DNA of 64,000 nucleotides from Candidatus Gastranaerophilales bacterium. GTDB taxonomy: Bacteria; Cyanobacteriota; Vampirovibrionia; Gastranaerophilales; Gastranaerophilaceae. The position numbers and the translations under genes were made by a program. The stretch covers positions 1 through 64,000 of the forward strand of contig CALUTP010000003.1 in the NCBI GenBank assembly GCA_944323725.1. The letters run 5' to 3'. Shown one piece after another: positions 1-64,000 of this stretch. How positions within the stretch are numbered: the stretch's first letter is position 1; each line of letters begins with the position of its first letter. The notes under the pieces are model-generated. The model worked only from the letters and a program-made list of their open reading frames with translations. It did no database searches and was not told the origin of the DNA.

Positions 1-3
1 AAT

Positions 4-37
4 AAAAAAGATGATAACAAAAGTCATCATCTTTTTT
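4..37 (-). terminator. Rho-independent terminator after tRNA-Leu
   Basis: A perfect 12 bp inverted repeat (arms 4-15 and 26-37, 10-base loop) whose minus-strand 3' arm ends in six T. It lies directly past the CCA end of the tRNA-Leu gene, so it most likely ends that transcript. The stem is AT-rich, so its strength depends on the U-tract. Confidence 0.8.
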
Positions 38-38
38 A

Positions 39-122
39 TGGTGTCGTAGGCGGGACTTGAACCCGCACGGATCTCTCCACACGCCCCTCAAACGTGCGCG
101 TATACCATTCCGCCACTACGAC
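39..122 (-). tRNA. tRNA-Leu (anticodon GAG)
   Basis: The minus strand folds into a class II tRNA: acceptor GTCGTAG/CTACGAC, D arm, anticodon stem CACGT/GCGTG enclosing loop TTGAGGG (anticodon GAG, reading CUC/CUU), a variable arm, a T arm with GGTTCAA, discriminator A and an encoded CCA. The long variable arm and discriminator A fit tRNA-Leu. Encoded CCA is not universal among the tRNAs of this window. Confidence 0.93.
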
Positions 123-260
123 AAGTATTTAATTTATTAATTTATCAAGATGTACTGAGTTATTTATGGCAAAAAGTCTGTTCATAAAAGCTAATTAGAC
201 TTGTATATTTGCCATGTTTAACTCTTATAAAGTATCATAAAAATAAATATTTATAAAGTA

Positions 261-1253
261 TTATTTTAATATTTTATATTTCATTTTTGCACAAAGTCGT
301 TTTGTCTTTAGCTGCATATAACTGTCATTCTCGTTTGCTGTAAAGTATTTCCACCAGCCTACAGGATAATCCCTCTTTAAATGCTCTAAAGTTTTGTTGT
401 ATTCAATATAATACTGGGGTTTTAATTTTTTATCGAATTTTCCAAGCCAGGAGGTTGCTTTTGAAAAATATTTATCTATGAAAATTACTTTGTATTCTTC
501 TAATTGACCAGTTTTAATTAATAATTCCTCTATCCCTTTTATCACATATAGTGGAGAAAAACTTTTACGTTTTTTAGCTGTCATTGCAGAATTTGGCCTA
601 TTTTTTCTATAACAATACATACATTCATTTATTACTGCAATTTTTTGAGCTGTAATCATAGAATGGAAAAATGGCAGCTGGTCTTGCCCTACTGGAATTT
701 CCTGAAATATAATATTATTTTGGGTTAAAAAATCCCGATTATATAATTTTGTCCATGTTGTTGATGGGAATTTAAATATGTCATTTTTCACATCTTTGTA
801 TGAAAATATTCTATTGAAGTATTTTTTAGGTACATATTTTAAACTGTAGCCACCTTTTGATGTTTGAATTTTATTTTTACCAACTCTGCAAGAATATCCC
901 CCAAAAATCAGCATATCTAAATTTTCATTTTTAGCTTTTGTATATATTTTTTCAAATACTTCATTATTTTCAATCCAATCATCAGGATCTACAAAATATA
1001 TATATTCGCCTTTTGCAATTGCTAATCCTGTATTTCTTGCAATCCCAACTCCTTCATTTTTTTTATTAATAATGGTGAATCTTTTATCAGAGGATGCATA
1101 GTTATTTAAAAGTTCTAAAGAATTATCCTCTGAGCCATCATTAATACAGATTATCTCAATATCAGAAAGTGTTTGGGTTAAAATGCTTTCAATACATTTA
1201 TCTAAGTAGTTTTCAACATTATAGCAAGGTATAATTACGGATATTTTTGGCAT
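261..1253 (-). CDS. Family 2 glycosyltransferase
   Basis: A predicted 330-residue GT-A fold glycosyltransferase that would transfer a sugar from a nucleotide sugar to a surface-glycan acceptor at the cytoplasmic face of the membrane. The N-terminus has the typical MPKISVIIPCYN strand. INDGSEDNS and the DxD-type metal site FVDPDDW (about residues 87-93) follow. Donor and acceptor cannot be read from sequence. Three start codons stand in a row (GTG 1259, ATG 1256, ATG 1253); GGAG at 1261-1264 is best spaced for ATG 1253. It lies 63 bp downstream of flgC on the same strand, so it may be read through from the flagellar genes, although a role in flagellin glycosylation is only a guess. Confidence 0.85.
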   Translation of the reverse strand: MPKISVIIPCYNVENYLDKCIESILTQTLSDIEIICINDGSEDNSLELLNNYASSDKRFTIINKKNEGVGIARNTGLAIAKGEYIYFVDPDDWIENNEVFEKIYTKAKNENLDMLIFGGYSCRVGKNKIQTSKGGYSLKYVPKKYFNRIFSYKDVKNDIFKFPSTTWTKLYNRDFLTQNNIIFQEIPVGQDQLPFFHSMITAQKIAVINECMYCYRKNRPNSAMTAKKRKSFSPLYVIKGIEELLIKTGQLEEYKVIFIDKYFSKATSWLGKFDKKLKPQYYIEYNKTLEHLKRDYPVGWWKYFTANENDSYMQLKTKRLCAKMKYKILK

Positions 1254-1322
1254 CATCACTCTCCGAGATTATTATACCACAAATATGGTTAAAAGTTTTA
1301 TATGTCCATATGTTTATAATTT

Positions 1323-1766
1323 TTATCTACCTATTTCGACAGCTTTAAGAGCCATTGATTTGGTAATATTTACTAGTGCTAAGTTTGCTTCATAGGCTCT
1401 TTGGGCAAGAATCGCATCTGCCATTTCTACCATTGGGTTCACATTTGAAGCTCGTATATAGCCATTTTCATCTGCATCTGGATGACCGGGTTTATAAATT
1501 TTTTCTCCCAGAGTTGGATCCTCTACACAGCCGTTAAATACTACGCCGCCTTGAAGATAAGGTAATGTACCTACACCAAATACATCCTCTTTCATTGCGT
1601 TCATAATTCCATGGAAGGAAATATCTTCTGTAGCATTCAAAACAGGGATTCGTCTTACATAATTAGGTGTATCGACGTTTGCAATGTTTTTAGAGTGGAC
1701 ATCTAAACGCAGACTGTGCGTTCTTAATGCTCGTTCTCCTATGTTCATTGATTCTAATATACTCAT
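1323..1766 (-). CDS. flgC: Flagellar basal-body rod protein FlgC
   Basis: A proximal rod subunit of the flagellar basal body, 147 residues, the normal family length. The N-terminal rod signature includes the NIANVDTPNY stretch, and the C-terminus carries NVNPMVEMADAILAQRAYE, typical of FlgC; both ends form the helical rod core. GGAG lies 8 bases before the ATG. It is the last of four co-directional axial-protein genes and follows flgB by 32 bp, the usual flgB-flgC order. It assembles in the periplasm after export by the flagellar type III apparatus, so no signal peptide is expected or seen. Confidence 0.95.
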   Translation of the reverse strand: MSILESMNIGERALRTHSLRLDVHSKNIANVDTPNYVRRIPVLNATEDISFHGIMNAMKEDVFGVGTLPYLQGGVVFNGCVEDPTLGEKIYKPGHPDADENGYIRASNVNPMVEMADAILAQRAYEANLALVNITKSMALKAVEIGR

Positions 1767-1798
1767 TATTATTGCTCCTGTTTTTATTAATTTAAATT

Positions 1799-2146
1799 CT
1801 ATTTACCTACGTTAATTACAGTTTTCATTTCTGTTATTATGTTTGACATTCTTCTTGTTGCCATAGTGTATAAAATGGCATTATTTTGAAGTTCTAAAAG
1901 TTCTTTATCTGCTCGGATTTCTTCATTAAATCTCTGCTCAATTACAGCTGAAGGGCCAAGACGTTCTGATAATTTTGTTTCTAAAGGGCTGTTCATTGTG
2001 CCTAAGTATTCGGAAAAATCTATATCTCGCCTTACATAACCAGGAGTGTTTATGTTTGCAAGATTAGAACCCAAAGCTACTTGTCTTTGAGATACTAAAT
2101 CCATCATTAACGATACTTTTCCCATACTGTCTAGCGGTGTAAACAT
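1799..2146 (-). CDS. flgB: Flagellar basal-body rod protein FlgB
   Basis: A rod subunit of 115 residues, slightly short for FlgB. The conserved N-terminal segment SNLANINTPGYVRRDIDF is clear at about residues 28-45. The C-terminal helix (LQNNAILYTMATRRMSNII) would pack in the rod core. AGGGA precedes the ATG. It is co-transcribed with the upstream FlgG-type gene (19 bp gap) and with flgC downstream. FlgB and FlgC stack on the MS ring and connect it to the distal rod. Confidence 0.93.
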   Translation of the reverse strand: MFTPLDSMGKVSLMMDLVSQRQVALGSNLANINTPGYVRRDIDFSEYLGTMNSPLETKLSERLGPSAVIEQRFNEEIRADKELLELQNNAILYTMATRRMSNIITEMKTVINVGK

Positions 2147-2165
2147 TATTTCCCTTTCTTAATTA

Positions 2166-2879
2166 TTATTCTCTTATGTTAATTGATTTGTTATACATGT
2201 CATCAATAACTTTCATCATCCTTGTACTTGCAAGCATTGATGCATTTAGTCTTAGCATATCGCTTACTGAGTCATATATATTTGTATTTGAATTCTCTAA
2301 ATTATTTTGAGCAAAGCATTTGTGCTCTTTTACAAGAACTGCATCTCCAGAATCTTCTGTTGGACGCATTTTATTCATATCTCCTTGTTCTAATCCTTCT
2401 GGATTGGCAAATCTTACAAGTGGAATATTACCTAGCTTTCTTGGTGCGGAATCAACTGCATCATATGCTATCACATCGCCATTCGGTTTAATTTGAAATT
2501 TATAGCAATTTGTTGGTATTTTTATTCCTTCTCCGACTATCCAGTCATCATTTGTCACAAGATATCCGTCTTTACCTTGTTTAAATGAGCCATCACGAGT
2601 GTATGCAACTTCTCCTGCAGGTGAAAATACTGGAATAAATCCTGGACCTACGATTGCTACATCATATGGATTACTTGTAATTTGGATTGAACCCTGCTTA
2701 TAATCTGTTCGAATTGCACCTGTTAGATACCCATCTTCTTTTAGCATTTGTTCAAATCTTACTGATTTATATCCTCGAGTATTAAAGTTCGCAAGATTAT
2801 TAGCAACGTATCCGAGTTTGTCCCACTGGTTGGTTACGTTGTTAACACTTTTTCTAATAATTCCCTGAAGATTTTCCAT
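2166..2879 (-). CDS. flgG: FlgF/FlgG-family flagellar rod protein
   Basis: A 237-residue distal-rod type protein. It has the family N-terminus (YVANNLANFNTRGYKSVRFE), the central hook/basal-body E/F/G signature around DVAIVGPGFIPVF and YTRDGSFKQGKDGYLVT, and a C-terminal segment NNLENSNTNIYDSVSDMLRL like that of FlgG. It is shorter than typical FlgG (about 260 residues), so FlgF is possible. The gene follows a second member of the family by 20 bp, the usual paralogue pairing of flgF and flgG. The start is supported by AAAGGA upstream of the ATG. Confidence 0.88.
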   Translation of the reverse strand: MENLQGIIRKSVNNVTNQWDKLGYVANNLANFNTRGYKSVRFEQMLKEDGYLTGAIRTDYKQGSIQITSNPYDVAIVGPGFIPVFSPAGEVAYTRDGSFKQGKDGYLVTNDDWIVGEGIKIPTNCYKFQIKPNGDVIAYDAVDSAPRKLGNIPLVRFANPEGLEQGDMNKMRPTEDSGDAVLVKEHKCFAQNNLENSNTNIYDSVSDMLRLNASMLASTRMMKVIDDMYNKSINIRE

Positions 2880-2899
2880 AATTTTAATCCTTTATTTTA

Positions 2900-3598
2900 C
2901 TATGATGTTGAACTTAGTTGTGATATTGCTTTTTGTAGATTTTGGTTTTGTATCATGAATAATTGTCTATTCGCTTCGAAATTCCTTATTACAGGCATTA
3001 AGAACATAAATTCATTTTGTAGTGCAACGTTAGAATATTCGTTGTAACCTTGTTTAACTTTAGGCTCCATTACCAAAGCTCCGTTTGCGTCAACTACTCC
3101 AATTGTAGCAACAGCTTCAAGTTTATTTGTTTTGTCATTGTATACACTTAATAAGCCAGAGTCTTCAACTTTAATTTTCTTAATATCATCAGGGACTACA
3201 TGAAGTTTTATTGGAACGCCTGCATTTGATAGAACTAAGTCATCTTCTAGCGTAAGAAGATTTCCTTCTTTATCAATTTTAAATCTACCATCTCTTGTGA
3301 GTTTAATTCCTTCATCACTTTGTGTTTGAAAATATCCTTTTGTCGCTATTGCTAAATCAAGAGGATTTCCAGACATAGCAATACGTCCAACTTTGTCGTC
3401 AGAGGTCTGGGATAGACCATTCACGCCTAAAAATTCTGTGAATGACGAAACTACAGGTTCTTTTCTTTGGTAACCTACTTTATCAAAGCCATTTATATTT
3501 TCGTTAGTCATAGCCATTAGCTGGCTCTGCACCTGCATAGCTCGTATCGAAGTATTTATACCGTTTTCCAGGTATGTAATTCTTCCATTAATTATCAT
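2900..3598 (-). CDS. FlgF/FlgG-family flagellar hook-basal body protein
   Basis: First gene of the rod cluster, 232 residues. It shows the E/F/G-family core (MSGNPLDLAIATKGYFQT, then LTRDGRFKIDKEGNLLTLE) and the C-terminal ALQNEFMFLMPVIRNFEANRQL helix. The N-terminal motif is degenerate (ENINGFDKVGYQRKEP in place of ANNLANVNTxGYK), so I assign it to the family but not firmly to FlgF or FlgG. AGAGGT precedes the ATG, and a TATAAT-like -10 lies at 3625-3630 on the minus strand. It is one of two paralogues in the cluster; the rest of the flagellar regulon is outside the window. Confidence 0.85.
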   Translation of the reverse strand: MIINGRITYLENGINTSIRAMQVQSQLMAMTNENINGFDKVGYQRKEPVVSSFTEFLGVNGLSQTSDDKVGRIAMSGNPLDLAIATKGYFQTQSDEGIKLTRDGRFKIDKEGNLLTLEDDLVLSNAGVPIKLHVVPDDIKKIKVEDSGLLSVYNDKTNKLEAVATIGVVDANGALVMEPKVKQGYNEYSNVALQNEFMFLMPVIRNFEANRQLFMIQNQNLQKAISQLSSTS

Positions 3599-3668
3599 TT
3601 TAACTACCTCTAACTTAGTCTTTTATTATATAGACGGTTATCTTTCATGATGGCTTAATTCATAAAAG

Positions 3669-3714
3669 AAAAATCATCTATATGTATGACTTTGTCAAAG
3701 GTTTAATGATTTTT
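3669..3714 (-). terminator. Probable terminator after uppP
   Basis: A 9 bp inverted repeat (3669-3677 and 3706-3714) begins 15 bases past the uppP stop. The minus-strand 3' arm ends in five T. The long loop holds a second near-palindrome (ACTTTGTCAAAGGT), so the folded element could be a two-part hairpin. The position between uppP and the flagellar cluster supports a terminator; the loop length makes this less certain. Confidence 0.5.
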
Positions 3715-3729
3715 TGAAAAAAGTCAATA

Positions 3730-4575
3730 TTATTTATACATTGTAAAAAATATTGCTGTTGCTAAACCTGCAATTAAGCAATAGTATCCAAAAATCGCAA
3801 GTGAAAATTTGGATATAAATTTCATAAAATATTTAATACATAAATATCCAACCGCTCCAGATACGATGGTTCCTGCAATTATTGCTTCCCAGTTGTATTG
3901 AAGTGCTTCATGGATATCTATTTTTACAAGTGGATAGACCATAGAAGCCCCTAAAATGATAGGTATGCTTAGAAGAAAAGAATATCTGGCAGCAGTAGTC
4001 CTATCAAGTCCGCAAAATAATCCTGTCGCAATAGTCCAGCCTGATCTTGAAAAACCTGGCAAAGCTGCAAGTCCTTGTGCTAAACCTATGAGAATTGACG
4101 TCGTTAAGTCAACAGTATCTTTTTTTGCTGGAATATTTTTTGACATATATTCGCTATATAAAAGTGTAAATCCGGTTATAAATAATAAAATTCCGACAAT
4201 ATTGGGTGTATATACAAGTTTTTCAGCAATTTCATTAATTGGCAGTGCAAGAGCGATTGTGACAATTGTACCTGCAATAATGTATAATCCAATTTTCGCT
4301 TCTGGATTAGACCAATTTTTGGTTTTTAATGCTGTCCACATGGCTTTTAATATTTGTATTATATCTTTTCTAAAGAAAATTACTACAGCAATTAAAGTTC
4401 CAAGATGGACCATAATATCAAAAAATACTTCTTCACTTGACTGCTGAACTATTTCAATACCTTTAAAAACCTTGTAAAAATTAGATGTAAATACGAGGTG
4501 TGCAGAACTAGAAATAGGTAAAAACTCGCTTAATCCTTGAACGATTCCCATCAAAATTGCCTGTATAAAATTCAT
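3730..4575 (-). CDS. uppP: Undecaprenyl-diphosphatase UppP (BacA)
   Basis: An integral membrane phosphatase of 281 residues. It converts undecaprenyl diphosphate to the monophosphate, recycling the lipid carrier for peptidoglycan, O-antigen and other glycans. Both catalytic motifs are intact: EFLPISSSAHL near the N-terminus and ALPGFSRSGWTI in the second half. About eight hydrophobic segments match the family. It is the last gene of a kdsD-kdsC-queD-uppP run on the minus strand, which fits an envelope-biogenesis operon. Overexpression of this family gives bacitracin resistance elsewhere; nothing here suggests a dedicated resistance role. Confidence 0.95.
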   Translation of the reverse strand: MNFIQAILMGIVQGLSEFLPISSSAHLVFTSNFYKVFKGIEIVQQSSEEVFFDIMVHLGTLIAVVIFFRKDIIQILKAMWTALKTKNWSNPEAKIGLYIIAGTIVTIALALPINEIAEKLVYTPNIVGILLFITGFTLLYSEYMSKNIPAKKDTVDLTTSILIGLAQGLAALPGFSRSGWTIATGLFCGLDRTTAARYSFLLSIPIILGASMVYPLVKIDIHEALQYNWEAIIAGTIVSGAVGYLCIKYFMKFISKFSLAIFGYYCLIAGLATAIFFTMYK

Positions 4576-4629
4576 TTTTTATTAACCCTCTCTTACTATA
4601 AAATTTAAATCAGATTATACGCTGTCAAA

Positions 4630-4995
4630 TTATATTTCTTCTTCATAATAACTTGCACAGGATGTTTGAGTTTCCCATACTGAAATTTTACTTAATTGTA
4701 CGACTTTTTCTTTTAGCTTGTTATATATAAAAGACGCAATCATTTCACTAGATGGGCTTTCTCCATGAAATTCTGGTAGTTCATTTATATCTTTGTGGTC
4801 TAATAAATCTAATACAGCATTGAGTTCACGTTTTAGAACTTTATAATCTATAAGGATATTACTTTTATCAAGAGTTTCTCCTTTAACATAAGCTTCAACC
4901 ATCCAATTATGTCCATGTTGATTTTCGCATTCACCTTCATAATTTAGCAAATGGTGTGCGGCAGAAAAAAATGCCTGTGTTTTTATTTCGTACAT
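4630..4995 (-). CDS. queD: 6-carboxy-tetrahydropterin synthase QueD
   Basis: A 121-residue PTPS-family enzyme. QueD converts dihydroneopterin triphosphate to 6-carboxytetrahydropterin, the first committed step to preQ0 and queuosine. Zinc ligands are visible in FFSAAHH and HGHNW, with the cysteine of CENQHGHNW just before; the late ExxTSC-like segment (WETQTSCASYY) also fits. AGGAGA precedes the ATG. It sits 13 bp after kdsC. The GTP cyclohydrolase that would feed it is probably folE2 at 34.7 kb. A role as a 6-pyruvoyl-tetrahydropterin synthase is less likely given the length and motifs. Confidence 0.9.
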   Translation of the reverse strand: MYEIKTQAFFSAAHHLLNYEGECENQHGHNWMVEAYVKGETLDKSNILIDYKVLKRELNAVLDLLDHKDINELPEFHGESPSSEMIASFIYNKLKEKVVQLSKISVWETQTSCASYYEEEI

Positions 4996-5008
4996 AAAGT
5001 TTTATCTC

Positions 5009-5482
5009 CTATTTTTTGTTATTATCTAAAATGTAATCACAAAATTCTCTAACTGCGCCTTTTCCGCCGTTTTTTTGTGATATAAAATTTGTGACTTTTT
5101 TTACTTCATTTACAGCATCAGCAGGGCATCCAGCTAGTTTAACTTTTTCAAGAATACAAATATCAGGGATATCATCACCCATATATGCTGTTTCTTCTAA
5201 TGTAATATTATGTCGTTTTAAAATGTCATTAAGTACTTCTATTTTATTTTTTACACCTTGATGTATTTCTGAAATTTTTACATCTTTTGCACGTCTTTCG
5301 ACTGTACCGTTATTTCTTCCTGTGATAATTGCAGTTATAATCCCTTCGTTATTCAAAGCAGCAAGTCCATGTCCATCTTTTGCATTGAAAGTTTTATATT
5401 CAATACCATTTTCATCGTATGTGATACTGCCATCTGTCATTACGCCATCGACATCAAAGGCTGCTAGTTTTATTTTACCCAT
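5009..5482 (-). CDS. kdsC: 3-deoxy-D-manno-octulosonate 8-phosphate phosphatase KdsC
   Basis: A cytoplasmic HAD-superfamily enzyme of 157 residues that dephosphorylates KDO-8-phosphate in lipopolysaccharide core synthesis. The nucleophile motif FDVDGVMTDGSI stands at the N-terminus, with TGRNN as motif II and MGDDIPD as the acidic motif. The cap-less small size fits the tetrameric KdsC type. The start codon follows the kdsD stop by one base, so the two are translationally coupled, and together they supply two steps of KDO synthesis. Confidence 0.93.
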   Translation of the reverse strand: MGKIKLAAFDVDGVMTDGSITYDENGIEYKTFNAKDGHGLAALNNEGIITAIITGRNNGTVERRAKDVKISEIHQGVKNKIEVLNDILKRHNITLEETAYMGDDIPDICILEKVKLAGCPADAVNEVKKVTNFISQKNGGKGAVREFCDYILDNNKK

Positions 5483-5483
5483 A

Positions 5484-6455
5484 CTAAGCCACTCCAGCTT
5501 TCAGTAAGTCATGGATATGGATTACGCCGACTGGAATATTTTGTTCATCAACAACGGCAAGTGCTGTAATGGAGTATTTTTCCATTAAATTTAATGCGCT
5601 GGCTCCATAAGAATTTGCAGTTATTCGTTTAGGATTTGAAGTCATTACATCTTTTATTAAAAGATTTGATGTATTCCCATATTTAAGTAATGTCCTTCTG
5701 ATGTCGCCATCGGTAAATACTCCAGTTAATTCCCCCTTAGTATTTAATATCATTGCCATACCTAGCTTGTGATTTGTAATAATCTCAATGACCTTAGTAA
5801 AGCTGTCATTTTCAAGTGCAGTTGGAAGGTCTTCTGTTTTCATAAGATCTGAGACCTTATATAAGAATCCTTTCCCTAATGCTCCAGATGGGTGGAATAC
5901 AAGGAAATCTTCTTCTGTAAACCCTCTTTTTTCAAGCAAACAAACAGCAAGAGCATCTCCCATAGCAAGTGTTGCTGTAGTGGAGGCGGTAGGGGCTTTG
6001 TTTAGCGGACAGGCTTCTCTTTCTACTGATATATCAAGTACAACATCAGATGCTTGAGCTAGTGTGGAATTCATTTTACCGGTCATTCCAATCATTTGTA
6101 CGCCAAATCGTTTTATTAGCGGTAGCAGATTCAAAAGTTCTTGAGTCTCTCCGCTGTTTGAGATTGCTATGATAACATCATCTCTTGTGATAATTCCGCT
6201 GTCACCATGTGTACTTTCTGCTGGATGAAGAAAGTATGATGGTGTTCCTGTAGAAGAAAGTGTTGCTGCAATTTTTTTCCCGATAAGTCCAGATTTACCC
6301 ATACCGGTAATAATTACTCTTCCCTTGCAGGAATATAATATTTCTATTGCCTTATCAAAATTATCACCTATGTTATTTTTTAACCTGAGAATTGAATTAG
6401 CTTCAATGTCAAAAACTTCTTTTGCTAATTCATTTATACTTGTTGCTGTCATCAT
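5484..6455 (-). CDS. kdsD: Arabinose-5-phosphate isomerase KdsD (KpsF/GutQ family)
   Basis: A 323-residue enzyme interconverting ribulose-5-phosphate and arabinose-5-phosphate, the first step to KDO. An N-terminal SIS domain carries GMGKSGLIGKKIAATLSS and the HPAESTHGDSG active-site loop. Two CBS domains follow (about residues 205-323), the standard architecture. GAGGTGA precedes two adjacent ATG codons; either could be used. It leads the kdsD-kdsC-queD-uppP run and diverges from the small gene at 6560. Its presence with kdsC argues for a KDO-containing Gram-negative outer membrane. Confidence 0.93.
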   Translation of the reverse strand: MMTATSINELAKEVFDIEANSILRLKNNIGDNFDKAIEILYSCKGRVIITGMGKSGLIGKKIAATLSSTGTPSYFLHPAESTHGDSGIITRDDVIIAISNSGETQELLNLLPLIKRFGVQMIGMTGKMNSTLAQASDVVLDISVEREACPLNKAPTASTTATLAMGDALAVCLLEKRGFTEEDFLVFHPSGALGKGFLYKVSDLMKTEDLPTALENDSFTKVIEIITNHKLGMAMILNTKGELTGVFTDGDIRRTLLKYGNTSNLLIKDVMTSNPKRITANSYGASALNLMEKYSITALAVVDEQNIPVGVIHIHDLLKAGVA

Positions 6456-6559
6456 AATTCACCTCATCTTTTTAAAAGTATTATATAATAAAATCGTTTA
6501 AATGTACGAATTTGTTGATAAAATTTTAACTTTGTTATTATTTTACCGATAGTATTGTT

Positions 6560-6838
6560 ATGAAAAGAAAAAATCAGTGTAAATATTTAAGTTTTAATTT
6601 TTCAAATTCAGCAAAAATTTTAGAGCGTGTTAAATCATATATTAAAAAGTATGATTGCCCTGAAATTACTCTGGATTTATCTTCTTTAAATATATTTGAA
6701 GCATCAAAGGTAATGGTAGTATCTTCTGTGTATCATTCTCAGAAATATCCAAAAGGAAAATTGAAATGCCATGTAGCATCTCAAAATATTATAAACTTTA
6801 TTGCTGGATTACCTGTTAAGAATTTGGAAATTGTTTAG
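6560..6838 (+). CDS. Small hypothetical protein, STAS-like pattern
   Basis: A 92-residue protein I cannot assign. The segment ITLDLSSLNIFEASKVMVVSS, then a short loop and a final strand-helix (ASQNIINFIAGLPVKNLEIV), recalls the beta-alpha layout of STAS domains, but no phosphorylatable serine motif is obvious. No signal peptide or membrane segment is seen. The upstream region shared with kdsD is only about 100 bp and diverging. Its stop overlaps the stop of the convergent antiporter gene by 4 bases. Function unknown; the STAS suggestion is weak inference. Confidence 0.65.
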   Translation: MKRKNQCKYLSFNFSNSAKILERVKSYIKKYDCPEITLDLSSLNIFEASKVMVVSSVYHSQKYPKGKLKCHVASQNIINFIAGLPVKNLEIV

Positions 6839-8151
6839 AATAATACAGCAGCAAGTAGTGCAAATATTATTAACGGGATGTTGTAGTGTAAAAATGTTGG
6901 AATACAAGTATCCCAGATGTGATTGTGCTGTCCATCTGCATTAAGTCCAGCTGTCGGGCCTAATGTAGTATCAGATGCAGGCGATCCCGCATCGCCTAGA
7001 GCAGCGGCTGCGGCAAGAATTACTATGCTTGCAGAAACGCTCATTCCTAAATGTGAGCATATCGGGATAAATAATACTGCTAAAATAGGTATAGTTCCAA
7101 ATGAGGTTCCAATCCCCATTGTTATGAATAAGCCTAAAAATAACATTAATGAAGTTGCTATTATTTTATTATTCTGCATAAATGGCATAATTGTATTTAC
7201 GAGGATATCAATTCCTCCTGTTTCTTTTAATACTAATGCAAAACCAGCTGCAACAAGCATTACAAATGCAACATAACCCATTAATCCAATACCTTCATTG
7301 ATAAGTTTATCCATTTTTCTATGACTTACAGCACCTCCGCCAAAGACAATTCCAAGTCCTACTAGTGCTCCAAGTGGTAATGATTTTGTCCATAATTGCA
7401 CTGCTAAGGTTGCAAAGGCTCCTAAAAGTGTAATATAGTGATTTTTATTTAATTTTAGAGTTTTTTCATCTTCCTTTTCAAGTTCATTTTTGGATACTTT
7501 ACAATCAATGTATTTTCTAGGCTTTCTATAAGAAATAAATATAGCAGTTAAAAATCCTAAAAACATTGCAATGCCTAGTATCCAAGTAGACTTCCAAACA
7601 TCATTTTTAAGCACTTGCATACCATTTAAAGTCATATTATCAGCGATTAATCCTTGAAATATTAATCCGAATCCCGCAGGGATTGCAATATATGGTGCTT
7701 TTAGTCCGAATGCAAGCGAGCAGGCTGCTGCTCGTCTATCTAATTTTAATTTATTCATTACATGAAGTAATGGAGGTATAAGAATTGGAATAAATGCTAT
7801 ATGCACAGGGATAAGGTTTTGGGAAAGTATAGCTATACCTGCCAAAATGAATAAGAGCATTATTTTTTTATCTGCAATAATTGCTGCAATTTTTTTTGCT
7901 AAAATTGTTGCAAGCCCTGTATGTGTCATAGCAGCAGCAAAAGTCCCGAGTAAGATATAACTTAAAGCAGTTTCAGAATTGCCGCCCATTCCTGTAATAA
8001 AAGTGTTCATTACTTTATTTATTCCTAGTCCGCCAGTTAGTCCTGCTGTGATTGCAGATATTATTATCGCAAGCAGTACATTTATTCTGCATAGACATAA
8101 TATGCAAAGTAATACTACTGAAATTATAACTGGATTTAATATTATACTCAT
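6835..8151 (-). CDS. YuiF-type Na+/H+ antiporter family membrane protein
   Basis: A 438-residue polytopic membrane protein with roughly twelve hydrophobic segments. The pattern matches the Na+/H+ antiporter family of the ion transporter superfamily (NhaC/YuiF type), including GIGTSFGTIPILAVLF and the intramembrane ALGDAGSPASDTTLGPTAG loop late in the protein. YuiF relatives are variously annotated as cation or amino-acid antiporters, so the substrate is open. No clear ribosome-binding site precedes the ATG. It converges on the small gene at 6560 with overlapping stop codons, and diverges from the gene at 8211. Confidence 0.85.
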   Translation of the reverse strand: MSIILNPVIISVVLLCILCLCRINVLLAIIISAITAGLTGGLGINKVMNTFITGMGGNSETALSYILLGTFAAAMTHTGLATILAKKIAAIIADKKIMLLFILAGIAILSQNLIPVHIAFIPILIPPLLHVMNKLKLDRRAAACSLAFGLKAPYIAIPAGFGLIFQGLIADNMTLNGMQVLKNDVWKSTWILGIAMFLGFLTAIFISYRKPRKYIDCKVSKNELEKEDEKTLKLNKNHYITLLGAFATLAVQLWTKSLPLGALVGLGIVFGGGAVSHRKMDKLINEGIGLMGYVAFVMLVAAGFALVLKETGGIDILVNTIMPFMQNNKIIATSLMLFLGLFITMGIGTSFGTIPILAVLFIPICSHLGMSVSASIVILAAAAALGDAGSPASDTTLGPTAGLNADGQHNHIWDTCIPTFLHYNIPLIIFALLAAVLF

Positions 8152-8210
8152 ATCGAGTTTATGGTATCATGAAAATGTAATTAAAGATAATTATTGAAGG
8201 ATTCACATAT

Positions 8211-8666
8211 ATGACAGTAAATTATTCTGAAAAAGCTCGTAATTTATTTAAAGAAGGCTATAATTGTGCTCAGTCAGTTTTTTGTGCATTTGCTGAAGAT
8301 TTAGGGATAGATTTTGAAACTGCATTAAAATTATCCTCATCTTTTGGTGGAGGAATGGGAAGGATGCGCGAGGTCTGCGGAGCTGTCAGTGGAATGCTTA
8401 TGGCTGCAGGCTTAAAGTTTGGTTATACTTCCCCAGTTGATAACGAGACAAAAGCTACACATTATATAAGAGTTCAAAATTTAGCGAAAAGTTTTAAAGC
8501 TAAACATGATACAATAATCTGTAGAGAACTTTTGGGGGTTGATGCTGATGACAATCCAGTGCCATCGCCAAGAACAAAAGAATATTATGAAACTCGTCCT
8601 TGTGATCAGCTTGTTGCTGATGCTGCAGAAATTTTTGCTGAGTATTTGAATTCAGTTAAGTCTTGA
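8211..8666 (+). CDS. C_GCAxxG_C_C family cysteine-rich protein
   Basis: A 151-residue protein of the widespread C_GCAxxG_C_C (putative redox-active) family. Five cysteines occupy the family positions: C19 in GYNCAQSV, C25, C56 in VCGAVSGMLMAAG, C104 in ICRELL and C131 in RPCDQLV. SSFGGGMGRMREVCGA is the family's most conserved stretch. The biochemical function of the family is not established; metal or redox-active disulfide chemistry is usually suggested. AAGGA precedes the ATG. It diverges from the antiporter gene and converges on the esterase gene. Confidence 0.88.
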   Translation: MTVNYSEKARNLFKEGYNCAQSVFCAFAEDLGIDFETALKLSSSFGGGMGRMREVCGAVSGMLMAAGLKFGYTSPVDNETKATHYIRVQNLAKSFKAKHDTIICRELLGVDADDNPVPSPRTKEYYETRPCDQLVADAAEIFAEYLNSVKS

Positions 8667-8671
8667 ATGCT

Positions 8672-9643
8672 TTATTTATGAAATTTATGATTAAGAGTTT
8701 TGCTTAGTATTCCAAAAGCAGTTTCTGTCGATTTACTCTTATTCAGTGCATTTAACATTAAAAAGTCGTGAATAGTGTTATTTATTCTGATACTCGTAAC
8801 GTCTACTCCTGCATTGCAAAGCCTTCTGGCATATTCTTCACCTTCATCTCGAAGTACATCATTTTCAGCAACAATAATAAGAGCAGGGGGTAAACCAGTT
8901 AAGTCTTCTATTTTAGCTAGAATTGGAGAAACATAAAGTTCCTTACGAAATTTTTTATCAGGTAAGTAAGCATCCCAGAACCATTCCATAGATTTTTTTG
9001 TAAGCCAAGGCCCGTCTTTGAAAAGCTTATAGGATTCAGATGTCATTTCTGCATCTATGACAGGGTATATAAGTGCTTGAAAAAGTATTTTTGGCCCGCC
9101 TTCTTTTTTAGCTTTAATTGCAATTACTGCAGCCATATTAGCGCCTGCACTGTCTCCAGCTATTGCGATTCTATCTGGGTCTATACTTAGATCTTCAGGA
9201 TTTTCATATAGATATTTTAATACATCATATATCTGGTTAATTGCTGTTGGATATTTACTTTCAGGTGAACGAGAATAGTTTATAAAAGCAACTACGGAGT
9301 TCGTTTCGTTTGCTAATTTCCTAATAAGCATATCATGGGTTTCTTTATCTCCTAGAATCCATCCTCCACCATGTATATATACTGTCACTGGTAATATACC
9401 GTTTGCAAATTTTGGTCTTACTAACCTGACGTCTATTTCTCCAGAGTTTTCTGTATTTATTGTAATATCTGCAATTTCAGCTTCAATAAGCGTATGTGTA
9501 GCTCTTTGCAAATCTAGTAAAAATTGTCTGGCCTCTTGGGGAGAAAGTTCATATATTGGTTTTAGACTTCTAGCGTCAAGATTTTTTAAAAAATTAGTTG
9601 TTTTTATGTCTAAATTTGGTGATTTTGATGATGCCTCTGTCAT
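8672..9643 (-). CDS. Alpha/beta hydrolase, HSL-type esterase
   Basis: A 323-residue esterase/lipase of the hormone-sensitive-lipase group. The oxyanion-hole motif HGGGW is at residues 91-95. The catalytic triad can be placed at Ser165 (GDSAG), Asp262 (AENDVLRDEG) and His292 (IHDF). No signal peptide is visible, so it should act in the cytoplasm on small acyl esters; the substrate is unknown. AAGGAGG lies at good distance from the ATG. A 16 bp perfect palindrome (TATAAAAATTTTTATA, 9661-9676) lies in its upstream region and could be an operator or part of the promoter. Confidence 0.9.
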   Translation of the reverse strand: MTEASSKSPNLDIKTTNFLKNLDARSLKPIYELSPQEARQFLLDLQRATHTLIEAEIADITINTENSGEIDVRLVRPKFANGILPVTVYIHGGGWILGDKETHDMLIRKLANETNSVVAFINYSRSPESKYPTAINQIYDVLKYLYENPEDLSIDPDRIAIAGDSAGANMAAVIAIKAKKEGGPKILFQALIYPVIDAEMTSESYKLFKDGPWLTKKSMEWFWDAYLPDKKFRKELYVSPILAKIEDLTGLPPALIIVAENDVLRDEGEEYARRLCNAGVDVTSIRINNTIHDFLMLNALNKSKSTETAFGILSKTLNHKFHK

Positions 9644-9731
9644 AGGGAGCCTCCTTATTTTATAAAAATTTTTATAAAAATGGGGTGTATAATCTATTAT
9701 CCGGTTAGAGAATTTTTAAAAATAAAAAGAT

Positions 9732-9761
9732 TTGTAACAAATATCTTTCTCAAATTATATT
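9732..9761 (+). promoter_or_regulatory. Candidate promoter of the phosphate uptake pair
   Basis: TTGTAA (9732-9737), an 18-base spacer, then TATATT (9756-9761), about 45 bases before the start of the PhoU-like gene. The same TTGTAA -35 hexamer appears before tRNA-Lys and before the sigma factor at 33.8 kb. Confidence 0.45.
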
Positions 9762-9776
9762 TTTTTTGTATGCTGA

Positions 9777-9789
9777 GTGTGTGTGTGTG
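9777..9789 (+). repeat. GT dinucleotide tract in the 5' UTR
   Basis: Six GT units plus G, between the candidate promoter and the AAGGAG ribosome-binding site (9793-9798) of the PhoU-like gene. Such tracts can change length by slippage; here that would alter leader spacing but not reading frame. Confidence 0.8.
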
Positions 9790-9805
9790 AAAAAGGAGTA
9801 GTATC

Positions 9806-10447
9806 ATGCCTAAATTTAACTTGATGTCTTATATTATGCCTCCTGAAGATAAGATGTTTTTTACGCTGTTTCAGGAAAGTGCAGAAATATGTGAAGGGTC
9901 TGCCAATCTTTATAATGAAATTATGCAAAGTAATTTAACTGATGAGAAGAAAGAAACGGCTTTAAAATATAAAAAGAAGGGTTCCCGCTCATTCAAACTA
10001 ACCCTTAAGCAGTTGAACAAAAGTTTTATAACTCCAATAGAGCGTGAGGATATTCAATATATTTCTGTTCAACTCCATAAAATTAATAAAAAAATCATAA
10101 AAGCCTGTTTAAATTTGGAAGTATATAGACTTACAGAATATACTTCAGAAATGAAAGAACAGGCTTTAATTTTGGTGCAGGCTGCTTCTGAGTTGATAAG
10201 GATTCTTAAAAAGTTCAAAAAAGTAAGTGATGTAGAAGAAATTACAAAAGAAAATATAGCGATGAAAGAACTTGAAACAAAAGGTGATGAGATCCATAGA
10301 AGAGCAATGAAAGAGTTGTTTTCTGGTAAATATGATGCACTTCAGGTTATTAAGCTAAGGGATATTTATAAAGAAATCGAAAATGCTCTTGATGCTTGTT
10401 TTTATGTATCAGACACTATTTTAAATGTCGTATTAAAGCAAAGTTAG
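9806..10447 (+). CDS. DUF47 family PhoU-like protein
   Basis: A 213-residue, all-helical, cytoplasmic protein of the DUF47 (PhoU-like, YkaA) family. The C-terminal half has the family pattern KELETKGDEIHRRAMKELFS followed by IKLRDIYKEIENALDACFYV, whose acidic residues bind metal in PhoU relatives. It is directly followed (15 bp) by a PiT phosphate transporter, the classic pairing, so it probably modulates that transporter. A strong AAGGAG precedes the ATG, and a GT repeat lies just upstream in the leader. Confidence 0.9.
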   Translation: MPKFNLMSYIMPPEDKMFFTLFQESAEICEGSANLYNEIMQSNLTDEKKETALKYKKKGSRSFKLTLKQLNKSFITPIEREDIQYISVQLHKINKKIIKACLNLEVYRLTEYTSEMKEQALILVQAASELIRILKKFKKVSDVEEITKENIAMKELETKGDEIHRRAMKELFSGKYDALQVIKLRDIYKEIENALDACFYVSDTILNVVLKQS

Positions 10448-10462
10448 TATAGGAAAAAGATT

Positions 10463-11482
10463 ATGACAATTACGATATTATTGTTAATAGCAGTTGTAGC
10501 GGTTGCGCTTGCTTTTGAGTTTATAAATGGATTTCATGATTGTGCAAATGCTATTGCAACAGTTGTTTCTACAAAAGTGCTTTCGCCAAAACAGGCAGTA
10601 TTGTTTGGAGCGAGTCTTGAATTTGTTGGAGCACTCACTGGTACACATGTTGCAAAAACAATTGGTTCTGGAATTGTAAATGCAGAAATGATTACTTTGA
10701 CAGTTATATTTTGTGCTTTATTGGCAGCGGTTTTGTGGAATTTGCTTACTTGGTACTTAGGGCTGCCATCCAGCTCTTCACATGCTTTAATTGGTGGACT
10801 TTTAGGCGCAACTATTGTAAAAGCTGGTGTTGATGCTGTGCATATCACTACTTTAATGGATAAAGTGATCATCCCTATGTTTACTTCTCCAATATTAGGC
10901 TTTTGTGCAGGGTTTGCTTTGATGTTGTTGCTTATAAGAATTCTATATAAAGCTAATCCTCAAATTGTAAATAAAAGATTTAGGAAATTACAGCTAGTAT
11001 CATCAGGTCTAATGGCGTTAAGTCATGGCTCAAATGACGCACAGAAAACTATGGGTATTATTACACTGGCTCTTCTTGCTGGTGGAGTATTACATAAGGG
11101 GCCTGCTGGCGATTTTGAAATCCCAGTTTATGTAATTATCATATGTGCTCTTACTATGGCAGCTGGTACTATGAATGGTGGCTGGAAAATTATAAAAACT
11201 ATGGGACATAAAATTATCAAATTAAAACCCATACATGGCTTCGCAGCTGAAACTTCTGCGGCTGGGCTTATTTTAACAGCATCACATTTTGGAATCCCAT
11301 TGAGTACTACCCATGTTATTTCAACAGCTATTATGGGAGTTGGCTCTACACTTCATGCTCATGCTGTTAAATGGCGTATTGTGGGGAATATTGTTACTGC
11401 TTGGGTTTTAACAATACCTGCTTGTATGATTTTATCAGCAATAATATATTATTCCGTATATTACGTTAAAAATTTATTATAA
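10463..11482 (+). CDS. PiT-family inorganic phosphate transporter
   Basis: A 339-residue low-affinity phosphate permease driven by an ion gradient. The two inverted-repeat signatures are present in variant form: FINGFHDCANAIATVVSTKV near the N-terminus and ALSHGSNDAQKTMGIITLAL in the second half, each with the essential Asn-Asp/His-Asp pair. About ten membrane segments are predicted. It is probably co-transcribed with the preceding PhoU-like gene. Its stop overlaps the end of convergent galT by 6 bases, and no hairpin terminator separates them. Confidence 0.92.
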   Translation: MTITILLLIAVVAVALAFEFINGFHDCANAIATVVSTKVLSPKQAVLFGASLEFVGALTGTHVAKTIGSGIVNAEMITLTVIFCALLAAVLWNLLTWYLGLPSSSSHALIGGLLGATIVKAGVDAVHITTLMDKVIIPMFTSPILGFCAGFALMLLLIRILYKANPQIVNKRFRKLQLVSSGLMALSHGSNDAQKTMGIITLALLAGGVLHKGPAGDFEIPVYVIIICALTMAAGTMNGGWKIIKTMGHKIIKLKPIHGFAAETSAAGLILTASHFGIPLSTTHVISTAIMGVGSTLHAHAVKWRIVGNIVTAWVLTIPACMILSAIIYYSVYYVKNLL

Positions 11483-12973
11483 GCTTTTAATAAATTTTTC
11501 AAATGCCTTTTGCCCTTTTAAATTGCGTTTAAATACTCCGGAATCTTCAAGTACTTCTACAAATACTTGACCGATTTCCTGTTGTAATATTTCCATGATA
11601 TTTTCTTTAGTAAATTTATAGTTTGGAATAAATTTTTCAGCCCATTCAGCGTGTTTTGCAGTAAGTTCATTTTCTTTTAAATTTTTATTTTCAAGAATTA
11701 AATTTGCCAGAGTTTTTAATTCTTTATCAAGCCTTGATGGTAGCACAGCAAGTCCCATAACTTCTATAAGTCCGATATTTTCTTTTTTTATGTGATGAAG
11801 ATGTGCATGTGGATGAAATACCCCTAATGGATGTTCTTCAGTTGTTATATTATTTCTTAATACAAGATCCAATTCATATATTTCACCTTTTAAGCGAGCT
11901 ATTGGCGTTATGGTATTATGGTGCTCTCCGTTTGTTTCAGCAAATATAAATGCACTTTCATCACTGTATAAACGCCATTTGTTTAATATGTAGTCTGCGA
12001 AATTTATTAATTTATTTTTGTTTTTATTCCGAATTCTAATTACTGACATTGGCCATTTTACGATTCCTGTTTCAATATCTTCAAAGTTTTTTATTTTAAA
12101 GTGTTTTTCTATTTCCGCCCTTTCCATTGCAAATTCATATCTTCCTCCTTGAAAATGATCATGGGAAAGTATAGATCCTCCAACAATAGGTAAATCAGCA
12201 TTTGAGCCTATAAAGTAGTGCGGGAAGAGGTTTAAGAAATCAAATAATTTTTTAAAAGTTTCTTTGTTTATTATCATTGGAGTATGCTTTCCATTGAAAG
12301 CTATACAGTGCTCGTTATAATATACGTATGGAGAATATTGAAAATACCAAGGGGTATTATTAATTGTAATTGGAATTATTCTATGATTTTCTCTTGCAGG
12401 ATGATTAAGTCTCCCCGCATAGCCTTCGTTTTCAGCACAGAGCATACATTTTGGATAGGAACTCAGCTTGGTGCTTTTGGCTGCAGCAATTGCTTTTGGA
12501 TCCTTTTCCGGTTTTGAAAGATTTATAGATAAGTCAATTTTCCCATATTGAGTGTCTGCAGACCAGCGCAAATCTTTTTTTATACGATACTTTCTAATGT
12601 AGTCGGTATCTTGCGAAAATTCATAATACCAATCAGTTGACATCTCTGGAGAAATTTCATGCAGGTCGTAGAATTTTTTTATTACTTCATGTGGCGGTGG
12701 AACAATACATCCCATTAGTTTTGTGTCAAATAAATCTCGATATGCAATGCTATCTTCAATTAATCCTTTTTCCACAGCATAATCAAGAATTTCTTTTAAA
12801 ATTGGTTCTAAAAGAATATCTTCAGATGTTTTTTTTAAGGCTACTGAAGGATTAAAATCATCTTTTTGCAGAATTTCTAGTAATCTATTCGTTGTGTAAA
12901 TTCTATCAGAAAGCTGGATTAATCCTTTATTAATAGCGTATGAAACAAGTTTTTGTATAGCATTATCTATCAT
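11477..12973 (-). CDS. galT: UTP/UDP-glucose-hexose-1-phosphate uridylyltransferase GalT (class II)
   Basis: A 498-residue enzyme that exchanges UMP between UDP-glucose and galactose-1-phosphate in the Leloir pathway. The length and the motifs SHDHFQGGRYEFA and HPHAHLHHI mark the class II GalT type common in Firmicutes, distinct from the shorter zinc-binding class I enzymes of E. coli type. AAGGA precedes the ATG. It is the last gene of galK-galE-galT, 9 bp after galE. Presence of the class II type in a Gram-negative host may reflect old transfer from Firmicutes; that is inference, and a phylogeny would be required. Confidence 0.93.
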   Translation of the reverse strand: MIDNAIQKLVSYAINKGLIQLSDRIYTTNRLLEILQKDDFNPSVALKKTSEDILLEPILKEILDYAVEKGLIEDSIAYRDLFDTKLMGCIVPPPHEVIKKFYDLHEISPEMSTDWYYEFSQDTDYIRKYRIKKDLRWSADTQYGKIDLSINLSKPEKDPKAIAAAKSTKLSSYPKCMLCAENEGYAGRLNHPARENHRIIPITINNTPWYFQYSPYVYYNEHCIAFNGKHTPMIINKETFKKLFDFLNLFPHYFIGSNADLPIVGGSILSHDHFQGGRYEFAMERAEIEKHFKIKNFEDIETGIVKWPMSVIRIRNKNKNKLINFADYILNKWRLYSDESAFIFAETNGEHHNTITPIARLKGEIYELDLVLRNNITTEEHPLGVFHPHAHLHHIKKENIGLIEVMGLAVLPSRLDKELKTLANLILENKNLKENELTAKHAEWAEKFIPNYKFTKENIMEILQQEIGQVFVEVLEDSGVFKRNLKGQKAFEKFIKSL

Positions 12974-12982
12974 AAAAAATCC

Positions 12983-13972
12983 TTATTTCTTAAATCCATC
13001 AGGATGATTTTTGTGCCATTTCCAAGCTGTTGCAATAATTTCTTCCAAATCAGCATGTTCAGGTCTCCAGCCTAAGATTGATTTAGCTTTTTCGCTTGAT
13101 GCAATTAACTGTGCAGGATCTCCAGCTCGTCTTGGGGAAATTACTGCAGGAATAGGGTGGTTTGTGACTTTCCTTGCTGTATCAATTACCTCTTTTACAC
13201 TAAAACCTATTCCGTTTCCTAGATTAAATATATTGCTCGGGTTTCCTTTTCTAAGGTATTCTACAGCAAGTATATGTGCTTGAGCTAAGTCGGTTACATG
13301 AATGTAGTCTCTTATACAAGTTCCATCTTTTGTAGGGTAAGCGTCGCCAAATATAGATACGGATTCTCTTTTCCCGTTTGGAACTTGAAGAATAATTGGA
13401 ATAAGATGTGATTCTGGATTATGAGCTTCTCCAATTTCCCCTGAGATATGTGCTCCGCAGGCATTAAAATATCTAAGGGAAACGTATCTTAGATTATGTG
13501 CTTTACTTACCCATTTGAACATTTTTTCCATTGAAAGTTTTGTTTCCCCATAGGTGTTTGTTGGTTCTGTTTTATCGCTTTCAAGTATTGGAATGTTTTC
13601 AGGCTCGCCATATGTTGCGGCGGTGGAAGAAAATACAATTTTATCAATGCTATTTTCTACCATAGATTGTAAGAGTACCATTGTGCCATATAGATTGTTA
13701 TCATAATATTTAAGCGGTTTTGTCATGCTTTCTCCAACCAGAGAATTAGCAGCAAAATGGATTACTGCATCAATTTTTTCATTTTTAAAGAGATTATCTA
13801 AAAAAGCTTTATCTCTAATGTCACCTTTATAAAAGCGAGCTTTAGGATGAACTGCCTCTTGATAGCCAGTTTGCAGGTTATCTGCTATAACTACATCTTC
13901 TCCTTTATCTATTAATTCATAAGCTGTATGTGAACCAATATATCCAGCTCCGCCTAAAACTAAAATTGTCAT
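12983..13972 (-). CDS. galE: UDP-glucose 4-epimerase GalE
   Basis: A 329-residue SDR-family epimerase interconverting UDP-galactose and UDP-glucose with tightly bound NAD. It has the Rossmann motif GGAGYIGSH at the N-terminus, the catalytic Ser-Tyr-Lys (SSTAATYG, then YGETK) and RYFNACGA. The start at 13972 is chosen because AGGAGA precedes that ATG; an upstream in-frame extension to 14002 runs through the ribosome-binding site. It lies between galK and galT and supplies UDP-hexoses also to surface glycans. Confidence 0.95.
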   Translation of the reverse strand: MTILVLGGAGYIGSHTAYELIDKGEDVVIADNLQTGYQEAVHPKARFYKGDIRDKAFLDNLFKNEKIDAVIHFAANSLVGESMTKPLKYYDNNLYGTMVLLQSMVENSIDKIVFSSTAATYGEPENIPILESDKTEPTNTYGETKLSMEKMFKWVSKAHNLRYVSLRYFNACGAHISGEIGEAHNPESHLIPIILQVPNGKRESVSIFGDAYPTKDGTCIRDYIHVTDLAQAHILAVEYLRKGNPSNIFNLGNGIGFSVKEVIDTARKVTNHPIPAVISPRRAGDPAQLIASSEKAKSILGWRPEHADLEEIIATAWKWHKNHPDGFKK

Positions 13973-13982
13973 TATATCTCTC

Positions 13983-15269
13983 CTATTTAAATTGTATTCC
14001 ACCGAAAGGTCTTATTGATAATATATGGCAAGTCCCAGTGCCTGTTACTGCTTCTATTTTTGATTTAAATTCATCAAGGATATTTATAGGGACAAATGCT
14101 TGCACTGTTCCTGCAAATCCTCCGCCATGTACTCGATATGCACCTTGTGTTTTTAATATTTCATCGCACATTGCAAGTACAATTGCTACGGCTTGTTCTT
14201 TTGCTGATCCGCATACGTTTATGTTTTGAAGATACATATATGAGGATTGGCCTGATTCCTTTATTAGTGAAAGAAATTCTTCGAAATTATTAGTTTCAAG
14301 TGCTTTTGCTTCCTTTTCAGCTCTTTCGCTGTCATTAAAGTAATGTAGTGCTCGTAATACAGCTCTATCACCTGCTTTTTCTCTTAATTTAGGAATTTGC
14401 TTGATAAATTCTTCTTTTTTTACTTCTCTTAAATATTCTTTGTCAAAATATTTTGCAATTTCTTTCATTTCGAATGGTATTGATGCGTATTCTCCAGTTA
14501 AGTCTGCATGGTCTGCTCCAGAATCTATTATGCAAAGAGTATACCCCGTTTTTGTAAAGTCAAATTCAACCCTTTTAATTTCAGGATTTTCTGTATTTGC
14601 AAAATCAATAGCAACAGCACTTCCCACTGAAGATGCCATTTGATCCATTAATCCGCTCGGTTTCCCAAAATATATGTTTTCTGCATATTGACCGATTTTG
14701 GCAATTTCAATTGCTGATACTTCATTACTGCAGAATAGTCCATTTATTATATTACCAATTAATACTTCAAATGCCGCTGAAGATGACAGTCCAGAGCCTT
14801 TTAATACATTGGAGCTTGTATATGCGTTGAATCCCTTTACGTTATAGCCCAGTTCTATAAATCTTGCAACAACTCCCTTTATTAGAGATCTAGCTTGATT
14901 GTATTCTTTTTCATCCGGATTAAGCTCTTTAATATTGATGATATCTAGCGGGTAACCTTCTGATTGTATCTGTATTATGTCTTGTCCATTCGGGGATGCT
15001 GCTGCAATTACATCAAGATTAATACTTGCGGCAAATACTTTCCCATGTTGGTGGTCAGTATGATTCCCCCCTATTTCAGTTCTGCCTGGTGCTGAAAATA
15101 GTCCAATATTTTCTACTGGGGTATATGTTTTTTCATAATTTTCTATTACTTTTAAAAATCTCTCAGAGTATAAATATGTTTCTTCTGGTTTGACACAATA
15201 TATTTCAGCAAGTTCTTTTTTAAACTTGTTGTTTTTTAAATCTTGTTTCAGAATTTTACTTAATTCCAT
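13983..15269 (-). CDS. galK: Galactokinase GalK
   Basis: A GHMP kinase of 428 residues that phosphorylates alpha-D-galactose with ATP. The galactokinase signature PGRTEIGGNHTDHQHG lies at about residues 62-77. The GHMP glycine/serine loop VLKGSGLSSSAAFEV and the C-terminal VHGGGFAGTVQAF are intact. It is a little longer than usual (about 390). GAGGGTGG stands close before the ATG. It is the first gene of galK-galE-galT and shares a 152 bp divergent intergenic region with the sugar porter. No dedicated gal regulator is seen nearby. Confidence 0.94.
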   Translation of the reverse strand: MELSKILKQDLKNNKFKKELAEIYCVKPEETYLYSERFLKVIENYEKTYTPVENIGLFSAPGRTEIGGNHTDHQHGKVFAASINLDVIAAASPNGQDIIQIQSEGYPLDIINIKELNPDEKEYNQARSLIKGVVARFIELGYNVKGFNAYTSSNVLKGSGLSSSAAFEVLIGNIINGLFCSNEVSAIEIAKIGQYAENIYFGKPSGLMDQMASSVGSAVAIDFANTENPEIKRVEFDFTKTGYTLCIIDSGADHADLTGEYASIPFEMKEIAKYFDKEYLREVKKEEFIKQIPKLREKAGDRAVLRALHYFNDSERAEKEAKALETNNFEEFLSLIKESGQSSYMYLQNINVCGSAKEQAVAIVLAMCDEILKTQGAYRVHGGGFAGTVQAFVPINILDEFKSKIEAVTGTGTCHILSIRPFGGIQFK

Positions 15270-15366
15270 TCCACCCTCAAAAATAAGATATAATAATTTT
15301 ATACCACATTTATATGAATTTTAAACAACTAAATAAATGAAATGTTAATTTGTAAAATTTTAAGGG

Positions 15367-15372
15367 TATAAT
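15367..15372 (+). promoter_or_regulatory. Candidate -10 of the sugar porter in the gal divergent region
   Basis: TATAAT in an otherwise AT-rich 152 bp region between divergent galK and the sugar porter. The best -35 at the right spacing (TGTTAA, 15343-15348) is weak. On the other strand TGGTATAAA (15297-15305) could serve galK. No clear operator palindrome is visible. Confidence 0.35.
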
Positions 15373-15421
15373 TATATAAGAATGGTCTTATCGTTTTATC
15401 AGTATATTGAGGAGATTATTA

Positions 15422-16846
15422 ATGAATTCAAATGTTGATGAGGCAGCTATGGATAATGATAAAAACAGAGCTGTCAAGGCTAAAAGAATGAAAATTTTTA
15501 TCAGTTTTGCTGCTGGTATGGCAGGGTTATTATTTGGACTTGATATAGGGGTTATATCAGGTGCGCTGCCTTTCATTACAACTCATTTTGAACTTTCTAG
15601 CCGTTTGCAGGAATGGGTTGTAAGTACAATGATGCTTGGTGCGGCTCTTGGTGCAATTTCTACTGGATGGATTTCTTTTAAACTTGGACGTAAGAAAAGT
15701 TTAATGTCTGGGGCTGCATTATTTGTTCTAGGTTCTGTCGGATCAGCTTGTGCTCCTAATGTTCCTATATTACTTATTTCAAGGGTAATGTTAGGGTTTG
15801 CTGTTGGTATTGCATCTTATGTAGCTCCGCTTTATCTCTCAGAAATGGCAGAAAAAGAGGATAGAGGTAAATTGATTTCAATGTATCAGATGATGGTAAC
15901 TATTGGTATTCTAGTTGCATTTATATCAGATACATTATTTAGTTATGGCGGGCATTGGAGGCTTATGCTTGGAGTTATAAGTGTGCCAGCTTTATTGTTA
16001 ATGATTTCTGTATTTGGACTTCCTGATAGTCCTCGTTGGCTGGCTTCTAAGGGTAAGTTTGAGAAGGCTAAAGAAATTTTACGGATGCTTTCTACTACTG
16101 ATGCTAAAGCTGATGCTGAATTAAATGAAATTCATGAAAGTCTTAAGGTTAACCAAGAAGGCTGGAGCTTGTTCAAAGAAAATAAAAATGTAAGACGTGC
16201 TGTGTATTTAGGAATGTTATTGCAGGCTATGCAGCAGTTTACTGGGATGAATGTTATTCTTTATTATGCTCCGCAAATTTTTAAACATGCTGGGTTTGCA
16301 AATACAGAGCAACAAATGATTGCAACTGTAATTTGCGGGTTGACTAACGTACTTGCTACATTAATTGCAATGAAAACTGTTGACAAACAAGGTAGAAAAC
16401 CGATTTTAAAAATTGGTTTTGCTGGTATAGCTACGGGTACATTCCTGCTTGGAGTTTGTTTGTATATGATTAATGCTGGATTTAGTGCATTATGGATTTC
16501 TATTCTTGCTGTCATTATGACGTTATTTACAATCACAAGTTTTGCTATGAGTGCAGGACCGGTTGTTTGGATTTTGTGTTCTGAAATTCAGCCTCTCAAG
16601 AGTAGAGATTTTGGCGTAGCTTGTTCTACAACTACTAACTGGATTGTTAATATGATTATTGGTGCGACATTCCTTACGTTAATTAATCAATTTGGTATTG
16701 CCGTTACTTTCTGGATTTATACAGCTTTGAATATTTCATTTGTAGTATTCACTATACTGTTAATTCCTGAAACTAAAGGTATTTCTCTTGAAAAAATTGA
16801 AAAAAATCTTATGGATGGAAAACGATTGCGTGATATTGGTGTCTAG
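15422..16846 (+). CDS. MFS sugar porter (GalP/XylE type)
   Basis: A 474-residue major facilitator of the sugar porter subfamily, with twelve expected membrane segments. Diagnostic motifs are [31 protein letters not shown]-type loop [38 protein letters not shown] and the C-terminal PETKG. Its place opposite galK and facing galM makes galactose:H+ symport the natural inference. The start at 15422 is preferred: GAGGAG lies 8 bases upstream, while the earlier TTG overlaps that site. Its stop codon shares the palindrome CTAG with the stop of galM. Confidence 0.93.
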
Positions 16847-17883
16847 ATTAATCCAAAATTATAGATGATAGTTTTATCATAGACTTCTCCCTCCTTTAGT
16901 ACAGGCTGGGGGAAGTCTTTATTTGCGAATGCATTAGGGAAATACTGGCATTCAAGACAGAACCCAGAATGATTTTTGATTGGAAAATTTTCTTTCCCGT
17001 TTTGTGCTCCATCTAAAAAATTCCCGCTATATAGTTGAATACCTGGAAGATTTGTCAATACTTCAAGTGTTATTCCTGATTTTTTTGAAAAAGCTTTTGC
17101 GGCTGGAATTATGTTTTTCCTGTCGTAATTATTTATAATCCAATTATTATCAAATCCTTTTGCAAATTTAACCTGTTCATAGTTAGAATATATATCTTGT
17201 CTTAATGGTTTGAATTTTCTAAAATCCATTGGTGTTTTTTCAACAGAAAGAATTTCTCCAGTAGGAAGAGCCTGTTCGTTATTTCTTGTAAAATAATCCG
17301 CAAAAATTTGTACTTGATGATCTAAAATGTTTCCGCTTTTATACCCGTCAAGGTTAAAGTAAGAATGATTTGTCAGGGCGCATACAGTATCTCCATTTGA
17401 TATTGCTTTATAATGAATTTCAAGAGCTGTTTCATTTAATGAGTAGGATACTTCTGTTTTTAATTCATTCGGGAATCCTTCTTCTCCAGCTGGACTTACG
17501 TATGTAAATTTAATTGAATTTTTTTTGAAATCTGTAGTCCAAACTTTTTTGTTAAACCCTTTAAATCCGCCATGAAGCGTGTTTTGACCTTCATTTTGAC
17601 TAAGCTGAAATTTCTTTTCATTAATTATAATTATGCCGTCCTTTATTCTATTTGAGCATCTACCAATTGTTGCTCCAATGTATTTATCATCATTTTCATA
17701 TTTAGTAACGGTATCATATCCTAGTATAATATCTATTATTTGATTTTTTGTATCGGCAGTTTTTACTGAGACCAGAGTTGCACCATAATCCGTTACAGAT
17801 ACTTCTAATTTACCATTATTAAGTGTGTATAAAAATGTATCTGTACCGTTTTGGGTTTTTCCAAAATTTTTAACATTTATCAT
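16843..17883 (-). CDS. galM: Aldose 1-epimerase (galactose mutarotase) GalM
   Basis: A 346-residue mutarotase that converts beta- to alpha-galactose, the substrate of GalK. The catalytic motifs are visible: [31 protein letters not shown] with the catalytic His, and the late [11 protein letters not shown] with the catalytic Glu. No signal peptide is seen, so it acts in the cytoplasm. It converges on the sugar porter, the two stop codons sharing CTAG (16843-16846). It closes a five-gene galactose island. No strong ribosome-binding site precedes the ATG. Confidence 0.93.
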
Positions 17884-17963
17884 AATTTTATTTTATCATA
17901 GAATTAGCTTTTATTATTCTATAAAATGTCATATAATAAATAATCAAATGAGGAATAAAGAAT

Positions 17964-18671
17964 ATGCAGAAAAGAAAATTAATATATATTTTGATATGTT
18001 TATTATTTTTAATACAACCATCTATTGCTGAAGATAACCTTGACGAGTTTATTGCTGCTGAAAATTCTATTCAGACAAGAATTGATATGGTTGGTACAAA
18101 TCTGCTTAATTTTAATAAAATTCCGAAAAGGGTTGTTTTTGTATATAACAAAAAAGATAAGAAAAATTTGATTTCAATAGATAAAAATTTAACAAGTCGT
18201 CAAGTCGTTATATATGATGGTTTGTATAAATCTGTGCAAACAGATGATGAACTGGCTGCAATGTTAGCTAGAGAAATAGCTGTAGTTATAAAATCTTATT
18301 CTGGAATATGGGGAGGCACTATTGACTCTATTCAAGTTGCATTAGGTTCTAAAAAATTTGAAATAGTCGCTGATAAAAGGGCGGTTGATTATATGGTAAA
18401 TGCTGGGTATAATCCGCTTGCTTTAATTGTATTTATCAATAAAACTTGTCCTCAAAAACGATTTGATAAATTTTCAAGACATAACCTAACATCTAAAAGG
18501 CTTGCTCGTATTTATGAATATATTACTTATAAATATCCAAAGTATTTGGAAAATAATGAGTATGTAGATAATCAATATTATCAAAATTTCCTTTTAAATT
18601 CTATTTCAAATCGAAGAAAACTTGAGGAAAAAATTAAATCTGGTTCTACTGAGGAAATTGACTATGAATAA
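17964..18671 (+). CDS. Secreted M48-like protein without zinc-binding histidines
   Basis: A 235-residue protein with an N-terminal signal peptide (hydrophobic 6-20, cleavage probably after SIA at 20-22). Residues 94-150 align by pattern with M48 metallopeptidases: DELAAMLAREIAVVI corresponds to the DELAAVLAHEIAHV helix, and FEIVADKRAVDYMVNAGYNP to the ExEAD...AGYDP region. Both zinc histidines of HExxH are replaced (Arg103, Val107), while Glu104 and Glu133 remain. It should therefore be a non-catalytic periplasmic member of the fold. The 3' end overlaps the next secreted protein by 8 bases, which suggests a joint role. GAGGAA precedes the ATG. Confidence 0.8.
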   Translation: MQKRKLIYILICLLFLIQPSIAEDNLDEFIAAENSIQTRIDMVGTNLLNFNKIPKRVVFVYNKKDKKNLISIDKNLTSRQVVIYDGLYKSVQTDDELAAMLAREIAVVIKSYSGIWGGTIDSIQVALGSKKFEIVADKRAVDYMVNAGYNPLALIVFINKTCPQKRFDKFSRHNLTSKRLARIYEYITYKYPKYLENNEYVDNQYYQNFLLNSISNRRKLEEKIKSGSTEEIDYE

Positions 18672-19224
18672 ATTTATTGCCATATTTTTATTGCTTTTAA
18701 TTGCGGGATTTAATACGTCGATTTTTGCTTCCAGTAATTTAGAAGCAGGCACTGTACACCAAACAGACATTAAAAATACGCATCTACCTTATGATTTTAC
18801 AGATACTAAGATGATTCCGATAAAATTGGCTGTTGTGCATGAGGTGAATAGTGAAAAAGGGTTAATTGAGGGTCATAAGATAGATTTTAAAGTAATTCGA
18901 GATGTATATTGTGATGAAAAACTTATTTTAAAGCGGGGTGATATTGTTAAAGGTCGTGTTGATACAATTGTGACAAGTGGAATGAATGGTTTCCCTGCTG
19001 AAGTTATGTTTGATGATTTTGAAATACCTGGAATTAGCCAATCTCAGTTAATAAGCGGTTATGTTAAAAAAGGTCAGAATCGTTGTTTTTGGGTATATCC
19101 TTTAAAGTGGGCTTTGACTATTATTCCTCTTGTTGGCTCGCTTACTAATTTTATAAAAGGCGGGCATGTAAAGCTTCGTACATCTGATGTGATCACAGTC
19201 TATTATTACCCTAATTGGCCTTAA
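18664..19224 (+). CDS. Secreted hypothetical protein
   Basis: A 186-residue protein with a signal peptide (MNKFIAIFLLLLIAGFNTS, cleavage near residue 24). The start is set at the ATG inside the end of the preceding gene; an upstream extension would remove the signal peptide from the N-terminus. The mature part is beta-rich (KIDFKVIRDVYCDEKLILKR, GDIVKGRVDTIVTSGMNGFP), followed by a hydrophobic stretch (LKWALTIIPLVGSLTNF). I recognise no family. Translational coupling with the M48-like protein and convergence on a TolC-family gene suggest an envelope role. Confidence 0.75.
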   Translation: MNKFIAIFLLLLIAGFNTSIFASSNLEAGTVHQTDIKNTHLPYDFTDTKMIPIKLAVVHEVNSEKGLIEGHKIDFKVIRDVYCDEKLILKRGDIVKGRVDTIVTSGMNGFPAEVMFDDFEIPGISQSQLISGYVKKGQNRCFWVYPLKWALTIIPLVGSLTNFIKGGHVKLRTSDVITVYYYPNWP

Positions 19225-20534
19225 AGTCCTTCAATTCTTTCTTCTGGTAAGTCAAAATTTTCATCATTGACTTCTCTCAGGAAATTAGTCCAACTGTTAT
19301 AATATTCAGCAAGTGCATAGGTATAGCCCACAATAATTGAACGATATGACTGTTTCATAACGATTAATGATGTAATATCTGATTCACCATTTTCATAACT
19401 ATCTTTTGAAATATCTATTAATTCTTCTGAATCTTTTACTATTTTTTGTTCGTAATAATTTAGATTTTCTACAGCTGTTAAAAACCTTTCATAAGCAGCA
19501 CTTACATCTTTAATTGCCTTGTTTTTCACAGAGTTATAATTAATTTCAGCTTGTTGCAGTTTTAGTGTTGCATTTTGGATTTCTGGTGAATAGTTGTAAA
19601 ATAATGGAATATTTACAAGGCTTGCTCCTGCGTATGCGCCGCTGTTAAAATGCCCACTATCCATTTGTGAACCTACTTGATAAGCATAACCTCCAACTAG
19701 TGAAATATCAGGAATTCTTTGTCTTGCAACTACTGTTAAATTCTTTTCGGCAACATCAATTTGTTGTTTTGCTATTTGTATATCAAATCTATTACCAATT
19801 GCTTTAGTAACTATTTCAGAAAATTGCGGAAATTCGAAATCAGGTGGAGGGGTAAGCATTTCATCGAAATTATTTTCTTCTGAAAAAATTTTATCCATAC
19901 TATCGTATGTAACATTATCTGGGTCATTTATAATTTTATTGAAGGCACTCAAAGCTGTTTTTACGTTAACTCTTGCTGAATTAACCTGTGTTATCATCTG
20001 ATTAAGTGCAATTTCTGCCTGAAGCACATCAACTTCAGGAACTTTTTTGGCTTTAGCTCTATTTTGGGCTATTTTAAGAAGTTCTTCTTGAAGTGTCTTT
20101 TGTTGTTCCATTGTATGTAGAATTGATTTTGCTGCAACAAGATTTATATAAGCTTCTCTTACATCCATTTTTAAATCAAACTTTGTATAATCAACATTTT
20201 TTTCAACAAGTTTAAGATTTGATTTTGCAAGATTTTTCCTGGCTCCTCTTTTTGCAATTTCAATATCCTGACTTAGTCCTAATTGTTTAGGCTCGCTTCT
20301 CCCTGCGCCACCCATAAAATAAAAAGCGTCTAAAGAAGGATTTTGCAATCTATTGGCTGATTTTATATTATTTTTGGCTATGTTAATTTCAATTTGTGCA
20401 GATTTTAGATCCAGATTATTTTTCAAAGCAGCATCTATAGCTTCGTCGAGGTAAACTTTTTTAATATTTTCATCAGCTAAAGCATAGCATTGTAAAGATA
20501 GAAATAATATAAATAACCAGATTAATTTTTTCAT
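19221..20534 (-). CDS. TolC-family outer membrane efflux protein
   Basis: A 437-residue outer-membrane channel of the TolC/CusC type. A signal peptide covers about residues 1-20. Two repeated coiled-coil halves follow, with the typical LDEAIDAALKNNLDLKSAQ opening, the GLSQDIEIAKRGARKN turn, and the second-half SEIVTKAIGNRFDIQIAKQQ. TolC proteins form a trimeric duct with an inner-membrane pump and a membrane-fusion protein. Neither partner is in this window, so the exported substrate is unknown. It converges on the secreted protein gene with a 4-base overlap. Confidence 0.9.
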   Translation of the reverse strand: MKKLIWLFILFLSLQCYALADENIKKVYLDEAIDAALKNNLDLKSAQIEINIAKNNIKSANRLQNPSLDAFYFMGGAGRSEPKQLGLSQDIEIAKRGARKNLAKSNLKLVEKNVDYTKFDLKMDVREAYINLVAAKSILHTMEQQKTLQEELLKIAQNRAKAKKVPEVDVLQAEIALNQMITQVNSARVNVKTALSAFNKIINDPDNVTYDSMDKIFSEENNFDEMLTPPPDFEFPQFSEIVTKAIGNRFDIQIAKQQIDVAEKNLTVVARQRIPDISLVGGYAYQVGSQMDSGHFNSGAYAGASLVNIPLFYNYSPEIQNATLKLQQAEINYNSVKNKAIKDVSAAYERFLTAVENLNYYEQKIVKDSEELIDISKDSYENGESDITSLIVMKQSYRSIIVGYTYALAEYYNSWTNFLREVNDENFDLPEERIEGL

Positions 20535-20790
20535 ACTCTAAAAGTATAACATAAATTTAAAATATCAGGATATGAAAAATTTATATTTTTAATGTTATTT
20601 TGAGAAGTAAGAAACTTGTAATATTAGTCGGTTGGATTTTTTATTTTTCTTGCTGATTATAAAGTTGCACAGGTATTGATTATATTGAACAGATGGTTCT
20701 ATTATTTTCGGTGAACTATATATGAAAAATAACTAATATTTTTTATTGTCTGACTGTTAAACCTTACCTAACTGATAATGAAGAACAGAT

Positions 20791-21156
20791 TTAAAATTCT
20801 ACATAAATATTTAAGGGTTTGTTTTGAAGTTCTGTTTGTAAATATTCGACAAAAAACTTTACTTTTGATTCATCATTGCCAAAATCTTTTGGTATTTTGT
20901 ATATTTTTGAATTTTTTAGAATAATTAGCACGTGATTATGTGTACAAACTCGAACTCTCGACTTAGCATAATCGAATCCAATTATATCTTCAGGATTAAA
21001 TGTCTTGCTAGATACCTGAATATTGAACATATTTTTATTTGACACATAGCATGCACTATCATTACACACAAATTCCGAATTTGTAATCCAGAGTAACCAA
21101 GAAAGTGCAATTAGAAAAAATATAACTATATATGTATTTATACCAAAAAATTTCAT
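20791..21156 (-). CDS. Small membrane-anchored hypothetical protein
   Basis: A 121-residue protein if the ATG at 21156 is used; the open frame extends 20 codons further but has a Tyr-rich non-family-like start. One strong membrane segment (YIVIFFLIALSWLLWI, about 8-23) is followed by a small soluble domain with VLIILKNSKIYKIPKDFG, reminiscent of short PH-like (bPH) domains, but too weak to assign. No convincing ribosome-binding site was found. It stands alone between two non-coding stretches. Function unknown. Confidence 0.55.
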   Translation of the reverse strand: MKFFGINTYIVIFFLIALSWLLWITNSEFVCNDSACYVSNKNMFNIQVSSKTFNPEDIIGFDYAKSRVRVCTHNHVLIILKNSKIYKIPKDFGNDESKVKFFVEYLQTELQNKPLNIYVEF

Positions 21157-21361
21157 ATAAAGATAATAATACAAATTATGACAAATTAAAATAGAATAAT
21201 ATACTTTGATTGGCAACTAAAATTGAATTCAATCGGAGGAGTTTGTACGTTGGGCTTTTGACCCAACAAAAATGTAAGTATATAAAGCTGCGCATACCTT
21301 AGATAAATTCGAAAGCAAACAGGACTTTAAAATACAAAGATTTTCGACATATTCTTAAAAT

Positions 21362-21395
21362 AAAAAACGGATAAACTTTAGTTTATCCGTTTTTT
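21362..21395 (-). terminator. Terminator after tRNA-Ser
   Basis: A perfect 15 bp inverted repeat (21362-21376 and 21381-21395) with a 4-base loop and T-runs on both strands, immediately past the 3' end of tRNA-Ser. It can work in both directions. Confidence 0.85.
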
Positions 21396-21398
21396 ATT

Positions 21399-21485
21399 CA
21401 GAGAGGATGGGATTCGAACCCACGGTGGAATTACTCCCACACAACCTTTCCAAGATTGCACCTTAAACCGCTCGGACACCTCTCT
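21399..21485 (-). tRNA. tRNA-Ser (anticodon GGA)
   Basis: Class II tRNA on the minus strand: acceptor AGAGAGG/CCTCTCT, anticodon stem CAATC/GGTTG around TTGGAAA (anticodon GGA, codons UCC/UCU), a long variable arm, T arm with GGTTCGAATCC, and discriminator G as usual for serine. CCA is not encoded (AATA follows on the minus strand), so it must be added enzymatically. Confidence 0.93.
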
Positions 21486-21592
21486 ATTTGTTTATAATAT
21501 TACCATAAAAATAAAATTTTATAATAATTTTGTTTGTAAATATTTTAAATCTTAATGAGTTATGATAAAATTCAATAAAGGTAATATTTAAT

Positions 21593-22867
21593 ATGGATAA
21601 AGTTGTAAAAAAGTTTGAAAAAGGTTTAATCGGCGAAATTACTATCCCTTCAGATAAGTCAATATCCCATAGGGCTGTGATGTTTGCTTCATTGGCGAAT
21701 GGTAAATCCATAATTAAAAACTTTTCAAATGGACAGGATCCAAAATCCTCATTGAATATTTGTAATGCACTTGGTGTGGAATATAATTTTTCAAATGATT
21801 TGCTAGTTATAAAATCTTGTGGACAGCTGAAGGCTCCAACAAGTCCTCTGGATTGTGGAAACTCTGGAACTACAATGAGACTTATGTCTGGTATCCTAGC
21901 TGGTCAAGGTTTTAATTCTGTATTAATTGGTGATGAGAGCCTTTCTAAAAGACCTATGAAAAGAATAATTGAGCCATTATCTCTTATGGGGGCAAAAATT
22001 AGTGCTGTTGAAGCTCATGCTCCTTTAAAAATTAAAGGAAGTCATTTATTAGGAATTGAATATAATTCCAAACTGGCTTCAGCTCAAGTAAAATCTTGTA
22101 TATTACTTGCTGGGCTTTTTGCTGAGGGTAAGACTATATTTACAGAACCTTATGTTTCTAGAAACCACACAGAGCTTATGCTTAAAGCAATGGGGGCTAA
22201 TCTTTATGTCTCAGAAAATTCTGTTTCAATAGAAAAATCAAATCTTAATCCTATAGAAATAAATATTTGTGGAGATATTTCTTCTGCTGCTTATTTTATT
22301 GTTGCAGGTTTAATTGTTCCTAATTCAAAAATAATTCTTAAAAATGTTGGTTTAAATCCGACTCGTGCTGGAATTATTGAAGTTATTCAAAAAATGGGGG
22401 CTGATATAAAAATTCTTGATAAACGCACTCAAGCAGGTGAGGTCGTTGGTGATTTAGAGGTTAATTATACCGAAAGTCTCAAAGGTTGTGTGATAAAAGG
22501 TGATTTAATTCCGCGTTTGATAGATGAAATTCCGGTAATTGCTGTTCTTGCAACACAAGCTTTTGGTGAAACTGTAATTAAAGATGCATCTGATTTAAGG
22601 AATAAAGAATCGGATAGAATTTCTGCTGTTGTAAATGAACTTAGAAAAATTGGTGCTGATATAGAAGAGTATGAAGATGGATTTATTATTAATGGTAAAA
22701 AAGAATTACAAGGTAACTGCGAAGTAGAGACTTATCACGATCACAGAATTGCTATGAGTTTTTATGTAGCAGGACTTATTTGTAAAAAACCTATAAAAAT
22801 TAACTCTTTTGAGTGGGTAAATATATCATTCCCTGAATTCGAAAAAATATTTTGTAAACTTATGTAA
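21593..22867 (+). CDS. aroA: 3-phosphoshikimate 1-carboxyvinyltransferase (EPSP synthase) AroA
   Basis: A 424-residue cytoplasmic enzyme of the shikimate pathway that joins phosphoenolpyruvate to shikimate-3-phosphate. Family motifs are clear: PSDKSISHRAVMFASLANG at the N-terminus, DCGNSGTTMRLMSGILAGQ, the phosphate-binding LSKRPMKRI, and late RNKESDRIS and YHDHRIAMS. AAAGG lies upstream of the ATG. It appears to be transcribed alone. The glyphosate-sensitive/tolerant class cannot be decided with confidence from these motifs. Confidence 0.96.
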   Translation: MDKVVKKFEKGLIGEITIPSDKSISHRAVMFASLANGKSIIKNFSNGQDPKSSLNICNALGVEYNFSNDLLVIKSCGQLKAPTSPLDCGNSGTTMRLMSGILAGQGFNSVLIGDESLSKRPMKRIIEPLSLMGAKISAVEAHAPLKIKGSHLLGIEYNSKLASAQVKSCILLAGLFAEGKTIFTEPYVSRNHTELMLKAMGANLYVSENSVSIEKSNLNPIEINICGDISSAAYFIVAGLIVPNSKIILKNVGLNPTRAGIIEVIQKMGADIKILDKRTQAGEVVGDLEVNYTESLKGCVIKGDLIPRLIDEIPVIAVLATQAFGETVIKDASDLRNKESDRISAVVNELRKIGADIEEYEDGFIINGKKELQGNCEVETYHDHRIAMSFYVAGLICKKPIKINSFEWVNISFPEFEKIFCKLM

Positions 22868-22964
22868 CATACGCTTGGAATTTTAAAGCAATTTTTCATC
22901 AACAAAATCCTTTTATAGAATATAAGGTTAGGTTACTAAATTTTGAAAGGTTAAAAGGTTTATT

Positions 22965-24026
22965 ATGGCAGGTGAAATTCCAGGGGTAGGTTACAATGCT
23001 ATGAATGATGATTTCATGGCTCAGATGTATTTCAACAGAGCAGCACAAAATACTTCACCAGCACAGCAGTCTCAATCAACTCAAACTTCGCAAGCAGGTG
23101 GAAATAATCCAGCATTTCAAGGTGGTGTGCAGGCAGATACTTTTGAAAGAAGCAGTGCCGTTCCAACAGTTGCTTCTGCTGTACTTGGCGGTGGTGCTGC
23201 TGCTGGGGCAGGTTATTATTTCTCAAAACCGATTAATAAAAATGGTGAAGTAGCTGAAGGATTAATTAAAGCAATGGACAATGTTAATCGCAAGGAGTGG
23301 ACAAAAATTGCAACGGAAGAAATTCTCAGTGATATTAAAAGCCCAGTTTTTGAATCTTTAGGAATTGCTGATCAAAAAGCTTACGATGCTGTTAAGAAAT
23401 TCGCGCTTTCAGGAAAGCTTGATGGGTTAACTGATGCTGAAAAAGCTCTTATTCCAGATACTTATAAAGTGCACTCAGAAGCGAAAAATGCAGTTGATCT
23501 TGCTGAGGCTGAGTTTAAAAAGATTGATATGAAAAAAGTTGCAGAACAAGCAAAAGAAGCTGTCAGTGAGTTTAGTTTAGAACATAATCAGAATTTGCTG
23601 CAAAAAACTAAAGTATTTCAGGGTAAACTTTCAGCACTTGGTGAAAGTGCCACTGAGGCTGATTTGGAAAAATTAATTAAAGAAAATAAATCGTTATTCA
23701 ATTTTAAAGGTACTGAAGATGAAATTGCAAAAGAAATAAAAGAACTTGCAAAAAGTGGTAAATCTGGACTTGATGATATGGTAAAATTATGTATCAAAGG
23801 TCGAGAAGAATATGTTAAAGGTTTACGTGAAGGTATAAAAGAAGGTATTCTTGATAATTATGATAAAGAAGCAAAAGCTTTTGTAAAAGAAGCTCCTGAA
23901 GCATTACAAAAAGCTGTTAAAAACTTCAAATGGAAACAAGCTGGAATATGGGGGGCTGTAACTGCTGGTTCAATACTTTTATTAGGTGCCTTATTCGGTG
24001 GTGGAAATAAATCTAAAAAAGCATAA
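22965..24026 (+). CDS. Lineage-type hypothetical protein with terminal membrane segments
   Basis: A 353-residue protein of no recognised family. The N-terminal 60 residues are Gln/Ser/Asn-rich and end in AFQGGVQADTFERSS. A Gly/Ala-rich hydrophobic stretch (VASAVLGGGAAAGAGYYF, about 70-88) follows, then a long Lys/Glu-rich helical region (about 95-325) likely to form coiled coil, then a C-terminal membrane segment (GIWGAVTAGSILLLGALFGGG). AAAGG precedes the ATG, and a good terminator follows. The layout resembles that of the HEMGH protein at 29.2 kb. It may be an envelope-tethered scaffold; function unknown. Confidence 0.75.
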   Translation: MAGEIPGVGYNAMNDDFMAQMYFNRAAQNTSPAQQSQSTQTSQAGGNNPAFQGGVQADTFERSSAVPTVASAVLGGGAAAGAGYYFSKPINKNGEVAEGLIKAMDNVNRKEWTKIATEEILSDIKSPVFESLGIADQKAYDAVKKFALSGKLDGLTDAEKALIPDTYKVHSEAKNAVDLAEAEFKKIDMKKVAEQAKEAVSEFSLEHNQNLLQKTKVFQGKLSALGESATEADLEKLIKENKSLFNFKGTEDEIAKEIKELAKSGKSGLDDMVKLCIKGREEYVKGLREGIKEGILDNYDKEAKAFVKEAPEALQKAVKNFKWKQAGIWGAVTAGSILLLGALFGGGNKSKKA

Positions 24027-24046
24027 TAAACTCTATATATAATTCT

Positions 24047-24077
24047 AAAATCCCTGAATATTTTCAGGGATTTTTTC
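24047..24077 (+). terminator. Rho-independent terminator
   Basis: A 12 bp inverted repeat (24047-24058 and 24063-24074) with a 4-base loop and a following run of T, about 20 bases after the stop of the preceding hypothetical gene. Confidence 0.85.
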
Positions 24078-24149
24078 TATTTAGTTAATTAAATCTTTTG
24101 TTGTATAATAATTTTATATTTTGTAAAAAGTTATTTTAAGGAGAAGTAT

Positions 24150-24632
24150 ATGAGAGAAGAATTATTGGCAATAATTGAAAAAAATAGTCGGATAGACCTA
24201 CAAGAACTTGCTGTTCTTCTCGGAGTTCAAGAAGTCGATGTCGTAAATGAGCTTTCAAAACTTGAAGCTGAAGGAGTTATTTGTGGATACCATACCCTTA
24301 TTGATTGGGAAAAGACTTCTATAGAAAAAGTGACTGCTCTTATTGAGGTTAAGGTTACTCCACAAAGAGGTCAGGGTTTTGATAAAATTGCTGAACGTAT
24401 TTATAATTATCCTGAGGTTAAATCGGTATATCTTATATCAGGTGGGTATGATTTGCTTGTGACTCTTGAGGAAAAAACCTTAAAAGAAATTTCTAGATTT
24501 GTTTCTGATAAGTTATCTACACTTGATAGCGTATTGAGTACAGCTACTCATTTTATTTTAAAAAAATATAAAGACCATGGTACTATTATTGATAAAAAAC
24601 ATGAAGATATAAGAGAGGTAATTACACCATGA
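24150..24632 (+). CDS. Lrp/AsnC-family transcriptional regulator
   Basis: A 160-residue regulator. Residues 1-60 form the AsnC-type winged helix (LLAIIEKNSRIDLQELAVLL, then VVNELSKLEAEGVICGYH). Residues 70-150 form the RAM ligand-binding domain (VTALIEVKVTPQRGQGFDKIAERI, VYLISGGYDLLVTLEEKTLKEIS). Such proteins sense amino acids as oligomers. Its stop overlaps the start of an aminotransferase by 4 bases, so it likely regulates that gene and its own operon. AAGGAG precedes the ATG. Confidence 0.92.
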   Translation: MREELLAIIEKNSRIDLQELAVLLGVQEVDVVNELSKLEAEGVICGYHTLIDWEKTSIEKVTALIEVKVTPQRGQGFDKIAERIYNYPEVKSVYLISGGYDLLVTLEEKTLKEISRFVSDKLSTLDSVLSTATHFILKKYKDHGTIIDKKHEDIREVITP

Positions 24633-25798
24633 GAAATATCCTTTCTGATAAAGTTCAAAATATTAAACCTTCTGGGATTAGAAAATTCTTTGATATTGTC
24701 AGTGAAATGAAAGATGCTATATCACTCGGGGTTGGGGAACCTGATTTTGAAACGCCTTGGCATATTAGAGATGAGGGTATTTTTGCTTTGGAAAAAGGTA
24801 AAACTTTTTACACTTCTAATGCTGGGTTAAAAGAATTAAGAATAGAAATTAGTAATTATCTTAAAAGAGTTCAAAATCTTGATTATGACCCTATGAAAGA
24901 AGTTTTAGTCACTGTGGGTGGTTCGGAAGCTATCGATATTGGGCTTAGAGCTATGATAAATCCTGGTGATGAGGTTATTATACCTCAGCCGTCTTATGTG
25001 TCTTATGAACCTTGTGCATATTTAGCCGGGGCAAAGCCTGTTTTACTTAATCTTAAAGCTGAAAATAATTTCAGGCTTACGCCTAAAGAACTCGAAGATG
25101 CTATTACTAATAAAACAAAAGTTTTAATTCTGCCTTACCCTAATAACCCTACTGGTGCAATAATGGAGCAGGATGATTTAGAAAAGATTGCGGAAATTAT
25201 CATTAAAAAAGATATTTTTGTTATGTCTGATGAAATATATAGTGCGCTTACATATAAGGGAAAGCATGTATCTATTGCAAATATTTCAGGTATGAAAGAA
25301 AGAACTCTTTTAATTAATGGATTTTCGAAGGCTTATGCTATGACAGGCTGGCGATTGGGTTATGCTTGTGCGCCAAAAGAGCTTATTTCACAAATGACTA
25401 AAATTCATCAATTTGCTATTATGTGTGCACCTACTACAAGTCAATATGCAGCGATTGATGCACTAAAAAATGGTGATGAAGATGTTGAAAAAATGAGAAT
25501 GGCATACAATCAAAGAAGAAGATTTTTGATGAATGCTTTTAAAGAAATGAATCTTGATTGTTTTGAACCATATGGCGCATTTTATGTATTTCCTTGTATA
25601 AAAGAATTTGGTATGACTAGTGAAGAGTTTGCAACAAAATTCCTTGAAGAAGAAAAGGTTGCAGTTGTTCCTGGTACCGCATTTGGGGTAAGCGGTGAGG
25701 GGTATTTGCGAATTTCTTATGCGTATTCTATAGAAAATCTAAAAATTGCTATAAATCGTTTAAAACATTTTATTCAAAATTTGAGATTTAATGCGTAA
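24629..25798 (+). CDS. Class I/II PLP-dependent aminotransferase
   Basis: A 389-residue fold-type I aminotransferase. The PLP-lysine motif INGFSKAYAMTGWRLGYAC is at about residues 229-247, with the phosphate/pyridine contacts in PYPNNPTGA and SDEIYSAL, and the substrate Arg in GYLRISYAYS. Subfamily I-gamma type (MalY/AspC/alanine-type) seems likely; the preferred amino acid cannot be read from the sequence. Translational coupling to the AsnC-type regulator suggests control by an amino-acid substrate or product. Confidence 0.92.
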   Translation: MRNILSDKVQNIKPSGIRKFFDIVSEMKDAISLGVGEPDFETPWHIRDEGIFALEKGKTFYTSNAGLKELRIEISNYLKRVQNLDYDPMKEVLVTVGGSEAIDIGLRAMINPGDEVIIPQPSYVSYEPCAYLAGAKPVLLNLKAENNFRLTPKELEDAITNKTKVLILPYPNNPTGAIMEQDDLEKIAEIIIKKDIFVMSDEIYSALTYKGKHVSIANISGMKERTLLINGFSKAYAMTGWRLGYACAPKELISQMTKIHQFAIMCAPTTSQYAAIDALKNGDEDVEKMRMAYNQRRRFLMNAFKEMNLDCFEPYGAFYVFPCIKEFGMTSEEFATKFLEEEKVAVVPGTAFGVSGEGYLRISYAYSIENLKIAINRLKHFIQNLRFNA

Positions 25799-25899
25799 TT
25801 CAATATGAACATGTAGTTTTGATTCGTCAAAATTCAGTTGTAAAATTAACTTTTGTATTTTTAAATAACTTATTGCATAATATCAAAAACTTTAAAAAT

Positions 25900-26367
25900 T
25901 TATTTGTGTTTGGATGTTTTATAAATTTGCTCCAAATCTATTACAATATTTGAATCATCTTTTTTAAATAAAACCAAGTCAGGTTTATTATCTCCGGTCA
26001 TATCTTTAATTAAAAATGTATCTTTTTTAATGTTATTATTTTCTAAAATGTTTTGGAAAGTATTTATATTTTTTTCTATTAAATCAATATGTTCTCTCTT
26101 ATTTTCACAATCATAAGTAACTGATTTCGTATTATCAAAAATATCGGATTGAGGTTGTTTATATTCTTTGTTAGATTCTGAAGGTGCCATGAAACAAAGA
26201 GAAGATAGAATTAAAGTCATCGTACCTATGATTGTAGCTATTGCAGAACCTTTTTCTTCTTCTTTTTCAATTTCTTCAACAGTTTTAGGATAAGATTTAA
26301 AGGTTATTTTTTGATTGTTATATTTTTGAATTGAAGTATAAGATAAAATTGGTCTGATAGTATTCAT
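25900..26367 (-). CDS. Lineage-type small membrane protein with N-terminal FKS motif
   Basis: A 155-residue protein of unknown function. The N-terminal 25 residues end in KITFKSYP, like the SFRG motif of the M49-like protein at 36.1 kb. An acidic patch and one membrane segment follow (SAIATIIGTMTLILSSLCFM, about 41-60). The C-terminal domain ends with DMTGDNKPDLVLFKKDD, an FG-GAP/VCBS-like calcium loop pattern. No strong ribosome-binding site is visible. It diverges from the truncated PEP/pyruvate-binding gene. Confidence 0.7.
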   Translation of the reverse strand: MNTIRPILSYTSIQKYNNQKITFKSYPKTVEEIEKEEEKGSAIATIIGTMTLILSSLCFMAPSESNKEYKQPQSDIFDNTKSVTYDCENKREHIDLIEKNINTFQNILENNNIKKDTFLIKDMTGDNKPDLVLFKKDDSNIVIDLEQIYKTSKHK

Positions 26368-26647
26368 ATTTGTAAAAATTCTTTATTATTCTATTGTTTA
26401 ATTAATATAAATAGTTTTATTTGATTAAAAACATTTAAATAAAAATTTTGCTACTGATACGAATTATTATTTACAATAGTTAATGTTAAAAATAAATTAA
26501 TGAAATTCTAACTTCTTGACGTTTATCAAAAAATTTTATTCCAAATATTTTTATAAATATTGTTGATACATAACATATTAGTCATGTAGCTTAGTTTTTA
26601 TTTGTCGTTACAGATAATTTTAATGTTATTGTAAAAAGACACATGGT

Positions 26648-27355
26648 TTGATTGTTGAAAATATAATTAAAGAAAACCCTGACAACCAATGGAAGGATAA
26701 CAAAATTCTTGAAGAAATAAAAAACTATATATCAAAAGTCATTACACAGCGGAATGTCATGGTTCGTTCTGCATTTAACGGCGAAGATTTAGAAGGTTAT
26801 TCAGCTGCAGGATTATATGATTCACATTGTCAAAATACTAAAGACTTATTATTATATGATATTTATAAAGTAATGAATTCAAAAAATAAGCCAATTGCGG
26901 TCAAATTACGGGAGAAACATAACATTCCTGACGATTTAATAAAACCGAGCGTTATAATACAAGATGGTATTATTTCGGATTATTCATTTACTACATATAC
27001 AGAATCTCCTTTTGATAAGAATAAAATATTAATAGAATTGTTTATAAATAAAGAAAGATGGTGTAAACCTAATCCATATCAAATTACATATGATAAACTA
27101 ACAAAAGAATTAAAGATAGAGCAAGAACATAGCAAGTATGAAGAATATCTTTTTGATGAAAACTATAAATTAATAGATAAAAAAGCTTCACAGCCAAAAG
27201 ATGTTAAAAAAGTTTGGGATGTTGTTAAAAATTTGGTTAAAAATGCTCTTGTACTGGAAAAAGAATTTGGAAAACCTCAAGATATAGAAGGTGGAATAAA
27301 AAATGGTCAACTATATTTCTGGCAGACAAGAAATATAGTGAAAAAAATTCATTAA
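26648..27355 (+). CDS. Truncated PEP/pyruvate-binding domain protein (PPDK_N C-terminal part)
   Basis: A 235-residue product with no ATG start; TTG at 26648 is the best available and no clear ribosome-binding site precedes it. It matches only the later part of the PEP/pyruvate-binding domain of pyruvate phosphate dikinase, PEP synthase and glucan water dikinase: VMVRSAFNGEDLEGYSAAGLYDS and, near the end, EFGKPQDIEGGIKNGQLYFWQTRNI. The nucleotide-binding N-terminal portion, the phosphohistidine domain and the PEP-utilising barrel are all absent. An in-frame TAA at 26621 closes the frame upstream, and the 280 bp before it do not read as the missing part. It may be a gene remnant or a stand-alone lineage form. 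Confidence 0.5.
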   Translation: MIVENIIKENPDNQWKDNKILEEIKNYISKVITQRNVMVRSAFNGEDLEGYSAAGLYDSHCQNTKDLLLYDIYKVMNSKNKPIAVKLREKHNIPDDLIKPSVIIQDGIISDYSFTTYTESPFDKNKILIELFINKERWCKPNPYQITYDKLTKELKIEQEHSKYEEYLFDENYKLIDKKASQPKDVKKVWDVVKNLVKNALVLEKEFGKPQDIEGGIKNGQLYFWQTRNIVKKIH

Positions 27356-27698
27356 TAAGTTGCAGGTTGCAACTGGACTTTGCTGAAATAATCAAATTAT
27401 CAGTATAACTCAAATCGGTGCGTAATTCAGCTATATTAAGAAAATCTCAATCTATCTGTACAATCCGAAAAAAGTCCAGTTCGACAGTTTGATTATTTTG
27501 GAAAACTTAAAATTCCGACCTAAAAAAGCCCTCTCAGAGCGGACTGTCCAAAATAATCGAAGTATCCATACAAATCAATCCGGTCGTTAAATTACAGTTA
27601 TTGTAGTAATATTAATTATTTTAAAACTTCCAACTGATACATTTATATTGTTTCAATAATAAACAATTTTTATACTATTTAATCAACCATGAAAAAAC
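27356..27698. repeat. Non-coding stretch with nested inverted and direct repeats
   Basis: This 343-base stretch between the truncated gene and a tRNA holds no gene I can support. A 7 bp palindrome with 3-base loop lies at 27358-27374. An 11 bp perfect inverted pair AACTGGACTTT / AAAGTCCAGTT is at 27371-27381 and 27471-27481. AAATAATC with one flanking GGACT block occurs at 27375-27394 and again at 27541-27557, and inverted at 27488-27498. The modules occur in different orders, as in a decayed mobile element or a site array. No transposase or integrase is nearby. Confidence 0.6.
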
Positions 27699-27770
27699 TG
27701 GGCCCGGAGGGATTCGAACCCACGACCAAAGGATTATGAGTCCTCTGCGCTACCGCTGCGCCACAAGCCC
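27699..27770 (-). tRNA. tRNA with CAU anticodon (Ile2 or elongator Met)
   Basis: A 72-base class I tRNA on the minus strand: acceptor GGGCTTG/CGGGCCC with two G.U pairs, anticodon stem GAGGA/TCCTT around CTCATAA, T arm with GGTTCGAATCC, discriminator A; CCA is not encoded. The ACTCATAAT...TTGGTCG context resembles tRNA-Ile2, whose C34 becomes lysidine, more than initiator tRNA (no C1:A72 mismatch), but elongator Met is not excluded. Its 3' end faces the repeat cluster at 27.36-27.56 kb. Confidence 0.88.
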
Positions 27771-27853
27771 AGAAATTACATATTTAATTATCAATCCAAG
27801 ATTAGTTACAGTCTTTAATTTATCACCAAAATAACAAAAAATCAAGTACATTT

Positions 27854-28873
27854 CTATATTGTAATTTCTTCTTTGCTGATAATTTGGTCTGCACCTATAA
27901 TTTGAGAATATAAGTCTGCATTTACTGTTGAATTTGATGCTACGACACTATGCGATATTTTTACGTTATCTTTTATTTTTACAGCGTCCCATACTATGCA
28001 ATTCTCAAGTACAACATTTTCGCCTATTATACAATTATCTCCAATTGTGCAATTCCCAATAATAGTGGTGCTTTCAGGTATAGAACTTGCTCCAATTATG
28101 TAAGAGCCATTTCCTTTTGTTTGTATTTCAGTATGAGGAAATTTACAAAATCCATTAAATAAATCTTGTGTTGATTGCTCATACTGTTCTAGAGTACCTA
28201 TGTCTGTCCAATATTCTGTAATTTCAAACGTGTTTATTGCGCCTTCTTTTAACAATTTTGGAAATACATTTTTTGCAAAATCATAAAATGTATTTTCTGG
28301 AATATAGTCAAAAATTTTATAGTTGAAAATGTAAATTCCAGTATTAATAAAATTACTTTTTGCTTCATCAACGGATGGTTTTTCTTGAAATTCTGTAATA
28401 AAACCATTTTCATCTGTTACGACAACGCCAAAGTGAGATACCTCTTCAAGTGGAATCTGTTTTATTCCAATAGTTGCTATTGCTCCTGATTTTTTATGTA
28501 TTTCAATACCTTGTCTTAAATCTGCATTTGATAGTCCGTCAGCTGAAAGTACAATAAAATCTTCACCTTTGTCAAAGAAGAATTGACATTTTTTTAATCC
28601 TCCTGCGGTTCCCGAAAGAGTTTCTTCTTTTATGTATTCAAAATTTATCCCAAATTTATTGTTTTTATATCTTTCAATTATTTGTTCTGCGAGGTAATAA
28701 GTATTTGCAACAACATCTTTTACGCCAATAGATGAAAGTTTTTCCATAAGAATATCCATAACCGGACGATTTGCAATTGGTACTAAAGGTTTGGGTACAG
28801 CTTTTGTAAGTGGGTCTAATCTTGAGCCTACTCCTGCTGCCATTATCATTGCTTTTATTTTTTCATTAACCAT
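27854..28873 (-). CDS. NDP-sugar pyrophosphorylase (mannose-1-phosphate guanylyltransferase-like)
   Basis: A 339-residue sugar nucleotidyltransferase. The signature MIMAAGVGSRLDPLTKAVPKPLVPIANRP begins near residue 10 with the catalytic GxGxRL and PKPxxP. A C-terminal left-handed beta-helix made of hexapeptide repeats follows (IIGNCTIGDNCIIGENVVLENCIV). It activates a sugar-1-phosphate with NTP; the nucleotide and sugar (GDP-mannose, UDP-glucose or dTDP-glucose class) cannot be fixed. Of three starts (GTG 28882, ATG 28879, ATG 28873), the last is best spaced from GAGAG at 28882-28886. It is transcribed alone, divergent from tRNA-Lys. Confidence 0.9.
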   Translation of the reverse strand: MVNEKIKAMIMAAGVGSRLDPLTKAVPKPLVPIANRPVMDILMEKLSSIGVKDVVANTYYLAEQIIERYKNNKFGINFEYIKEETLSGTAGGLKKCQFFFDKGEDFIVLSADGLSNADLRQGIEIHKKSGAIATIGIKQIPLEEVSHFGVVVTDENGFITEFQEKPSVDEAKSNFINTGIYIFNYKIFDYIPENTFYDFAKNVFPKLLKEGAINTFEITEYWTDIGTLEQYEQSTQDLFNGFCKFPHTEIQTKGNGSYIIGASSIPESTTIIGNCTIGDNCIIGENVVLENCIVWDAVKIKDNVKISHSVVASNSTVNADLYSQIIGADQIISKEEITI

Positions 28874-28937
28874 TTTCATCACTCTCTTTTTATTCTGCCA
28901 TGAAAGAATATTTATTGCAAATTTGTGAATAAATATG

Positions 28938-28966
28938 TTGTAAAAATTTTTTTATTGGATTATAAT
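28938..28966 (+). promoter_or_regulatory. Promoter of tRNA-Lys
   Basis: TTGTAA (28938-28943), a 17-base spacer and perfect TATAAT (28961-28966), 23 bases before the mature tRNA-Lys 5' end. Spacing and position are those of a vegetative sigma-70 promoter. Confidence 0.7.
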
Positions 28967-28988
28967 TTAAAAGTAAATTTCTTAAATT

Positions 28989-29064
<76 letters not shown>

Positions 29065-29072
29065 TTTATATG

Positions 29073-29099
29073 AAGAGCGTTTGGCGCTCTTTTTTTTTT
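29073..29099 (+). terminator. Terminator of tRNA-Lys
   Basis: A 7 bp GC-containing stem AAGAGCG/CGCTCTT with 5-base loop followed by nine T, starting 9 bases after the tRNA. Confidence 0.92.
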
Positions 29100-29106
29100 G
29101 TAAAAT

Positions 29107-29139
29107 AAAAAGCGGAATATTATATTTATTCCACTTTTT
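29107..29139 (-). terminator. Terminator of the HEMGH protein gene
   Basis: AAAAAG and GGAATA (29107-29119, one bulge) pair with TATTCC and CTTTTT (29127-29139), giving a hairpin with T-rich minus-strand end, 28 bases after the stop of the gene at 29167. It is arranged back to back with the tRNA-Lys terminator. Confidence 0.7.
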
Positions 29140-29166
29140 ATTTTTTATAATTTTATTATATTTTGA

Positions 29167-30195
29167 TTATAAATTATTTGCGGTTTGAGGTGTTCTTTGA
29201 TGTCGAATTTTTTTTGCAGATGCAATGGAATCTCTTATATTAGATGCAACATAAGCACCTACACCAGTACCAATTGCTACAAGAGTATATGTAGCTGCTC
29301 CTAATGCGTTTGTTTTTCTTACTTTTTTGAATATTTCAGCAGGTAAGAATTGTTTAGCCATTTTATTGCCTCTATATGTTGCCATTAGTTCTTCTGCTAT
29401 TATTGGTACAAATGACAAAGTCACTAATTTACCAACATTATTTTTTATAAATGTTGTTGCTTTATCTAATTTATTTTTAGGCTGTTCACCTTCAACTTTC
29501 TTGCGCTTAAATAGTGCTGTAAGACTAAATACTGTTCCTGCAATCATTGCTGGAGTTCTTAGCTTTTGCATTCCTTTCCATAATGTACTTTTATTTCTGT
29601 TAATAGCATGTCCCATCTCATGGAAAGTTGAGGTGCCTAATTTATCTATGTTAACCCCTATACGGTTTGTCTTAGGGAAAAATGCTGCGTTATTTCCATT
29701 TTCAAAGGTTGATTGAAGAATTTGTTTATAAACTTTACCTAAAAAGCTATTTCTGAACCAACTTGGCATTTCTTTTGATATTGCTTCATTTAATTTTTTG
29801 TTAGCTTCTGGTAGTACTTCACTTGATTCAGAAAGGAATTCATTTAGATATTTATTAGCATTAGAATTTCCATTGTTTCTAAACGGATTATATGTGAATG
29901 GTTTTAGAAATCCAGGCATTTCAAAATTACTTACTGGTTTGACATCAAGGATTTCTACCCCTTTGTCTTTGAGTCCTGAAGCTTCAAATGCATCTGCTAT
30001 CCCTTGTCTTAATATTTTGTTATCAATTCCAGATGAAGTTTTTTTCATTTGAGCTACAATTGGATTTGACAAACGGCTTATTGATTGTTTTGCAATATTA
30101 CCAACCATATTTCCTGCTACTATTGCACCTGCTGTCGGCCAAAAACCAGGAGTTCTATATTGTTGCCCGTTCTCGGTAGTAATAATTTTTGACAT
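29167..30195 (-). CDS. Membrane-associated zincin with HEMGH motif
   Basis: A 342-residue protein of no named family that I can assign. HEMGH at residues 192-196 (context LGTSTFHEMGHAINRNKS) is a canonical HExxH metallopeptidase motif. A possible third zinc ligand is in PIIAEELMATYRGNKMA (Glu268/269), a spacing of the gluzincin kind. Hydrophobic segments occur at about 20-35, 214-227, 254-267 and 298-316, so it is probably membrane-embedded. The active site is intact, unlike the M48-like protein at 18 kb. AAAGG precedes the ATG and a terminator follows. Peptidase activity is inference from motif only. Confidence 0.78.
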   Translation of the reverse strand: MSKIITTENGQQYRTPGFWPTAGAIVAGNMVGNIAKQSISRLSNPIVAQMKKTSSGIDNKILRQGIADAFEASGLKDKGVEILDVKPVSNFEMPGFLKPFTYNPFRNNGNSNANKYLNEFLSESSEVLPEANKKLNEAISKEMPSWFRNSFLGKVYKQILQSTFENGNNAAFFPKTNRIGVNIDKLGTSTFHEMGHAINRNKSTLWKGMQKLRTPAMIAGTVFSLTALFKRKKVEGEQPKNKLDKATTFIKNNVGKLVTLSFVPIIAEELMATYRGNKMAKQFLPAEIFKKVRKTNALGAATYTLVAIGTGVGAYVASNIRDSIASAKKIRHQRTPQTANNL

Positions 30196-30294
30196 TTAAT
30201 ACCTTTCACACACTTGGGTAATCTGTATCTTTATTAATGCTCATAAATGGAATTAATTGTTAATTATATAGAAAAATTTTACAATTATTAATAC

Positions 30295-30774
30295 TTATTT
30301 TCTAATGCTGCATCTTTCTAATTTTCTTACAAAACGAACAATTTTTGCTTCTTTATCTGCTGTTATTGAATCAACTAGGATTGTTTTGCATCCTAAAAGT
30401 TTACCGCACAAAATATCTGTAAGTGGTCTATCACCCACAAATACTGCTTCTTTTGGATTGATACTATATTTTTTTAAAAAGTCTTTTGCTGGCTGCGTAT
30501 TGGGTTTTTTTGCTTCAAATAGTATTGGAAATGGTGTTATTGCACTAACTTTTTTTATATATTCCTGATTGTGGTTATTTGAAATTATTGCAGTAAAGAA
30601 TTTTGATTGAACTTTTTTGAGCCAATCTAGTGTTTTTTCTGTATAACATCCAGTTTTTGATCCCATAAGTGTACTGTCTAAGTCAAATAACATTGCTTTT
30701 ATACCTGATTTTTCCAGTTCTTCTAAATTTATTTCATATATACTTTTTAAATTGTAATCAGGTTTAAGAAACAT
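30295..30774 (-). CDS. YqeG-family HAD IIIA phosphatase
   Basis: A 159-residue HAD-superfamily phosphatase of the YqeG type (class IIIA, no cap). The nucleophile motif MLFDLDSTLMG, motif II ISNNHN, Lys in AKKPNTQPAKDFL, and the acidic motif FVGDRPLTDI are all present. In cyanobacteria and plants the related protein is linked to phosphatidylglycerophosphate dephosphorylation; the role here is inferred. The ATG overlaps the end of the U32 gene by 11 bases, so the two are probably co-transcribed. AGGAG is well placed. Confidence 0.9.
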   Translation of the reverse strand: MFLKPDYNLKSIYEINLEELEKSGIKAMLFDLDSTLMGSKTGCYTEKTLDWLKKVQSKFFTAIISNNHNQEYIKKVSAITPFPILFEAKKPNTQPAKDFLKKYSINPKEAVFVGDRPLTDILCGKLLGCKTILVDSITADKEAKIVRFVRKLERCSIRK

Positions 30775-32008
30775 GCTCTTTTACTCCTATTGTTCTTGCT
30801 AGAGCATATTTATAATCAATTGGTTCATTCTCAAATTTTATATATACATCATCATTTGTATTTCCAAGAGGTTGTTCTTCTCCTTTTTCATTTGTAATTT
30901 TCAAAACTTTTGTTGTGAATTGTTCTTTTGGAGTGATGATTTCTACTTCATCATTCAGGAGCATTTTATTTTTTATTTTTACGAAATTATCACCATCAGA
31001 ATTCTTCTTGCCTTTAAACTCACATAAAAAATCTGCTCCGGCAAGTCCTTTGGAAATATCATAGCTGTAGCTGTCATTGTTATTATTGCCAAGTGCAAAT
31101 CCGGTTGTGTATCCTCTGTTTCCTACTTTTTTTAGCTCTATAAAGTATTTGTGTAAATCTGCATTTAGATTTTTAATGCAGTCGTCTATTGCATTTCTGT
31201 AAGCTTTTGCAACAGCTGAAACGTAATATAGACTTTTTGTCCTGCCTTCAATTTTGAATGAATTTATACCGGCGTCAATAAGTTTTGGCAGATGTTCTAC
31301 AAGACATAGATCTTTTGGACTTAGAATATGGGAACCTCTTTCGTCTTGATTAATTTCATAGTACTCATTAGGTCTGGTGCTTTCAACAAGTTTATAACTC
31401 CATCTGCAAGGTTGTGAGCAGTTGCCATGGTTTGCTTTTCTTTCTCCATTCGTAAAATAATCGCTTAAAAGACATCTACCTGAAAATGATACACACTGAG
31501 AGCCATGTACAAAACTTTCAAGTTCAATATCTGGGACATGTTTTCGGATTTCTGCAATGTCTGCTATTGGTAATTCTCTTGCTAGAATTACTCTTGTTGC
31601 ACCAATATCTTGCCAGAATTTTACACTTTCATAGTTCAATGTGTTAGTTTGTGTGCTTATATGCAGCGGGGTATCTGGCATATATTTTTTTACAAGATTG
31701 ATCACTCCGAAATCACTTACAATTACAGCATCTGGGTTAGCGTCTTTAAATTTATCAATACAACTTTCTAATAATTTTATATCGCTATTGAATGCAAAAA
31801 TATTTAATGTTACATAAGCTTTTGCTCCTAATTTATGAGCAAGATCAACTGCTTCTTTTAGGTTATCAAGAGTAATAAGCTGACCTTTTCGCATGGCTCT
31901 TAAGCTGAAATCTACTACTCCAAGGTAAACTGCATTTGCTCCATATTTTATTGCGTATTCTAATTTTTCTAAATTGCCTGCCGGCATCAATAATTCTAAA
32001 TCCTGCAT
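30764..32008 (-). CDS. Peptidase U32 family protein (TrhP/RlhA-type)
   Basis: A 414-residue U32 protein. It has a TIM-barrel N-terminus (ELLMPAGNLEKLEYAIKYGANAVYLG) and the family signature ELESFVHGSQCVSFSGRCLLSDYF, followed by GNCSQPCRWSY. The cysteines probably hold an iron-sulfur cluster, as in U32 RNA hydroxylases. A short C-terminal beta-barrel follows. U32 proteins were first called peptidases, but characterised bacterial members such as TrhP hydroxylate tRNA or rRNA bases using prephenate-linked chemistry; that assignment here rests on length and cysteine layout. It overlaps yqeG. Confidence 0.88.
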   Translation of the reverse strand: MQDLELLMPAGNLEKLEYAIKYGANAVYLGVVDFSLRAMRKGQLITLDNLKEAVDLAHKLGAKAYVTLNIFAFNSDIKLLESCIDKFKDANPDAVIVSDFGVINLVKKYMPDTPLHISTQTNTLNYESVKFWQDIGATRVILARELPIADIAEIRKHVPDIELESFVHGSQCVSFSGRCLLSDYFTNGERKANHGNCSQPCRWSYKLVESTRPNEYYEINQDERGSHILSPKDLCLVEHLPKLIDAGINSFKIEGRTKSLYYVSAVAKAYRNAIDDCIKNLNADLHKYFIELKKVGNRGYTTGFALGNNNNDSYSYDISKGLAGADFLCEFKGKKNSDGDNFVKIKNKMLLNDEVEIITPKEQFTTKVLKITNEKGEEQPLGNTNDDVYIKFENEPIDYKYALARTIGVKEHVS

Positions 32009-32120
32009 AACTGTATATTACCCAAAAGGATGTAAATAATCAACTGATTAGGTGATGCTATTTTTTGGTTTATATAGACAATAGAAGTGTAAGAGATAAA
32101 TGTTTTTGGAGAGCACACAT

Positions 32121-32255
32121 ATGCAAGTTATTGAAAATGCTGCTGTTACTATTAAAGAAATCTGGGAATATCAACACCCTGTAATCCATTCTTGGTTTTT
32201 AATGAGTGTGGTATCTTTTTGTTTTATGTTTGCTTTTTTATTTTTCGCTGTTTAA
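32121..32255 (+). CDS. Small membrane protein, 44 residues
   Basis: ATG at 32121 follows GGAGAG at good distance and opens 44 codons ending at TAA 32253-32255. Residues 1-23 are hydrophilic (ends IWEYQHPVIHS) and 24-44 form one strong membrane segment ending FLFFAV. The stop overlaps that of the convergent secreted-protein gene by 4 bases. The coding case rests on the ribosome-binding site, the single-helix layout and the tight junction, which echo other gene ends in this window. Function unknown; it may be a regulator of a larger membrane complex. Confidence 0.6.
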   Translation: MQVIENAAVTIKEIWEYQHPVIHSWFLMSVVSFCFMFAFLFFAV

Positions 32256-32800
32256 TAATTATCCTGATTTGCAATCTCAAGTATTGCATAAGCGTTAAAA
32301 TCAACAGAGCCGAATATAAATTTAACTTGATTTTCTTTTCCGCTATCAATCATTTTGATGAAATTAATTTCCGGTTCATTGAAATCGTCGTTAGTTTCTA
32401 TCGCTGGAATTTCTGCCATAAGATTTTGGGATTGATATAGCTGAATTATGGGAGTTCCGTTTCTCAGTTCTCCTTTTGCTTGGTAGTGACCTACTGGAAG
32501 TATTGCTGTTTTATTCAATTTTATTGGAGCTGATACACATATTATTGGTAAAGATTCTGGCATTTTATTTATAGTATCTGTTTCGTTGCTCTGGCGAAAT
32601 TCTTCACCTTTTGGAATATTTTTGTTGCGTTTCTTTTTACCTTTTTTACTTTCCAATGCTTTTTCAAAGTCTTCATCGCTCACAGGTTCTTGGCCGTAAA
32701 CATTTTGATCTCCAAAGTTGTCCCATAAGTCGCCATCTGCATATGACGCAGTTCCGATTGTGAATATTATGATAAAAAGAATTACAATTATATTTTTCAT
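32252..32800 (-). CDS. Secreted hypothetical protein
   Basis: A 182-residue protein with an N-terminal signal peptide (MKNIIVILFIIIFTIGTASYA, likely cleaved after about residue 21). A charged low-complexity linker follows (EDFEKALESKKGKKKRNKN), then a small beta-rich domain beginning ICVSAPIKLNKTAILPVGHY. No family is recognised. It converges on the small membrane ORF and lies downstream of the sigma-factor terminator. A periplasmic role is likely from the signal peptide alone. Confidence 0.72.
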   Translation of the reverse strand: MKNIIVILFIIIFTIGTASYADGDLWDNFGDQNVYGQEPVSDEDFEKALESKKGKKKRNKNIPKGEEFRQSNETDTINKMPESLPIICVSAPIKLNKTAILPVGHYQAKGELRNGTPIIQLYQSQNLMAEIPAIETNDDFNEPEINFIKMIDSGKENQVKFIFGSVDFNAYAILEIANQDNY

Positions 32801-32848
32801 ACTTATATTTTAATTGTTTTTGCAGATTTGTAAAGATTATATATTAAA

Positions 32849-32868
32849 AGAGCGGCTTATGCCGCTCT
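32849..32868 (-). terminator. Terminator of the sigma-factor gene
   Basis: An 8 bp GC-rich stem AGAGCGGC/GCCGCTCT with 4-base loop, followed on the minus strand by TTTTAATAT, about 40 bases past the stop of the sigma gene at 32909. Confidence 0.8.
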
Positions 32869-32908
32869 GGATTACAAGATATAAAATATAAACTCACGAG
32901 GAACTACA

Positions 32909-33823
32909 CTACCCTATGTAACTTGATAACATTTCCTGACTTAGACTTGACATCCGCATTTTTTTTAATGCTCTCAATTCGGTTTGTCTAATACATTCTT
33001 TGGTTACTCCATAGATGTTTCCAATTTCTTCGAGAGTTCTTTTGGTTGCATTCCCAAGTCCGTAGCGCATTCTTACAACATCCTGCTCTCTTTCTTTTAA
33101 AGTTGATACGACCATTTCTATATCAGCTTGTAGGTTTTTATATTCCGCATTTTCTGCGACTAATGCGCGTTCATCTTCAAGGATGTCTGCTATATTTAAT
33201 TCTTTTCCATTTTCTCTTTCTAGTCCGCTTTCAATGGAAATTGTTTTTGTATAAGCAGAAAGGAATGTCTCAATTTTATCGGGTTCTATATTCATCTTTT
33301 TGGCTACATCTTTAGTCTGTACTTGACAGTTGTATTCTTTTTCCATTTCTGATTTAAGTTTTGAAAATTTAGAAAGTGTTTCTTGAATATATACAGGAAT
33401 TTTCATGCAGTGAGATTGCTCAGAAATTGCTTTGAACATTGACTGTTTTATCCACCAGCTTGCGTATGTTGCAAATTTGTAGCCTAATTTGTAATTGAAT
33501 TTTTCCGCTGCAATCATTAGTCCAAGATTCCCCTCTTGAATTAAATCAATCATTGGGAGACCAGACATATGAATTGCTTTTTTTGCAATGCTCACTACAA
33601 GTTTCAAGTTTGCTTGGATTAATTGTTTTTTAGCTTCGGCATCTCCTTCTTTTGCTAATTTTGCTATCTTTTTTTCTTCTTCTGTGCTTAATGATTTATA
33701 GTTTGCTATTTCTCTTAAATAACCTGTAAGGATGCTGTCGCTTGCTGCTGATATTACTTCATTTTTTGCAGGATTAGATTTTTGTGTAACCTTCTTCATT
33801 TTTACGGGACTGTTCTTGCTCAT
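32909..33823 (-). CDS. RNA polymerase sigma-70 factor, group 2-like (SigA relative)
   Basis: A 304-residue sigma factor with region 1.2 (DSILTGYLREIANYKSLS), region 2 (ANLKLVVSIAKK, then LIQEGNLGLMIAAEKF and FATYASWWIKQSM), region 3 and region 4 (TLKEREQDVVRMRYGLG, then TLEEIGNIYGVTKECIRQTE). It lacks the long N-terminus of primary sigma factors and so resembles the group 2 factors common in cyanobacteria. The start at 33823 is favoured because AAGGAG lies 10 bases upstream; a longer frame to 33856 runs through that site. A promoter and a structured leader of about 150 nt precede it. Confidence 0.92.
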   Translation of the reverse strand: MSKNSPVKMKKVTQKSNPAKNEVISAASDSILTGYLREIANYKSLSTEEEKKIAKLAKEGDAEAKKQLIQANLKLVVSIAKKAIHMSGLPMIDLIQEGNLGLMIAAEKFNYKLGYKFATYASWWIKQSMFKAISEQSHCMKIPVYIQETLSKFSKLKSEMEKEYNCQVQTKDVAKKMNIEPDKIETFLSAYTKTISIESGLERENGKELNIADILEDERALVAENAEYKNLQADIEMVVSTLKEREQDVVRMRYGLGNATKRTLEEIGNIYGVTKECIRQTELRALKKMRMSSLSQEMLSSYIG

Positions 33824-33860
33824 AAAATTTAAACTCCTTATTTTACAGCTTAACAAAATA

Positions 33861-33941
33861 CACCGGTGATAAATCGTTTTGAAATGTTTTTATTGGAGTA
33901 AATGTTGATTTCAGCACGATTTATCTCCGTCTGGGTGACGG
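33861..33941 (-). promoter_or_regulatory. Structured 5' leader of the sigma-factor gene
   Basis: Within the predicted leader, read on the minus strand, lie a 5 bp hairpin CCGTC/GACGG (33927-33941), then a long imperfect stem pairing 33908-33925 with 33868-33885 (10 bp outer plus 6 bp inner helix, about 22-base loop), then the palindrome CACCGGTG (33861-33868). The start codon is about 40 bases further on. CACC of the first hairpin could also pair with GGTG of the palindrome, so alternative folds exist. No known riboswitch class is recognised. Confidence 0.5.
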
Positions 33942-33973
33942 TATTGTAATGTAACACGAAATAGTATATACTT

Positions 33974-34002
33974 AGTATATACTATAGTATATAAAATTAC
34001 AA
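33974..34002 (-). promoter_or_regulatory. Promoter of the sigma-factor gene
   Basis: On the minus strand TTGTAA (34002-33997), a 17-base spacer and TATACT (33979-33974). The promoter lies inside overlapping AGTATATACT-type palindromes (33963-33992), which could also be an operator. Confidence 0.55.
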
Positions 34003-34097
34003 GTCTTATGTTAAGAATTATTAAAACGAATTTTTGAAAATTTAACCTTCCTTAATTTTAATTGTTTGTAGTATAATGTTTTTGAGGAGTATTAGTT

Positions 34098-34577
34098 ATG
34101 AAGAAAAAGATTATTATTGGATTAAGTATTTTATTAGTTACAATTCTCACTTCTGCTGTTTGTTTAGCTATAAATAGCAGTGTTATGAATAGAAAAGAAA
34201 AACCTTCTGATTATCATATAGGTGTGTCATATGAATCAGCAATCGAGGCGGATAAACCGGCTCTTGTATTGTTTTATGCTGATTGGTGCGGGTATTGTTT
34301 GAAATTTATGCCTAGATTTAAAACTATTAATTCTATATATAAGAATAAATTTAGTATTGTCATGTTGAATGTTGAAGATCCTCAATATAAAAAAATTGTA
34401 GATGATGTCGCATTAACTGGATTTCCTACATTGTATATAATTGACAAAAAATATGATAATAGAGTTCTTTTAAATAACGCATTATATCTAGATTTGAAAC
34501 GTTTAAGAGGCGAACTTGACAGATATTTAAGTATTAGAAAACGTTTGGATAATTGTGATAAATGTACGGATAAGTAG
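34098..34577 (+). CDS. Membrane-anchored thioredoxin-like protein
   Basis: A 159-residue thioredoxin-fold protein with an uncleaved or cleavable N-terminal membrane segment (IIIGLSILLVTILTSAVCLA). The active site is WCGYC (residues 63-67) in LVLFYADWCGYCLKF, with the cis-proline loop in ALTGFPTLYI. Anchoring suggests it faces the periplasm, where it would reduce or oxidise protein disulfides. Two further cysteines near the C-terminus (DNCDKC) form an unusual CxxC that could also be redox-active. GAGGAG precedes the ATG. It is transcribed alone. Confidence 0.88.
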   Translation: MKKKIIIGLSILLVTILTSAVCLAINSSVMNRKEKPSDYHIGVSYESAIEADKPALVLFYADWCGYCLKFMPRFKTINSIYKNKFSIVMLNVEDPQYKKIVDDVALTGFPTLYIIDKKYDNRVLLNNALYLDLKRLRGELDRYLSIRKRLDNCDKCTDK

Positions 34578-34623
34578 TAAAAAAAAAAGACCTTGATATT
34601 ATTTTCAAGGCCTATCCGTTTAA
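34566..34623 (+). terminator. Probable terminator overlapping the thioredoxin stop codon
   Basis: Outer arms ACGGATA/TATCCGT (34566-34572, 34613-34619) enclose inner arms CCTTGA/TCAAGG (34591-34596, 34605-34610), followed by TTTAAAT. The outer arm lies inside the last codons of the thioredoxin gene. The tail is only partly T-rich, so it could be a processing or stability element instead. Confidence 0.45.
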
Positions 34624-34727
34624 ATAAGAAGAGAGAGCTTTATGTTTATATAAAGTAAATATGTATAAAAAAATTGCTATTTATGATGCAAATTTTTAAC
34701 AAATCTTAATAAAAAGAGCACGCTGTA

Positions 34728-35510
34728 ATGAAAGATATCCAAAACCTTAAAGATACTCGTAATGTAGATATTCAAAAAGTAGGAATAAAGCATATTGATG
34801 TTCCTTTAATAATACAAAGGAAAAATAGTTCCAATCAGGTAGTATGCGCTAAAGCAAGAGTAAATGTTTCCTTGCCTAAGGATTATAAAGGAACGCATAT
34901 GTCCCGTTTTGTAGAGGTCTTGAATGAATGGCAGCATAAGGATTTGTTAGGTGTTGATGTTAAAGGTTGTCTTGAAAAAATCATTGAAAATTTAGATGCT
35001 CAAAGTGGAGAATTATTATTTAAGTTTAAATATTTTTTAGAAAAAAAATCTCCAGTAACGGAGTTACCTGCGCAAATGGCGTATGATTGCTCTTTTGAAG
35101 GAAGAATAAATTCTGATGGATATAAATTTATTCTTGGTGTAGAAGTACCTGTGACTACGCTTTGTCCTTGCTCAAAAGAAATTTCAGATAATGGTGCTCA
35201 TAATCAAAGAGCATTTATTACAGTAAGAGTTTCTTATGATGAAGATAAACATATTTGGCTTGAGGATTTAATTTCACTTATTGAAAGTTGTGCATCTTGT
35301 CCGGTATATCCTCTTTTAAAGCGGGAAGATGAAAAGTTTGTGACAGAAAAAGCTTGGGATAATCCTAAATTTGTCGAGGATGTACTTCGTGATGTTGTAG
35401 TAAAATTGCGCGATCATCCTGTCGTAAATGAATTTGAGGTCGAATGCGAGGCTTTTGAAAGTATTCATAATCACTCAGCTTGGGCATATCAAAAAGAATC
35501 TAAACTATAA
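34728..35510 (+). CDS. folE2: GTP cyclohydrolase FolE2 (type IB)
   Basis: A 260-residue metal-flexible GTP cyclohydrolase that makes dihydroneopterin triphosphate for folate and queuosine. The family motif TTLCPCSKEISDNGAHNQRA carries the metal-binding cysteine and nearby residues, and the C-terminal VECEAFESIHNHSAWAY fits. FolE2 replaces zinc-dependent FolE in many bacteria, which can help growth when zinc is scarce. The upstream ribosome-binding site is weak (AGAG). It should feed queD at 4.6 kb, although the genes are 30 kb apart. Confidence 0.95.
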   Translation: MKDIQNLKDTRNVDIQKVGIKHIDVPLIIQRKNSSNQVVCAKARVNVSLPKDYKGTHMSRFVEVLNEWQHKDLLGVDVKGCLEKIIENLDAQSGELLFKFKYFLEKKSPVTELPAQMAYDCSFEGRINSDGYKFILGVEVPVTTLCPCSKEISDNGAHNQRAFITVRVSYDEDKHIWLEDLISLIESCASCPVYPLLKREDEKFVTEKAWDNPKFVEDVLRDVVVKLRDHPVVNEFEVECEAFESIHNHSAWAYQKESKL

Positions 35511-36029
35511 ATTACAAGTGATAATCGCATTTATGCCCCAGTTTTTGCCAGAGTTATCTTTTATATCTTGTAAATTATATCGTTGTGCTTCTATTGAAAT
35601 AGATGTTTTTTCATTTATTTTTCTTGTTATTCCCGAAAATACGCCGGCACTGTTTTTCCATTCTCCTGTTTTATAATTATATTTTCCAGAATAATGCGGA
35701 TTAATGTAAAAACTTGTCTTGTCATTAATTGGAAGGTTTGCAGTTATTGGAGAGTACCTAATTTGTGTAGCTGTATTTTTTGTTCCTATAGTATTTCTTA
35801 TTCGCAAATTCTGATTAAAAAGTCCTTTTTTATCGTAATTAAGAGAACCTTTAAAGTCTATTACTACCATAGCTTCATTTTTAAAATTTGTTCCAATTCC
35901 AAGAAAAGCTCCTGCAGAGCCTTTTTGATTTAACGCTTTTTCTTCAATTCCTCCGATTGTTAAATTACTTCCATCAAGGTTTTGGTAACTGTTAAGTGAT
36001 GTTGTTCCTTTAATAATTGGTATTGTCAT
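35505..36029 (-). CDS. Hypothetical beta-rich protein
   Basis: A 174-residue protein of no recognised family and no signal peptide. It is rich in alternating polar/aromatic strands (MVVIDFKGSLNYDKKGLF, TSFYINPHYSGKYNYKTGEW, SISIEAQRYNL) and ends in an aliphatic strand, a pattern like part of a beta-barrel, but a lack of a secretion signal argues against an ordinary porin. AGGAG is present 10 bases before the ATG but is locked in a hairpin with the terminator of the gene upstream. It converges on folE2 with a 6-base overlap. Confidence 0.65.
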   Translation of the reverse strand: MTIPIIKGTTSLNSYQNLDGSNLTIGGIEEKALNQKGSAGAFLGIGTNFKNEAMVVIDFKGSLNYDKKGLFNQNLRIRNTIGTKNTATQIRYSPITANLPINDKTSFYINPHYSGKYNYKTGEWKNSAGVFSGITRKINEKTSISIEAQRYNLQDIKDNSGKNWGINAIITCNL

Positions 36030-36037
36030 AAATAAAA

Positions 36038-36094
36038 AATTCTCCTGAAATATATCCCCTATATTTATATAAAGGATTTTACTTCAGGAGAATT
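36038..36094 (-). terminator. Terminator that also covers the ribosome-binding site of the next gene
   Basis: A perfect 12 bp inverted repeat (arms 36083-36094 and 36038-36049, 33-base loop), followed on the minus strand by six T. It starts 14 bases past the stop of the M49-like gene and fits a rho-independent terminator. The 3' arm contains AGGAG, the ribosome-binding site of the gene starting at 36029. When RNA polymerase reads through, the same hairpin would hide that site. Confidence 0.7.
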
Positions 36095-36108
36095 GCCTAG
36101 TAATAAAT

Positions 36109-37992
36109 TTATTCTTCTAAAAGTTTTTCAGCAAGTTCTGATTCTGTGCGTCCGTTTAGAGTCTTGTTTACTTTTTGTAATTTTTGTGCGATAAGCTCCA
36201 TATTATCAGTCCATACGAAGTTATCATTGACATATTTTTCAGCTTTATCAAAGTTCCCGTCTATTTGAATTCTTACGATTTCTGCAAGCATTTCTTTTGC
36301 AATCGGCACAACTTTGTCAATGTTAACGTGAATTTTACCTTCAGGAGTAATATCATAAGCTCCTCTTTCGGCAAAATATTTATTCTGCATAACAGTTCTT
36401 ACTCTATGAGCTTGGGATAGAGTCGGTTTTGATTTTAGGAAGTTATCAGTCACTGTTGTAACAATAATCTGTTTTCTTTGTTCAGGTGTGTACATCCCAA
36501 GTTCTGTAAGTAAATCAATAAAAGCTAATGAGCCCATATCTGCTTTATTTTCTTCTATAATATTTCGGTATTTACCAAGAGATTCTCCGCCTTTTTTAGG
36601 ACCTAGTGAATGTGCATTTTCATGTCCGATTGTGAACCAGTGGTCGGCTTCATCTAGGTAATATTTTTGTTGGTCTTTATCTAATATCGCATCAAGGCGT
36701 TCTTGAAGTTTTTCTTTATCACTGATAAATCTGATTTGTCTATGATAAACGTTACGTCTGCCTCCTCCGATTTGCAATGATAATTTATCATCATTCGGAA
36801 GATTTTCCGCTAAGGTAATTCCTCCTCTATATTCTCCAACATTACCGGTTACAGCTACAAGATCCACATCAACCATAGTTTGTTTAGCATCACCTTTTGT
36901 TGAGATGTTTTGTTCATATTCATCAGCATAAGGCATATTTTTTGCTAAAGTCGGAAGATATTGTTTTATAGCCATTAAGGCATCTGTGCCTTCTTTATTT
37001 ACAATGCCTACTCTGCCTCCTAAGAAATCTTTAGGAATTGGTGAAATGCCTCTTTCTTCAAGCATTTTACTTAGTTCTTTGTTCTCAACAATTGTACCGG
37101 TCATTTCATCCTGGTAGTTTTCTCTTGTAATAGTGAATTCAAGAGGGGTATCTTGAAGTGTTGCCCATTTCTTGTCTGCATAGGCATCTAACATAGGGTC
37201 TGCTTCTCTTAGTGCTTTTGCTTGCAGTTTCAAATACTCATTAAAGTCTGCATTTGTTGATGTTTCTGCAGCTTTATCAAGTTCATCTGCCATTTTGGCA
37301 AAATCTTCTTTGTACTTGTCGATATAATCAATTCCAACAAGTTCATCACCATTTCTTTCTACTACTGAACGTTGGGTCAAAATCTTTTTAACTTCTTCAT
37401 CTTTTCCTTCATTCAACATTTTTGTAAGAATTGAATGGAATTCTTCTTTTGTTAAATCTTCTGGGTAGACACCTTTACCAGGTAGGTCAGTATGTCCTTT
37501 TGCTAAATGTATTTTTTGTGATAAAGAATCGATTGCGTTAATTCCTTTTTGTGCATCAAAAAGAATTTTAGTTTTTTCAGCGTTTTTGTTTCCCTTTGCT
37601 ATTTCTTTATCCAGATATTCTTTGAATTCTAAATTATGCGGATTATCAAGCTGCATATTTATTTTCTCCAAAATATATGCTGCTTTGACAAGATGTTTTA
37701 ATGCTTTTTTATCACCGTCAGCCAGTGCTAGATATTCCGGTGCATCAGGTTTTAGCATTTTTTTAGTAGTTAAGTAATCTTTATGCGTACGTTTTTCTAG
37801 TTCTTCAGTAGAAAGATTTAAATCATAGTTCCCTCTGAAGCTTACATTATTATTTCTGTTTGCCATATTATCAAGCTCCCTCATTAGTTTTTCATTATTT
37901 TCTTGTTGAATGTTTGTCGAAATTAGTTTTTGTGCAGGGGTATGTATATATTTATGATTAACTTTATTTGTTGTAATTTTGTTAATTTCCAT
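36109..37992 (-). CDS. M49-like (dipeptidyl peptidase III-type) metallopeptidase
   Basis: A 627-residue protein with a start at 37992, where AAGGAG precedes the ATG; a longer frame to 38076 is probably not used. The N-terminus has no signal peptide but carries NNNVSFRGNYD (SFRG at 51-54). The zinc motif HENAH (457-461) is followed by SLGPKKGGE and IIEENKAD (Glu481), the pattern of M49-like peptidases with HExxH...EExxAD; just before it, GGGRRNVYHRQIRF also fits. M49 enzymes remove dipeptides from peptides. The motif HExxH rather than HExxGH marks it as a short-spaced relative. The N-terminal 330 residues are helical and unassigned. Confidence 0.78.
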   Translation of the reverse strand: MEINKITTNKVNHKYIHTPAQKLISTNIQQENNEKLMRELDNMANRNNNVSFRGNYDLNLSTEELEKRTHKDYLTTKKMLKPDAPEYLALADGDKKALKHLVKAAYILEKINMQLDNPHNLEFKEYLDKEIAKGNKNAEKTKILFDAQKGINAIDSLSQKIHLAKGHTDLPGKGVYPEDLTKEEFHSILTKMLNEGKDEEVKKILTQRSVVERNGDELVGIDYIDKYKEDFAKMADELDKAAETSTNADFNEYLKLQAKALREADPMLDAYADKKWATLQDTPLEFTITRENYQDEMTGTIVENKELSKMLEERGISPIPKDFLGGRVGIVNKEGTDALMAIKQYLPTLAKNMPYADEYEQNISTKGDAKQTMVDVDLVAVTGNVGEYRGGITLAENLPNDDKLSLQIGGGRRNVYHRQIRFISDKEKLQERLDAILDKDQQKYYLDEADHWFTIGHENAHSLGPKKGGESLGKYRNIIEENKADMGSLAFIDLLTELGMYTPEQRKQIIVTTVTDNFLKSKPTLSQAHRVRTVMQNKYFAERGAYDITPEGKIHVNIDKVVPIAKEMLAEIVRIQIDGNFDKAEKYVNDNFVWTDNMELIAQKLQKVNKTLNGRTESELAEKLLEE

Positions 37993-38056
37993 AGTATTCT
38001 CCTTAATAAAACAAATTATAGCAGTTTTTTTGAGTAAATCAAGTGGTGGAGATAAT

Positions 38057-38527
38057 TTATTTATGATAAGTTTCACCTTTTATAATTTTAAATGCTCTAT
38101 ATATTTGTTCTACAAGGATTAATCTTGCAAATTGATGCAGGAATGTCATTTTTGACATACTCATTTTTAAGTTCGCTCGGTCAGATACATTTTTAGAAAG
38201 TCCGCAGGAGGAGCCGATTACAAAAATGATTTCGCTTTGCCCTTCGTTTGTAAGGTCGGAAATTTTTTGGGCAAATTCTTCTGATGAAAATTGTTTTCCA
38301 TTAATTTCCATCGTTATTACATATGATTGTGGCTTGATTAGTGATAGAATTTTTTCACCTTCTTCATCTAATACTTTTTTAGTTAAGTGTTCATCTTTAA
38401 TTTCTATTGGTGAAAGTTCTATTATTTCTACTGATGCATAAGAGGTTAATCTTTTGAGAAATTCTTCAATCCCGTCTTTTAGAAATTTTTCTTTAATTTT
38501 TCCAAGCGCAATTATTTTAATTTTCAT
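38057..38527 (-). CDS. rlmH: 23S rRNA pseudouridine1915-N3-methyltransferase RlmH
   Basis: A 156-residue SPOUT-fold methyltransferase that methylates pseudouridine 1915 of 23S rRNA using S-adenosylmethionine on the assembled ribosome. The cofactor knot is visible in IIFVIGSSCGLS, and the C-terminal MTFLHQFARLILVEQIYRA with GETYHK matches the RlmH signature (usually GxPYHK). Its start overlaps the mscS stop by 4 bases, so the two are translationally coupled. Confidence 0.94.
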   Translation of the reverse strand: MKIKIIALGKIKEKFLKDGIEEFLKRLTSYASVEIIELSPIEIKDEHLTKKVLDEEGEKILSLIKPQSYVITMEINGKQFSSEEFAQKISDLTNEGQSEIIFVIGSSCGLSKNVSDRANLKMSMSKMTFLHQFARLILVEQIYRAFKIIKGETYHK

Positions 38528-39369
38528 TTTGCCATATATAAAGTTCTTGATGGAAATGCAAAATCAAGACCTTCAGCCCTAAATTGTTTTATAATTTCCA
38601 ATAATACTTGTTCTTTTATTTTTAAATATTTTACGTAATTATTGGTTTTGACATACGCATTTACTTTAATATTAATGGAGCTATCCGCAAGCGTGTCTAA
38701 AAATACAACAAAGTCTCCATATATTTCGTGATTATTTTTTAGAATTTCTTCTATAATTTCTATAGCTCTTTTAAGTTTTTCATCACTTGTATCATAGGTG
38801 ACTCCTATTGTCTCAAGAATTCTTCTTTTATGCGCTTTTGTAATATTTACTATTTCCCCGTTTGCAACAGTACTGTTAGGAATTATTGTAAGAGCATTAT
38901 CAAGAGTTCTTAATTTTGTAGAACGAAGGTTTATATCTTCTACAGTTCCTTCTAATGCACCTAATTTGATATAATCGCCGACTTCAAAAGCTTTATCTGA
39001 TAAAATAGCAATAGTTCCAAATACGTTTGCAATAGTGGCATTAGCTGCAAAGCCTACTGCTAAACCGGTAATTCCAAAACCTGCTATAAGAGAAGATACT
39101 GAATATCCATGATTTTGTAATAATGCAGCAATTAATATGAAAAATATGATGAATTTTAAAAGACGTGTCAGTATTGGGATAAATTTAATTATTTGAGACG
39201 TGTGATTTTCAGTGAATTTCTTTTTGAGTCTTTCTTCCATAATATCGACAGCTTTACAAAGCAGAGCTAGTATAATTATGTTGATTATTACTTCCGCAAT
39301 TAAGCCGAAATGTATGCTATCAAGTACTTTTTGCACTTTTTCAATGTAGTTTAAAACTTGTTCTATCAT
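38524..39369 (-). CDS. MscS-family mechanosensitive channel
   Basis: A 281-residue small-conductance mechanosensitive channel with three membrane segments (about 15-35, 63-82, 88-112). The pore helix is the Gly/Ala-rich VSSLIAGFGITGLAVGFAANATIANV, and the first beta-domain motif FEVGDYIKLGALEGTVEDINLRSTKLRT follows. It opens under membrane tension on hypo-osmotic shock. TAGGG lies before the ATG. It leads the mscS-rlmH pair. Confidence 0.93.
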   Translation of the reverse strand: MIEQVLNYIEKVQKVLDSIHFGLIAEVIINIIILALLCKAVDIMEERLKKKFTENHTSQIIKFIPILTRLLKFIIFFILIAALLQNHGYSVSSLIAGFGITGLAVGFAANATIANVFGTIAILSDKAFEVGDYIKLGALEGTVEDINLRSTKLRTLDNALTIIPNSTVANGEIVNITKAHKRRILETIGVTYDTSDEKLKRAIEIIEEILKNNHEIYGDFVVFLDTLADSSINIKVNAYVKTNNYVKYLKIKEQVLLEIIKQFRAEGLDFAFPSRTLYMAK

Positions 39370-39408
39370 ATATAATCCCTAATTCAAAAATTAAATTTAC
39401 ACAAAAAT

Positions 39409-39480
39409 AGCGGAAGACGAGACTCGAACTCGCAACAACCTGCTTGGAAGGCAGGGACTCTACCTTTGAGTTACTTCCGC
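39409..39480 (-). tRNA. tRNA-Gly (anticodon TCC)
   Basis: Class I tRNA on the minus strand: acceptor GCGGAAG/CTTCCGC, anticodon stem CTGCC/GCAGG around TTCCAAG region (anticodon TCC, codons GGA/GGG), T arm with GAGTTCGAGTC, discriminator T as usual for glycine. CCA is not encoded. Confidence 0.93.
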
Positions 39481-39643
39481 TTATAACTATTCACTTGTCA
39501 GGCTGAATTTCAACCATATTTAAAACTTACTATAAAAAAAATATTTTTGCAAGTGGTTAATTTTTAAATAAATACTTCTATAGAATTAGTTATATAAAGC
39601 TAGTTAATATAAAAATCTTATTCTCAAGGAGGGTGAAAAAAGC

Positions 39644-39846
39644 TTGAAAAAGAGGTATATTATTATTGTAAGTCTATTGTATCCAGGCACTTTTTCGGGG
39701 TTGCGACAAGATTTTTTCTTTGAGCGGGTTTGGTTTAAAATACAGTAGACTTATTCCTTAAGAACTATGTACAATTTTATATATCAATGGTTTTCACGTT
39801 TGATATACTGGGGCTTATCGGAAGCGTACCGATAGGTCTTTTTCTT
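39644..39846 (+). ncRNA. Candidate structured RNA, about 200 nt
   Basis: The 449-base gap between tRNA-Gly and the parvulin gene contains three consecutive hairpins: a 13 bp stem (39669-39681 with 39741-39753, one G.U) with a 59-base loop; an 8 bp stem (39780-39787 with 39800-39807); and a terminator hairpin (39814-39821 with 39829-39836). GAAAAAGA (39646-39653) can pair with TCTTTTTC (39837-39844), closing the whole. A separate good promoter for the next gene lies after it, so this is its own transcript. A 34-codon TTG frame with a strong AAGGAGGG (39626-39633) also starts at 39644, so a leader peptide or tiny protein remains possible. It does not match 6S, SRP, tmRNA or RNase P RNA. Confidence 0.5.
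39814..39846 (+). terminator. Terminator at the end of the candidate RNA
   Basis: CTTATCGG/CCGATAGG (7 Watson-Crick pairs and one G.U, 7-base loop) followed by TCTTTTTCTT. Confidence 0.75.
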
Positions 39847-39867
39847 GTTGAACTAATTTTAATTTGG

Positions 39868-39896
39868 TTTACTTTCTTTGTGATTTTTGTTATAAT
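39868..39896 (+). promoter_or_regulatory. Promoter of the parvulin gene
   Basis: TTTACT (39868-39873), a 17-base spacer and TATAAT (39891-39896), 34 bases before the ppiC-type start, and downstream of the terminator at 39814-39846. Confidence 0.65.
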
Positions 39897-39929
39897 TCTT
39901 TTTGTTAAAGTTGAAAAGGAGTTATATTA

Positions 39930-40211
39930 ATGTCAAATGAAGTAAGAGCAAGCCATATTTTAGTTCAAACAGAAGATGAGGCTAAAAAGTTATATGATGA
40001 AATAAGTGCAGGCAAAGATTTTGCAGAAGCTGCTGCAGAAGTTTCGTTATGTCCTTCTGGTAGTAGAGGCGGCGATTTAGGGTATTTTGGACGAGGCATG
40101 ATGGTTAAGCCATTTGAGGATGCCGCATTTTCTCTTGAAACTGGCGTTGTATCTAAACCTGTTCAGACACAATTCGGCTGGCATTTAATTATGGTTACTG
40201 ATAAAAATTAA
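39930..40211 (+). CDS. Parvulin-type peptidyl-prolyl isomerase (PpiC domain)
   Basis: A 93-residue, single-domain parvulin that catalyses cis/trans isomerisation of Xaa-Pro bonds. The family core is complete: VRASHILVQTEDEAKKLYDE, FAEAAAEVSLCPSGSRGGDLGYFGRGMMVKPFEDAAF, and the final TQFGWHLIMV. There is no signal peptide, so it should be cytoplasmic, like E. coli PpiC. AAAGGAG precedes the ATG. It begins a run of same-strand genes (aminopeptidase, methyltransferase). Confidence 0.93.
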   Translation: MSNEVRASHILVQTEDEAKKLYDEISAGKDFAEAAAEVSLCPSGSRGGDLGYFGRGMMVKPFEDAAFSLETGVVSKPVQTQFGWHLIMVTDKN

Positions 40212-40213
40212 TT

Positions 40214-41770
40214 ATGGAACTTCTATTAAGTCTTCGCAAATTTTTGCGTGATGAAAATTTGGATTGTTTATTGATTAACTCCACCAATGAATTTTTGGTG
40301 GAGTATAATTCGTTGCATGAAAATTCAAGATATATTTTGACAGGTTTTTCCGGGTCTACTGGGGATGCTGTTGTCACTGCGGATAATGTTTATTTGTTTG
40401 TAGACGGTCGTTATCATATTCAAGCAGATTTGGAAGTCGATAAAAATATAGTGACTGTTATAAAACTTAAAAATGGTGAAACTTTTTTGGATGCGTTAGA
40501 AAATTTATTACCAAAAAATTCAAAATTAGGAATAAATTCTAAGAAAAATTCTCAAAATCGTGTAGAAAATTTAAATAAAATTTTTGATGTAAAACTTTAT
40601 GATTTTGATTTTATTATTAAAAAATCTCCTATAAAAAAAGATAAAATTGAAAATATTGATGAAAAATTTTCTGGAAAATCTGTTCATGAAAAACTTAAAG
40701 AAATTTCAAAATTTTTAGCGGAAAATGATGCTTTACTTTTGACAAATTTAGAAGAGATTTCTTATCTTTTCAATAAGCGAGATTTTTCAAAACCATATTC
40801 AAGCAAGATTACTGCTAAAGCTATTATTTCCCCAGATAAAGCTCAATTATTTACTAGAGAAAATATGAATAATTTTGAGAAAAATTTACGTGATGTAAAA
40901 GGTAAAATTTTTATTGATAAATCTTCAATAAATGCTTATGATTTTAATTTAGTTAAAGATAGTTGCGTTGAATTGAAACATAATCCCGTTAAAAAAATGA
41001 AATCTATTAAAACTGAAGCTGAATTGGAACATTATAAGGAGGCTTTTAGGAAAACGGATTTGGCGGTTAGTGCAATTAGAAATTTTATAGAAAAAAATGA
41101 TAATATTTCTGAATTAGATATTTCAAAAAAACTAGAGGAATATTTTATAAAATTTGGTGCAAAAAGTTTAAGTTTCAAATCAATTGTAGCCAAAGATAAA
41201 AATTCTGCACTTGCTCATTATTCAAAGTGTTCTAAGAATGAAATTTTAAAAGAGGGTTCATTAGTTTTAATAGACTGCGGGGCTTATTATGAGGGAGGTC
41301 TAGCAACTGATATTACAAGAGTTTTTGTTAAAGGAAAACCTTCTGATTTGCATAAAAAAATCTATACAATTGTATTAAAAACTTTTTTAAATTGTTTTAA
41401 TTTTCAAAACCCTAAATGTGGATATGAAATTGATAATTTAGCTCGGGAAATTTTTGAAAAAAATTCTGTAGATGGATTCGTTTTTAATCATGGATTAGGG
41501 CATGGAATAGGTGTAAGCGTACATGAATTTCCTCCTAATTTATCTAAAAATGAAATAGCAAATACTCCATTAAAAAATGGCATGTGTTTTTCTATTGAAC
41601 CGGGATTGTATAATGAAAAATTTTTTGGAGTTCGTTTAGAAAATTCTTGTTATTTTATGGATGGGAAAATTCATTCTTTTGTTCATATGAATTATGAAAA
41701 AAAACTTATTGATTTTAATTTATTAACAAAACAAGAAAAAGAATGGCTTAAAGATTTTGAGGTTAAGTAA
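40214..41770 (+). CDS. Xaa-Pro aminopeptidase (M24B, PepP-like)
   Basis: A 518-residue cytoplasmic metallopeptidase that removes N-terminal residues before proline. A creatinase-type N-terminal domain (about 1-150, with the sequence RYILTGFSGSTGDAVV) is followed by a second creatinase-like region and the pita-bread catalytic domain. The metal ligands are in LVLIDCGAYYEGGLATDITR, HGLGHGIGVSVHEFPP and FSIEPGLY, with a final Glu in GVRLENSCYF. It begins 2 bases after the parvulin gene; both act on prolyl bonds. The three-domain length fits aminopeptidase P1-like forms. Confidence 0.92.
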   Translation: MELLLSLRKFLRDENLDCLLINSTNEFLVEYNSLHENSRYILTGFSGSTGDAVVTADNVYLFVDGRYHIQADLEVDKNIVTVIKLKNGETFLDALENLLPKNSKLGINSKKNSQNRVENLNKIFDVKLYDFDFIIKKSPIKKDKIENIDEKFSGKSVHEKLKEISKFLAENDALLLTNLEEISYLFNKRDFSKPYSSKITAKAIISPDKAQLFTRENMNNFEKNLRDVKGKIFIDKSSINAYDFNLVKDSCVELKHNPVKKMKSIKTEAELEHYKEAFRKTDLAVSAIRNFIEKNDNISELDISKKLEEYFIKFGAKSLSFKSIVAKDKNSALAHYSKCSKNEILKEGSLVLIDCGAYYEGGLATDITRVFVKGKPSDLHKKIYTIVLKTFLNCFNFQNPKCGYEIDNLAREIFEKNSVDGFVFNHGLGHGIGVSVHEFPPNLSKNEIANTPLKNGMCFSIEPGLYNEKFFGVRLENSCYFMDGKIHSFVHMNYEKKLIDFNLLTKQEKEWLKDFEVK

Positions 41771-41772
41771 TT

Positions 41773-42516
41773 ATGGAAATTACAAGTGTTAATAATGAAC
41801 AGGTAAAAGATGTCGTAAAACTGCAGCAAAAAAAATATAGAGATATTGAAAATAAGTTTCTTTTAGAAGGTTTTAAGGCTATAGATGAGGCTTTTAGGGC
41901 TGGATTAGATATTGAAAAAGTTTTTGTAATTTCAGGTAAGGAAAATGAATATTTATTTTTAAAAGATAAATTGATTTCTGCAACTGAGCCAGTTTTAAAA
42001 AAAATATCAACAACCGATAGTGCTCCGGATGCTGTTGCTGTTGCTTTTAAAAAACATTATGAAAAAGCAAATTTTACAAGTGCAAATAGGGTAGTGCTTT
42101 TAGAAAATATAAAAGATCTTGGCAATCTTGGAACTATACTAAGAACTTCTACTGCATTTGGAGTTGATGGGATTGTTTTATATGGTGATTGTGCCGATAT
42201 TTATAATCCGAAATGTGTAAGAGCTTCTGTTGGTAATTTGTGGAAAATTCCAGTTATCTATTTTAAAGATTTCAAAGATTTAGAATTCTTTAAAGATTAT
42301 CAGCGAGTAGCTACTTTACCAAAAGCAAAATCTTATTTGAAAAATTTTAAAGCTAATGAAAAATGTTTGGTTATGTTCGGCTCAGAAGCAGATGGGTTGA
42401 GTGATGAATTGATTAAATTTTCTACTGATTCTGTGAAGATTGAGATGGCTCCGAATGTTGAATCTTTGAATTTAAGTGCAGCTTGCGCTGTTGTTTTGTA
42501 TCAAATTTTTGTATAA
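41773..42516 (+). CDS. TrmH/SpoU-family RNA 2'-O-methyltransferase
   Basis: A 247-residue SPOUT methyltransferase for ribose 2'-O-methylation of rRNA or tRNA. The N-terminal substrate-binding domain (FLLEGFKAIDEAFRAGLDIE) is followed by the three SpoU motifs: NIKDLGNLGTILRTSTAFG, LVMFGSEADGLSDELI and ESLNLSAACAVVLYQIF. The exact target nucleotide is not deducible; RlmB-, TsnR- and YsgA-like members all share this layout. It starts 2 bases after the aminopeptidase stop, so is probably co-transcribed. Confidence 0.93.
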   Translation: MEITSVNNEQVKDVVKLQQKKYRDIENKFLLEGFKAIDEAFRAGLDIEKVFVISGKENEYLFLKDKLISATEPVLKKISTTDSAPDAVAVAFKKHYEKANFTSANRVVLLENIKDLGNLGTILRTSTAFGVDGIVLYGDCADIYNPKCVRASVGNLWKIPVIYFKDFKDLEFFKDYQRVATLPKAKSYLKNFKANEKCLVMFGSEADGLSDELIKFSTDSVKIEMAPNVESLNLSAACAVVLYQIFV

Positions 42517-42654
42517 TATAATCTGACTCATTTTATATTATAAAATTTTGCTGGTAATAAAAATCTATAAATTATTTAACTAATTGATTTTGTAAAAATG
42601 TAGCGGTTTTGATGAATTTTTCAATAATAAATCTTTTTATAGTAAAATATTTAT

Positions 42655-44049
42655 ATGGATATTTTGGAAGTCAAAAGAATATGGAGTGAAGTAAAAGCTG
42701 AGTTAAGGGGTACAATTCCGGATCATGCTTATTATACATGGATTGATGCAATGGAGGCTTCTGGATTTGATAATGATACTTTTTCAATCCTTACTGTCCA
42801 TGCTATGGCTGTTCAAATAGTTCGTCAAAATTATTTTAATAAAATTAATGAAGCATTTAAAAAAATTTTAGGAAAAGAAGTAGAGATTACAATTAACTAT
42901 GACGATGATTTAGCTAAGAAATACGAAAAAGAAAAGAAAAAAGAAAGCTCTAAACCAAGGTCGTTAATTTCAGAAGATTCAGCTGAATCAAAAGCTATAG
43001 AAAATCTATCTCAGATGCAGTCTTTTTCTAATCTTAATTTGAAATATAAATTTGAAAATTTTGTTGTTGGTGAAAATAGTAGATTCGCACATGCTGTAGC
43101 TTTTTCTGTTGCACAAAATCCCGCAAAAAAATATAATCCACTGTTTATTTATGGTGCTTCAGGACTTGGAAAAACTCATCTTATGCAAGCTATAGGTCAT
43201 TATATTATTTTTAATAAACCTAAGTTGCGAGTAAGATATATTAAAACAGAAGAATATATGAATGAATTAATTAAAAATCTTCAACAAGGCGGTGATAGAA
43301 ATGGCAGAATGGATAAATTTAGAGATAAATACAGAAATGTTGATGTGCTTTTGATTGACGATATTCAATTTCTTGAATCTAAGACAAGAACTATGGAGGA
43401 AATTTTCCATACTTTCGATAGTCTTTTAAATAAAAATAAACAAATAGTAATTACTTCTGATAGATTGCCGAAAGATATTCCTACACTCCCTGATAGAATG
43501 CGTACTCGTTTTGAGATGGGTATTGTTGTTGATATTACGCCTCCGGATTTTGAGACAAGGGTCGCTATTTTGAAAAATTTAGCTGAACAAATTTCTTTAA
43601 AAGCAGATTTTGGAGTATTTGAATATATTGCAAATAATTTTGTAAATAATGTCAGAGAATTAGAGGGTGCTTTTAATAAAGTCAGTGCGTATGCTGATAT
43701 TGAACAGGTAGAAGTAACACTAGAATTAGCAAAAAAAGTTCTGCATTGTGAAGATATAAAAAAAGAAATTACAATTGATGATGTAGCTTGTGCTGCTGCT
43801 GATTATTATGGAGTTACAGTATCTGATTTTTTGAGTGCTTCAAGGAGTCAAAAAATTTCCAGTGCTCGTCATGTGGCAGTGTATCTTTCTCGTGAAATTA
43901 CTGAAAAAAGTTTTGAAAATATTGCAGAATTTTTTAATAAAAAACATACAACCATGTTATATTCTTATGAAAAAATAAAAAGTGAATTGAAAACTAATAA
44001 AGAATTAGAAAGATCTATTAATGAAATAAAAAATTCATTAAGAAATTAG
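42655..44049 (+). CDS. dnaA: Chromosomal replication initiator DnaA with altered recognition helix
   Basis: A 464-residue DnaA: domain I (1-80), a short linker, an AAA+ domain with Walker A GASGLGKTHLMQAIG and Walker B VLLIDDIQFL, and C-terminal DNA-binding domain IV. The last signature is changed: I-A-E-F-F-N-K-K-H-T-T-M in place of the near-universal I-G-x-x-F-G-G-R-D-H-T-T-V, so it is one residue shorter and lacks the Asp that contacts the DnaA box. The His-Thr-Thr core and the upstream Arg (SSARHVAVYL) remain. No TTATNCACA box is evident upstream of the gene, and dnaN is not adjacent, so the origin is not here. Confidence 0.95.
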   Translation: MDILEVKRIWSEVKAELRGTIPDHAYYTWIDAMEASGFDNDTFSILTVHAMAVQIVRQNYFNKINEAFKKILGKEVEITINYDDDLAKKYEKEKKKESSKPRSLISEDSAESKAIENLSQMQSFSNLNLKYKFENFVVGENSRFAHAVAFSVAQNPAKKYNPLFIYGASGLGKTHLMQAIGHYIIFNKPKLRVRYIKTEEYMNELIKNLQQGGDRNGRMDKFRDKYRNVDVLLIDDIQFLESKTRTMEEIFHTFDSLLNKNKQIVITSDRLPKDIPTLPDRMRTRFEMGIVVDITPPDFETRVAILKNLAEQISLKADFGVFEYIANNFVNNVRELEGAFNKVSAYADIEQVEVTLELAKKVLHCEDIKKEITIDDVACAAADYYGVTVSDFLSASRSQKISSARHVAVYLSREITEKSFENIAEFFNKKHTTMLYSYEKIKSELKTNKELERSINEIKNSLRN

Positions 44050-44065
44050 GAGAAATTTTAAAAAA

Positions 44066-44683
44066 ATGTATGATTATTTTAAAGGAATTTTAGCTTCAAA
44101 AAATTGTACTTCGAAAGGGTGTTTTGCTACATTGGAGGTATGTGGGATTGGTTACCTTTTGGAGCTTACTGCGAGAGATTTTTCAGATTTAATTGATTGC
44201 GGAAATGAGGTAAAAATTTTTACAGTTTTAATTCATAGAGAAGATAAAATGAGTTTATGCGGTTTTTTGCATAAAGAAGATAGAGATATTTTTAATATTT
44301 TAACTTCAGTTTCTGGTGTGGGAAGTAAAATGGCATTAACTCTTTTGGATGAATTTCAATCTTCAGAATTGATCGGTTTTGTAATTGAAGGTAATTATAA
44401 AGAATTGACAAGAGCTAAAGGTGTTGGTCCAAAACTTGCTCAAAAAATTATTCTAGAATTAAAAGATAAATTAATGAATTTTAGTCAGTCTGAACCTATT
44501 GAAATTAAGTCTGTAAAAATTAAAAATTCACAAGCTGTAGATGATGCTCAAACTGTACTCCTATCGCTCGGTTACGAACGTGTTGAAATTAAAAATGCTA
44601 TGTCAAAAGCTGCTATAAATTTGAAAGAAAATTCATCTGCTGAAGATATTTTAAAAGAAACATTAAAAATTCTTTCAATTTAA
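44066..44683 (+). CDS. ruvA: Holliday junction DNA helicase subunit RuvA
   Basis: A 205-residue junction-binding protein that with RuvB drives branch migration. The OB-fold N-terminus (MYDYFKGILASKNCTSKGCF), the acidic-pin region, and tandem helix-hairpin-helix motifs (LTSVSGVGSKMALTLLDEF, then LTRAKGVGPKLAQKIILELKDK) are present. The C-terminal RuvB-binding three-helix domain ends with AEDILKETLKIL. AGGAG lies well before the ATG. It follows dnaA by 16 bp; ruvB is not seen here. Confidence 0.94.
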   Translation: MYDYFKGILASKNCTSKGCFATLEVCGIGYLLELTARDFSDLIDCGNEVKIFTVLIHREDKMSLCGFLHKEDRDIFNILTSVSGVGSKMALTLLDEFQSSELIGFVIEGNYKELTRAKGVGPKLAQKIILELKDKLMNFSQSEPIEIKSVKIKNSQAVDDAQTVLLSLGYERVEIKNAMSKAAINLKENSSAEDILKETLKILSI

Positions 44684-44787
44684 AAATTTTTGTATAAAAA
44701 TTTGATTATAAAAAAACCATTATTTAGTGGATGTTATAAAAAAAAATTTTTAATATATTGTTTTCTATACAAAATCAAGGAGGTCTT

Positions 44788-45342
44788 ATGAAAAAGGATT
44801 ACGAACAAATTATTAGCAATTACAACGGTGGCGATTTAGATTTATCAGGTTGCACAATTAAGAAATTAGAACTTGATCATGTAGAAGGAAGTTTGAATTT
44901 AACAAAATGTGTTATTGATAAATTATCAATCGGCTGGGTTAGCGGTACATTGAACATGACTGGTGCAGATATTAAAAATATCGAAAATCCAATTGATGCT
45001 CAATCTGTTATTATGACAGGTGCTAAAATTAAAAAATTACCTGCTCACATTTACACAGATAGTTTAAATATTGAAAAAAGCAACATTACAAAATTAAATA
45101 CTGAATTAAAAGCAAATATTTTAAATGTTAGAAATACAAAGTTAGAACAGTTACCTAAAGATTTTACAGTTAATTCTTTAATTGTGGATTCTAAGACTGC
45201 AAAATATCTTCCATTATCAGTTTTAAGACAATGTGGTTCTATTGATATGGATGGTATAATTTATTCACAAAATAATGTAAATGGTTTTAACTTCTGCAGT
45301 GTAACAAGCGAAGCTAATGAAAATTGCATGTGTGGTGTATAA
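44788..45342 (+). CDS. Hypothetical protein with leucine/pentapeptide-like solenoid repeats
   Basis: A 184-residue protein. The start is set at 44788, behind a strong AGGAGG. About six 20-residue units repeat the pattern L-x-L-x-x-(C/T)-x-I-x-x-L, e.g. LDLSGCTIKKLELDHVEGS, LNLTKCVIDKLSIGWVSG and LNMTGADIKNIE, so a right-handed beta-solenoid like pentapeptide or short leucine-rich repeats is likely. A Cys-rich tail (CSVTSEANENCMCGV) is odd. No signal peptide is seen. It has its own terminator. The function is unknown; such folds often bind proteins or DNA. Confidence 0.75.
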   Translation: MKKDYEQIISNYNGGDLDLSGCTIKKLELDHVEGSLNLTKCVIDKLSIGWVSGTLNMTGADIKNIENPIDAQSVIMTGAKIKKLPAHIYTDSLNIEKSNITKLNTELKANILNVRNTKLEQLPKDFTVNSLIVDSKTAKYLPLSVLRQCGSIDMDGIIYSQNNVNGFNFCSVTSEANENCMCGV

Positions 45343-45370
45343 GTTTAGAAACCATAATGTTTTAAATAAT

Positions 45371-45409
45371 AAAAATACCTTCTTAAATTAGAATTAAGAA
45401 GGTATTTTT
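45371..45409 (+). terminator. Bidirectional terminator between convergent genes
   Basis: A perfect 16 bp inverted repeat (45371-45386 and 45394-45409) with a 7-base loop, A-run before and T-run after. It serves both the solenoid gene and the prepilin peptidase gene. Confidence 0.88.
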
Positions 45410-45426
45410 TATTTAAAAATTTTTAA

Positions 45427-46410
45427 CTAAATTAAAAGCATAATTAAACCAGCTATTGCCATTGCTGGTCCAAATGGTAAGTATGTCAAATTATCCGGAT
45501 CTTTTAGTCCTTTTATAATTTTCCAGCAAGCGAATAATCCAATTAATGCTAAAATTACACTAGCTATTGTAAGTAATATAATGTTATCTATTTTATTTTG
45601 TAGTAAATAAAAAATCCCAGCATATACAAAAAATATAATAAGTGAAATTAAAACGGAATATTCTTTTTTATTAATTAATTTTTTTAAAAATACAGGCATT
45701 GTAAATAATAATTGTATAGCGACACTCAATGCTAAAATTACAAGTACATCCATTAATCCGAAAACAGCTCCCAGTCCTGCCGCAATATAGGTATCCCCTT
45801 CGCCGAATGCTCGAGTTCCTGCAAGTAAATAGCCTGTCCTCGCTGCAATTTCCATAATTATTATACCTGCAATGATACCGAGTAATGATGATGTAAGTGG
45901 GTTATGTATTAGCCAGTCTGTAGTGATAGAAAATCCATATAAAGAATTATGTGCATATATTATTTGAATTACGGTTAAATAAATACCATATACCAAACCG
46001 ATACCTACAAGAGAATATGTATGAAAATCAAATACTACACGTTCTTTTATATCAGTTACAGAAATTACTATGAGCAATGATGCAATAATTGCAGCGAAAA
46101 TTGCATCAATTCTTGTACCATATTTGAAAAATATAGCTACAAAAATTGCACCTGTTATAAATTCAATAATAGGATATTGTATACTGATTTTTTCCTTACA
46201 AAACCAGCATTTCCCTCTTAATAATAAATAAGATAATATCGGAATATTATGCCACCATTTTAATTTATTATGGCATTTTGGGCATTTAGATGGCGGAAGT
46301 ACTATAGATTCTCCGCTAAATGCTCTTAAAATTACAACATTTAAAAAACTGCCTATTACTGCTCCTATTGCAAATATAAACAGTATAAGCACAATTAATG
46401 AAATTGGCAT
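45427..46410 (-). CDS. pilD: Prepilin peptidase / N-methyltransferase (A24, PilD-like)
   Basis: A 327-residue polytopic membrane enzyme that cleaves and N-methylates type IV prepilins or pseudopilins. It has the N-terminal GAVIGSFLNVVILR, the cytoplasmic zinc motif CPKCHNKLKWW...CWFCKEK, the first catalytic Asp in VISVTDIKERVV and the second in the FGEGDTYIAAGLGAVFG (GxGD) motif. The start at 46410 is preferred over an upstream TTG that overlaps GGGAG. It is 14 bp after a SigF-like sigma gene, so pilus genes may be under that factor. No pilin is present in the window. Confidence 0.93.
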   Translation of the reverse strand: MPISLIVLILFIFAIGAVIGSFLNVVILRAFSGESIVLPPSKCPKCHNKLKWWHNIPILSYLLLRGKCWFCKEKISIQYPIIEFITGAIFVAIFFKYGTRIDAIFAAIIASLLIVISVTDIKERVVFDFHTYSLVGIGLVYGIYLTVIQIIYAHNSLYGFSITTDWLIHNPLTSSLLGIIAGIIIMEIAARTGYLLAGTRAFGEGDTYIAAGLGAVFGLMDVLVILALSVAIQLLFTMPVFLKKLINKKEYSVLISLIIFFVYAGIFYLLQNKIDNIILLTIASVILALIGLFACWKIIKGLKDPDNLTYLPFGPAMAIAGLIMLLI

Positions 46411-46424
46411 TTTCTCCCTCAATT

Positions 46425-47198
46425 CTAACTATGTTTTATCATTTCGTACATTTTATTTAATGCTTTTTTTAGTCTTCTTGAAACTTGCATTTGAGATAAG
46501 TTCATTTTTTCTGAAATTTCTCTTTGATTTAAATCTTCATAAAAACTTAATTCTATAACTTCTTTTAATTCTTTTGGTAATTTTTCAATTGTACTTGCAA
46601 GCATAATTCGATTTTCATATGAATTTAAAAATTCTTGATAATCTTCAGATGGAATTTTATCCATTAACACAACATCTTCATTATCATTTGATAGAGTTTG
46701 ATCAAGTGATATTGTGTTTTTGCATAATTCAATATCAGAAATTTCTTTTATTTTTTCAATAGGCATATTTAAGTAATCTGCTATTTGTTCATTTGATGGA
46801 TCTTCTATTCCCATATTTTTTAATTTTTTCTTAGCAGAGTGCACTTTAAAAAGTAGTTCTTGAATTTCTCTAGGTGTTTTTATTAGGGAAGCTTTATCTC
46901 TAAGATAGTGTCTTATTTCTCCTTTTATAAAATATGTAGCATAAGTTGTGAATTTAGTGTTCATATTAGGTTTGTAGAATTCTATAGCTTTTACAAGACC
47001 TAAAGAACCGACCTGTATAAGATCTTCATGAGCTACTCCGGATTGCATAGAAAGTGATATGGCAATACTTTTTACCAAATCCATTGATTTCTCTACTATA
47101 TTAAGATGCAGCATCCTTTTTTTCTTTTCGTCAGTGCATTCTTTATAGGAGTTTAGCAGAATATCTAAATCTTTATATTGTTTTGTATTACTTTTCAA
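46425..47198 (-). CDS. SigF/FliA-like sigma-70 factor (group 3)
   Basis: A 257-residue alternative sigma factor with region 2 (GVAHEDLIQVGSLGLVKAIEFY, FTTYATYFIKGEIRHYLRDK), region 3 and region 4 (ELKEVIELSFYEDLNQREIS, MNLSQMQVSRRLKKALNK). This pattern is that of SigF/SigB/FliA group 3 factors. In cyanobacteria SigF-type factors drive pilus genes. It uses a TTG start (47198) with GGAG at 7-base distance. It directly precedes pilD on the same strand, a useful context for that idea. No anti-sigma gene is adjacent. Confidence 0.9.
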   Translation of the reverse strand: MKSNTKQYKDLDILLNSYKECTDEKKKRMLHLNIVEKSMDLVKSIAISLSMQSGVAHEDLIQVGSLGLVKAIEFYKPNMNTKFTTYATYFIKGEIRHYLRDKASLIKTPREIQELLFKVHSAKKKLKNMGIEDPSNEQIADYLNMPIEKIKEISDIELCKNTISLDQTLSNDNEDVVLMDKIPSEDYQEFLNSYENRIMLASTIEKLPKELKEVIELSFYEDLNQREISEKMNLSQMQVSRRLKKALNKMYEMIKHS

Positions 47199-47338
47199 TA
47201 ATTTTCTCCGCTACATACAGAGAATTATATCATAACTATTTCGAACTGTAAAAATACTTAAATTTAATTAATATTTTAAATTTACTCGAATGTTTGTGAT
47301 ACAATCTTAGAATAGATTAAAGGTTTGGAGTGATAAGT

Positions 47339-47620
47339 ATGATTACTATAAAAGACGTAGAACATGTTGCTAAGCTTGCAAGATTAGAACTTACAGAAGA
47401 TGAAAAAGAACTTTATACAAAACAATTAGGTGACGTATTAAAATATGTTGATCAGATGAATGAGGTTGATACATCTAATGTTAAACCCATGACACAAGTG
47501 ATAGATTTTGTAAATGTAATGCGTGATGATAAAGTTGTATATGAGTATACAAAGGAAGAATTAATGGCTAATGCGCCAGAAGAAGAAGACGGCTTTTTCA
47601 AGGTTCCGAAAATTAACTAA
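47339..47620 (+). CDS. gatC: Asp-tRNA(Asn)/Glu-tRNA(Gln) amidotransferase subunit GatC
   Basis: A 93-residue GatC that bridges GatA and GatB and stabilises the amidotransferase that makes Gln-tRNA(Gln) or Asn-tRNA(Asn). It has the usual VEHVAKLARLELTEDEKELY, LGDVLKYVDQMNEVDTSNV and final EEEDGFFKVPKI. The start at 47339 is chosen by GGAG 8 bases upstream; GTG at 47330 is an in-frame alternative. gatA and gatB are not nearby. Confidence 0.94.
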   Translation: MITIKDVEHVAKLARLELTEDEKELYTKQLGDVLKYVDQMNEVDTSNVKPMTQVIDFVNVMRDDKVVYEYTKEELMANAPEEEDGFFKVPKIN

Positions 47621-47625
47621 ATTTT

Positions 47626-47645
47626 CTCCCGCTATATTGCGGGAG
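47626..47645 (+). terminator. Candidate hairpin terminator between gatC and pyrG
   Basis: A 7 bp GC-rich stem CTCCCGC/GCGGGAG (47626-47632, 47639-47645) with 6-base loop, shortly after the gatC stop, followed by TTATTGCTT. The tail is short of U, so it may be partial or act by attenuation. Confidence 0.5.
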
Positions 47646-47684
47646 TTATTGCTTAAATTGAGAATTAGTATAGATTGGGGTTAA

Positions 47685-49292
<1,608 letters not shown>

Positions 49293-49297
49293 ATATT

Positions 49298-49333
49298 GAA
49301 AATCGATTGTTTGTTAAAAACAATCGGTTTTTA
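49298..49333 (+). terminator. Terminator of pyrG
   Basis: CGATTGTT/AACAATCG (49304-49311, 49319-49326), extended by A-T pairs and one G.U, followed by GTTTTTAT. Confidence 0.75.
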
Positions 49334-49407
49334 TAATAATTCTTGTTGACTATGGAGTGTTTTCGTTGTATTTTTATAAGGCAGTGAGTTTATTTGGGGA
49401 ATTTCCG

Positions 49408-50796
49408 ATGGAAGAGAATAATCAAGATTTTAAAAGATTTACAACCGCACAATTTTTAAATTTTTGTTTAGGTTTTTTTGGTCTGCAATTTGCTTGGCAG
49501 ATGAGAATAATTTTATCAGGTCCAGTGACAGAAGGTCTTGGAGCTTCTCCGTTTATTTATGGATTAATTTGGCTTGCCGGCCCGTTTACTGGTATGGTTG
49601 TACAGCCTTTAGTCGGGGCTTTGAGTGATAAAACAGTTTCTCCATTTGGAAGAAGAAGACCATATTTGCTTGGTGGTGCTCTACTTGCATCATTAGCTTT
49701 ATGGATTTTCCCTAATTCTGAAGGAGTTTCAAATATTTTGCAAAATATTACCGGACTACATTTCCCTGCTTGGTCAGCTTTGTTAATAGCTGCTATTATG
49801 ATTTGGGTAATTGATGCTTGTGTTAATGTAGCACAAGGGCCTTATAGAGCATTAATTCCAGATGTAGTGCCTCAAGAACAGCATTCCTTAGCTAATTCTT
49901 ATATTAGCCTCGCAATTGGATTAGGTTCTGTCGTTGCTGCTGGTACTGCTCCATTTTTAAAATATTTTTGTAATTATCAAATGTCTATTGATGCACAATT
50001 TATTATGGCAGCTTTAGCTTTTACCCTTGGTATGATTTGGACTTGTGTTACAATAAAAGAAAATCAATCAAAAAAAGAAATTATTAAAGATGTTGCTTGT
50101 GCAGAAATCAAAGAAGATACTTTTATTGATTCATTAAAAAATTTCTTTTCATTATCCCCAGAAGTATCTAAAATTTGTATTATGCAATTTTTTACTTGGA
50201 TTGGTACTATGTGTATGATGATATTCTTTACTCAGTATTCAGTCCATACAGTATTTGGCGTGCCTGATTTAAGTGCAGCAGCTGAAGATGTTGTATCGGC
50301 TTTTGAGGATGCAACTTTAGCTGGGACAAATTTTTCATCAATTTGTTTTGCGATTTTTAATCTTATATGTTTCCTTGTTGCAATTCCTATTGGCATTCTT
50401 TCTGAAAAATTTAGTAATAAAAAAGTTCATGTTATTTCATTGATTACGATGATTTTAGCGTATTTAGGAATGGCTTTTTCAAGTAATAAAATAGTTGTTG
50501 CTTCTTTAATGGGTGTTGCGGGCATTGGTTGGGCTAGTATTTGTGCTCTTCCTTTTGCAATGCTTTCTCAATATATTAAAAAGGGAACAGAAGGTTCTGT
50601 AATGGGTATATTTAATATTTTTATTGCAGGTCCGCAAGTGTTTGTCTGTACAATTGTGGCTTGGATAATTTCAAAATGTGTTTTTCAAGTGCCTGGTGGT
50701 TGTATAAATTACCATTGGGAATATACATTTTTTATAGGCGCAATTTGTCTTGCCGCAGCTGCACTTATTGCTAATTCAGTTAAAGAAAAGGTATAG
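49408..50796 (+). CDS. MFS transporter, SLC45-like (sugar transporter)
   Basis: A 462-residue major facilitator with about twelve membrane segments. Family traits are the opening FTTAQFLNFCLGFFGLQFAWQMR, the loop-2 motif VGALSDKTVSPFGRRRPYLLGG, and GWASICALPFAML. This matches the SLC45/sucrose transporter-like branch that carries disaccharides or maltose-type sugars with protons; substrate is inferred only. The start at 49408 is preferred: GGGGA precedes that ATG, and the earlier frame has no such site. It is followed by the radical SAM gene 4 bases after its stop, so the pair may be co-transcribed. Confidence 0.88.
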   Translation: MEENNQDFKRFTTAQFLNFCLGFFGLQFAWQMRIILSGPVTEGLGASPFIYGLIWLAGPFTGMVVQPLVGALSDKTVSPFGRRRPYLLGGALLASLALWIFPNSEGVSNILQNITGLHFPAWSALLIAAIMIWVIDACVNVAQGPYRALIPDVVPQEQHSLANSYISLAIGLGSVVAAGTAPFLKYFCNYQMSIDAQFIMAALAFTLGMIWTCVTIKENQSKKEIIKDVACAEIKEDTFIDSLKNFFSLSPEVSKICIMQFFTWIGTMCMMIFFTQYSVHTVFGVPDLSAAAEDVVSAFEDATLAGTNFSSICFAIFNLICFLVAIPIGILSEKFSNKKVHVISLITMILAYLGMAFSSNKIVVASLMGVAGIGWASICALPFAMLSQYIKKGTEGSVMGIFNIFIAGPQVFVCTIVAWIISKCVFQVPGGCINYHWEYTFFIGAICLAAAALIANSVKEKV

Positions 50797-50800
50797 GATC

Positions 50801-52219
50801 GTGGAAGAAAATAATATTGAAAAACCTAAAAAAAAGATCTTATTAATTTATCCACCTTCTCCAGTTATGAATAGAGAAGACAGATGTCAGCAACCCACAA
50901 AGGAATTGCTTGTTATCCCTCCCTTGCCACCTACTGATTTGATGTATCTAGCTGCTGTTTCTGAACGTGCGGGGGTAGAGGCTAAAATTGTCGATTATAG
51001 TCAGGGTGGTGATTTTGAGCAGGATTTGAAAGATTATCAACCGGATTATCTCTTAATAAATGTTGCTACTCCGACTTTCAAAAGTGATTTATCAGCTTTA
51101 ACCATCGCAAAAGAGATTTGTCCTGATGTTATTACTATTGCAAAAGGTGCAGCATTCCTTACTGTAGCTTTTGAGGTAATGTATTATCAAAAGGATTTGG
51201 ATGTTATCCTTTTTGGAGAACCTGAGGATACTCTTAAAGAAATTTTAGAGGGTAGACCTTATGATAAAGTTCTTGGAATTTATTACCGCGATGATTTAAG
51301 GGTTAAATATTCTGGTATTAGGCCTTATATTGAAGATCTTGATAGATTACCGTTCCCAGCTCGTCATTTAGTTGATAACAATATCTATAGAAGACCTGAT
51401 AATAATAAAGTTCAAGCTGTAATAAAAGTTTCTAGGGGATGCCCTTTCCATTGTTTTTTCTGTCTTGCAACTCCAGTTTCTGGTGCAAAAGTTAGAAAAC
51501 GTTCTGCTGAAAATATTATTGCTGAAATTAAAGAGTGTGTTGAAAAATATGGAATTACCAATTTTCTTTTCTGGTCTGATATTTTTAATATTGATAAAAA
51601 ATGGGTGATGGATTTGTGCCAGAAAATTATTGATAGTGGATTGGAAATTACTTGGTCTGCAAATACACGTGCTGATACTGCTGATGAAGAAATGGCTCAA
51701 ATGATGTATAAAGCTGGTTGCAGGCTCGTGAGTATAGGTGTAGAAAGCGGTTCTCAAGAGATGCTTGATAAGATAGGTAAAAGAATTACTCTCGATGATG
51801 TCCGTTTAACTGTTAAAATTTTTAAAAAAGTTGGTATCAAAATTTATAACTATTTCGTTATTGGTTTGCCTTGGGAGACTGAAGATACTGTTGAGGATAC
51901 AATTGATTTTGCTATTGAATTGAATAGTGATTTTATTAGTTTTTATACAGCAACTCCTCTTCCTGGTACTAAATTTTACGAATATGCTAAAGATAACAAT
52001 TTAATTAATTCTGAGACTTCTTTTTCTAGTGCATATTTTTATCCTTCTGTAAAATCTCATTCTTTATCAAAAGAACGAATTTTTCAGCTGCATAAAAAAG
52101 CCGTAAGAAAATTTTATTTAAGACCGTTGTATATTTTAAAGATACTTTTTAGTATTAAGTCAAAAGAAGAATTTAAAAATTATTTTAGAGCTGGTATGAA
52201 TTTACTTTTTAGAAGATAA
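50801..52219 (+). CDS. B12-binding radical SAM protein
   Basis: A 472-residue class B radical SAM enzyme. The N-terminus (KKILLIYPPSPV) starts a cobalamin-binding Rossmann domain (DLMYLAAVSERAGVEAKIVDY), which lacks the His of the B12 DXHxxG motif, as is common for this class. The radical SAM domain follows with CPFHCFFC (CxxxCxxC, for [4Fe-4S]) about residue 215. A C-terminal extension with GLPWETEDTVEDTI matches BchE/HpnP-type relatives, which methylate or cyclise lipids and tetrapyrroles. The substrate is unknown. GTG at 50801 is the start (AGG upstream). Confidence 0.88.
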   Translation: MEENNIEKPKKKILLIYPPSPVMNREDRCQQPTKELLVIPPLPPTDLMYLAAVSERAGVEAKIVDYSQGGDFEQDLKDYQPDYLLINVATPTFKSDLSALTIAKEICPDVITIAKGAAFLTVAFEVMYYQKDLDVILFGEPEDTLKEILEGRPYDKVLGIYYRDDLRVKYSGIRPYIEDLDRLPFPARHLVDNNIYRRPDNNKVQAVIKVSRGCPFHCFFCLATPVSGAKVRKRSAENIIAEIKECVEKYGITNFLFWSDIFNIDKKWVMDLCQKIIDSGLEITWSANTRADTADEEMAQMMYKAGCRLVSIGVESGSQEMLDKIGKRITLDDVRLTVKIFKKVGIKIYNYFVIGLPWETEDTVEDTIDFAIELNSDFISFYTATPLPGTKFYEYAKDNNLINSETSFSSAYFYPSVKSHSLSKERIFQLHKKAVRKFYLRPLYILKILFSIKSKEEFKNYFRAGMNLLFRR

Positions 52220-52225
52220 ATGCTA

Positions 52226-52456
52226 TTATCTTACATCTTTAAATACAATTTCATAACCTAGAGAGTCTGCGATATCTTTTACTTCACTAAATTTTATAGT
52301 GCTTTTTTTTAACTTGTTGTAAAAGCTAGGATAACAATTACTACAACCTCTTTCTTCACTTAGTTTGTTTAATAATTTTCTCAATGAAGAACCCCGATAT
52401 GTTACAAGTGTTTTCACAAAATTCATTATTGAAATGTTATCAAATTTGTAGTCCAT
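52226..52456 (-). CDS. Small helix-turn-helix-like hypothetical protein
   Basis: A 76-residue helical protein. A putative HTH is formed by SLRKLLNKLSEERGCSNC and FYNKLKKSTIKFSEVKDIADSLGYE, the general layout of small phage-type or XRE-like LLM DNA-binding proteins. Two cysteines in the turn (GCSNC) are unusual. No ribosome-binding site is clear before the ATG. It is alone between the radical SAM gene and the next terminator. Assignment to HTH is weak. Confidence 0.6.
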   Translation of the reverse strand: MDYKFDNISIMNFVKTLVTYRGSSLRKLLNKLSEERGCSNCYPSFYNKLKKSTIKFSEVKDIADSLGYEIVFKDVR

Positions 52457-52570
52457 TCTTTTATAATAGTAGTTATAACTTATAATAACAAGATATTTGA
52501 TATATTATATTTATTTTAATATAAATATTTATTAAATTAATATAGTTTTTTTATAAAAAATTCTCAGTAT

Positions 52571-52601
52571 AAAAAAAGACTTGATTTTAAATCAAGTCTT
52601 T
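52571..52601 (-). terminator. Terminator of the winged-helix protein gene
   Basis: AAAGACTTGATTT/AAATCAAGTCTTT (52575-52587 and 52589-52601), with a T-run on the minus strand past the stem. It follows the stop of the gene at 52625 by 24 bases. Confidence 0.85.
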
Positions 52602-52624
52602 AAATTGCAATTCAATTTTTGAAT

Positions 52625-53314
52625 TTATATGTGTAATATAAATCCGCCTTTTTCTGCGTTTTCCAGCTTTTCGCCTTCAATTTTTGCTCTGAGATTTTTA
52701 ATATATTTATATACGTAATCTCTAGGCAAATCAAGAAGTGCTGCTAGATCTTTAGCATATACAATTTTATTTTTATTTTGTGCAAAATGGTCAAAAACTT
52801 TCTGTTCTCTGTCTGTTAATGCTTTTTTGAATACTATTCTAACTTCTTCTCTCAAATTTTCTGCAGAAATTTCTTCTTTTATTATAGCTTTTGCAGAAAC
52901 TTTTTTAGTTTTTGGTTCAGCTTTTTTTAATGCAGTTTTAGATGCTTTTTTAACTGTAGTTTTTTCTATTTTTTCTTTTACTTTTTTTGTAGAAGATGTT
53001 GTAGTATTAATTGGTTTTACATCATTATCAATTTCTAGTTTTAATTTAGAAATAGAAAATGGTGAAGGCGAAATTTCTTGTTCTCTATCGAATGCTCTTT
53101 GAGCAATTGTACTGATACGTTCACCTTTTGTCTGAATCCAGTCATCTGTTGTAGACATAACTGGCTGACCTTTTAAAACTATATCAATTAAATCATTTGT
53201 CGGTTTTGCTTCTTCTATTTTTTTCCCTAATCTGGCAGCAAATTCTTCCAAAGTAATTTTTTCTAATGAGCTTCTCCATTGTTTAATCTCTTCTTTGCTC
53301 AAGTATTCAGACAT
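52625..53314 (-). CDS. Hypothetical DNA-binding protein, winged-helix C-terminus
   Basis: A 229-residue protein. The N-terminal 50 residues (EEIKQWRSSLEKITLEEFAARL) are helical. Residues 100-160 form a Lys/Ala/Thr-rich flexible linker (TSSTKKVKEKIEKTTVKKAS) like those of histone-like tails. The C-terminus has a compact winged-helix segment (LTDREQKVFDHFAQNKNKIVYAKDLAALLDLPRDYVYKYIKNLR) of response-regulator/SctA-like layout. It would bind DNA, perhaps as a nucleoid or chromatin-type protein; the target is unknown. AAGGAG precedes the ATG, and a terminator follows. Confidence 0.7.
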   Translation of the reverse strand: MSEYLSKEEIKQWRSSLEKITLEEFAARLGKKIEEAKPTNDLIDIVLKGQPVMSTTDDWIQTKGERISTIAQRAFDREQEISPSPFSISKLKLEIDNDVKPINTTTSSTKKVKEKIEKTTVKKASKTALKKAEPKTKKVSAKAIIKEEISAENLREEVRIVFKKALTDREQKVFDHFAQNKNKIVYAKDLAALLDLPRDYVYKYIKNLRAKIEGEKLENAEKGGFILHI

Positions 53315-53455
53315 TAATAAATCTCCTTAAACTCTGTGTCTTAACCTTTAACAACTTTAATGTAGCACAAACCATGCTGAAAAAATCAAAATGTTTCATA
53401 AAGTAAATTTTTATTTTTTATTGTAACAAATAGGTTTTAATGCTTGATTTAATAA

Positions 53456-54124
53456 CTAGTCCAGTATTCCTGAATCCAAAAGTTTTTGTACTTCGTCATT
53501 CATTATCTTATGGATTTCTGAAATTGATTTTGTTCCGTCTATACTTATAAAATTATATTCTGATTTCATTTTATTATACTGTTCAAGGCATTTATTTTGG
53601 TATATTTCAAAGCTTTTATAAAAATCTGTTGAAAAACCTACGTCACGACCACTTTCATAGAAATCAAGCCCAGTAGTCCCTATTATTCTTTTTAGCAGTG
53701 TATCCACAGGCATATCAAGATAAAATACTAAATCAGGTTCAGGTGCATATTCATATAAATTTTTAACCCATTCTATATTTTGACCTCTTACAACATCTCT
53801 TGCAAGTGCTGTATAGAAGTATCTATCAAGTAATACAATAAATCCTGATTGTAGAGCTGGTATAATTTGGTTTTCTAATCTATCTGCAAAGTCTGCAGCA
53901 TATAAAAGACTATATGTTGTAGCATTTAAAAGATTTCTATCTTTTGCATCGTCGATTACATTTGCAATAAGTCTGGAAGTTTTCCATTCAGACACCATTA
54001 CTCCATATGATTTGTCCTGTAAAGAGCGTTTTAAAAGTTCGAGTTGTGTTGATTTACCAGAACCATCTGTTCCTTCTATTACGACTAAAAGTCCTTCATA
54101 TCCGTTTTTTGTTTTTGCAGTCAT
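53456..54124 (-). CDS. dTMP-kinase-like P-loop protein (second of pair)
   Basis: A 222-residue P-loop kinase fold protein. Walker A is GTDGSGKSTQLELLKR and the LID/DRY region reads DRYFYTALARDVVRG. Normal dTMP kinases have the REPGGT dTMP-binding motif after the second strand; here that site reads VSEWKTSRLI. The base-contact Tyr-Gln of the DRxxxSxxAYQ motif is replaced by YTALARD. The best match is to a TMK-like family with ARD and 'FYESG.D' signatures, whose substrate is uncertain. Its ATG overlaps the stop of its paralogue by one base. It is the distal gene of the pair. Confidence 0.82.
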   Translation of the reverse strand: MTAKTKNGYEGLLVVIEGTDGSGKSTQLELLKRSLQDKSYGVMVSEWKTSRLIANVIDDAKDRNLLNATTYSLLYAADFADRLENQIIPALQSGFIVLLDRYFYTALARDVVRGQNIEWVKNLYEYAPEPDLVFYLDMPVDTLLKRIIGTTGLDFYESGRDVGFSTDFYKSFEIYQNKCLEQYNKMKSEYNFISIDGTKSISEIHKIMNDEVQKLLDSGILD

Positions 54125-54801
54125 TATTTTACCTCAATACCTTTTTCTTTTAGAACTTCTTTTAGCATTTGTCTAATTTTTAGTTGTTTTGAGTGAATTG
54201 AATCAGTTGCATTAAGTTTAATAAGTCCGAATTCATCGACCATTTTTTGGTATTCTTTAATTACTCTACCTTGGAAAATTAAATAACTTTCATAAGGGTC
54301 ATTGCTTAATTTTAAATCCATACCAGCTTCGTAAAATTTAGGAGTACGATTTGCACAAATTCTTTCCATTGAAGTCTTAGGTTCAATATCAAAATATATT
54401 GCAAGATCTGGTTTGTATGCAAAATCATAAACTTTTCTTACCCAATTTGCATCAACACCTCTTGCTACATCTCTAGCAAAGGCTGTGTAGGCATATCTAT
54501 CAGCTAGTACAATAAATCCAGCTTTTAATGCAGGTGCAATAACTTGTTTTGCTCTATCAGCAAAATCAACAGCGTGAAGCAGTGAAAATGTTCTTGGAGA
54601 CAGCATATTTTTCTTTTTAGCTAATTTCGTAGTTTGAGAAATTAGTTCAGAAGAATTCCATTCTGTAAAAATTACATCTTGTCCGATTGATTTTAGCCAG
54701 TCACGTAAGAGTGTAATTTGAGTTGACTTTCCTGAGCCGTCAATACCTTCAACACAGACAAGTGTCCCTTTTAAATTATGTTTTTCTGTTAATCTTCCCA
54801 A
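54124..54801 (-). CDS. dTMP-kinase-like P-loop protein (first of pair)
   Basis: A 225-residue paralogue of the following gene, with about one third of residues identical by eye. Walker A is GIDGSGKSTQITLLRD, the second-strand site reads FTEWNSSELI where REPGG would be, and the catalytic region is DRYAYTAFARDVARG, followed by TPKFYEAGMDLKLS. The start is TTG at 54801 with AAGGAG upstream. Both copies keep the P-loop, so both may bind nucleotide. The pair may form a heterodimer, as TMK is normally a homodimer; that is inference. It follows the YhaM-like gene by 11 bp. Confidence 0.82.
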   Translation of the reverse strand: MGRLTEKHNLKGTLVCVEGIDGSGKSTQITLLRDWLKSIGQDVIFTEWNSSELISQTTKLAKKKNMLSPRTFSLLHAVDFADRAKQVIAPALKAGFIVLADRYAYTAFARDVARGVDANWVRKVYDFAYKPDLAIYFDIEPKTSMERICANRTPKFYEAGMDLKLSNDPYESYLIFQGRVIKEYQKMVDEFGLIKLNATDSIHSKQLKIRQMLKEVLKEKGIEVK

Positions 54802-54812
54802 TTTTTTACTCC

Positions 54813-55655
54813 TTAGTTTTCTTCAAGCTGGGCTACGTTAATTTTCCCAAATTTTGCGGACATATTGTCAATAAGATGTATAAAGTATAATTCAGGTTCT
54901 AAATCTTTTTCATTTAAATCAATAATAGCACCCCATTCACTTCGTCCATGGTGAGCTGCAATCATTCGGGCTATTTCTTTAAATCCTTCTGTCATGCATA
55001 TTGAAAATCCATATTGTGAATGCGAAATCCATTCTTTTCTAAAGTTTTCATCGTAATCAATAATTCCTGATTCTATATCTATTGTGTATTCAAATATTTT
55101 CCCTATGTCATGTAATATGCAGGCAGCAAGAATATTATCTCTATTAAAATTATAATAAGATAAATCCATATTTATTTCTGCAAATTTTAAGCATTCTAGA
55201 GTATGTACCATAAGCCCGCCTATGTAGTTATGGTGCATAACTTTTGCTGCAGGGGTGATTTTAATTTTTTCTTTATTTTCCATGAAAAACATAGTAAGAA
55301 AAGAATTCAATTTTTGGTCTTTTATCTTGTCAAAATATGAAATTAGTTCTGCGTATACTTTTTCACGTTCTTCTTCATTGAGTCCGGTTTTTGCTTCCTT
55401 TATTAATTCAACAGAAGATACAAGGCAATTGTTGAATTTTTCGTTAAAAGAAGCAGAGACTATTCTTAATTGATTGCCACTCCTAAATACTTTATTATCA
55501 ATTCTATTAAGAGTTTCTTCCCATAGTATGCAATTAAGCAGAGAATCGTCTTCTGTATTTTTTAATTGTAGTTTTCCCATTTTTGTTCCGGCTTTTGTGT
55601 CTCCGATTGAGAAAACTACTACTTCATATATCACTTCGGTACTATAGCTTGACAT
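54813..55655 (-). CDS. YhaM-like 3'-5' exoribonuclease (OB-fold plus HD domain)
   Basis: A 280-residue protein with an OB-type N-terminus (about 1-90: GKLQLKNTEDDSLLNCILWEE) and an HD domain with metal ligands in MHHNYIGGLMVHTLECL, ACILHDIGK and ARMIAAHHGRSEWG. That order is typical of YhaM/CbfI, which degrades RNA and single-stranded DNA from the 3' end. It is the first gene of the run with the paired dTMP-kinase-like proteins; the association could point to nucleotide turnover. AGGAA precedes the ATG. Confidence 0.88.
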   Translation of the reverse strand: MSSYSTEVIYEVVVFSIGDTKAGTKMGKLQLKNTEDDSLLNCILWEETLNRIDNKVFRSGNQLRIVSASFNEKFNNCLVSSVELIKEAKTGLNEEEREKVYAELISYFDKIKDQKLNSFLTMFFMENKEKIKITPAAKVMHHNYIGGLMVHTLECLKFAEINMDLSYYNFNRDNILAACILHDIGKIFEYTIDIESGIIDYDENFRKEWISHSQYGFSICMTEGFKEIARMIAAHHGRSEWGAIIDLNEKDLEPELYFIHLIDNMSAKFGKINVAQLEEN

Positions 55656-55657
55656 TT

Positions 55658-56716
<1,059 letters not shown>

Positions 56717-56766
56717 CTAATTTTAACACAAAGGAAAATCTTTTTACAAATGAATTTTTAAAAGTT

Positions 56767-57744
56767 TTAATTAACTGTTTCCCCAAGGAAAAATACTTCC
56801 AATACATTCGAATGTTGTCTTATAGGTCTGTAAAAATCTTTTACCAAAACACATTTTGTTTGAATGCAGTTTAAGTTTCTTTCATGAAGATATTTTTCAA
56901 GGTTATCAGCCGTTTTGGTATATTGCCTGTGTTTTAAGTATGCATTATAATTTGTTTTTCTGCGTGAAATTTCACTCAATGCAAAATTAATTATTTCATC
57001 ATAAGAAATTTGATAGCCCTCATTTACTGATAGGTCTATTGTGAAATTTTGTCTATCTGTTGTGGTTATTGATAGATATGATATAATCCTATGTTTTAGA
57101 GGGTCTTCTAATACATATCTATTTTTGTAAAAATTTACAAGTCCTGCAAATAGAGGTTCTTTGTATTCAAGTTTAATTCGTTCCATTGATGGTTTGTAAA
57201 GGGTATTTAATTCACTGTTATATAGATTTGCTACTTCTGATGCATCTGAATTTTGGCAGTATCTGAATGATGCTTTTTGTGCGTGTTGTGGCACAAAATT
57301 ACTTAAATCCCATAAATTTTCATAGGAACATTGACGAAAACCACAGCCGTTTAAAAATAAATTAAGCAATTCATCATGTGTTTGATCTACATTTGCACAA
57401 AATGAAATTGCACCTTTTGCACCATATCTTGCTATTATAAATTCTACCAGTTGTTTTCCTGCTTCATAATAATTTTGTTGAAAAATTAGTTTTGTAATAT
57501 TTATTTTATAGGGGTTACCTCTTGTTGGGACAATTGTTATAAGTCCAAGAATTTCATCATTGTTAGAAAGAATATAAGTTTCTGGCATGAATTTATATTT
57601 TAAAGGAACAAGCCCATTAATTGCTATTAAGGCTTCATTATTGAGTTCATGTTGAAATCTTGTAGTATTATTGTTTCCAAGAAGCTCTATCATTTTATTT
57701 ATTTTGGGTATATCAAAACAGGTTAGTCTTTTTATTCTTGTCAT
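56767..57744 (-). CDS. GNAT-like acetyltransferase, two-domain
   Basis: A 325-residue protein with a GNAT-type N-terminal half: TYILSNNDEILGLITIVPTR is a beta4-5 bulge region, then KLIFQQNYYEAGKQLVEFIIARYGA looks like the acetyl-CoA helix. A second copy is suggested in the C-terminal half. The usual QxxGxG/A acetyl-CoA loop is not clear, so enzymatic activity is uncertain. AAAGG precedes the ATG. It is divergent from the dehydrogenase at 57.9 kb, with about 157 bp between. Function unknown. Confidence 0.72.
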   Translation of the reverse strand: MTRIKRLTCFDIPKINKMIELLGNNNTTRFQHELNNEALIAINGLVPLKYKFMPETYILSNNDEILGLITIVPTRGNPYKINITKLIFQQNYYEAGKQLVEFIIARYGAKGAISFCANVDQTHDELLNLFLNGCGFRQCSYENLWDLSNFVPQHAQKASFRYCQNSDASEVANLYNSELNTLYKPSMERIKLEYKEPLFAGLVNFYKNRYVLEDPLKHRIISYLSITTTDRQNFTIDLSVNEGYQISYDEIINFALSEISRRKTNYNAYLKHRQYTKTADNLEKYLHERNLNCIQTKCVLVKDFYRPIRQHSNVLEVFFLGETVN

Positions 57745-57901
57745 TCTATTGCCTTTCTTGATAGATGTTGATTATTTAAGCTATTGCAGAGCTCATATTG
57801 CAGTAAACGGTTTAAATAAGCTTTTTATCTATATACATATTATATAATTTTTTTTGCTAGTCTGCAAGGTTTGTGTTAAAATTTTTAGAGAAGAGGATAT
57901 T

Positions 57902-58885
57902 ATGAAAATAGCTGTAATAGATAGTGATAAGATTAGAACTTGTGATACTGATGATTTGACTCTTAATAATCGTAAAGGCGCTATTGTTAAAGTATTAGGT
58001 TGTGGACTTTGTGGTTCTGATATTGTAAAGTTCAGAGAAAAAATTTCAAAAAACGGTACTGTTTTAGGACATGAAATTGTTGCTCAAATCGTTGATATAA
58101 ATTCAGATACTGATTTTAAATTAGGCGATAAAATTGTCACTTCGCACCATATTCCTTGTGGAATTTGTAATTACTGTAAACATGGAAATGTGTCTATGTG
58201 TGAGCATTTTAAAAGTACCAATATAAAACCAGGAGGTTTTAGCGAATTAGTTTATTTATCAGAAGAGCATTTGAAAAATGTCGCTTACGTAGTCCCTGAA
58301 AATCTTACAGAAGTTGAGGCTTCTTTTTATGAGCCTTTAGGCTGTTGTATTAGAGCAGTGAAAAGAGCTAATTTGATGAAAAATTCAAAAGTCCTTGTTG
58401 TTGGGCTCGGTTCTATAGGTATTTTGATGTCGCAGGCATTAAGGGCTTTTGGGATGGATGTTGCTGGTTGTGATTTGCTTCAGGAAAGGATAAATTTCCT
58501 TAAAAACTTACAAATTGAGGCATTTGATTCGAGAGAATTAAAAGAACACCAAGAATTCGATGCTGTTTTTATGACATCTGGGGCTGATAAAGCTATTGAT
58601 GTCGCTTTGAAGGCTGTTAGAAATGGAGGTACTATACTTGTATTTTCTAGTACACCTAAAAATACAGGTTACCCGAATAATGAAATTTATTATAGGGAAC
58701 TTACTGTATTAGGCAGTTATTCTCCAGCACCTATCGATTTGAAAGATTCCATAAAGCTTCTTGCTGATGGTAAAGTTATTGTTAAAAATATCTCTACTGT
58801 TTATCCTTTGGATAAGATTCAGGATGCTTTTGATGATACAATTACAAATAAAATTATGAAAGCATATATAAAAATAAATGATTAA
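57902..58885 (+). CDS. Zinc-dependent alcohol dehydrogenase family protein (first of tandem pair)
   Basis: A 327-residue medium-chain dehydrogenase/reductase. The catalytic zinc ligands are in GCGLCGSDIVKF and GHEIV, the structural zinc cysteines in CGICNYCKHGNVSMC, and the Rossmann site in VLVVGLGSIGILM. The start at 57902 is set by GAGG in front of ATG; the longer frame begins without a site. It is 45 bp before a second MDR protein. The substrate is probably a polyol, sugar or amino-acid-type alcohol, but cannot be fixed. Confidence 0.85.
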   Translation: MKIAVIDSDKIRTCDTDDLTLNNRKGAIVKVLGCGLCGSDIVKFREKISKNGTVLGHEIVAQIVDINSDTDFKLGDKIVTSHHIPCGICNYCKHGNVSMCEHFKSTNIKPGGFSELVYLSEEHLKNVAYVVPENLTEVEASFYEPLGCCIRAVKRANLMKNSKVLVVGLGSIGILMSQALRAFGMDVAGCDLLQERINFLKNLQIEAFDSRELKEHQEFDAVFMTSGADKAIDVALKAVRNGGTILVFSSTPKNTGYPNNEIYYRELTVLGSYSPAPIDLKDSIKLLADGKVIVKNISTVYPLDKIQDAFDDTITNKIMKAYIKIND

Positions 58886-58929
58886 TAAAGAAAGGCTGCA
58901 CCGGTTTATCGCCTGTGTTGTGTAAGATT

Positions 58930-59970
58930 ATGCGAGCAATACAATATTATGGACCACTAGATATAAAATTAGAAAATGTTATGGTAAAACCTCCTGAAGA
59001 AGGTGAAGTTGTTGTTAAAGTTATGTCTGCACTTACATGTGGTACTGATGTAAAGACTTTTAGACGTGGGCATCCTGTTTTAATTAAAAATATTCCATCA
59101 GGTTTTGGGCATGAATTTGCAGGTATTGTTGATAAAGTTGGTAATGGTGTTGAGAATGTAAAAGTTGGAGATAGAGTTGTTGCTGCAAATTCAGCTCCTT
59201 GCGGTGAATGTTTCTATTGCAGAAGGGGGGAGTATAATCTTTGTGAAAATCTTGATTTATTAAATGGTGCTTATGCTGAATATATTACAGTTCCTGCTCG
59301 TATTGTCAAGAAAAATATGCTCATTATACCAAATGGCTTAAGTTTTGATAAGGCGGCCTTTTGCGAGCCTCTTGCAAATGTTGTGCATGGTGTAGAAAGA
59401 ACTGACATAAAAAGAGGACAGACTGTTGGTATTATTGGTATAGGACCGATTGGACTTATGTTTGCTCGTCTTGCTAAGTTAAAAGGTGCAAATGTCATTG
59501 TCGCTGGTAGAAATCCTTTGAAATTAAAAATGGCTGAAGAATTTGCTCAGGCAGATGAAATTGTTGATTTAACAAGGTACCCTAATCCTGAAAAAATCTT
59601 TACTGAATTTACTGAAGAACATAAAGGGTTAGATGTTGCAGTTGAATGTGTTGGTTTACCTGAAATCTGGGAAAGAATTTTTTCTTGTGTAAGACCTGGA
59701 GGGACTGTACATTTCTTTGGCGGTTGTAAATCAGGTTCTACTGTCACTTTTGATACCACTAAAATGCACTATGGTGATATTAGACTTATGAGTGTATTTC
59801 ATCATACACCTAAATATTTTAGAATGGCTCTTGATTATATTGCATCAGGTGATGTAGAAGTTGAAAAACTTGTTACTGATACTATAGGTCTTGATAAAAT
59901 AGAATGGGCTATGCAGCAGCATATTGATGGTAAAGCTATTAAATTTTTGGTTAAACCATGGAGCAAATAA
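58930..59970 (+). CDS. Zinc-dependent dehydrogenase, sorbitol/threonine dehydrogenase type (second of pair)
   Basis: A 346-residue MDR enzyme. Zinc ligands are seen in ALTCGTDVKTFRRGHP and GFGHEFAGIV, the structural zinc site in CGECFYCRRGEYNLC, and the Rossmann motif in VGIIGIGPIGLMFARL. This matches sorbitol, threonine or inositol-type dehydrogenases (NAD-linked). The start ATG 58930 lacks an obvious ribosome-binding site; a TTG at 58915 is an alternative. Its end overlaps the next gene by 13 bases. With the preceding MDR gene it may handle a sugar alcohol in glycan synthesis. Confidence 0.85.
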   Translation: MRAIQYYGPLDIKLENVMVKPPEEGEVVVKVMSALTCGTDVKTFRRGHPVLIKNIPSGFGHEFAGIVDKVGNGVENVKVGDRVVAANSAPCGECFYCRRGEYNLCENLDLLNGAYAEYITVPARIVKKNMLIIPNGLSFDKAAFCEPLANVVHGVERTDIKRGQTVGIIGIGPIGLMFARLAKLKGANVIVAGRNPLKLKMAEEFAQADEIVDLTRYPNPEKIFTEFTEEHKGLDVAVECVGLPEIWERIFSCVRPGGTVHFFGGCKSGSTVTFDTTKMHYGDIRLMSVFHHTPKYFRMALDYIASGDVEVEKLVTDTIGLDKIEWAMQQHIDGKAIKFLVKPWSK

Positions 59971-61700
59971 AAACTTTTATTTTAAAAAATAGAAAAGATT
60001 TCTTATATATTATTGGATTACTTTGTTTAGTTATAATTTTTTCAATTCTATGTTGGGGTTATTTTGGTAATTTGTTTTATGATTGTGGAAGAGAAGCATA
60101 TATCCCGCAAGTTATGCTTGATGGAAATATTTTATACAAAGATATTTTTGCAATGTATAATCCGCTGTCTTATCAGATAAATGCATTCTTATACTGCATT
60201 TTTGGAGCTTCATTAAATGTACTTTATGTTGCAGGTACTATTAATGCTTTTTTGATAATTGTTGGAATATATTTAACTACAAGATTATTTATAGACAGAT
60301 TTTATTCTTTCGTATTTTGTTTGGTGCTTCTATCTGTTTACATATTTAGTTCAGTTACTTGTATTAATTATATTTTCCCATATGCTTTTGCATTTCCTTA
60401 TGCTTTATGTGGGTTTATTTATTTTATACTTTTTTCAATGCTGTATATAAAATTAGATAATCCTAAATTTATTCTGCCTGCAAGTATATTTTTAAGTTTT
60501 TCTATTGCTAATAAACCAGAATTTGTGCTTTCTATAATCCCTTTTTTATGTTTTATCTTATTTAAAAAAGAAAAATTTAAATATGTTTTAGCAGCTATAT
60601 TAGGTAGTTTGTCTGTTTTGTTGTTTAGTTGGGGTATATTGTTTTTACAAGGGCTAAGCTTTAATGAATTTATTGAGTATTTGAGGTTTATTAACCGCTT
60701 TTTTGAAACAAAAGAACAGCAAATATTTATGCAAAATACTTCATTTATTTGGAGCATTGCTAATTGGGAAAACGTTATTTTTGATTTTCTAACTACGGGT
60801 TTATATTTATTAATTGGTAGTTTATATTTTAATTTGTTTGTAAAATCAAAATCTAAGTTAAAAATTGTTGCGTGGGTATTGTTGCCTTTATTTCTTATTG
60901 CAACTGTATTTTATGTATCGTGGGTATTTATTAGAGGTGAAAATATATTTTCTTGGTGTGGAATTGCTGTGATATTTATATTTTTGCTTGATTTTAAAAA
61001 TCGAAATCTTGAAAATAATCAAATGCGGATTATGCTTTCTATATTTGCATTTTTATCTTGCTTTAGGGTGAATTTATTACTTTTGCAGATGTCTCATTCT
61101 ATTTATTTATCTATTATACCATTATTAGTGTGTTGGATTTATTTTATTTCTTCTCAAAATAAATATATCTTAGAATTTAATATTAAGCGTAACATTTCGA
61201 TTACTTTAATATTCTTTTCTATAATTAATGCATTTGTGCTTATAAAGGCTAAACATGTTATTTATTCTAAGTTACAAACAGCTAAAGGAGATATTGCTAC
61301 TGTCAAATCCCATGTTAGTGTGTTTAAGAATTCTATAGACTGGATAAACGAAAATACTACAGTTTTAGATTCAGTTGTTATGTTGCCCGAAGGTACAATG
61401 ATTAATTTTTTTACTGGGCGAAAAACTCATAATATGTATTATCACCTTATTCCAAATCACATTAAAGCTATTGGAGAAGATAAAATTGTAAATGCATTTA
61501 ATCACAATAAACCTGATTATTTTTTATTAAATAATTCCAATTATAGTAATTATGGTGCTGATTATATTTGTAAAGATTTTGGAGTTAGAATATGCGGTTT
61601 TATAAATGAAAATTATACTCTTGTCAAAAAATTTGAAAGTGGTGGTAATTCAAATGATTATATTTACATTGAGATATATAAACTTAAAAATAAACAATAA
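59958..61700 (+). CDS. GT-C type membrane glycosyltransferase-like protein
   Basis: A 580-residue polytopic membrane protein with about eleven hydrophobic segments. The first periplasmic loop holds DCGREAYIPQVMLDGNILY and KDIFAMYNPLSYQ, the acidic/Pro pattern of PMT/ArnT-type glycosyltransferases that use polyprenyl-phosphate sugars. A soluble C-terminal domain of about 140 residues follows. The target is likely a lipid- or protein-linked glycan, by analogy only. Its ATG is inside the 3' end of the preceding dehydrogenase gene, indicating coupling. Confidence 0.82.
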   Translation: MEQIKTFILKNRKDFLYIIGLLCLVIIFSILCWGYFGNLFYDCGREAYIPQVMLDGNILYKDIFAMYNPLSYQINAFLYCIFGASLNVLYVAGTINAFLIIVGIYLTTRLFIDRFYSFVFCLVLLSVYIFSSVTCINYIFPYAFAFPYALCGFIYFILFSMLYIKLDNPKFILPASIFLSFSIANKPEFVLSIIPFLCFILFKKEKFKYVLAAILGSLSVLLFSWGILFLQGLSFNEFIEYLRFINRFFETKEQQIFMQNTSFIWSIANWENVIFDFLTTGLYLLIGSLYFNLFVKSKSKLKIVAWVLLPLFLIATVFYVSWVFIRGENIFSWCGIAVIFIFLLDFKNRNLENNQMRIMLSIFAFLSCFRVNLLLLQMSHSIYLSIIPLLVCWIYFISSQNKYILEFNIKRNISITLIFFSIINAFVLIKAKHVIYSKLQTAKGDIATVKSHVSVFKNSIDWINENTTVLDSVVMLPEGTMINFFTGRKTHNMYYHLIPNHIKAIGEDKIVNAFNHNKPDYFLLNNSNYSNYGADYICKDFGVRICGFINENYTLVKKFESGGNSNDYIYIEIYKLKNKQ

Positions 61701-61704
61701 ATAC

Positions 61705-63129
61705 TTATTTTAATATTTCAGTTGTTTTAAATATTCCGTAAGTTTTGTTTATATCTTTGTATAATTCAAAGATAATTCTACGGGATCTATCTTCTATGAT
61801 AAAACCACTTAGAGGTGTTTCGTCTGTAATTTTCATTATGGAATAATTGGTTTTGTCTTTAGATAGGCTTCGTGATAGCCAGGATGGTACATAATAAATG
61901 GGCCCTTTGGGACTGCATATAGAGGTGTTATGTAAGGCTGAACTATATGTAGCTTTTTCCCCTTGACAATAAAACCATAAGTCGATATTATATTTCGTTA
62001 AATAAGGGATTATTCGTTTATCAAGTGGATAATATAAGATTATGCGACCTTTTTTAAGGTTTTCGTCATTAGATATGTAATTAGCAAAATATTTTGAACC
62101 AGAATGGATATAAATATAAGCTGTGTCTGGAAATATAAATATGTGACTTAAAAACATAAGCATTATTGAAATTTCTGTAATTTTTTTTAATATTGTGTTT
62201 TTCGGATTTTCTTCAGAATATATCCAATAACTTATCAGAGCATATACAAAGAAAAATATAAAATGATGAGTAAATCCTGCATAAACTTGAGTAAATATAA
62301 AAATCATTATTCCTATAGTGTAAAAAAGAAAAAATAAAGATTTTTTATTCTTAAATAAACATATTGGTAGTAATATTGAGCTAAAAATACTTCCAGTTAT
62401 TGCAATTATATTTGAAATAGGTTTGGTTCCTATATAGTATTCAGATAAGTTTTTAAAAAAATCTGTTCCATTACCTTGTATTTCTGCATTTGACCCTCCA
62501 AGTTGCCATAAAATTAAGCAGGCTCCAACAGCCATTATTGAAAAAGATAATATAAAATCCTTTTTCGATACATTATTTTTTAACCCTTCTTTAATCAAAT
62601 CAAAAGCAAAAATAAATCCAAAACAACTTGCTCCAATAATTGCCATTACGCTAGTGTTTGCGCAGCAGCTTATTATTGTAGAATATATAATTGGATATTT
62701 CAGTTTATCCCTATATAAGCCCGCTAAAATAAATAATAAAAAGATACCTATTGCGTAGCATCTTGCTACAATAGGCAAAAGAATAAAAAATGGAAAAGAA
62801 AATGTTATTACAAATTTAGTTAAATTATTAAATGGTGCTTTTTTCCACATATAAATTACACTTGCGAGTGCAAAAATATAGTTTATAATAAGCATTGGAT
62901 AAGGATACCATAAATCAGCTTTAGCAAATGGCATTATTAATAGGTACCAAATGAATGTATGACCTTCTACTCTCATTAATTTTATGATTTCTAGTAAATT
63001 TAGGTTTTGAGAGATATTCCATGCTAAAGCTTCGTCATACCAAGGCTGATGAAAAATTAGTCGTAGAGAGGTTATAATTATATATATTGCTATAACTGTT
63101 ACAAAAAGCTTATTATTTTTTAACTTCAT
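61705..63129 (-). CDS. GT-C type membrane glycosyltransferase-like protein
   Basis: A 474-residue membrane protein with about ten hydrophobic segments. The early loop (QPWYDEALAWNISQNLN) and EGHTFIWYLLIMPFA match the GT-C (PMT-like) pattern with acidic residue in the first loop. The C-terminal 80 residues are soluble. No further family assignment is safe. It overlaps the end of the preceding FAD gene by 17 bases and is convergent with the GT-C gene at 59958, with only 4 bases between the stops. Confidence 0.8.
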   Translation of the reverse strand: MKLKNNKLFVTVIAIYIIITSLRLIFHQPWYDEALAWNISQNLNLLEIIKLMRVEGHTFIWYLLIMPFAKADLWYPYPMLIINYIFALASVIYMWKKAPFNNLTKFVITFSFPFFILLPIVARCYAIGIFLLFILAGLYRDKLKYPIIYSTIISCCANTSVMAIIGASCFGFIFAFDLIKEGLKNNVSKKDFILSFSIMAVGACLILWQLGGSNAEIQGNGTDFFKNLSEYYIGTKPISNIIAITGSIFSSILLPICLFKNKKSLFFLFYTIGIMIFIFTQVYAGFTHHFIFFFVYALISYWIYSEENPKNTILKKITEISIMLMFLSHIFIFPDTAYIYIHSGSKYFANYISNDENLKKGRIILYYPLDKRIIPYLTKYNIDLWFYCQGEKATYSSALHNTSICSPKGPIYYVPSWLSRSLSKDKTNYSIMKITDETPLSGFIIEDRSRRIIFELYKDINKTYGIFKTTEILK

Positions 63130-64000
63130 GATATTCTTTTTCCGTATTTACTTTCCATAAGATTTCTTTATCTAAATTACCCTTTATAACATTTACAGCT
63201 TCAATTCCACTAAGCATTGAATGGTCCATATTATTATACTTATGCTGACCATTTCTGCCTATACAATATAAGTTTTCGATTGTATTTAAGTAATTTTTTA
63301 CTTTGTCAAAATCCTTATATACTCCAAAATATGCAGGGTAGGCTTTTTTTACTCGTATTCTTACGCTGTCAATTATATCTTTTTTTTGTACAATATTTAA
63401 TTTCTCTAGTTCAGAAATCGCAAAATTAATCATATCATTTTCAGGCATTTCCCATAAGTTATCACCCTCATTACAGAAGTATTCAAGACTTATGAATACT
63501 TTGTTTTTGAAATCTTTGACAAGATATGGAGACCAGTTATTCATAATTTGTAGTCTGCCTGCTGTAATATCATCTTCTTGAATATATATCCAGCTATCTG
63601 GACAAATATTATTTATTGTAGGAATTTTGGTATTATTTTTTAAATTAATTTTGTTGCAGTAAAAACCTGTCAAAATATAATCTCTATAAGGCAAATCTTT
63701 TGCAATTGCAGAAATTTCCTTAGGAACCTCCTCACCTAAACCTCCAACAAGATCTTTTACAGGCATGGAAGAAATGTAGTAATCTCCTGAAAATTCTGCA
63801 TAATCATACTGATTATGCGATTGCGAACTTTGTCCGCAATCGTTAATTGCTTTAACCGCTTTAATATTTTTTCCATACATTTCAAAACCGCAAACCTTTG
63901 TATTAAAATGAATCTCTCCGCCCATTTTAATAATCTCATCTGCCATAAATTCCCAAACTTGACCGCAGCCAAATTTTGGATAGAAATACTCTTCAATAAG
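63113..64000 (-). CDS. FAD-dependent oxidoreductase (amine-oxidase/protoporphyrinogen oxidase-like), partial
   Basis: The open frame continues beyond position 64000, so the N-terminal FAD-binding part is outside the window; about 295 residues are visible. Reading in from the edge it has YPKFGCGQVWEFMADEIIKM, a pattern of NAD(P)/FAD-dependent amine-oxidase-type proteins found in glycan clusters (UDP-galactopyranose mutase-like relatives), and ends in CIGRNGQHKYNNMDHSMLSG, where the FAD-binding C-terminal region sits. The internal ATG at 63946 is not the true start. The neighbouring GT-C genes suggest a surface-polysaccharide setting. Confidence 0.82.
   Translation of the reverse strand, partial: LIEEYFYPKFGCGQVWEFMADEIIKMGGEIHFNTKVCGFEMYGKNIKAVKAINDCGQSSQSHNQYDYAEFSGDYYISSMPVKDLVGGLGEEVPKEISAIAKDLPYRDYILTGFYCNKINLKNNTKIPTINNICPDSWIYIQEDDITAGRLQIMNNWSPYLVKDFKNKVFISLEYFCNEGDNLWEMPENDMINFAISELEKLNIVQKKDIIDSVRIRVKKAYPAYFGVYKDFDKVKNYLNTIENLYCIGRNGQHKYNNMDHSMLSGIEAVNVIKGNLDKEILWKVNTEKEYHEVKK

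Follow-up and report, generated by a model that had tools for sequence, protein, structure and literature searches.

The RNA locus

What is encoded in the interval that separates a minus-strand tRNA gene (39409-39480) from the gene for a parvulin-type isomerase (39930-40211)? We addressed this question in a window of 64,000 nucleotides, the whole stretch of DNA analysed, which belongs to a genome of 1.91 Mb from an uncultured gut bacterium of the order Gastranaerophilales. A preliminary description had proposed an autonomous RNA of about 200 nt, and with it a possible dual function as the message of a short peptide. Our comparative analysis of the sequence strongly supports a free-standing structured small RNA of about 180 nt, terminated and matching no catalogued family; this rests on covariation, on its presence throughout the family mostly as a single copy, and on a private promoter that is itself conserved. 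We infer that it is transcribed from position 39667-39669, according to the promoter spacing, to about 39843-39846. The predicted elements of the locus and of its downstream neighbour are as follows.

39572..39589, plus strand: distal operator, the palindrome ATACTTCTATAGAATTAG (consensus in the family CTAATnCTnnAGnATTAG), with its centre near -88 relative to the RNA start
39618..39638, plus strand: proximal conserved block TTATTCTCAAGGAGGGTGAAA, from column conservation and a fixed spacing to the -10 box
39633-39638, plus strand: -35-like GTGAAA, overlapped by the proximal block
39656..39661, plus strand: TATATT, the predicted -10 box of the RNA, separated from P1 by 6 nt
39668..39845, plus strand: small RNA, placed by promoter spacing, P1 position and terminator
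39668-39754, plus strand: 5' structured domain, a long hairpin, from P1/P2 covariation, folding energy and covariance model matches
39668-39681/39741-39754, plus strand: P1, 14 pairs, with compensatory changes in 13
39683-39688/39728-39733, plus strand: P2, 6 pairs, covarying
39691-39697/39704-39711, plus strand: P3, from energy and position
39698-39703, plus strand: invariant loop GGGUUG of P3, within the sequence-invariant hairpin UUUUUCG[GGGUUG]CGAyAAGA
39764..39808, plus strand: conserved 3' tail (ACTATGTACA ... TTTTCACGTTTGATATAC), whose blocks reappear as variants from genus to genus
39810..39843, plus strand: intrinsic terminator of the RNA, from a hairpin plus U-tail scan and folding
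39868..39896, plus strand: TTTACT-N17-TATAAT, a promoter for the parvulin gene alone, a neighbour outside the RNA
39930..40211, plus strand: parvulin-type peptidyl-prolyl isomerase gene, 93 aa (Pfam PF13616/PF00639), also a neighbour outside the RNA

Compensatory changes in the 5' domain

The stem first noticed at 39669-39681/39741-39753 exists, one base off: AAGTCTATTGTAT at 39670-39682 pairs with ATACAGTAGACTT at 39740-39752 to form 13 base pairs. When 39668-39755 was folded alone, the z-score was -4.2 and none of 200 shuffled sequences folded as well; distant homologues of the domain gave -6.0 and -5.2. In an alignment of 50 sequences, 97.5% of the cells of the domain were paired, as compared with at most 47% for slid controls, and double changes affected 15 pairs, 13 of them in P1 and 2 in P2. 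The covariation score reached 0.363; shuffles gave 0.199, and no slid structure exceeded 0.113. Moreover, RNAalifold recovered the same fold unaided, with double changes in 16 pairs. P1 and P2 persist in distant genera, where they are built from other letters (P2 is for example CGAAC/GUUCG or CCUGUU/GAACAG). The case of P3 is different, since its stem and loop are nearly unchanged across the 50 sequences, where covariation of A-U pairs would have been possible; its pairing is therefore unproved by covariation and rests on energy and position. When the window RNA is folded as a single sequence, the minimum-energy structure has another pairing in place of P3.

Of the elements initially described, the 13-bp stem and the terminator are borne out. 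The middle hairpin (39780-39807) is not conserved as such: its 5' arm is found in a few close relatives only, and what is conserved of its 3' arm is the sequence. The closing helix once envisaged between 39646-39653 and 39837-39844 has to be abandoned, as it uses bases upstream of the inferred start.

Promoter and operator

The predicted promoter of the RNA is its own and consists of GTGAAA, a 17-nt spacer and TATATT, preceded by the conserved palindromic operator. A -10 box that stops 6-8 nt upstream of P1 was found in 108 of the 109 relatives, and the proximal block with its GTG(A) element lies 17 nt from this box in 74 loci and 18 nt in 22. The best-scoring operator site reached the threshold in 119 of 125 loci and in 8 of 125 shuffled ones; because threshold and weights were picked once the alignment had been seen, these counts describe conservation and are no independent test. 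Most loci have the operator centred between -87 and -90, others between -73 and -76. The proximal block TTATTCTCAAGGAGGGTGAAA may represent a second, degenerate operator copy.

The 3' tail and the terminator

Between P1 and the terminator, what is conserved of the tail is its sequence and not a hairpin, and the blocks of the tail recur also where the downstream gene sits on the other strand. The tail is a possible pairing region. The arrangement of a conserved tail followed by a terminator is found in the genus of the window and in many other genera. The terminator, already recognized in the preliminary description, proved real: with scan thresholds of our own choice, a hairpin followed by a U-tail was detected in 71 of 109 relatives and in none of 109 shuffled sequences, and some loci that fail the strict scan have terminators with longer loops. 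A U-run comes right after P1 in 15 of the 109 relatives, as it does in many distant genera. In one locus (L069), part of the RNA domain (TGCGATAAGAGTTTTTCTTTAGCGGGTTTGGTTGAA) is repeated in tandem 3' of the RNA.

Distribution in Gastranaerophilaceae

BLAST searches with 39600-39870 retrieved the locus from every one of the 13 genomes of the genus, that of the window among them, and from 27 of the 59 genomes searched. At least 114 contig stretches carry the core TTTCGGGGTTGCGAYAAGA, and most of their titles read Gastranaerophilales, Melainabacteria or uncultured bacterium. With a covariance model built from 50 diverse sequences, the RNA was found in 181 of the 286 genomes from the order Gastranaerophilales, mostly as one copy each, and all the order-level matches listed fall in Gastranaerophilaceae. 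A phylum sample gave one borderline match outside this family (G428, E 0.005). According to these sequence searches, the RNA appears essentially confined to one family, across most of which it occurs. Three matches each were obtained in G169 and G250, and two in G109. Four RNA-bearing records (L047, L088, L118 and L141), titled Fusobacterium, Muribaculaceae, Brachyspira and Clostridiaceae, are probably mislabelled. The core motif was absent from the viral contigs searched, and the literature that we searched describes no small RNA in Gastranaerophilales.

A candidate shared regulon

Near-exact operator palindromes number 53 in 14 genomes, as compared with 14 for the reversed pattern. Operator sites precede a carbohydrate phosphorylase (glucan phosphorylase) gene in most genomes looked at. 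Others lie ahead of N-methylated pilin-like genes, and some genomes have a site upstream of a gene encoding Rex-type domains, which we read as Rex from its domains and sequence. The survey covered the ORFs around selected sites, mainly good matches, so the list of regulon members is partial. Tentatively, the RNA may share a regulon with the phosphorylase, pilin-like and rex-like genes. As a separate observation, made on the loci L174, L265, L266, L268, L270, L273, L278 and L280, CTAATnCTnnAGnATTAG lies about 100-130 nt upstream of the carbohydrate phosphorylase gene in many genomes and elsewhere ahead of pilin-like and Rex-like genes, which would make up an undescribed regulon. The usual Rex site is TTGTGA-N6-TCACAA. 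The operator CTAATnCTnnAGnATTAG precedes the rex-like gene, yet it differs from this canonical site.

Alternative readings of the locus

Could the locus serve the translation of a peptide, or the gene that follows? A 34-codon TTG frame beginning at 39644 and the block AAGGAGGG upstream of it do exist in the window, and a 34-residue peptide had been suggested on this basis, making the RNA a dual-function one. However, the TTG is at the same place in 5 of 109 relatives only, and the frame is broken by one-base indels in T-runs. Furthermore, AAGGAGGG lies upstream of the inferred RNA start and keeps a promoter spacing; on this sequence evidence it belongs to the RNA's own promoter, as its -35/operator region, and is no ribosome-binding site, and AAGGAGGGTGAAA, earlier taken for such a site, is the conserved GTG(A) promoter element. 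Conservation is thus the reverse of that of a frame kept alone with no covarying stems: the stems covary and the frame is lost. The peptide is barely plausible under these circumstances. A cis-acting leader, riboswitch or attenuator, of the parvulin gene would agree with the fact that this gene comes next in 88 of the 131 loci compared. Nevertheless, the terminator and the separate TTTACT-N17-TATAAT promoter, present as had been described and with its TATAAT aligned in most same-genus relatives, stand in between. The remaining loci have a different next gene, often on the strand opposite to the RNA; in these several cases the RNA is no leader. In distant genera, the RNA often stops right after P1. 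A leader function is consequently very unlikely. At L244:1998-2077, an AdoCbl-II-like riboswitch match lies directly 3' of the RNA (35.5 bits, cut-off 36.5).

A divergent housekeeping RNA (6S, SRP or Y RNA) overlooked by the models would account for a mostly single-copy, family-wide gene. The preliminary description had seen no housekeeping signature, and this impression holds. Rfam 15 gave no match at gathering over 39481-39935 and, with E-values up to 10, two weak and unrelated snoRNA matches only; none was obtained over the RNA in distant homologues either. The 6S model (RF00013) found nothing at the RNA locus, its sole match in the genome being G000:C22:175545-175728, and the bacterial small SRP RNA (RF00169) is likewise not at the locus, but at G000:C22:89928-90013. 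No Ro/TROVE domain (PF05731), expected of a Y RNA partner, was detected when 7 genomes from the family were searched, six or more of which carry the RNA. We consider a housekeeping role highly improbable. The 6S RNA of G000 scores 39 bits for an Rfam cut-off of 46.4 and has same-genus counterparts; the 6S RNAs of the family members tested fall short of this value and would escape standard annotation. A protein-binding RNA, either part of an RNP or a 6S/CsrB-like protein sponge, has better prospects, and we give it a minor but real share of the probability. Here UUUUUCG[GGGUUG]CGAyAAGA would be the protein site, presented by P1 and P2. The near-invariance of the P3 stem and loop, the core UUCGGGGUUGCGA kept in most distant genera and the fact that no Hfq was detected all point in this direction. 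Against it, there is no repeated GGA pattern as in CsrA sponges, the genome has its 6S RNA elsewhere, no TROVE/Ro protein was found for a Y-RNA reading, and the conserved tail is left unexplained.

Proposed function

The conservation of a folded core, a private promoter and a control site indicates that the locus is probably a regulatory RNA gene and not a small protein gene. The predicted promoter and intrinsic terminator, together with the non-leader position, are those of a trans-acting sRNA. Our preferred reading, held with reasonable though limited confidence, is thus a free-standing regulatory RNA that acts in trans and is switched by a transcription factor. This factor would be dimeric and shared with the glucan phosphorylase, the pilins and the rex-like gene, and would switch the RNA on or off, possibly following the energy or redox state of the cell. 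Since no Hfq was detected, a base-pairing RNA would need to act independently of it, and we propose that this RNA does so. It could pair with mRNAs, using the GGGUUG loop, the tail (UUUCAyGUUUkAUA) or both; alternatively, it could bind a protein through the invariant hairpin. We lean slightly towards base-pairing, because the tail sequence just upstream of the terminator is conserved and unpaired. In 13 same-genus genomes, exact loop complements (YGCAACCCCR) were much commoner than the reversed-pattern control. This search yielded no target, the 30 loci read having coding-like contexts and no leaders.

One may speculate further that the RNA represents an Hfq-independent class, probably old in Gastranaerophilaceae, linking the redox or energy state to pili and metabolism, with the invariant GGGUUG hairpin as its active element and a controlling factor shared with the rex-like gene and the glucan phosphorylase; this broader scenario is one to which we attach low confidence. 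Gastranaerophilales are gut relatives of cyanobacteria, and a mostly one-copy, family-wide RNA with a putative operator would offer a first handle on RNA regulation in this order. In addition, existing gut metatranscriptomes can be searched for this RNA with the covariance model.

Comparison with known systems

With 6S RNA (RF00013), the RNA described here shares a long hairpin, a copy number of mostly one and a predicted promoter of its own. However, the locus has no 6S match, and the 6S-like RNA of the genome is on contig C22. The discovery route is that of the 3161 candidate structured RNAs of human microbiomes (PMC8040213). The main text of this survey makes no mention of Melainabacteria or Gastranaerophilales; a gut member of the family could be among the 3161. 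In Bacillus and Staphylococcus, the sRNA RoxS/RsaE is repressed by the NADH sensor Rex, whose site lies just downstream of the RoxS start (PMC5419742), whereas the operator described here is upstream of the promoter. No sequence or structural relation between the two RNAs was seen or is claimed. By analogy only, both would be free-standing sRNAs under the control of a transcription factor, with a possible redox link provided in Gastranaerophilaceae by the operator at the rex-like gene.
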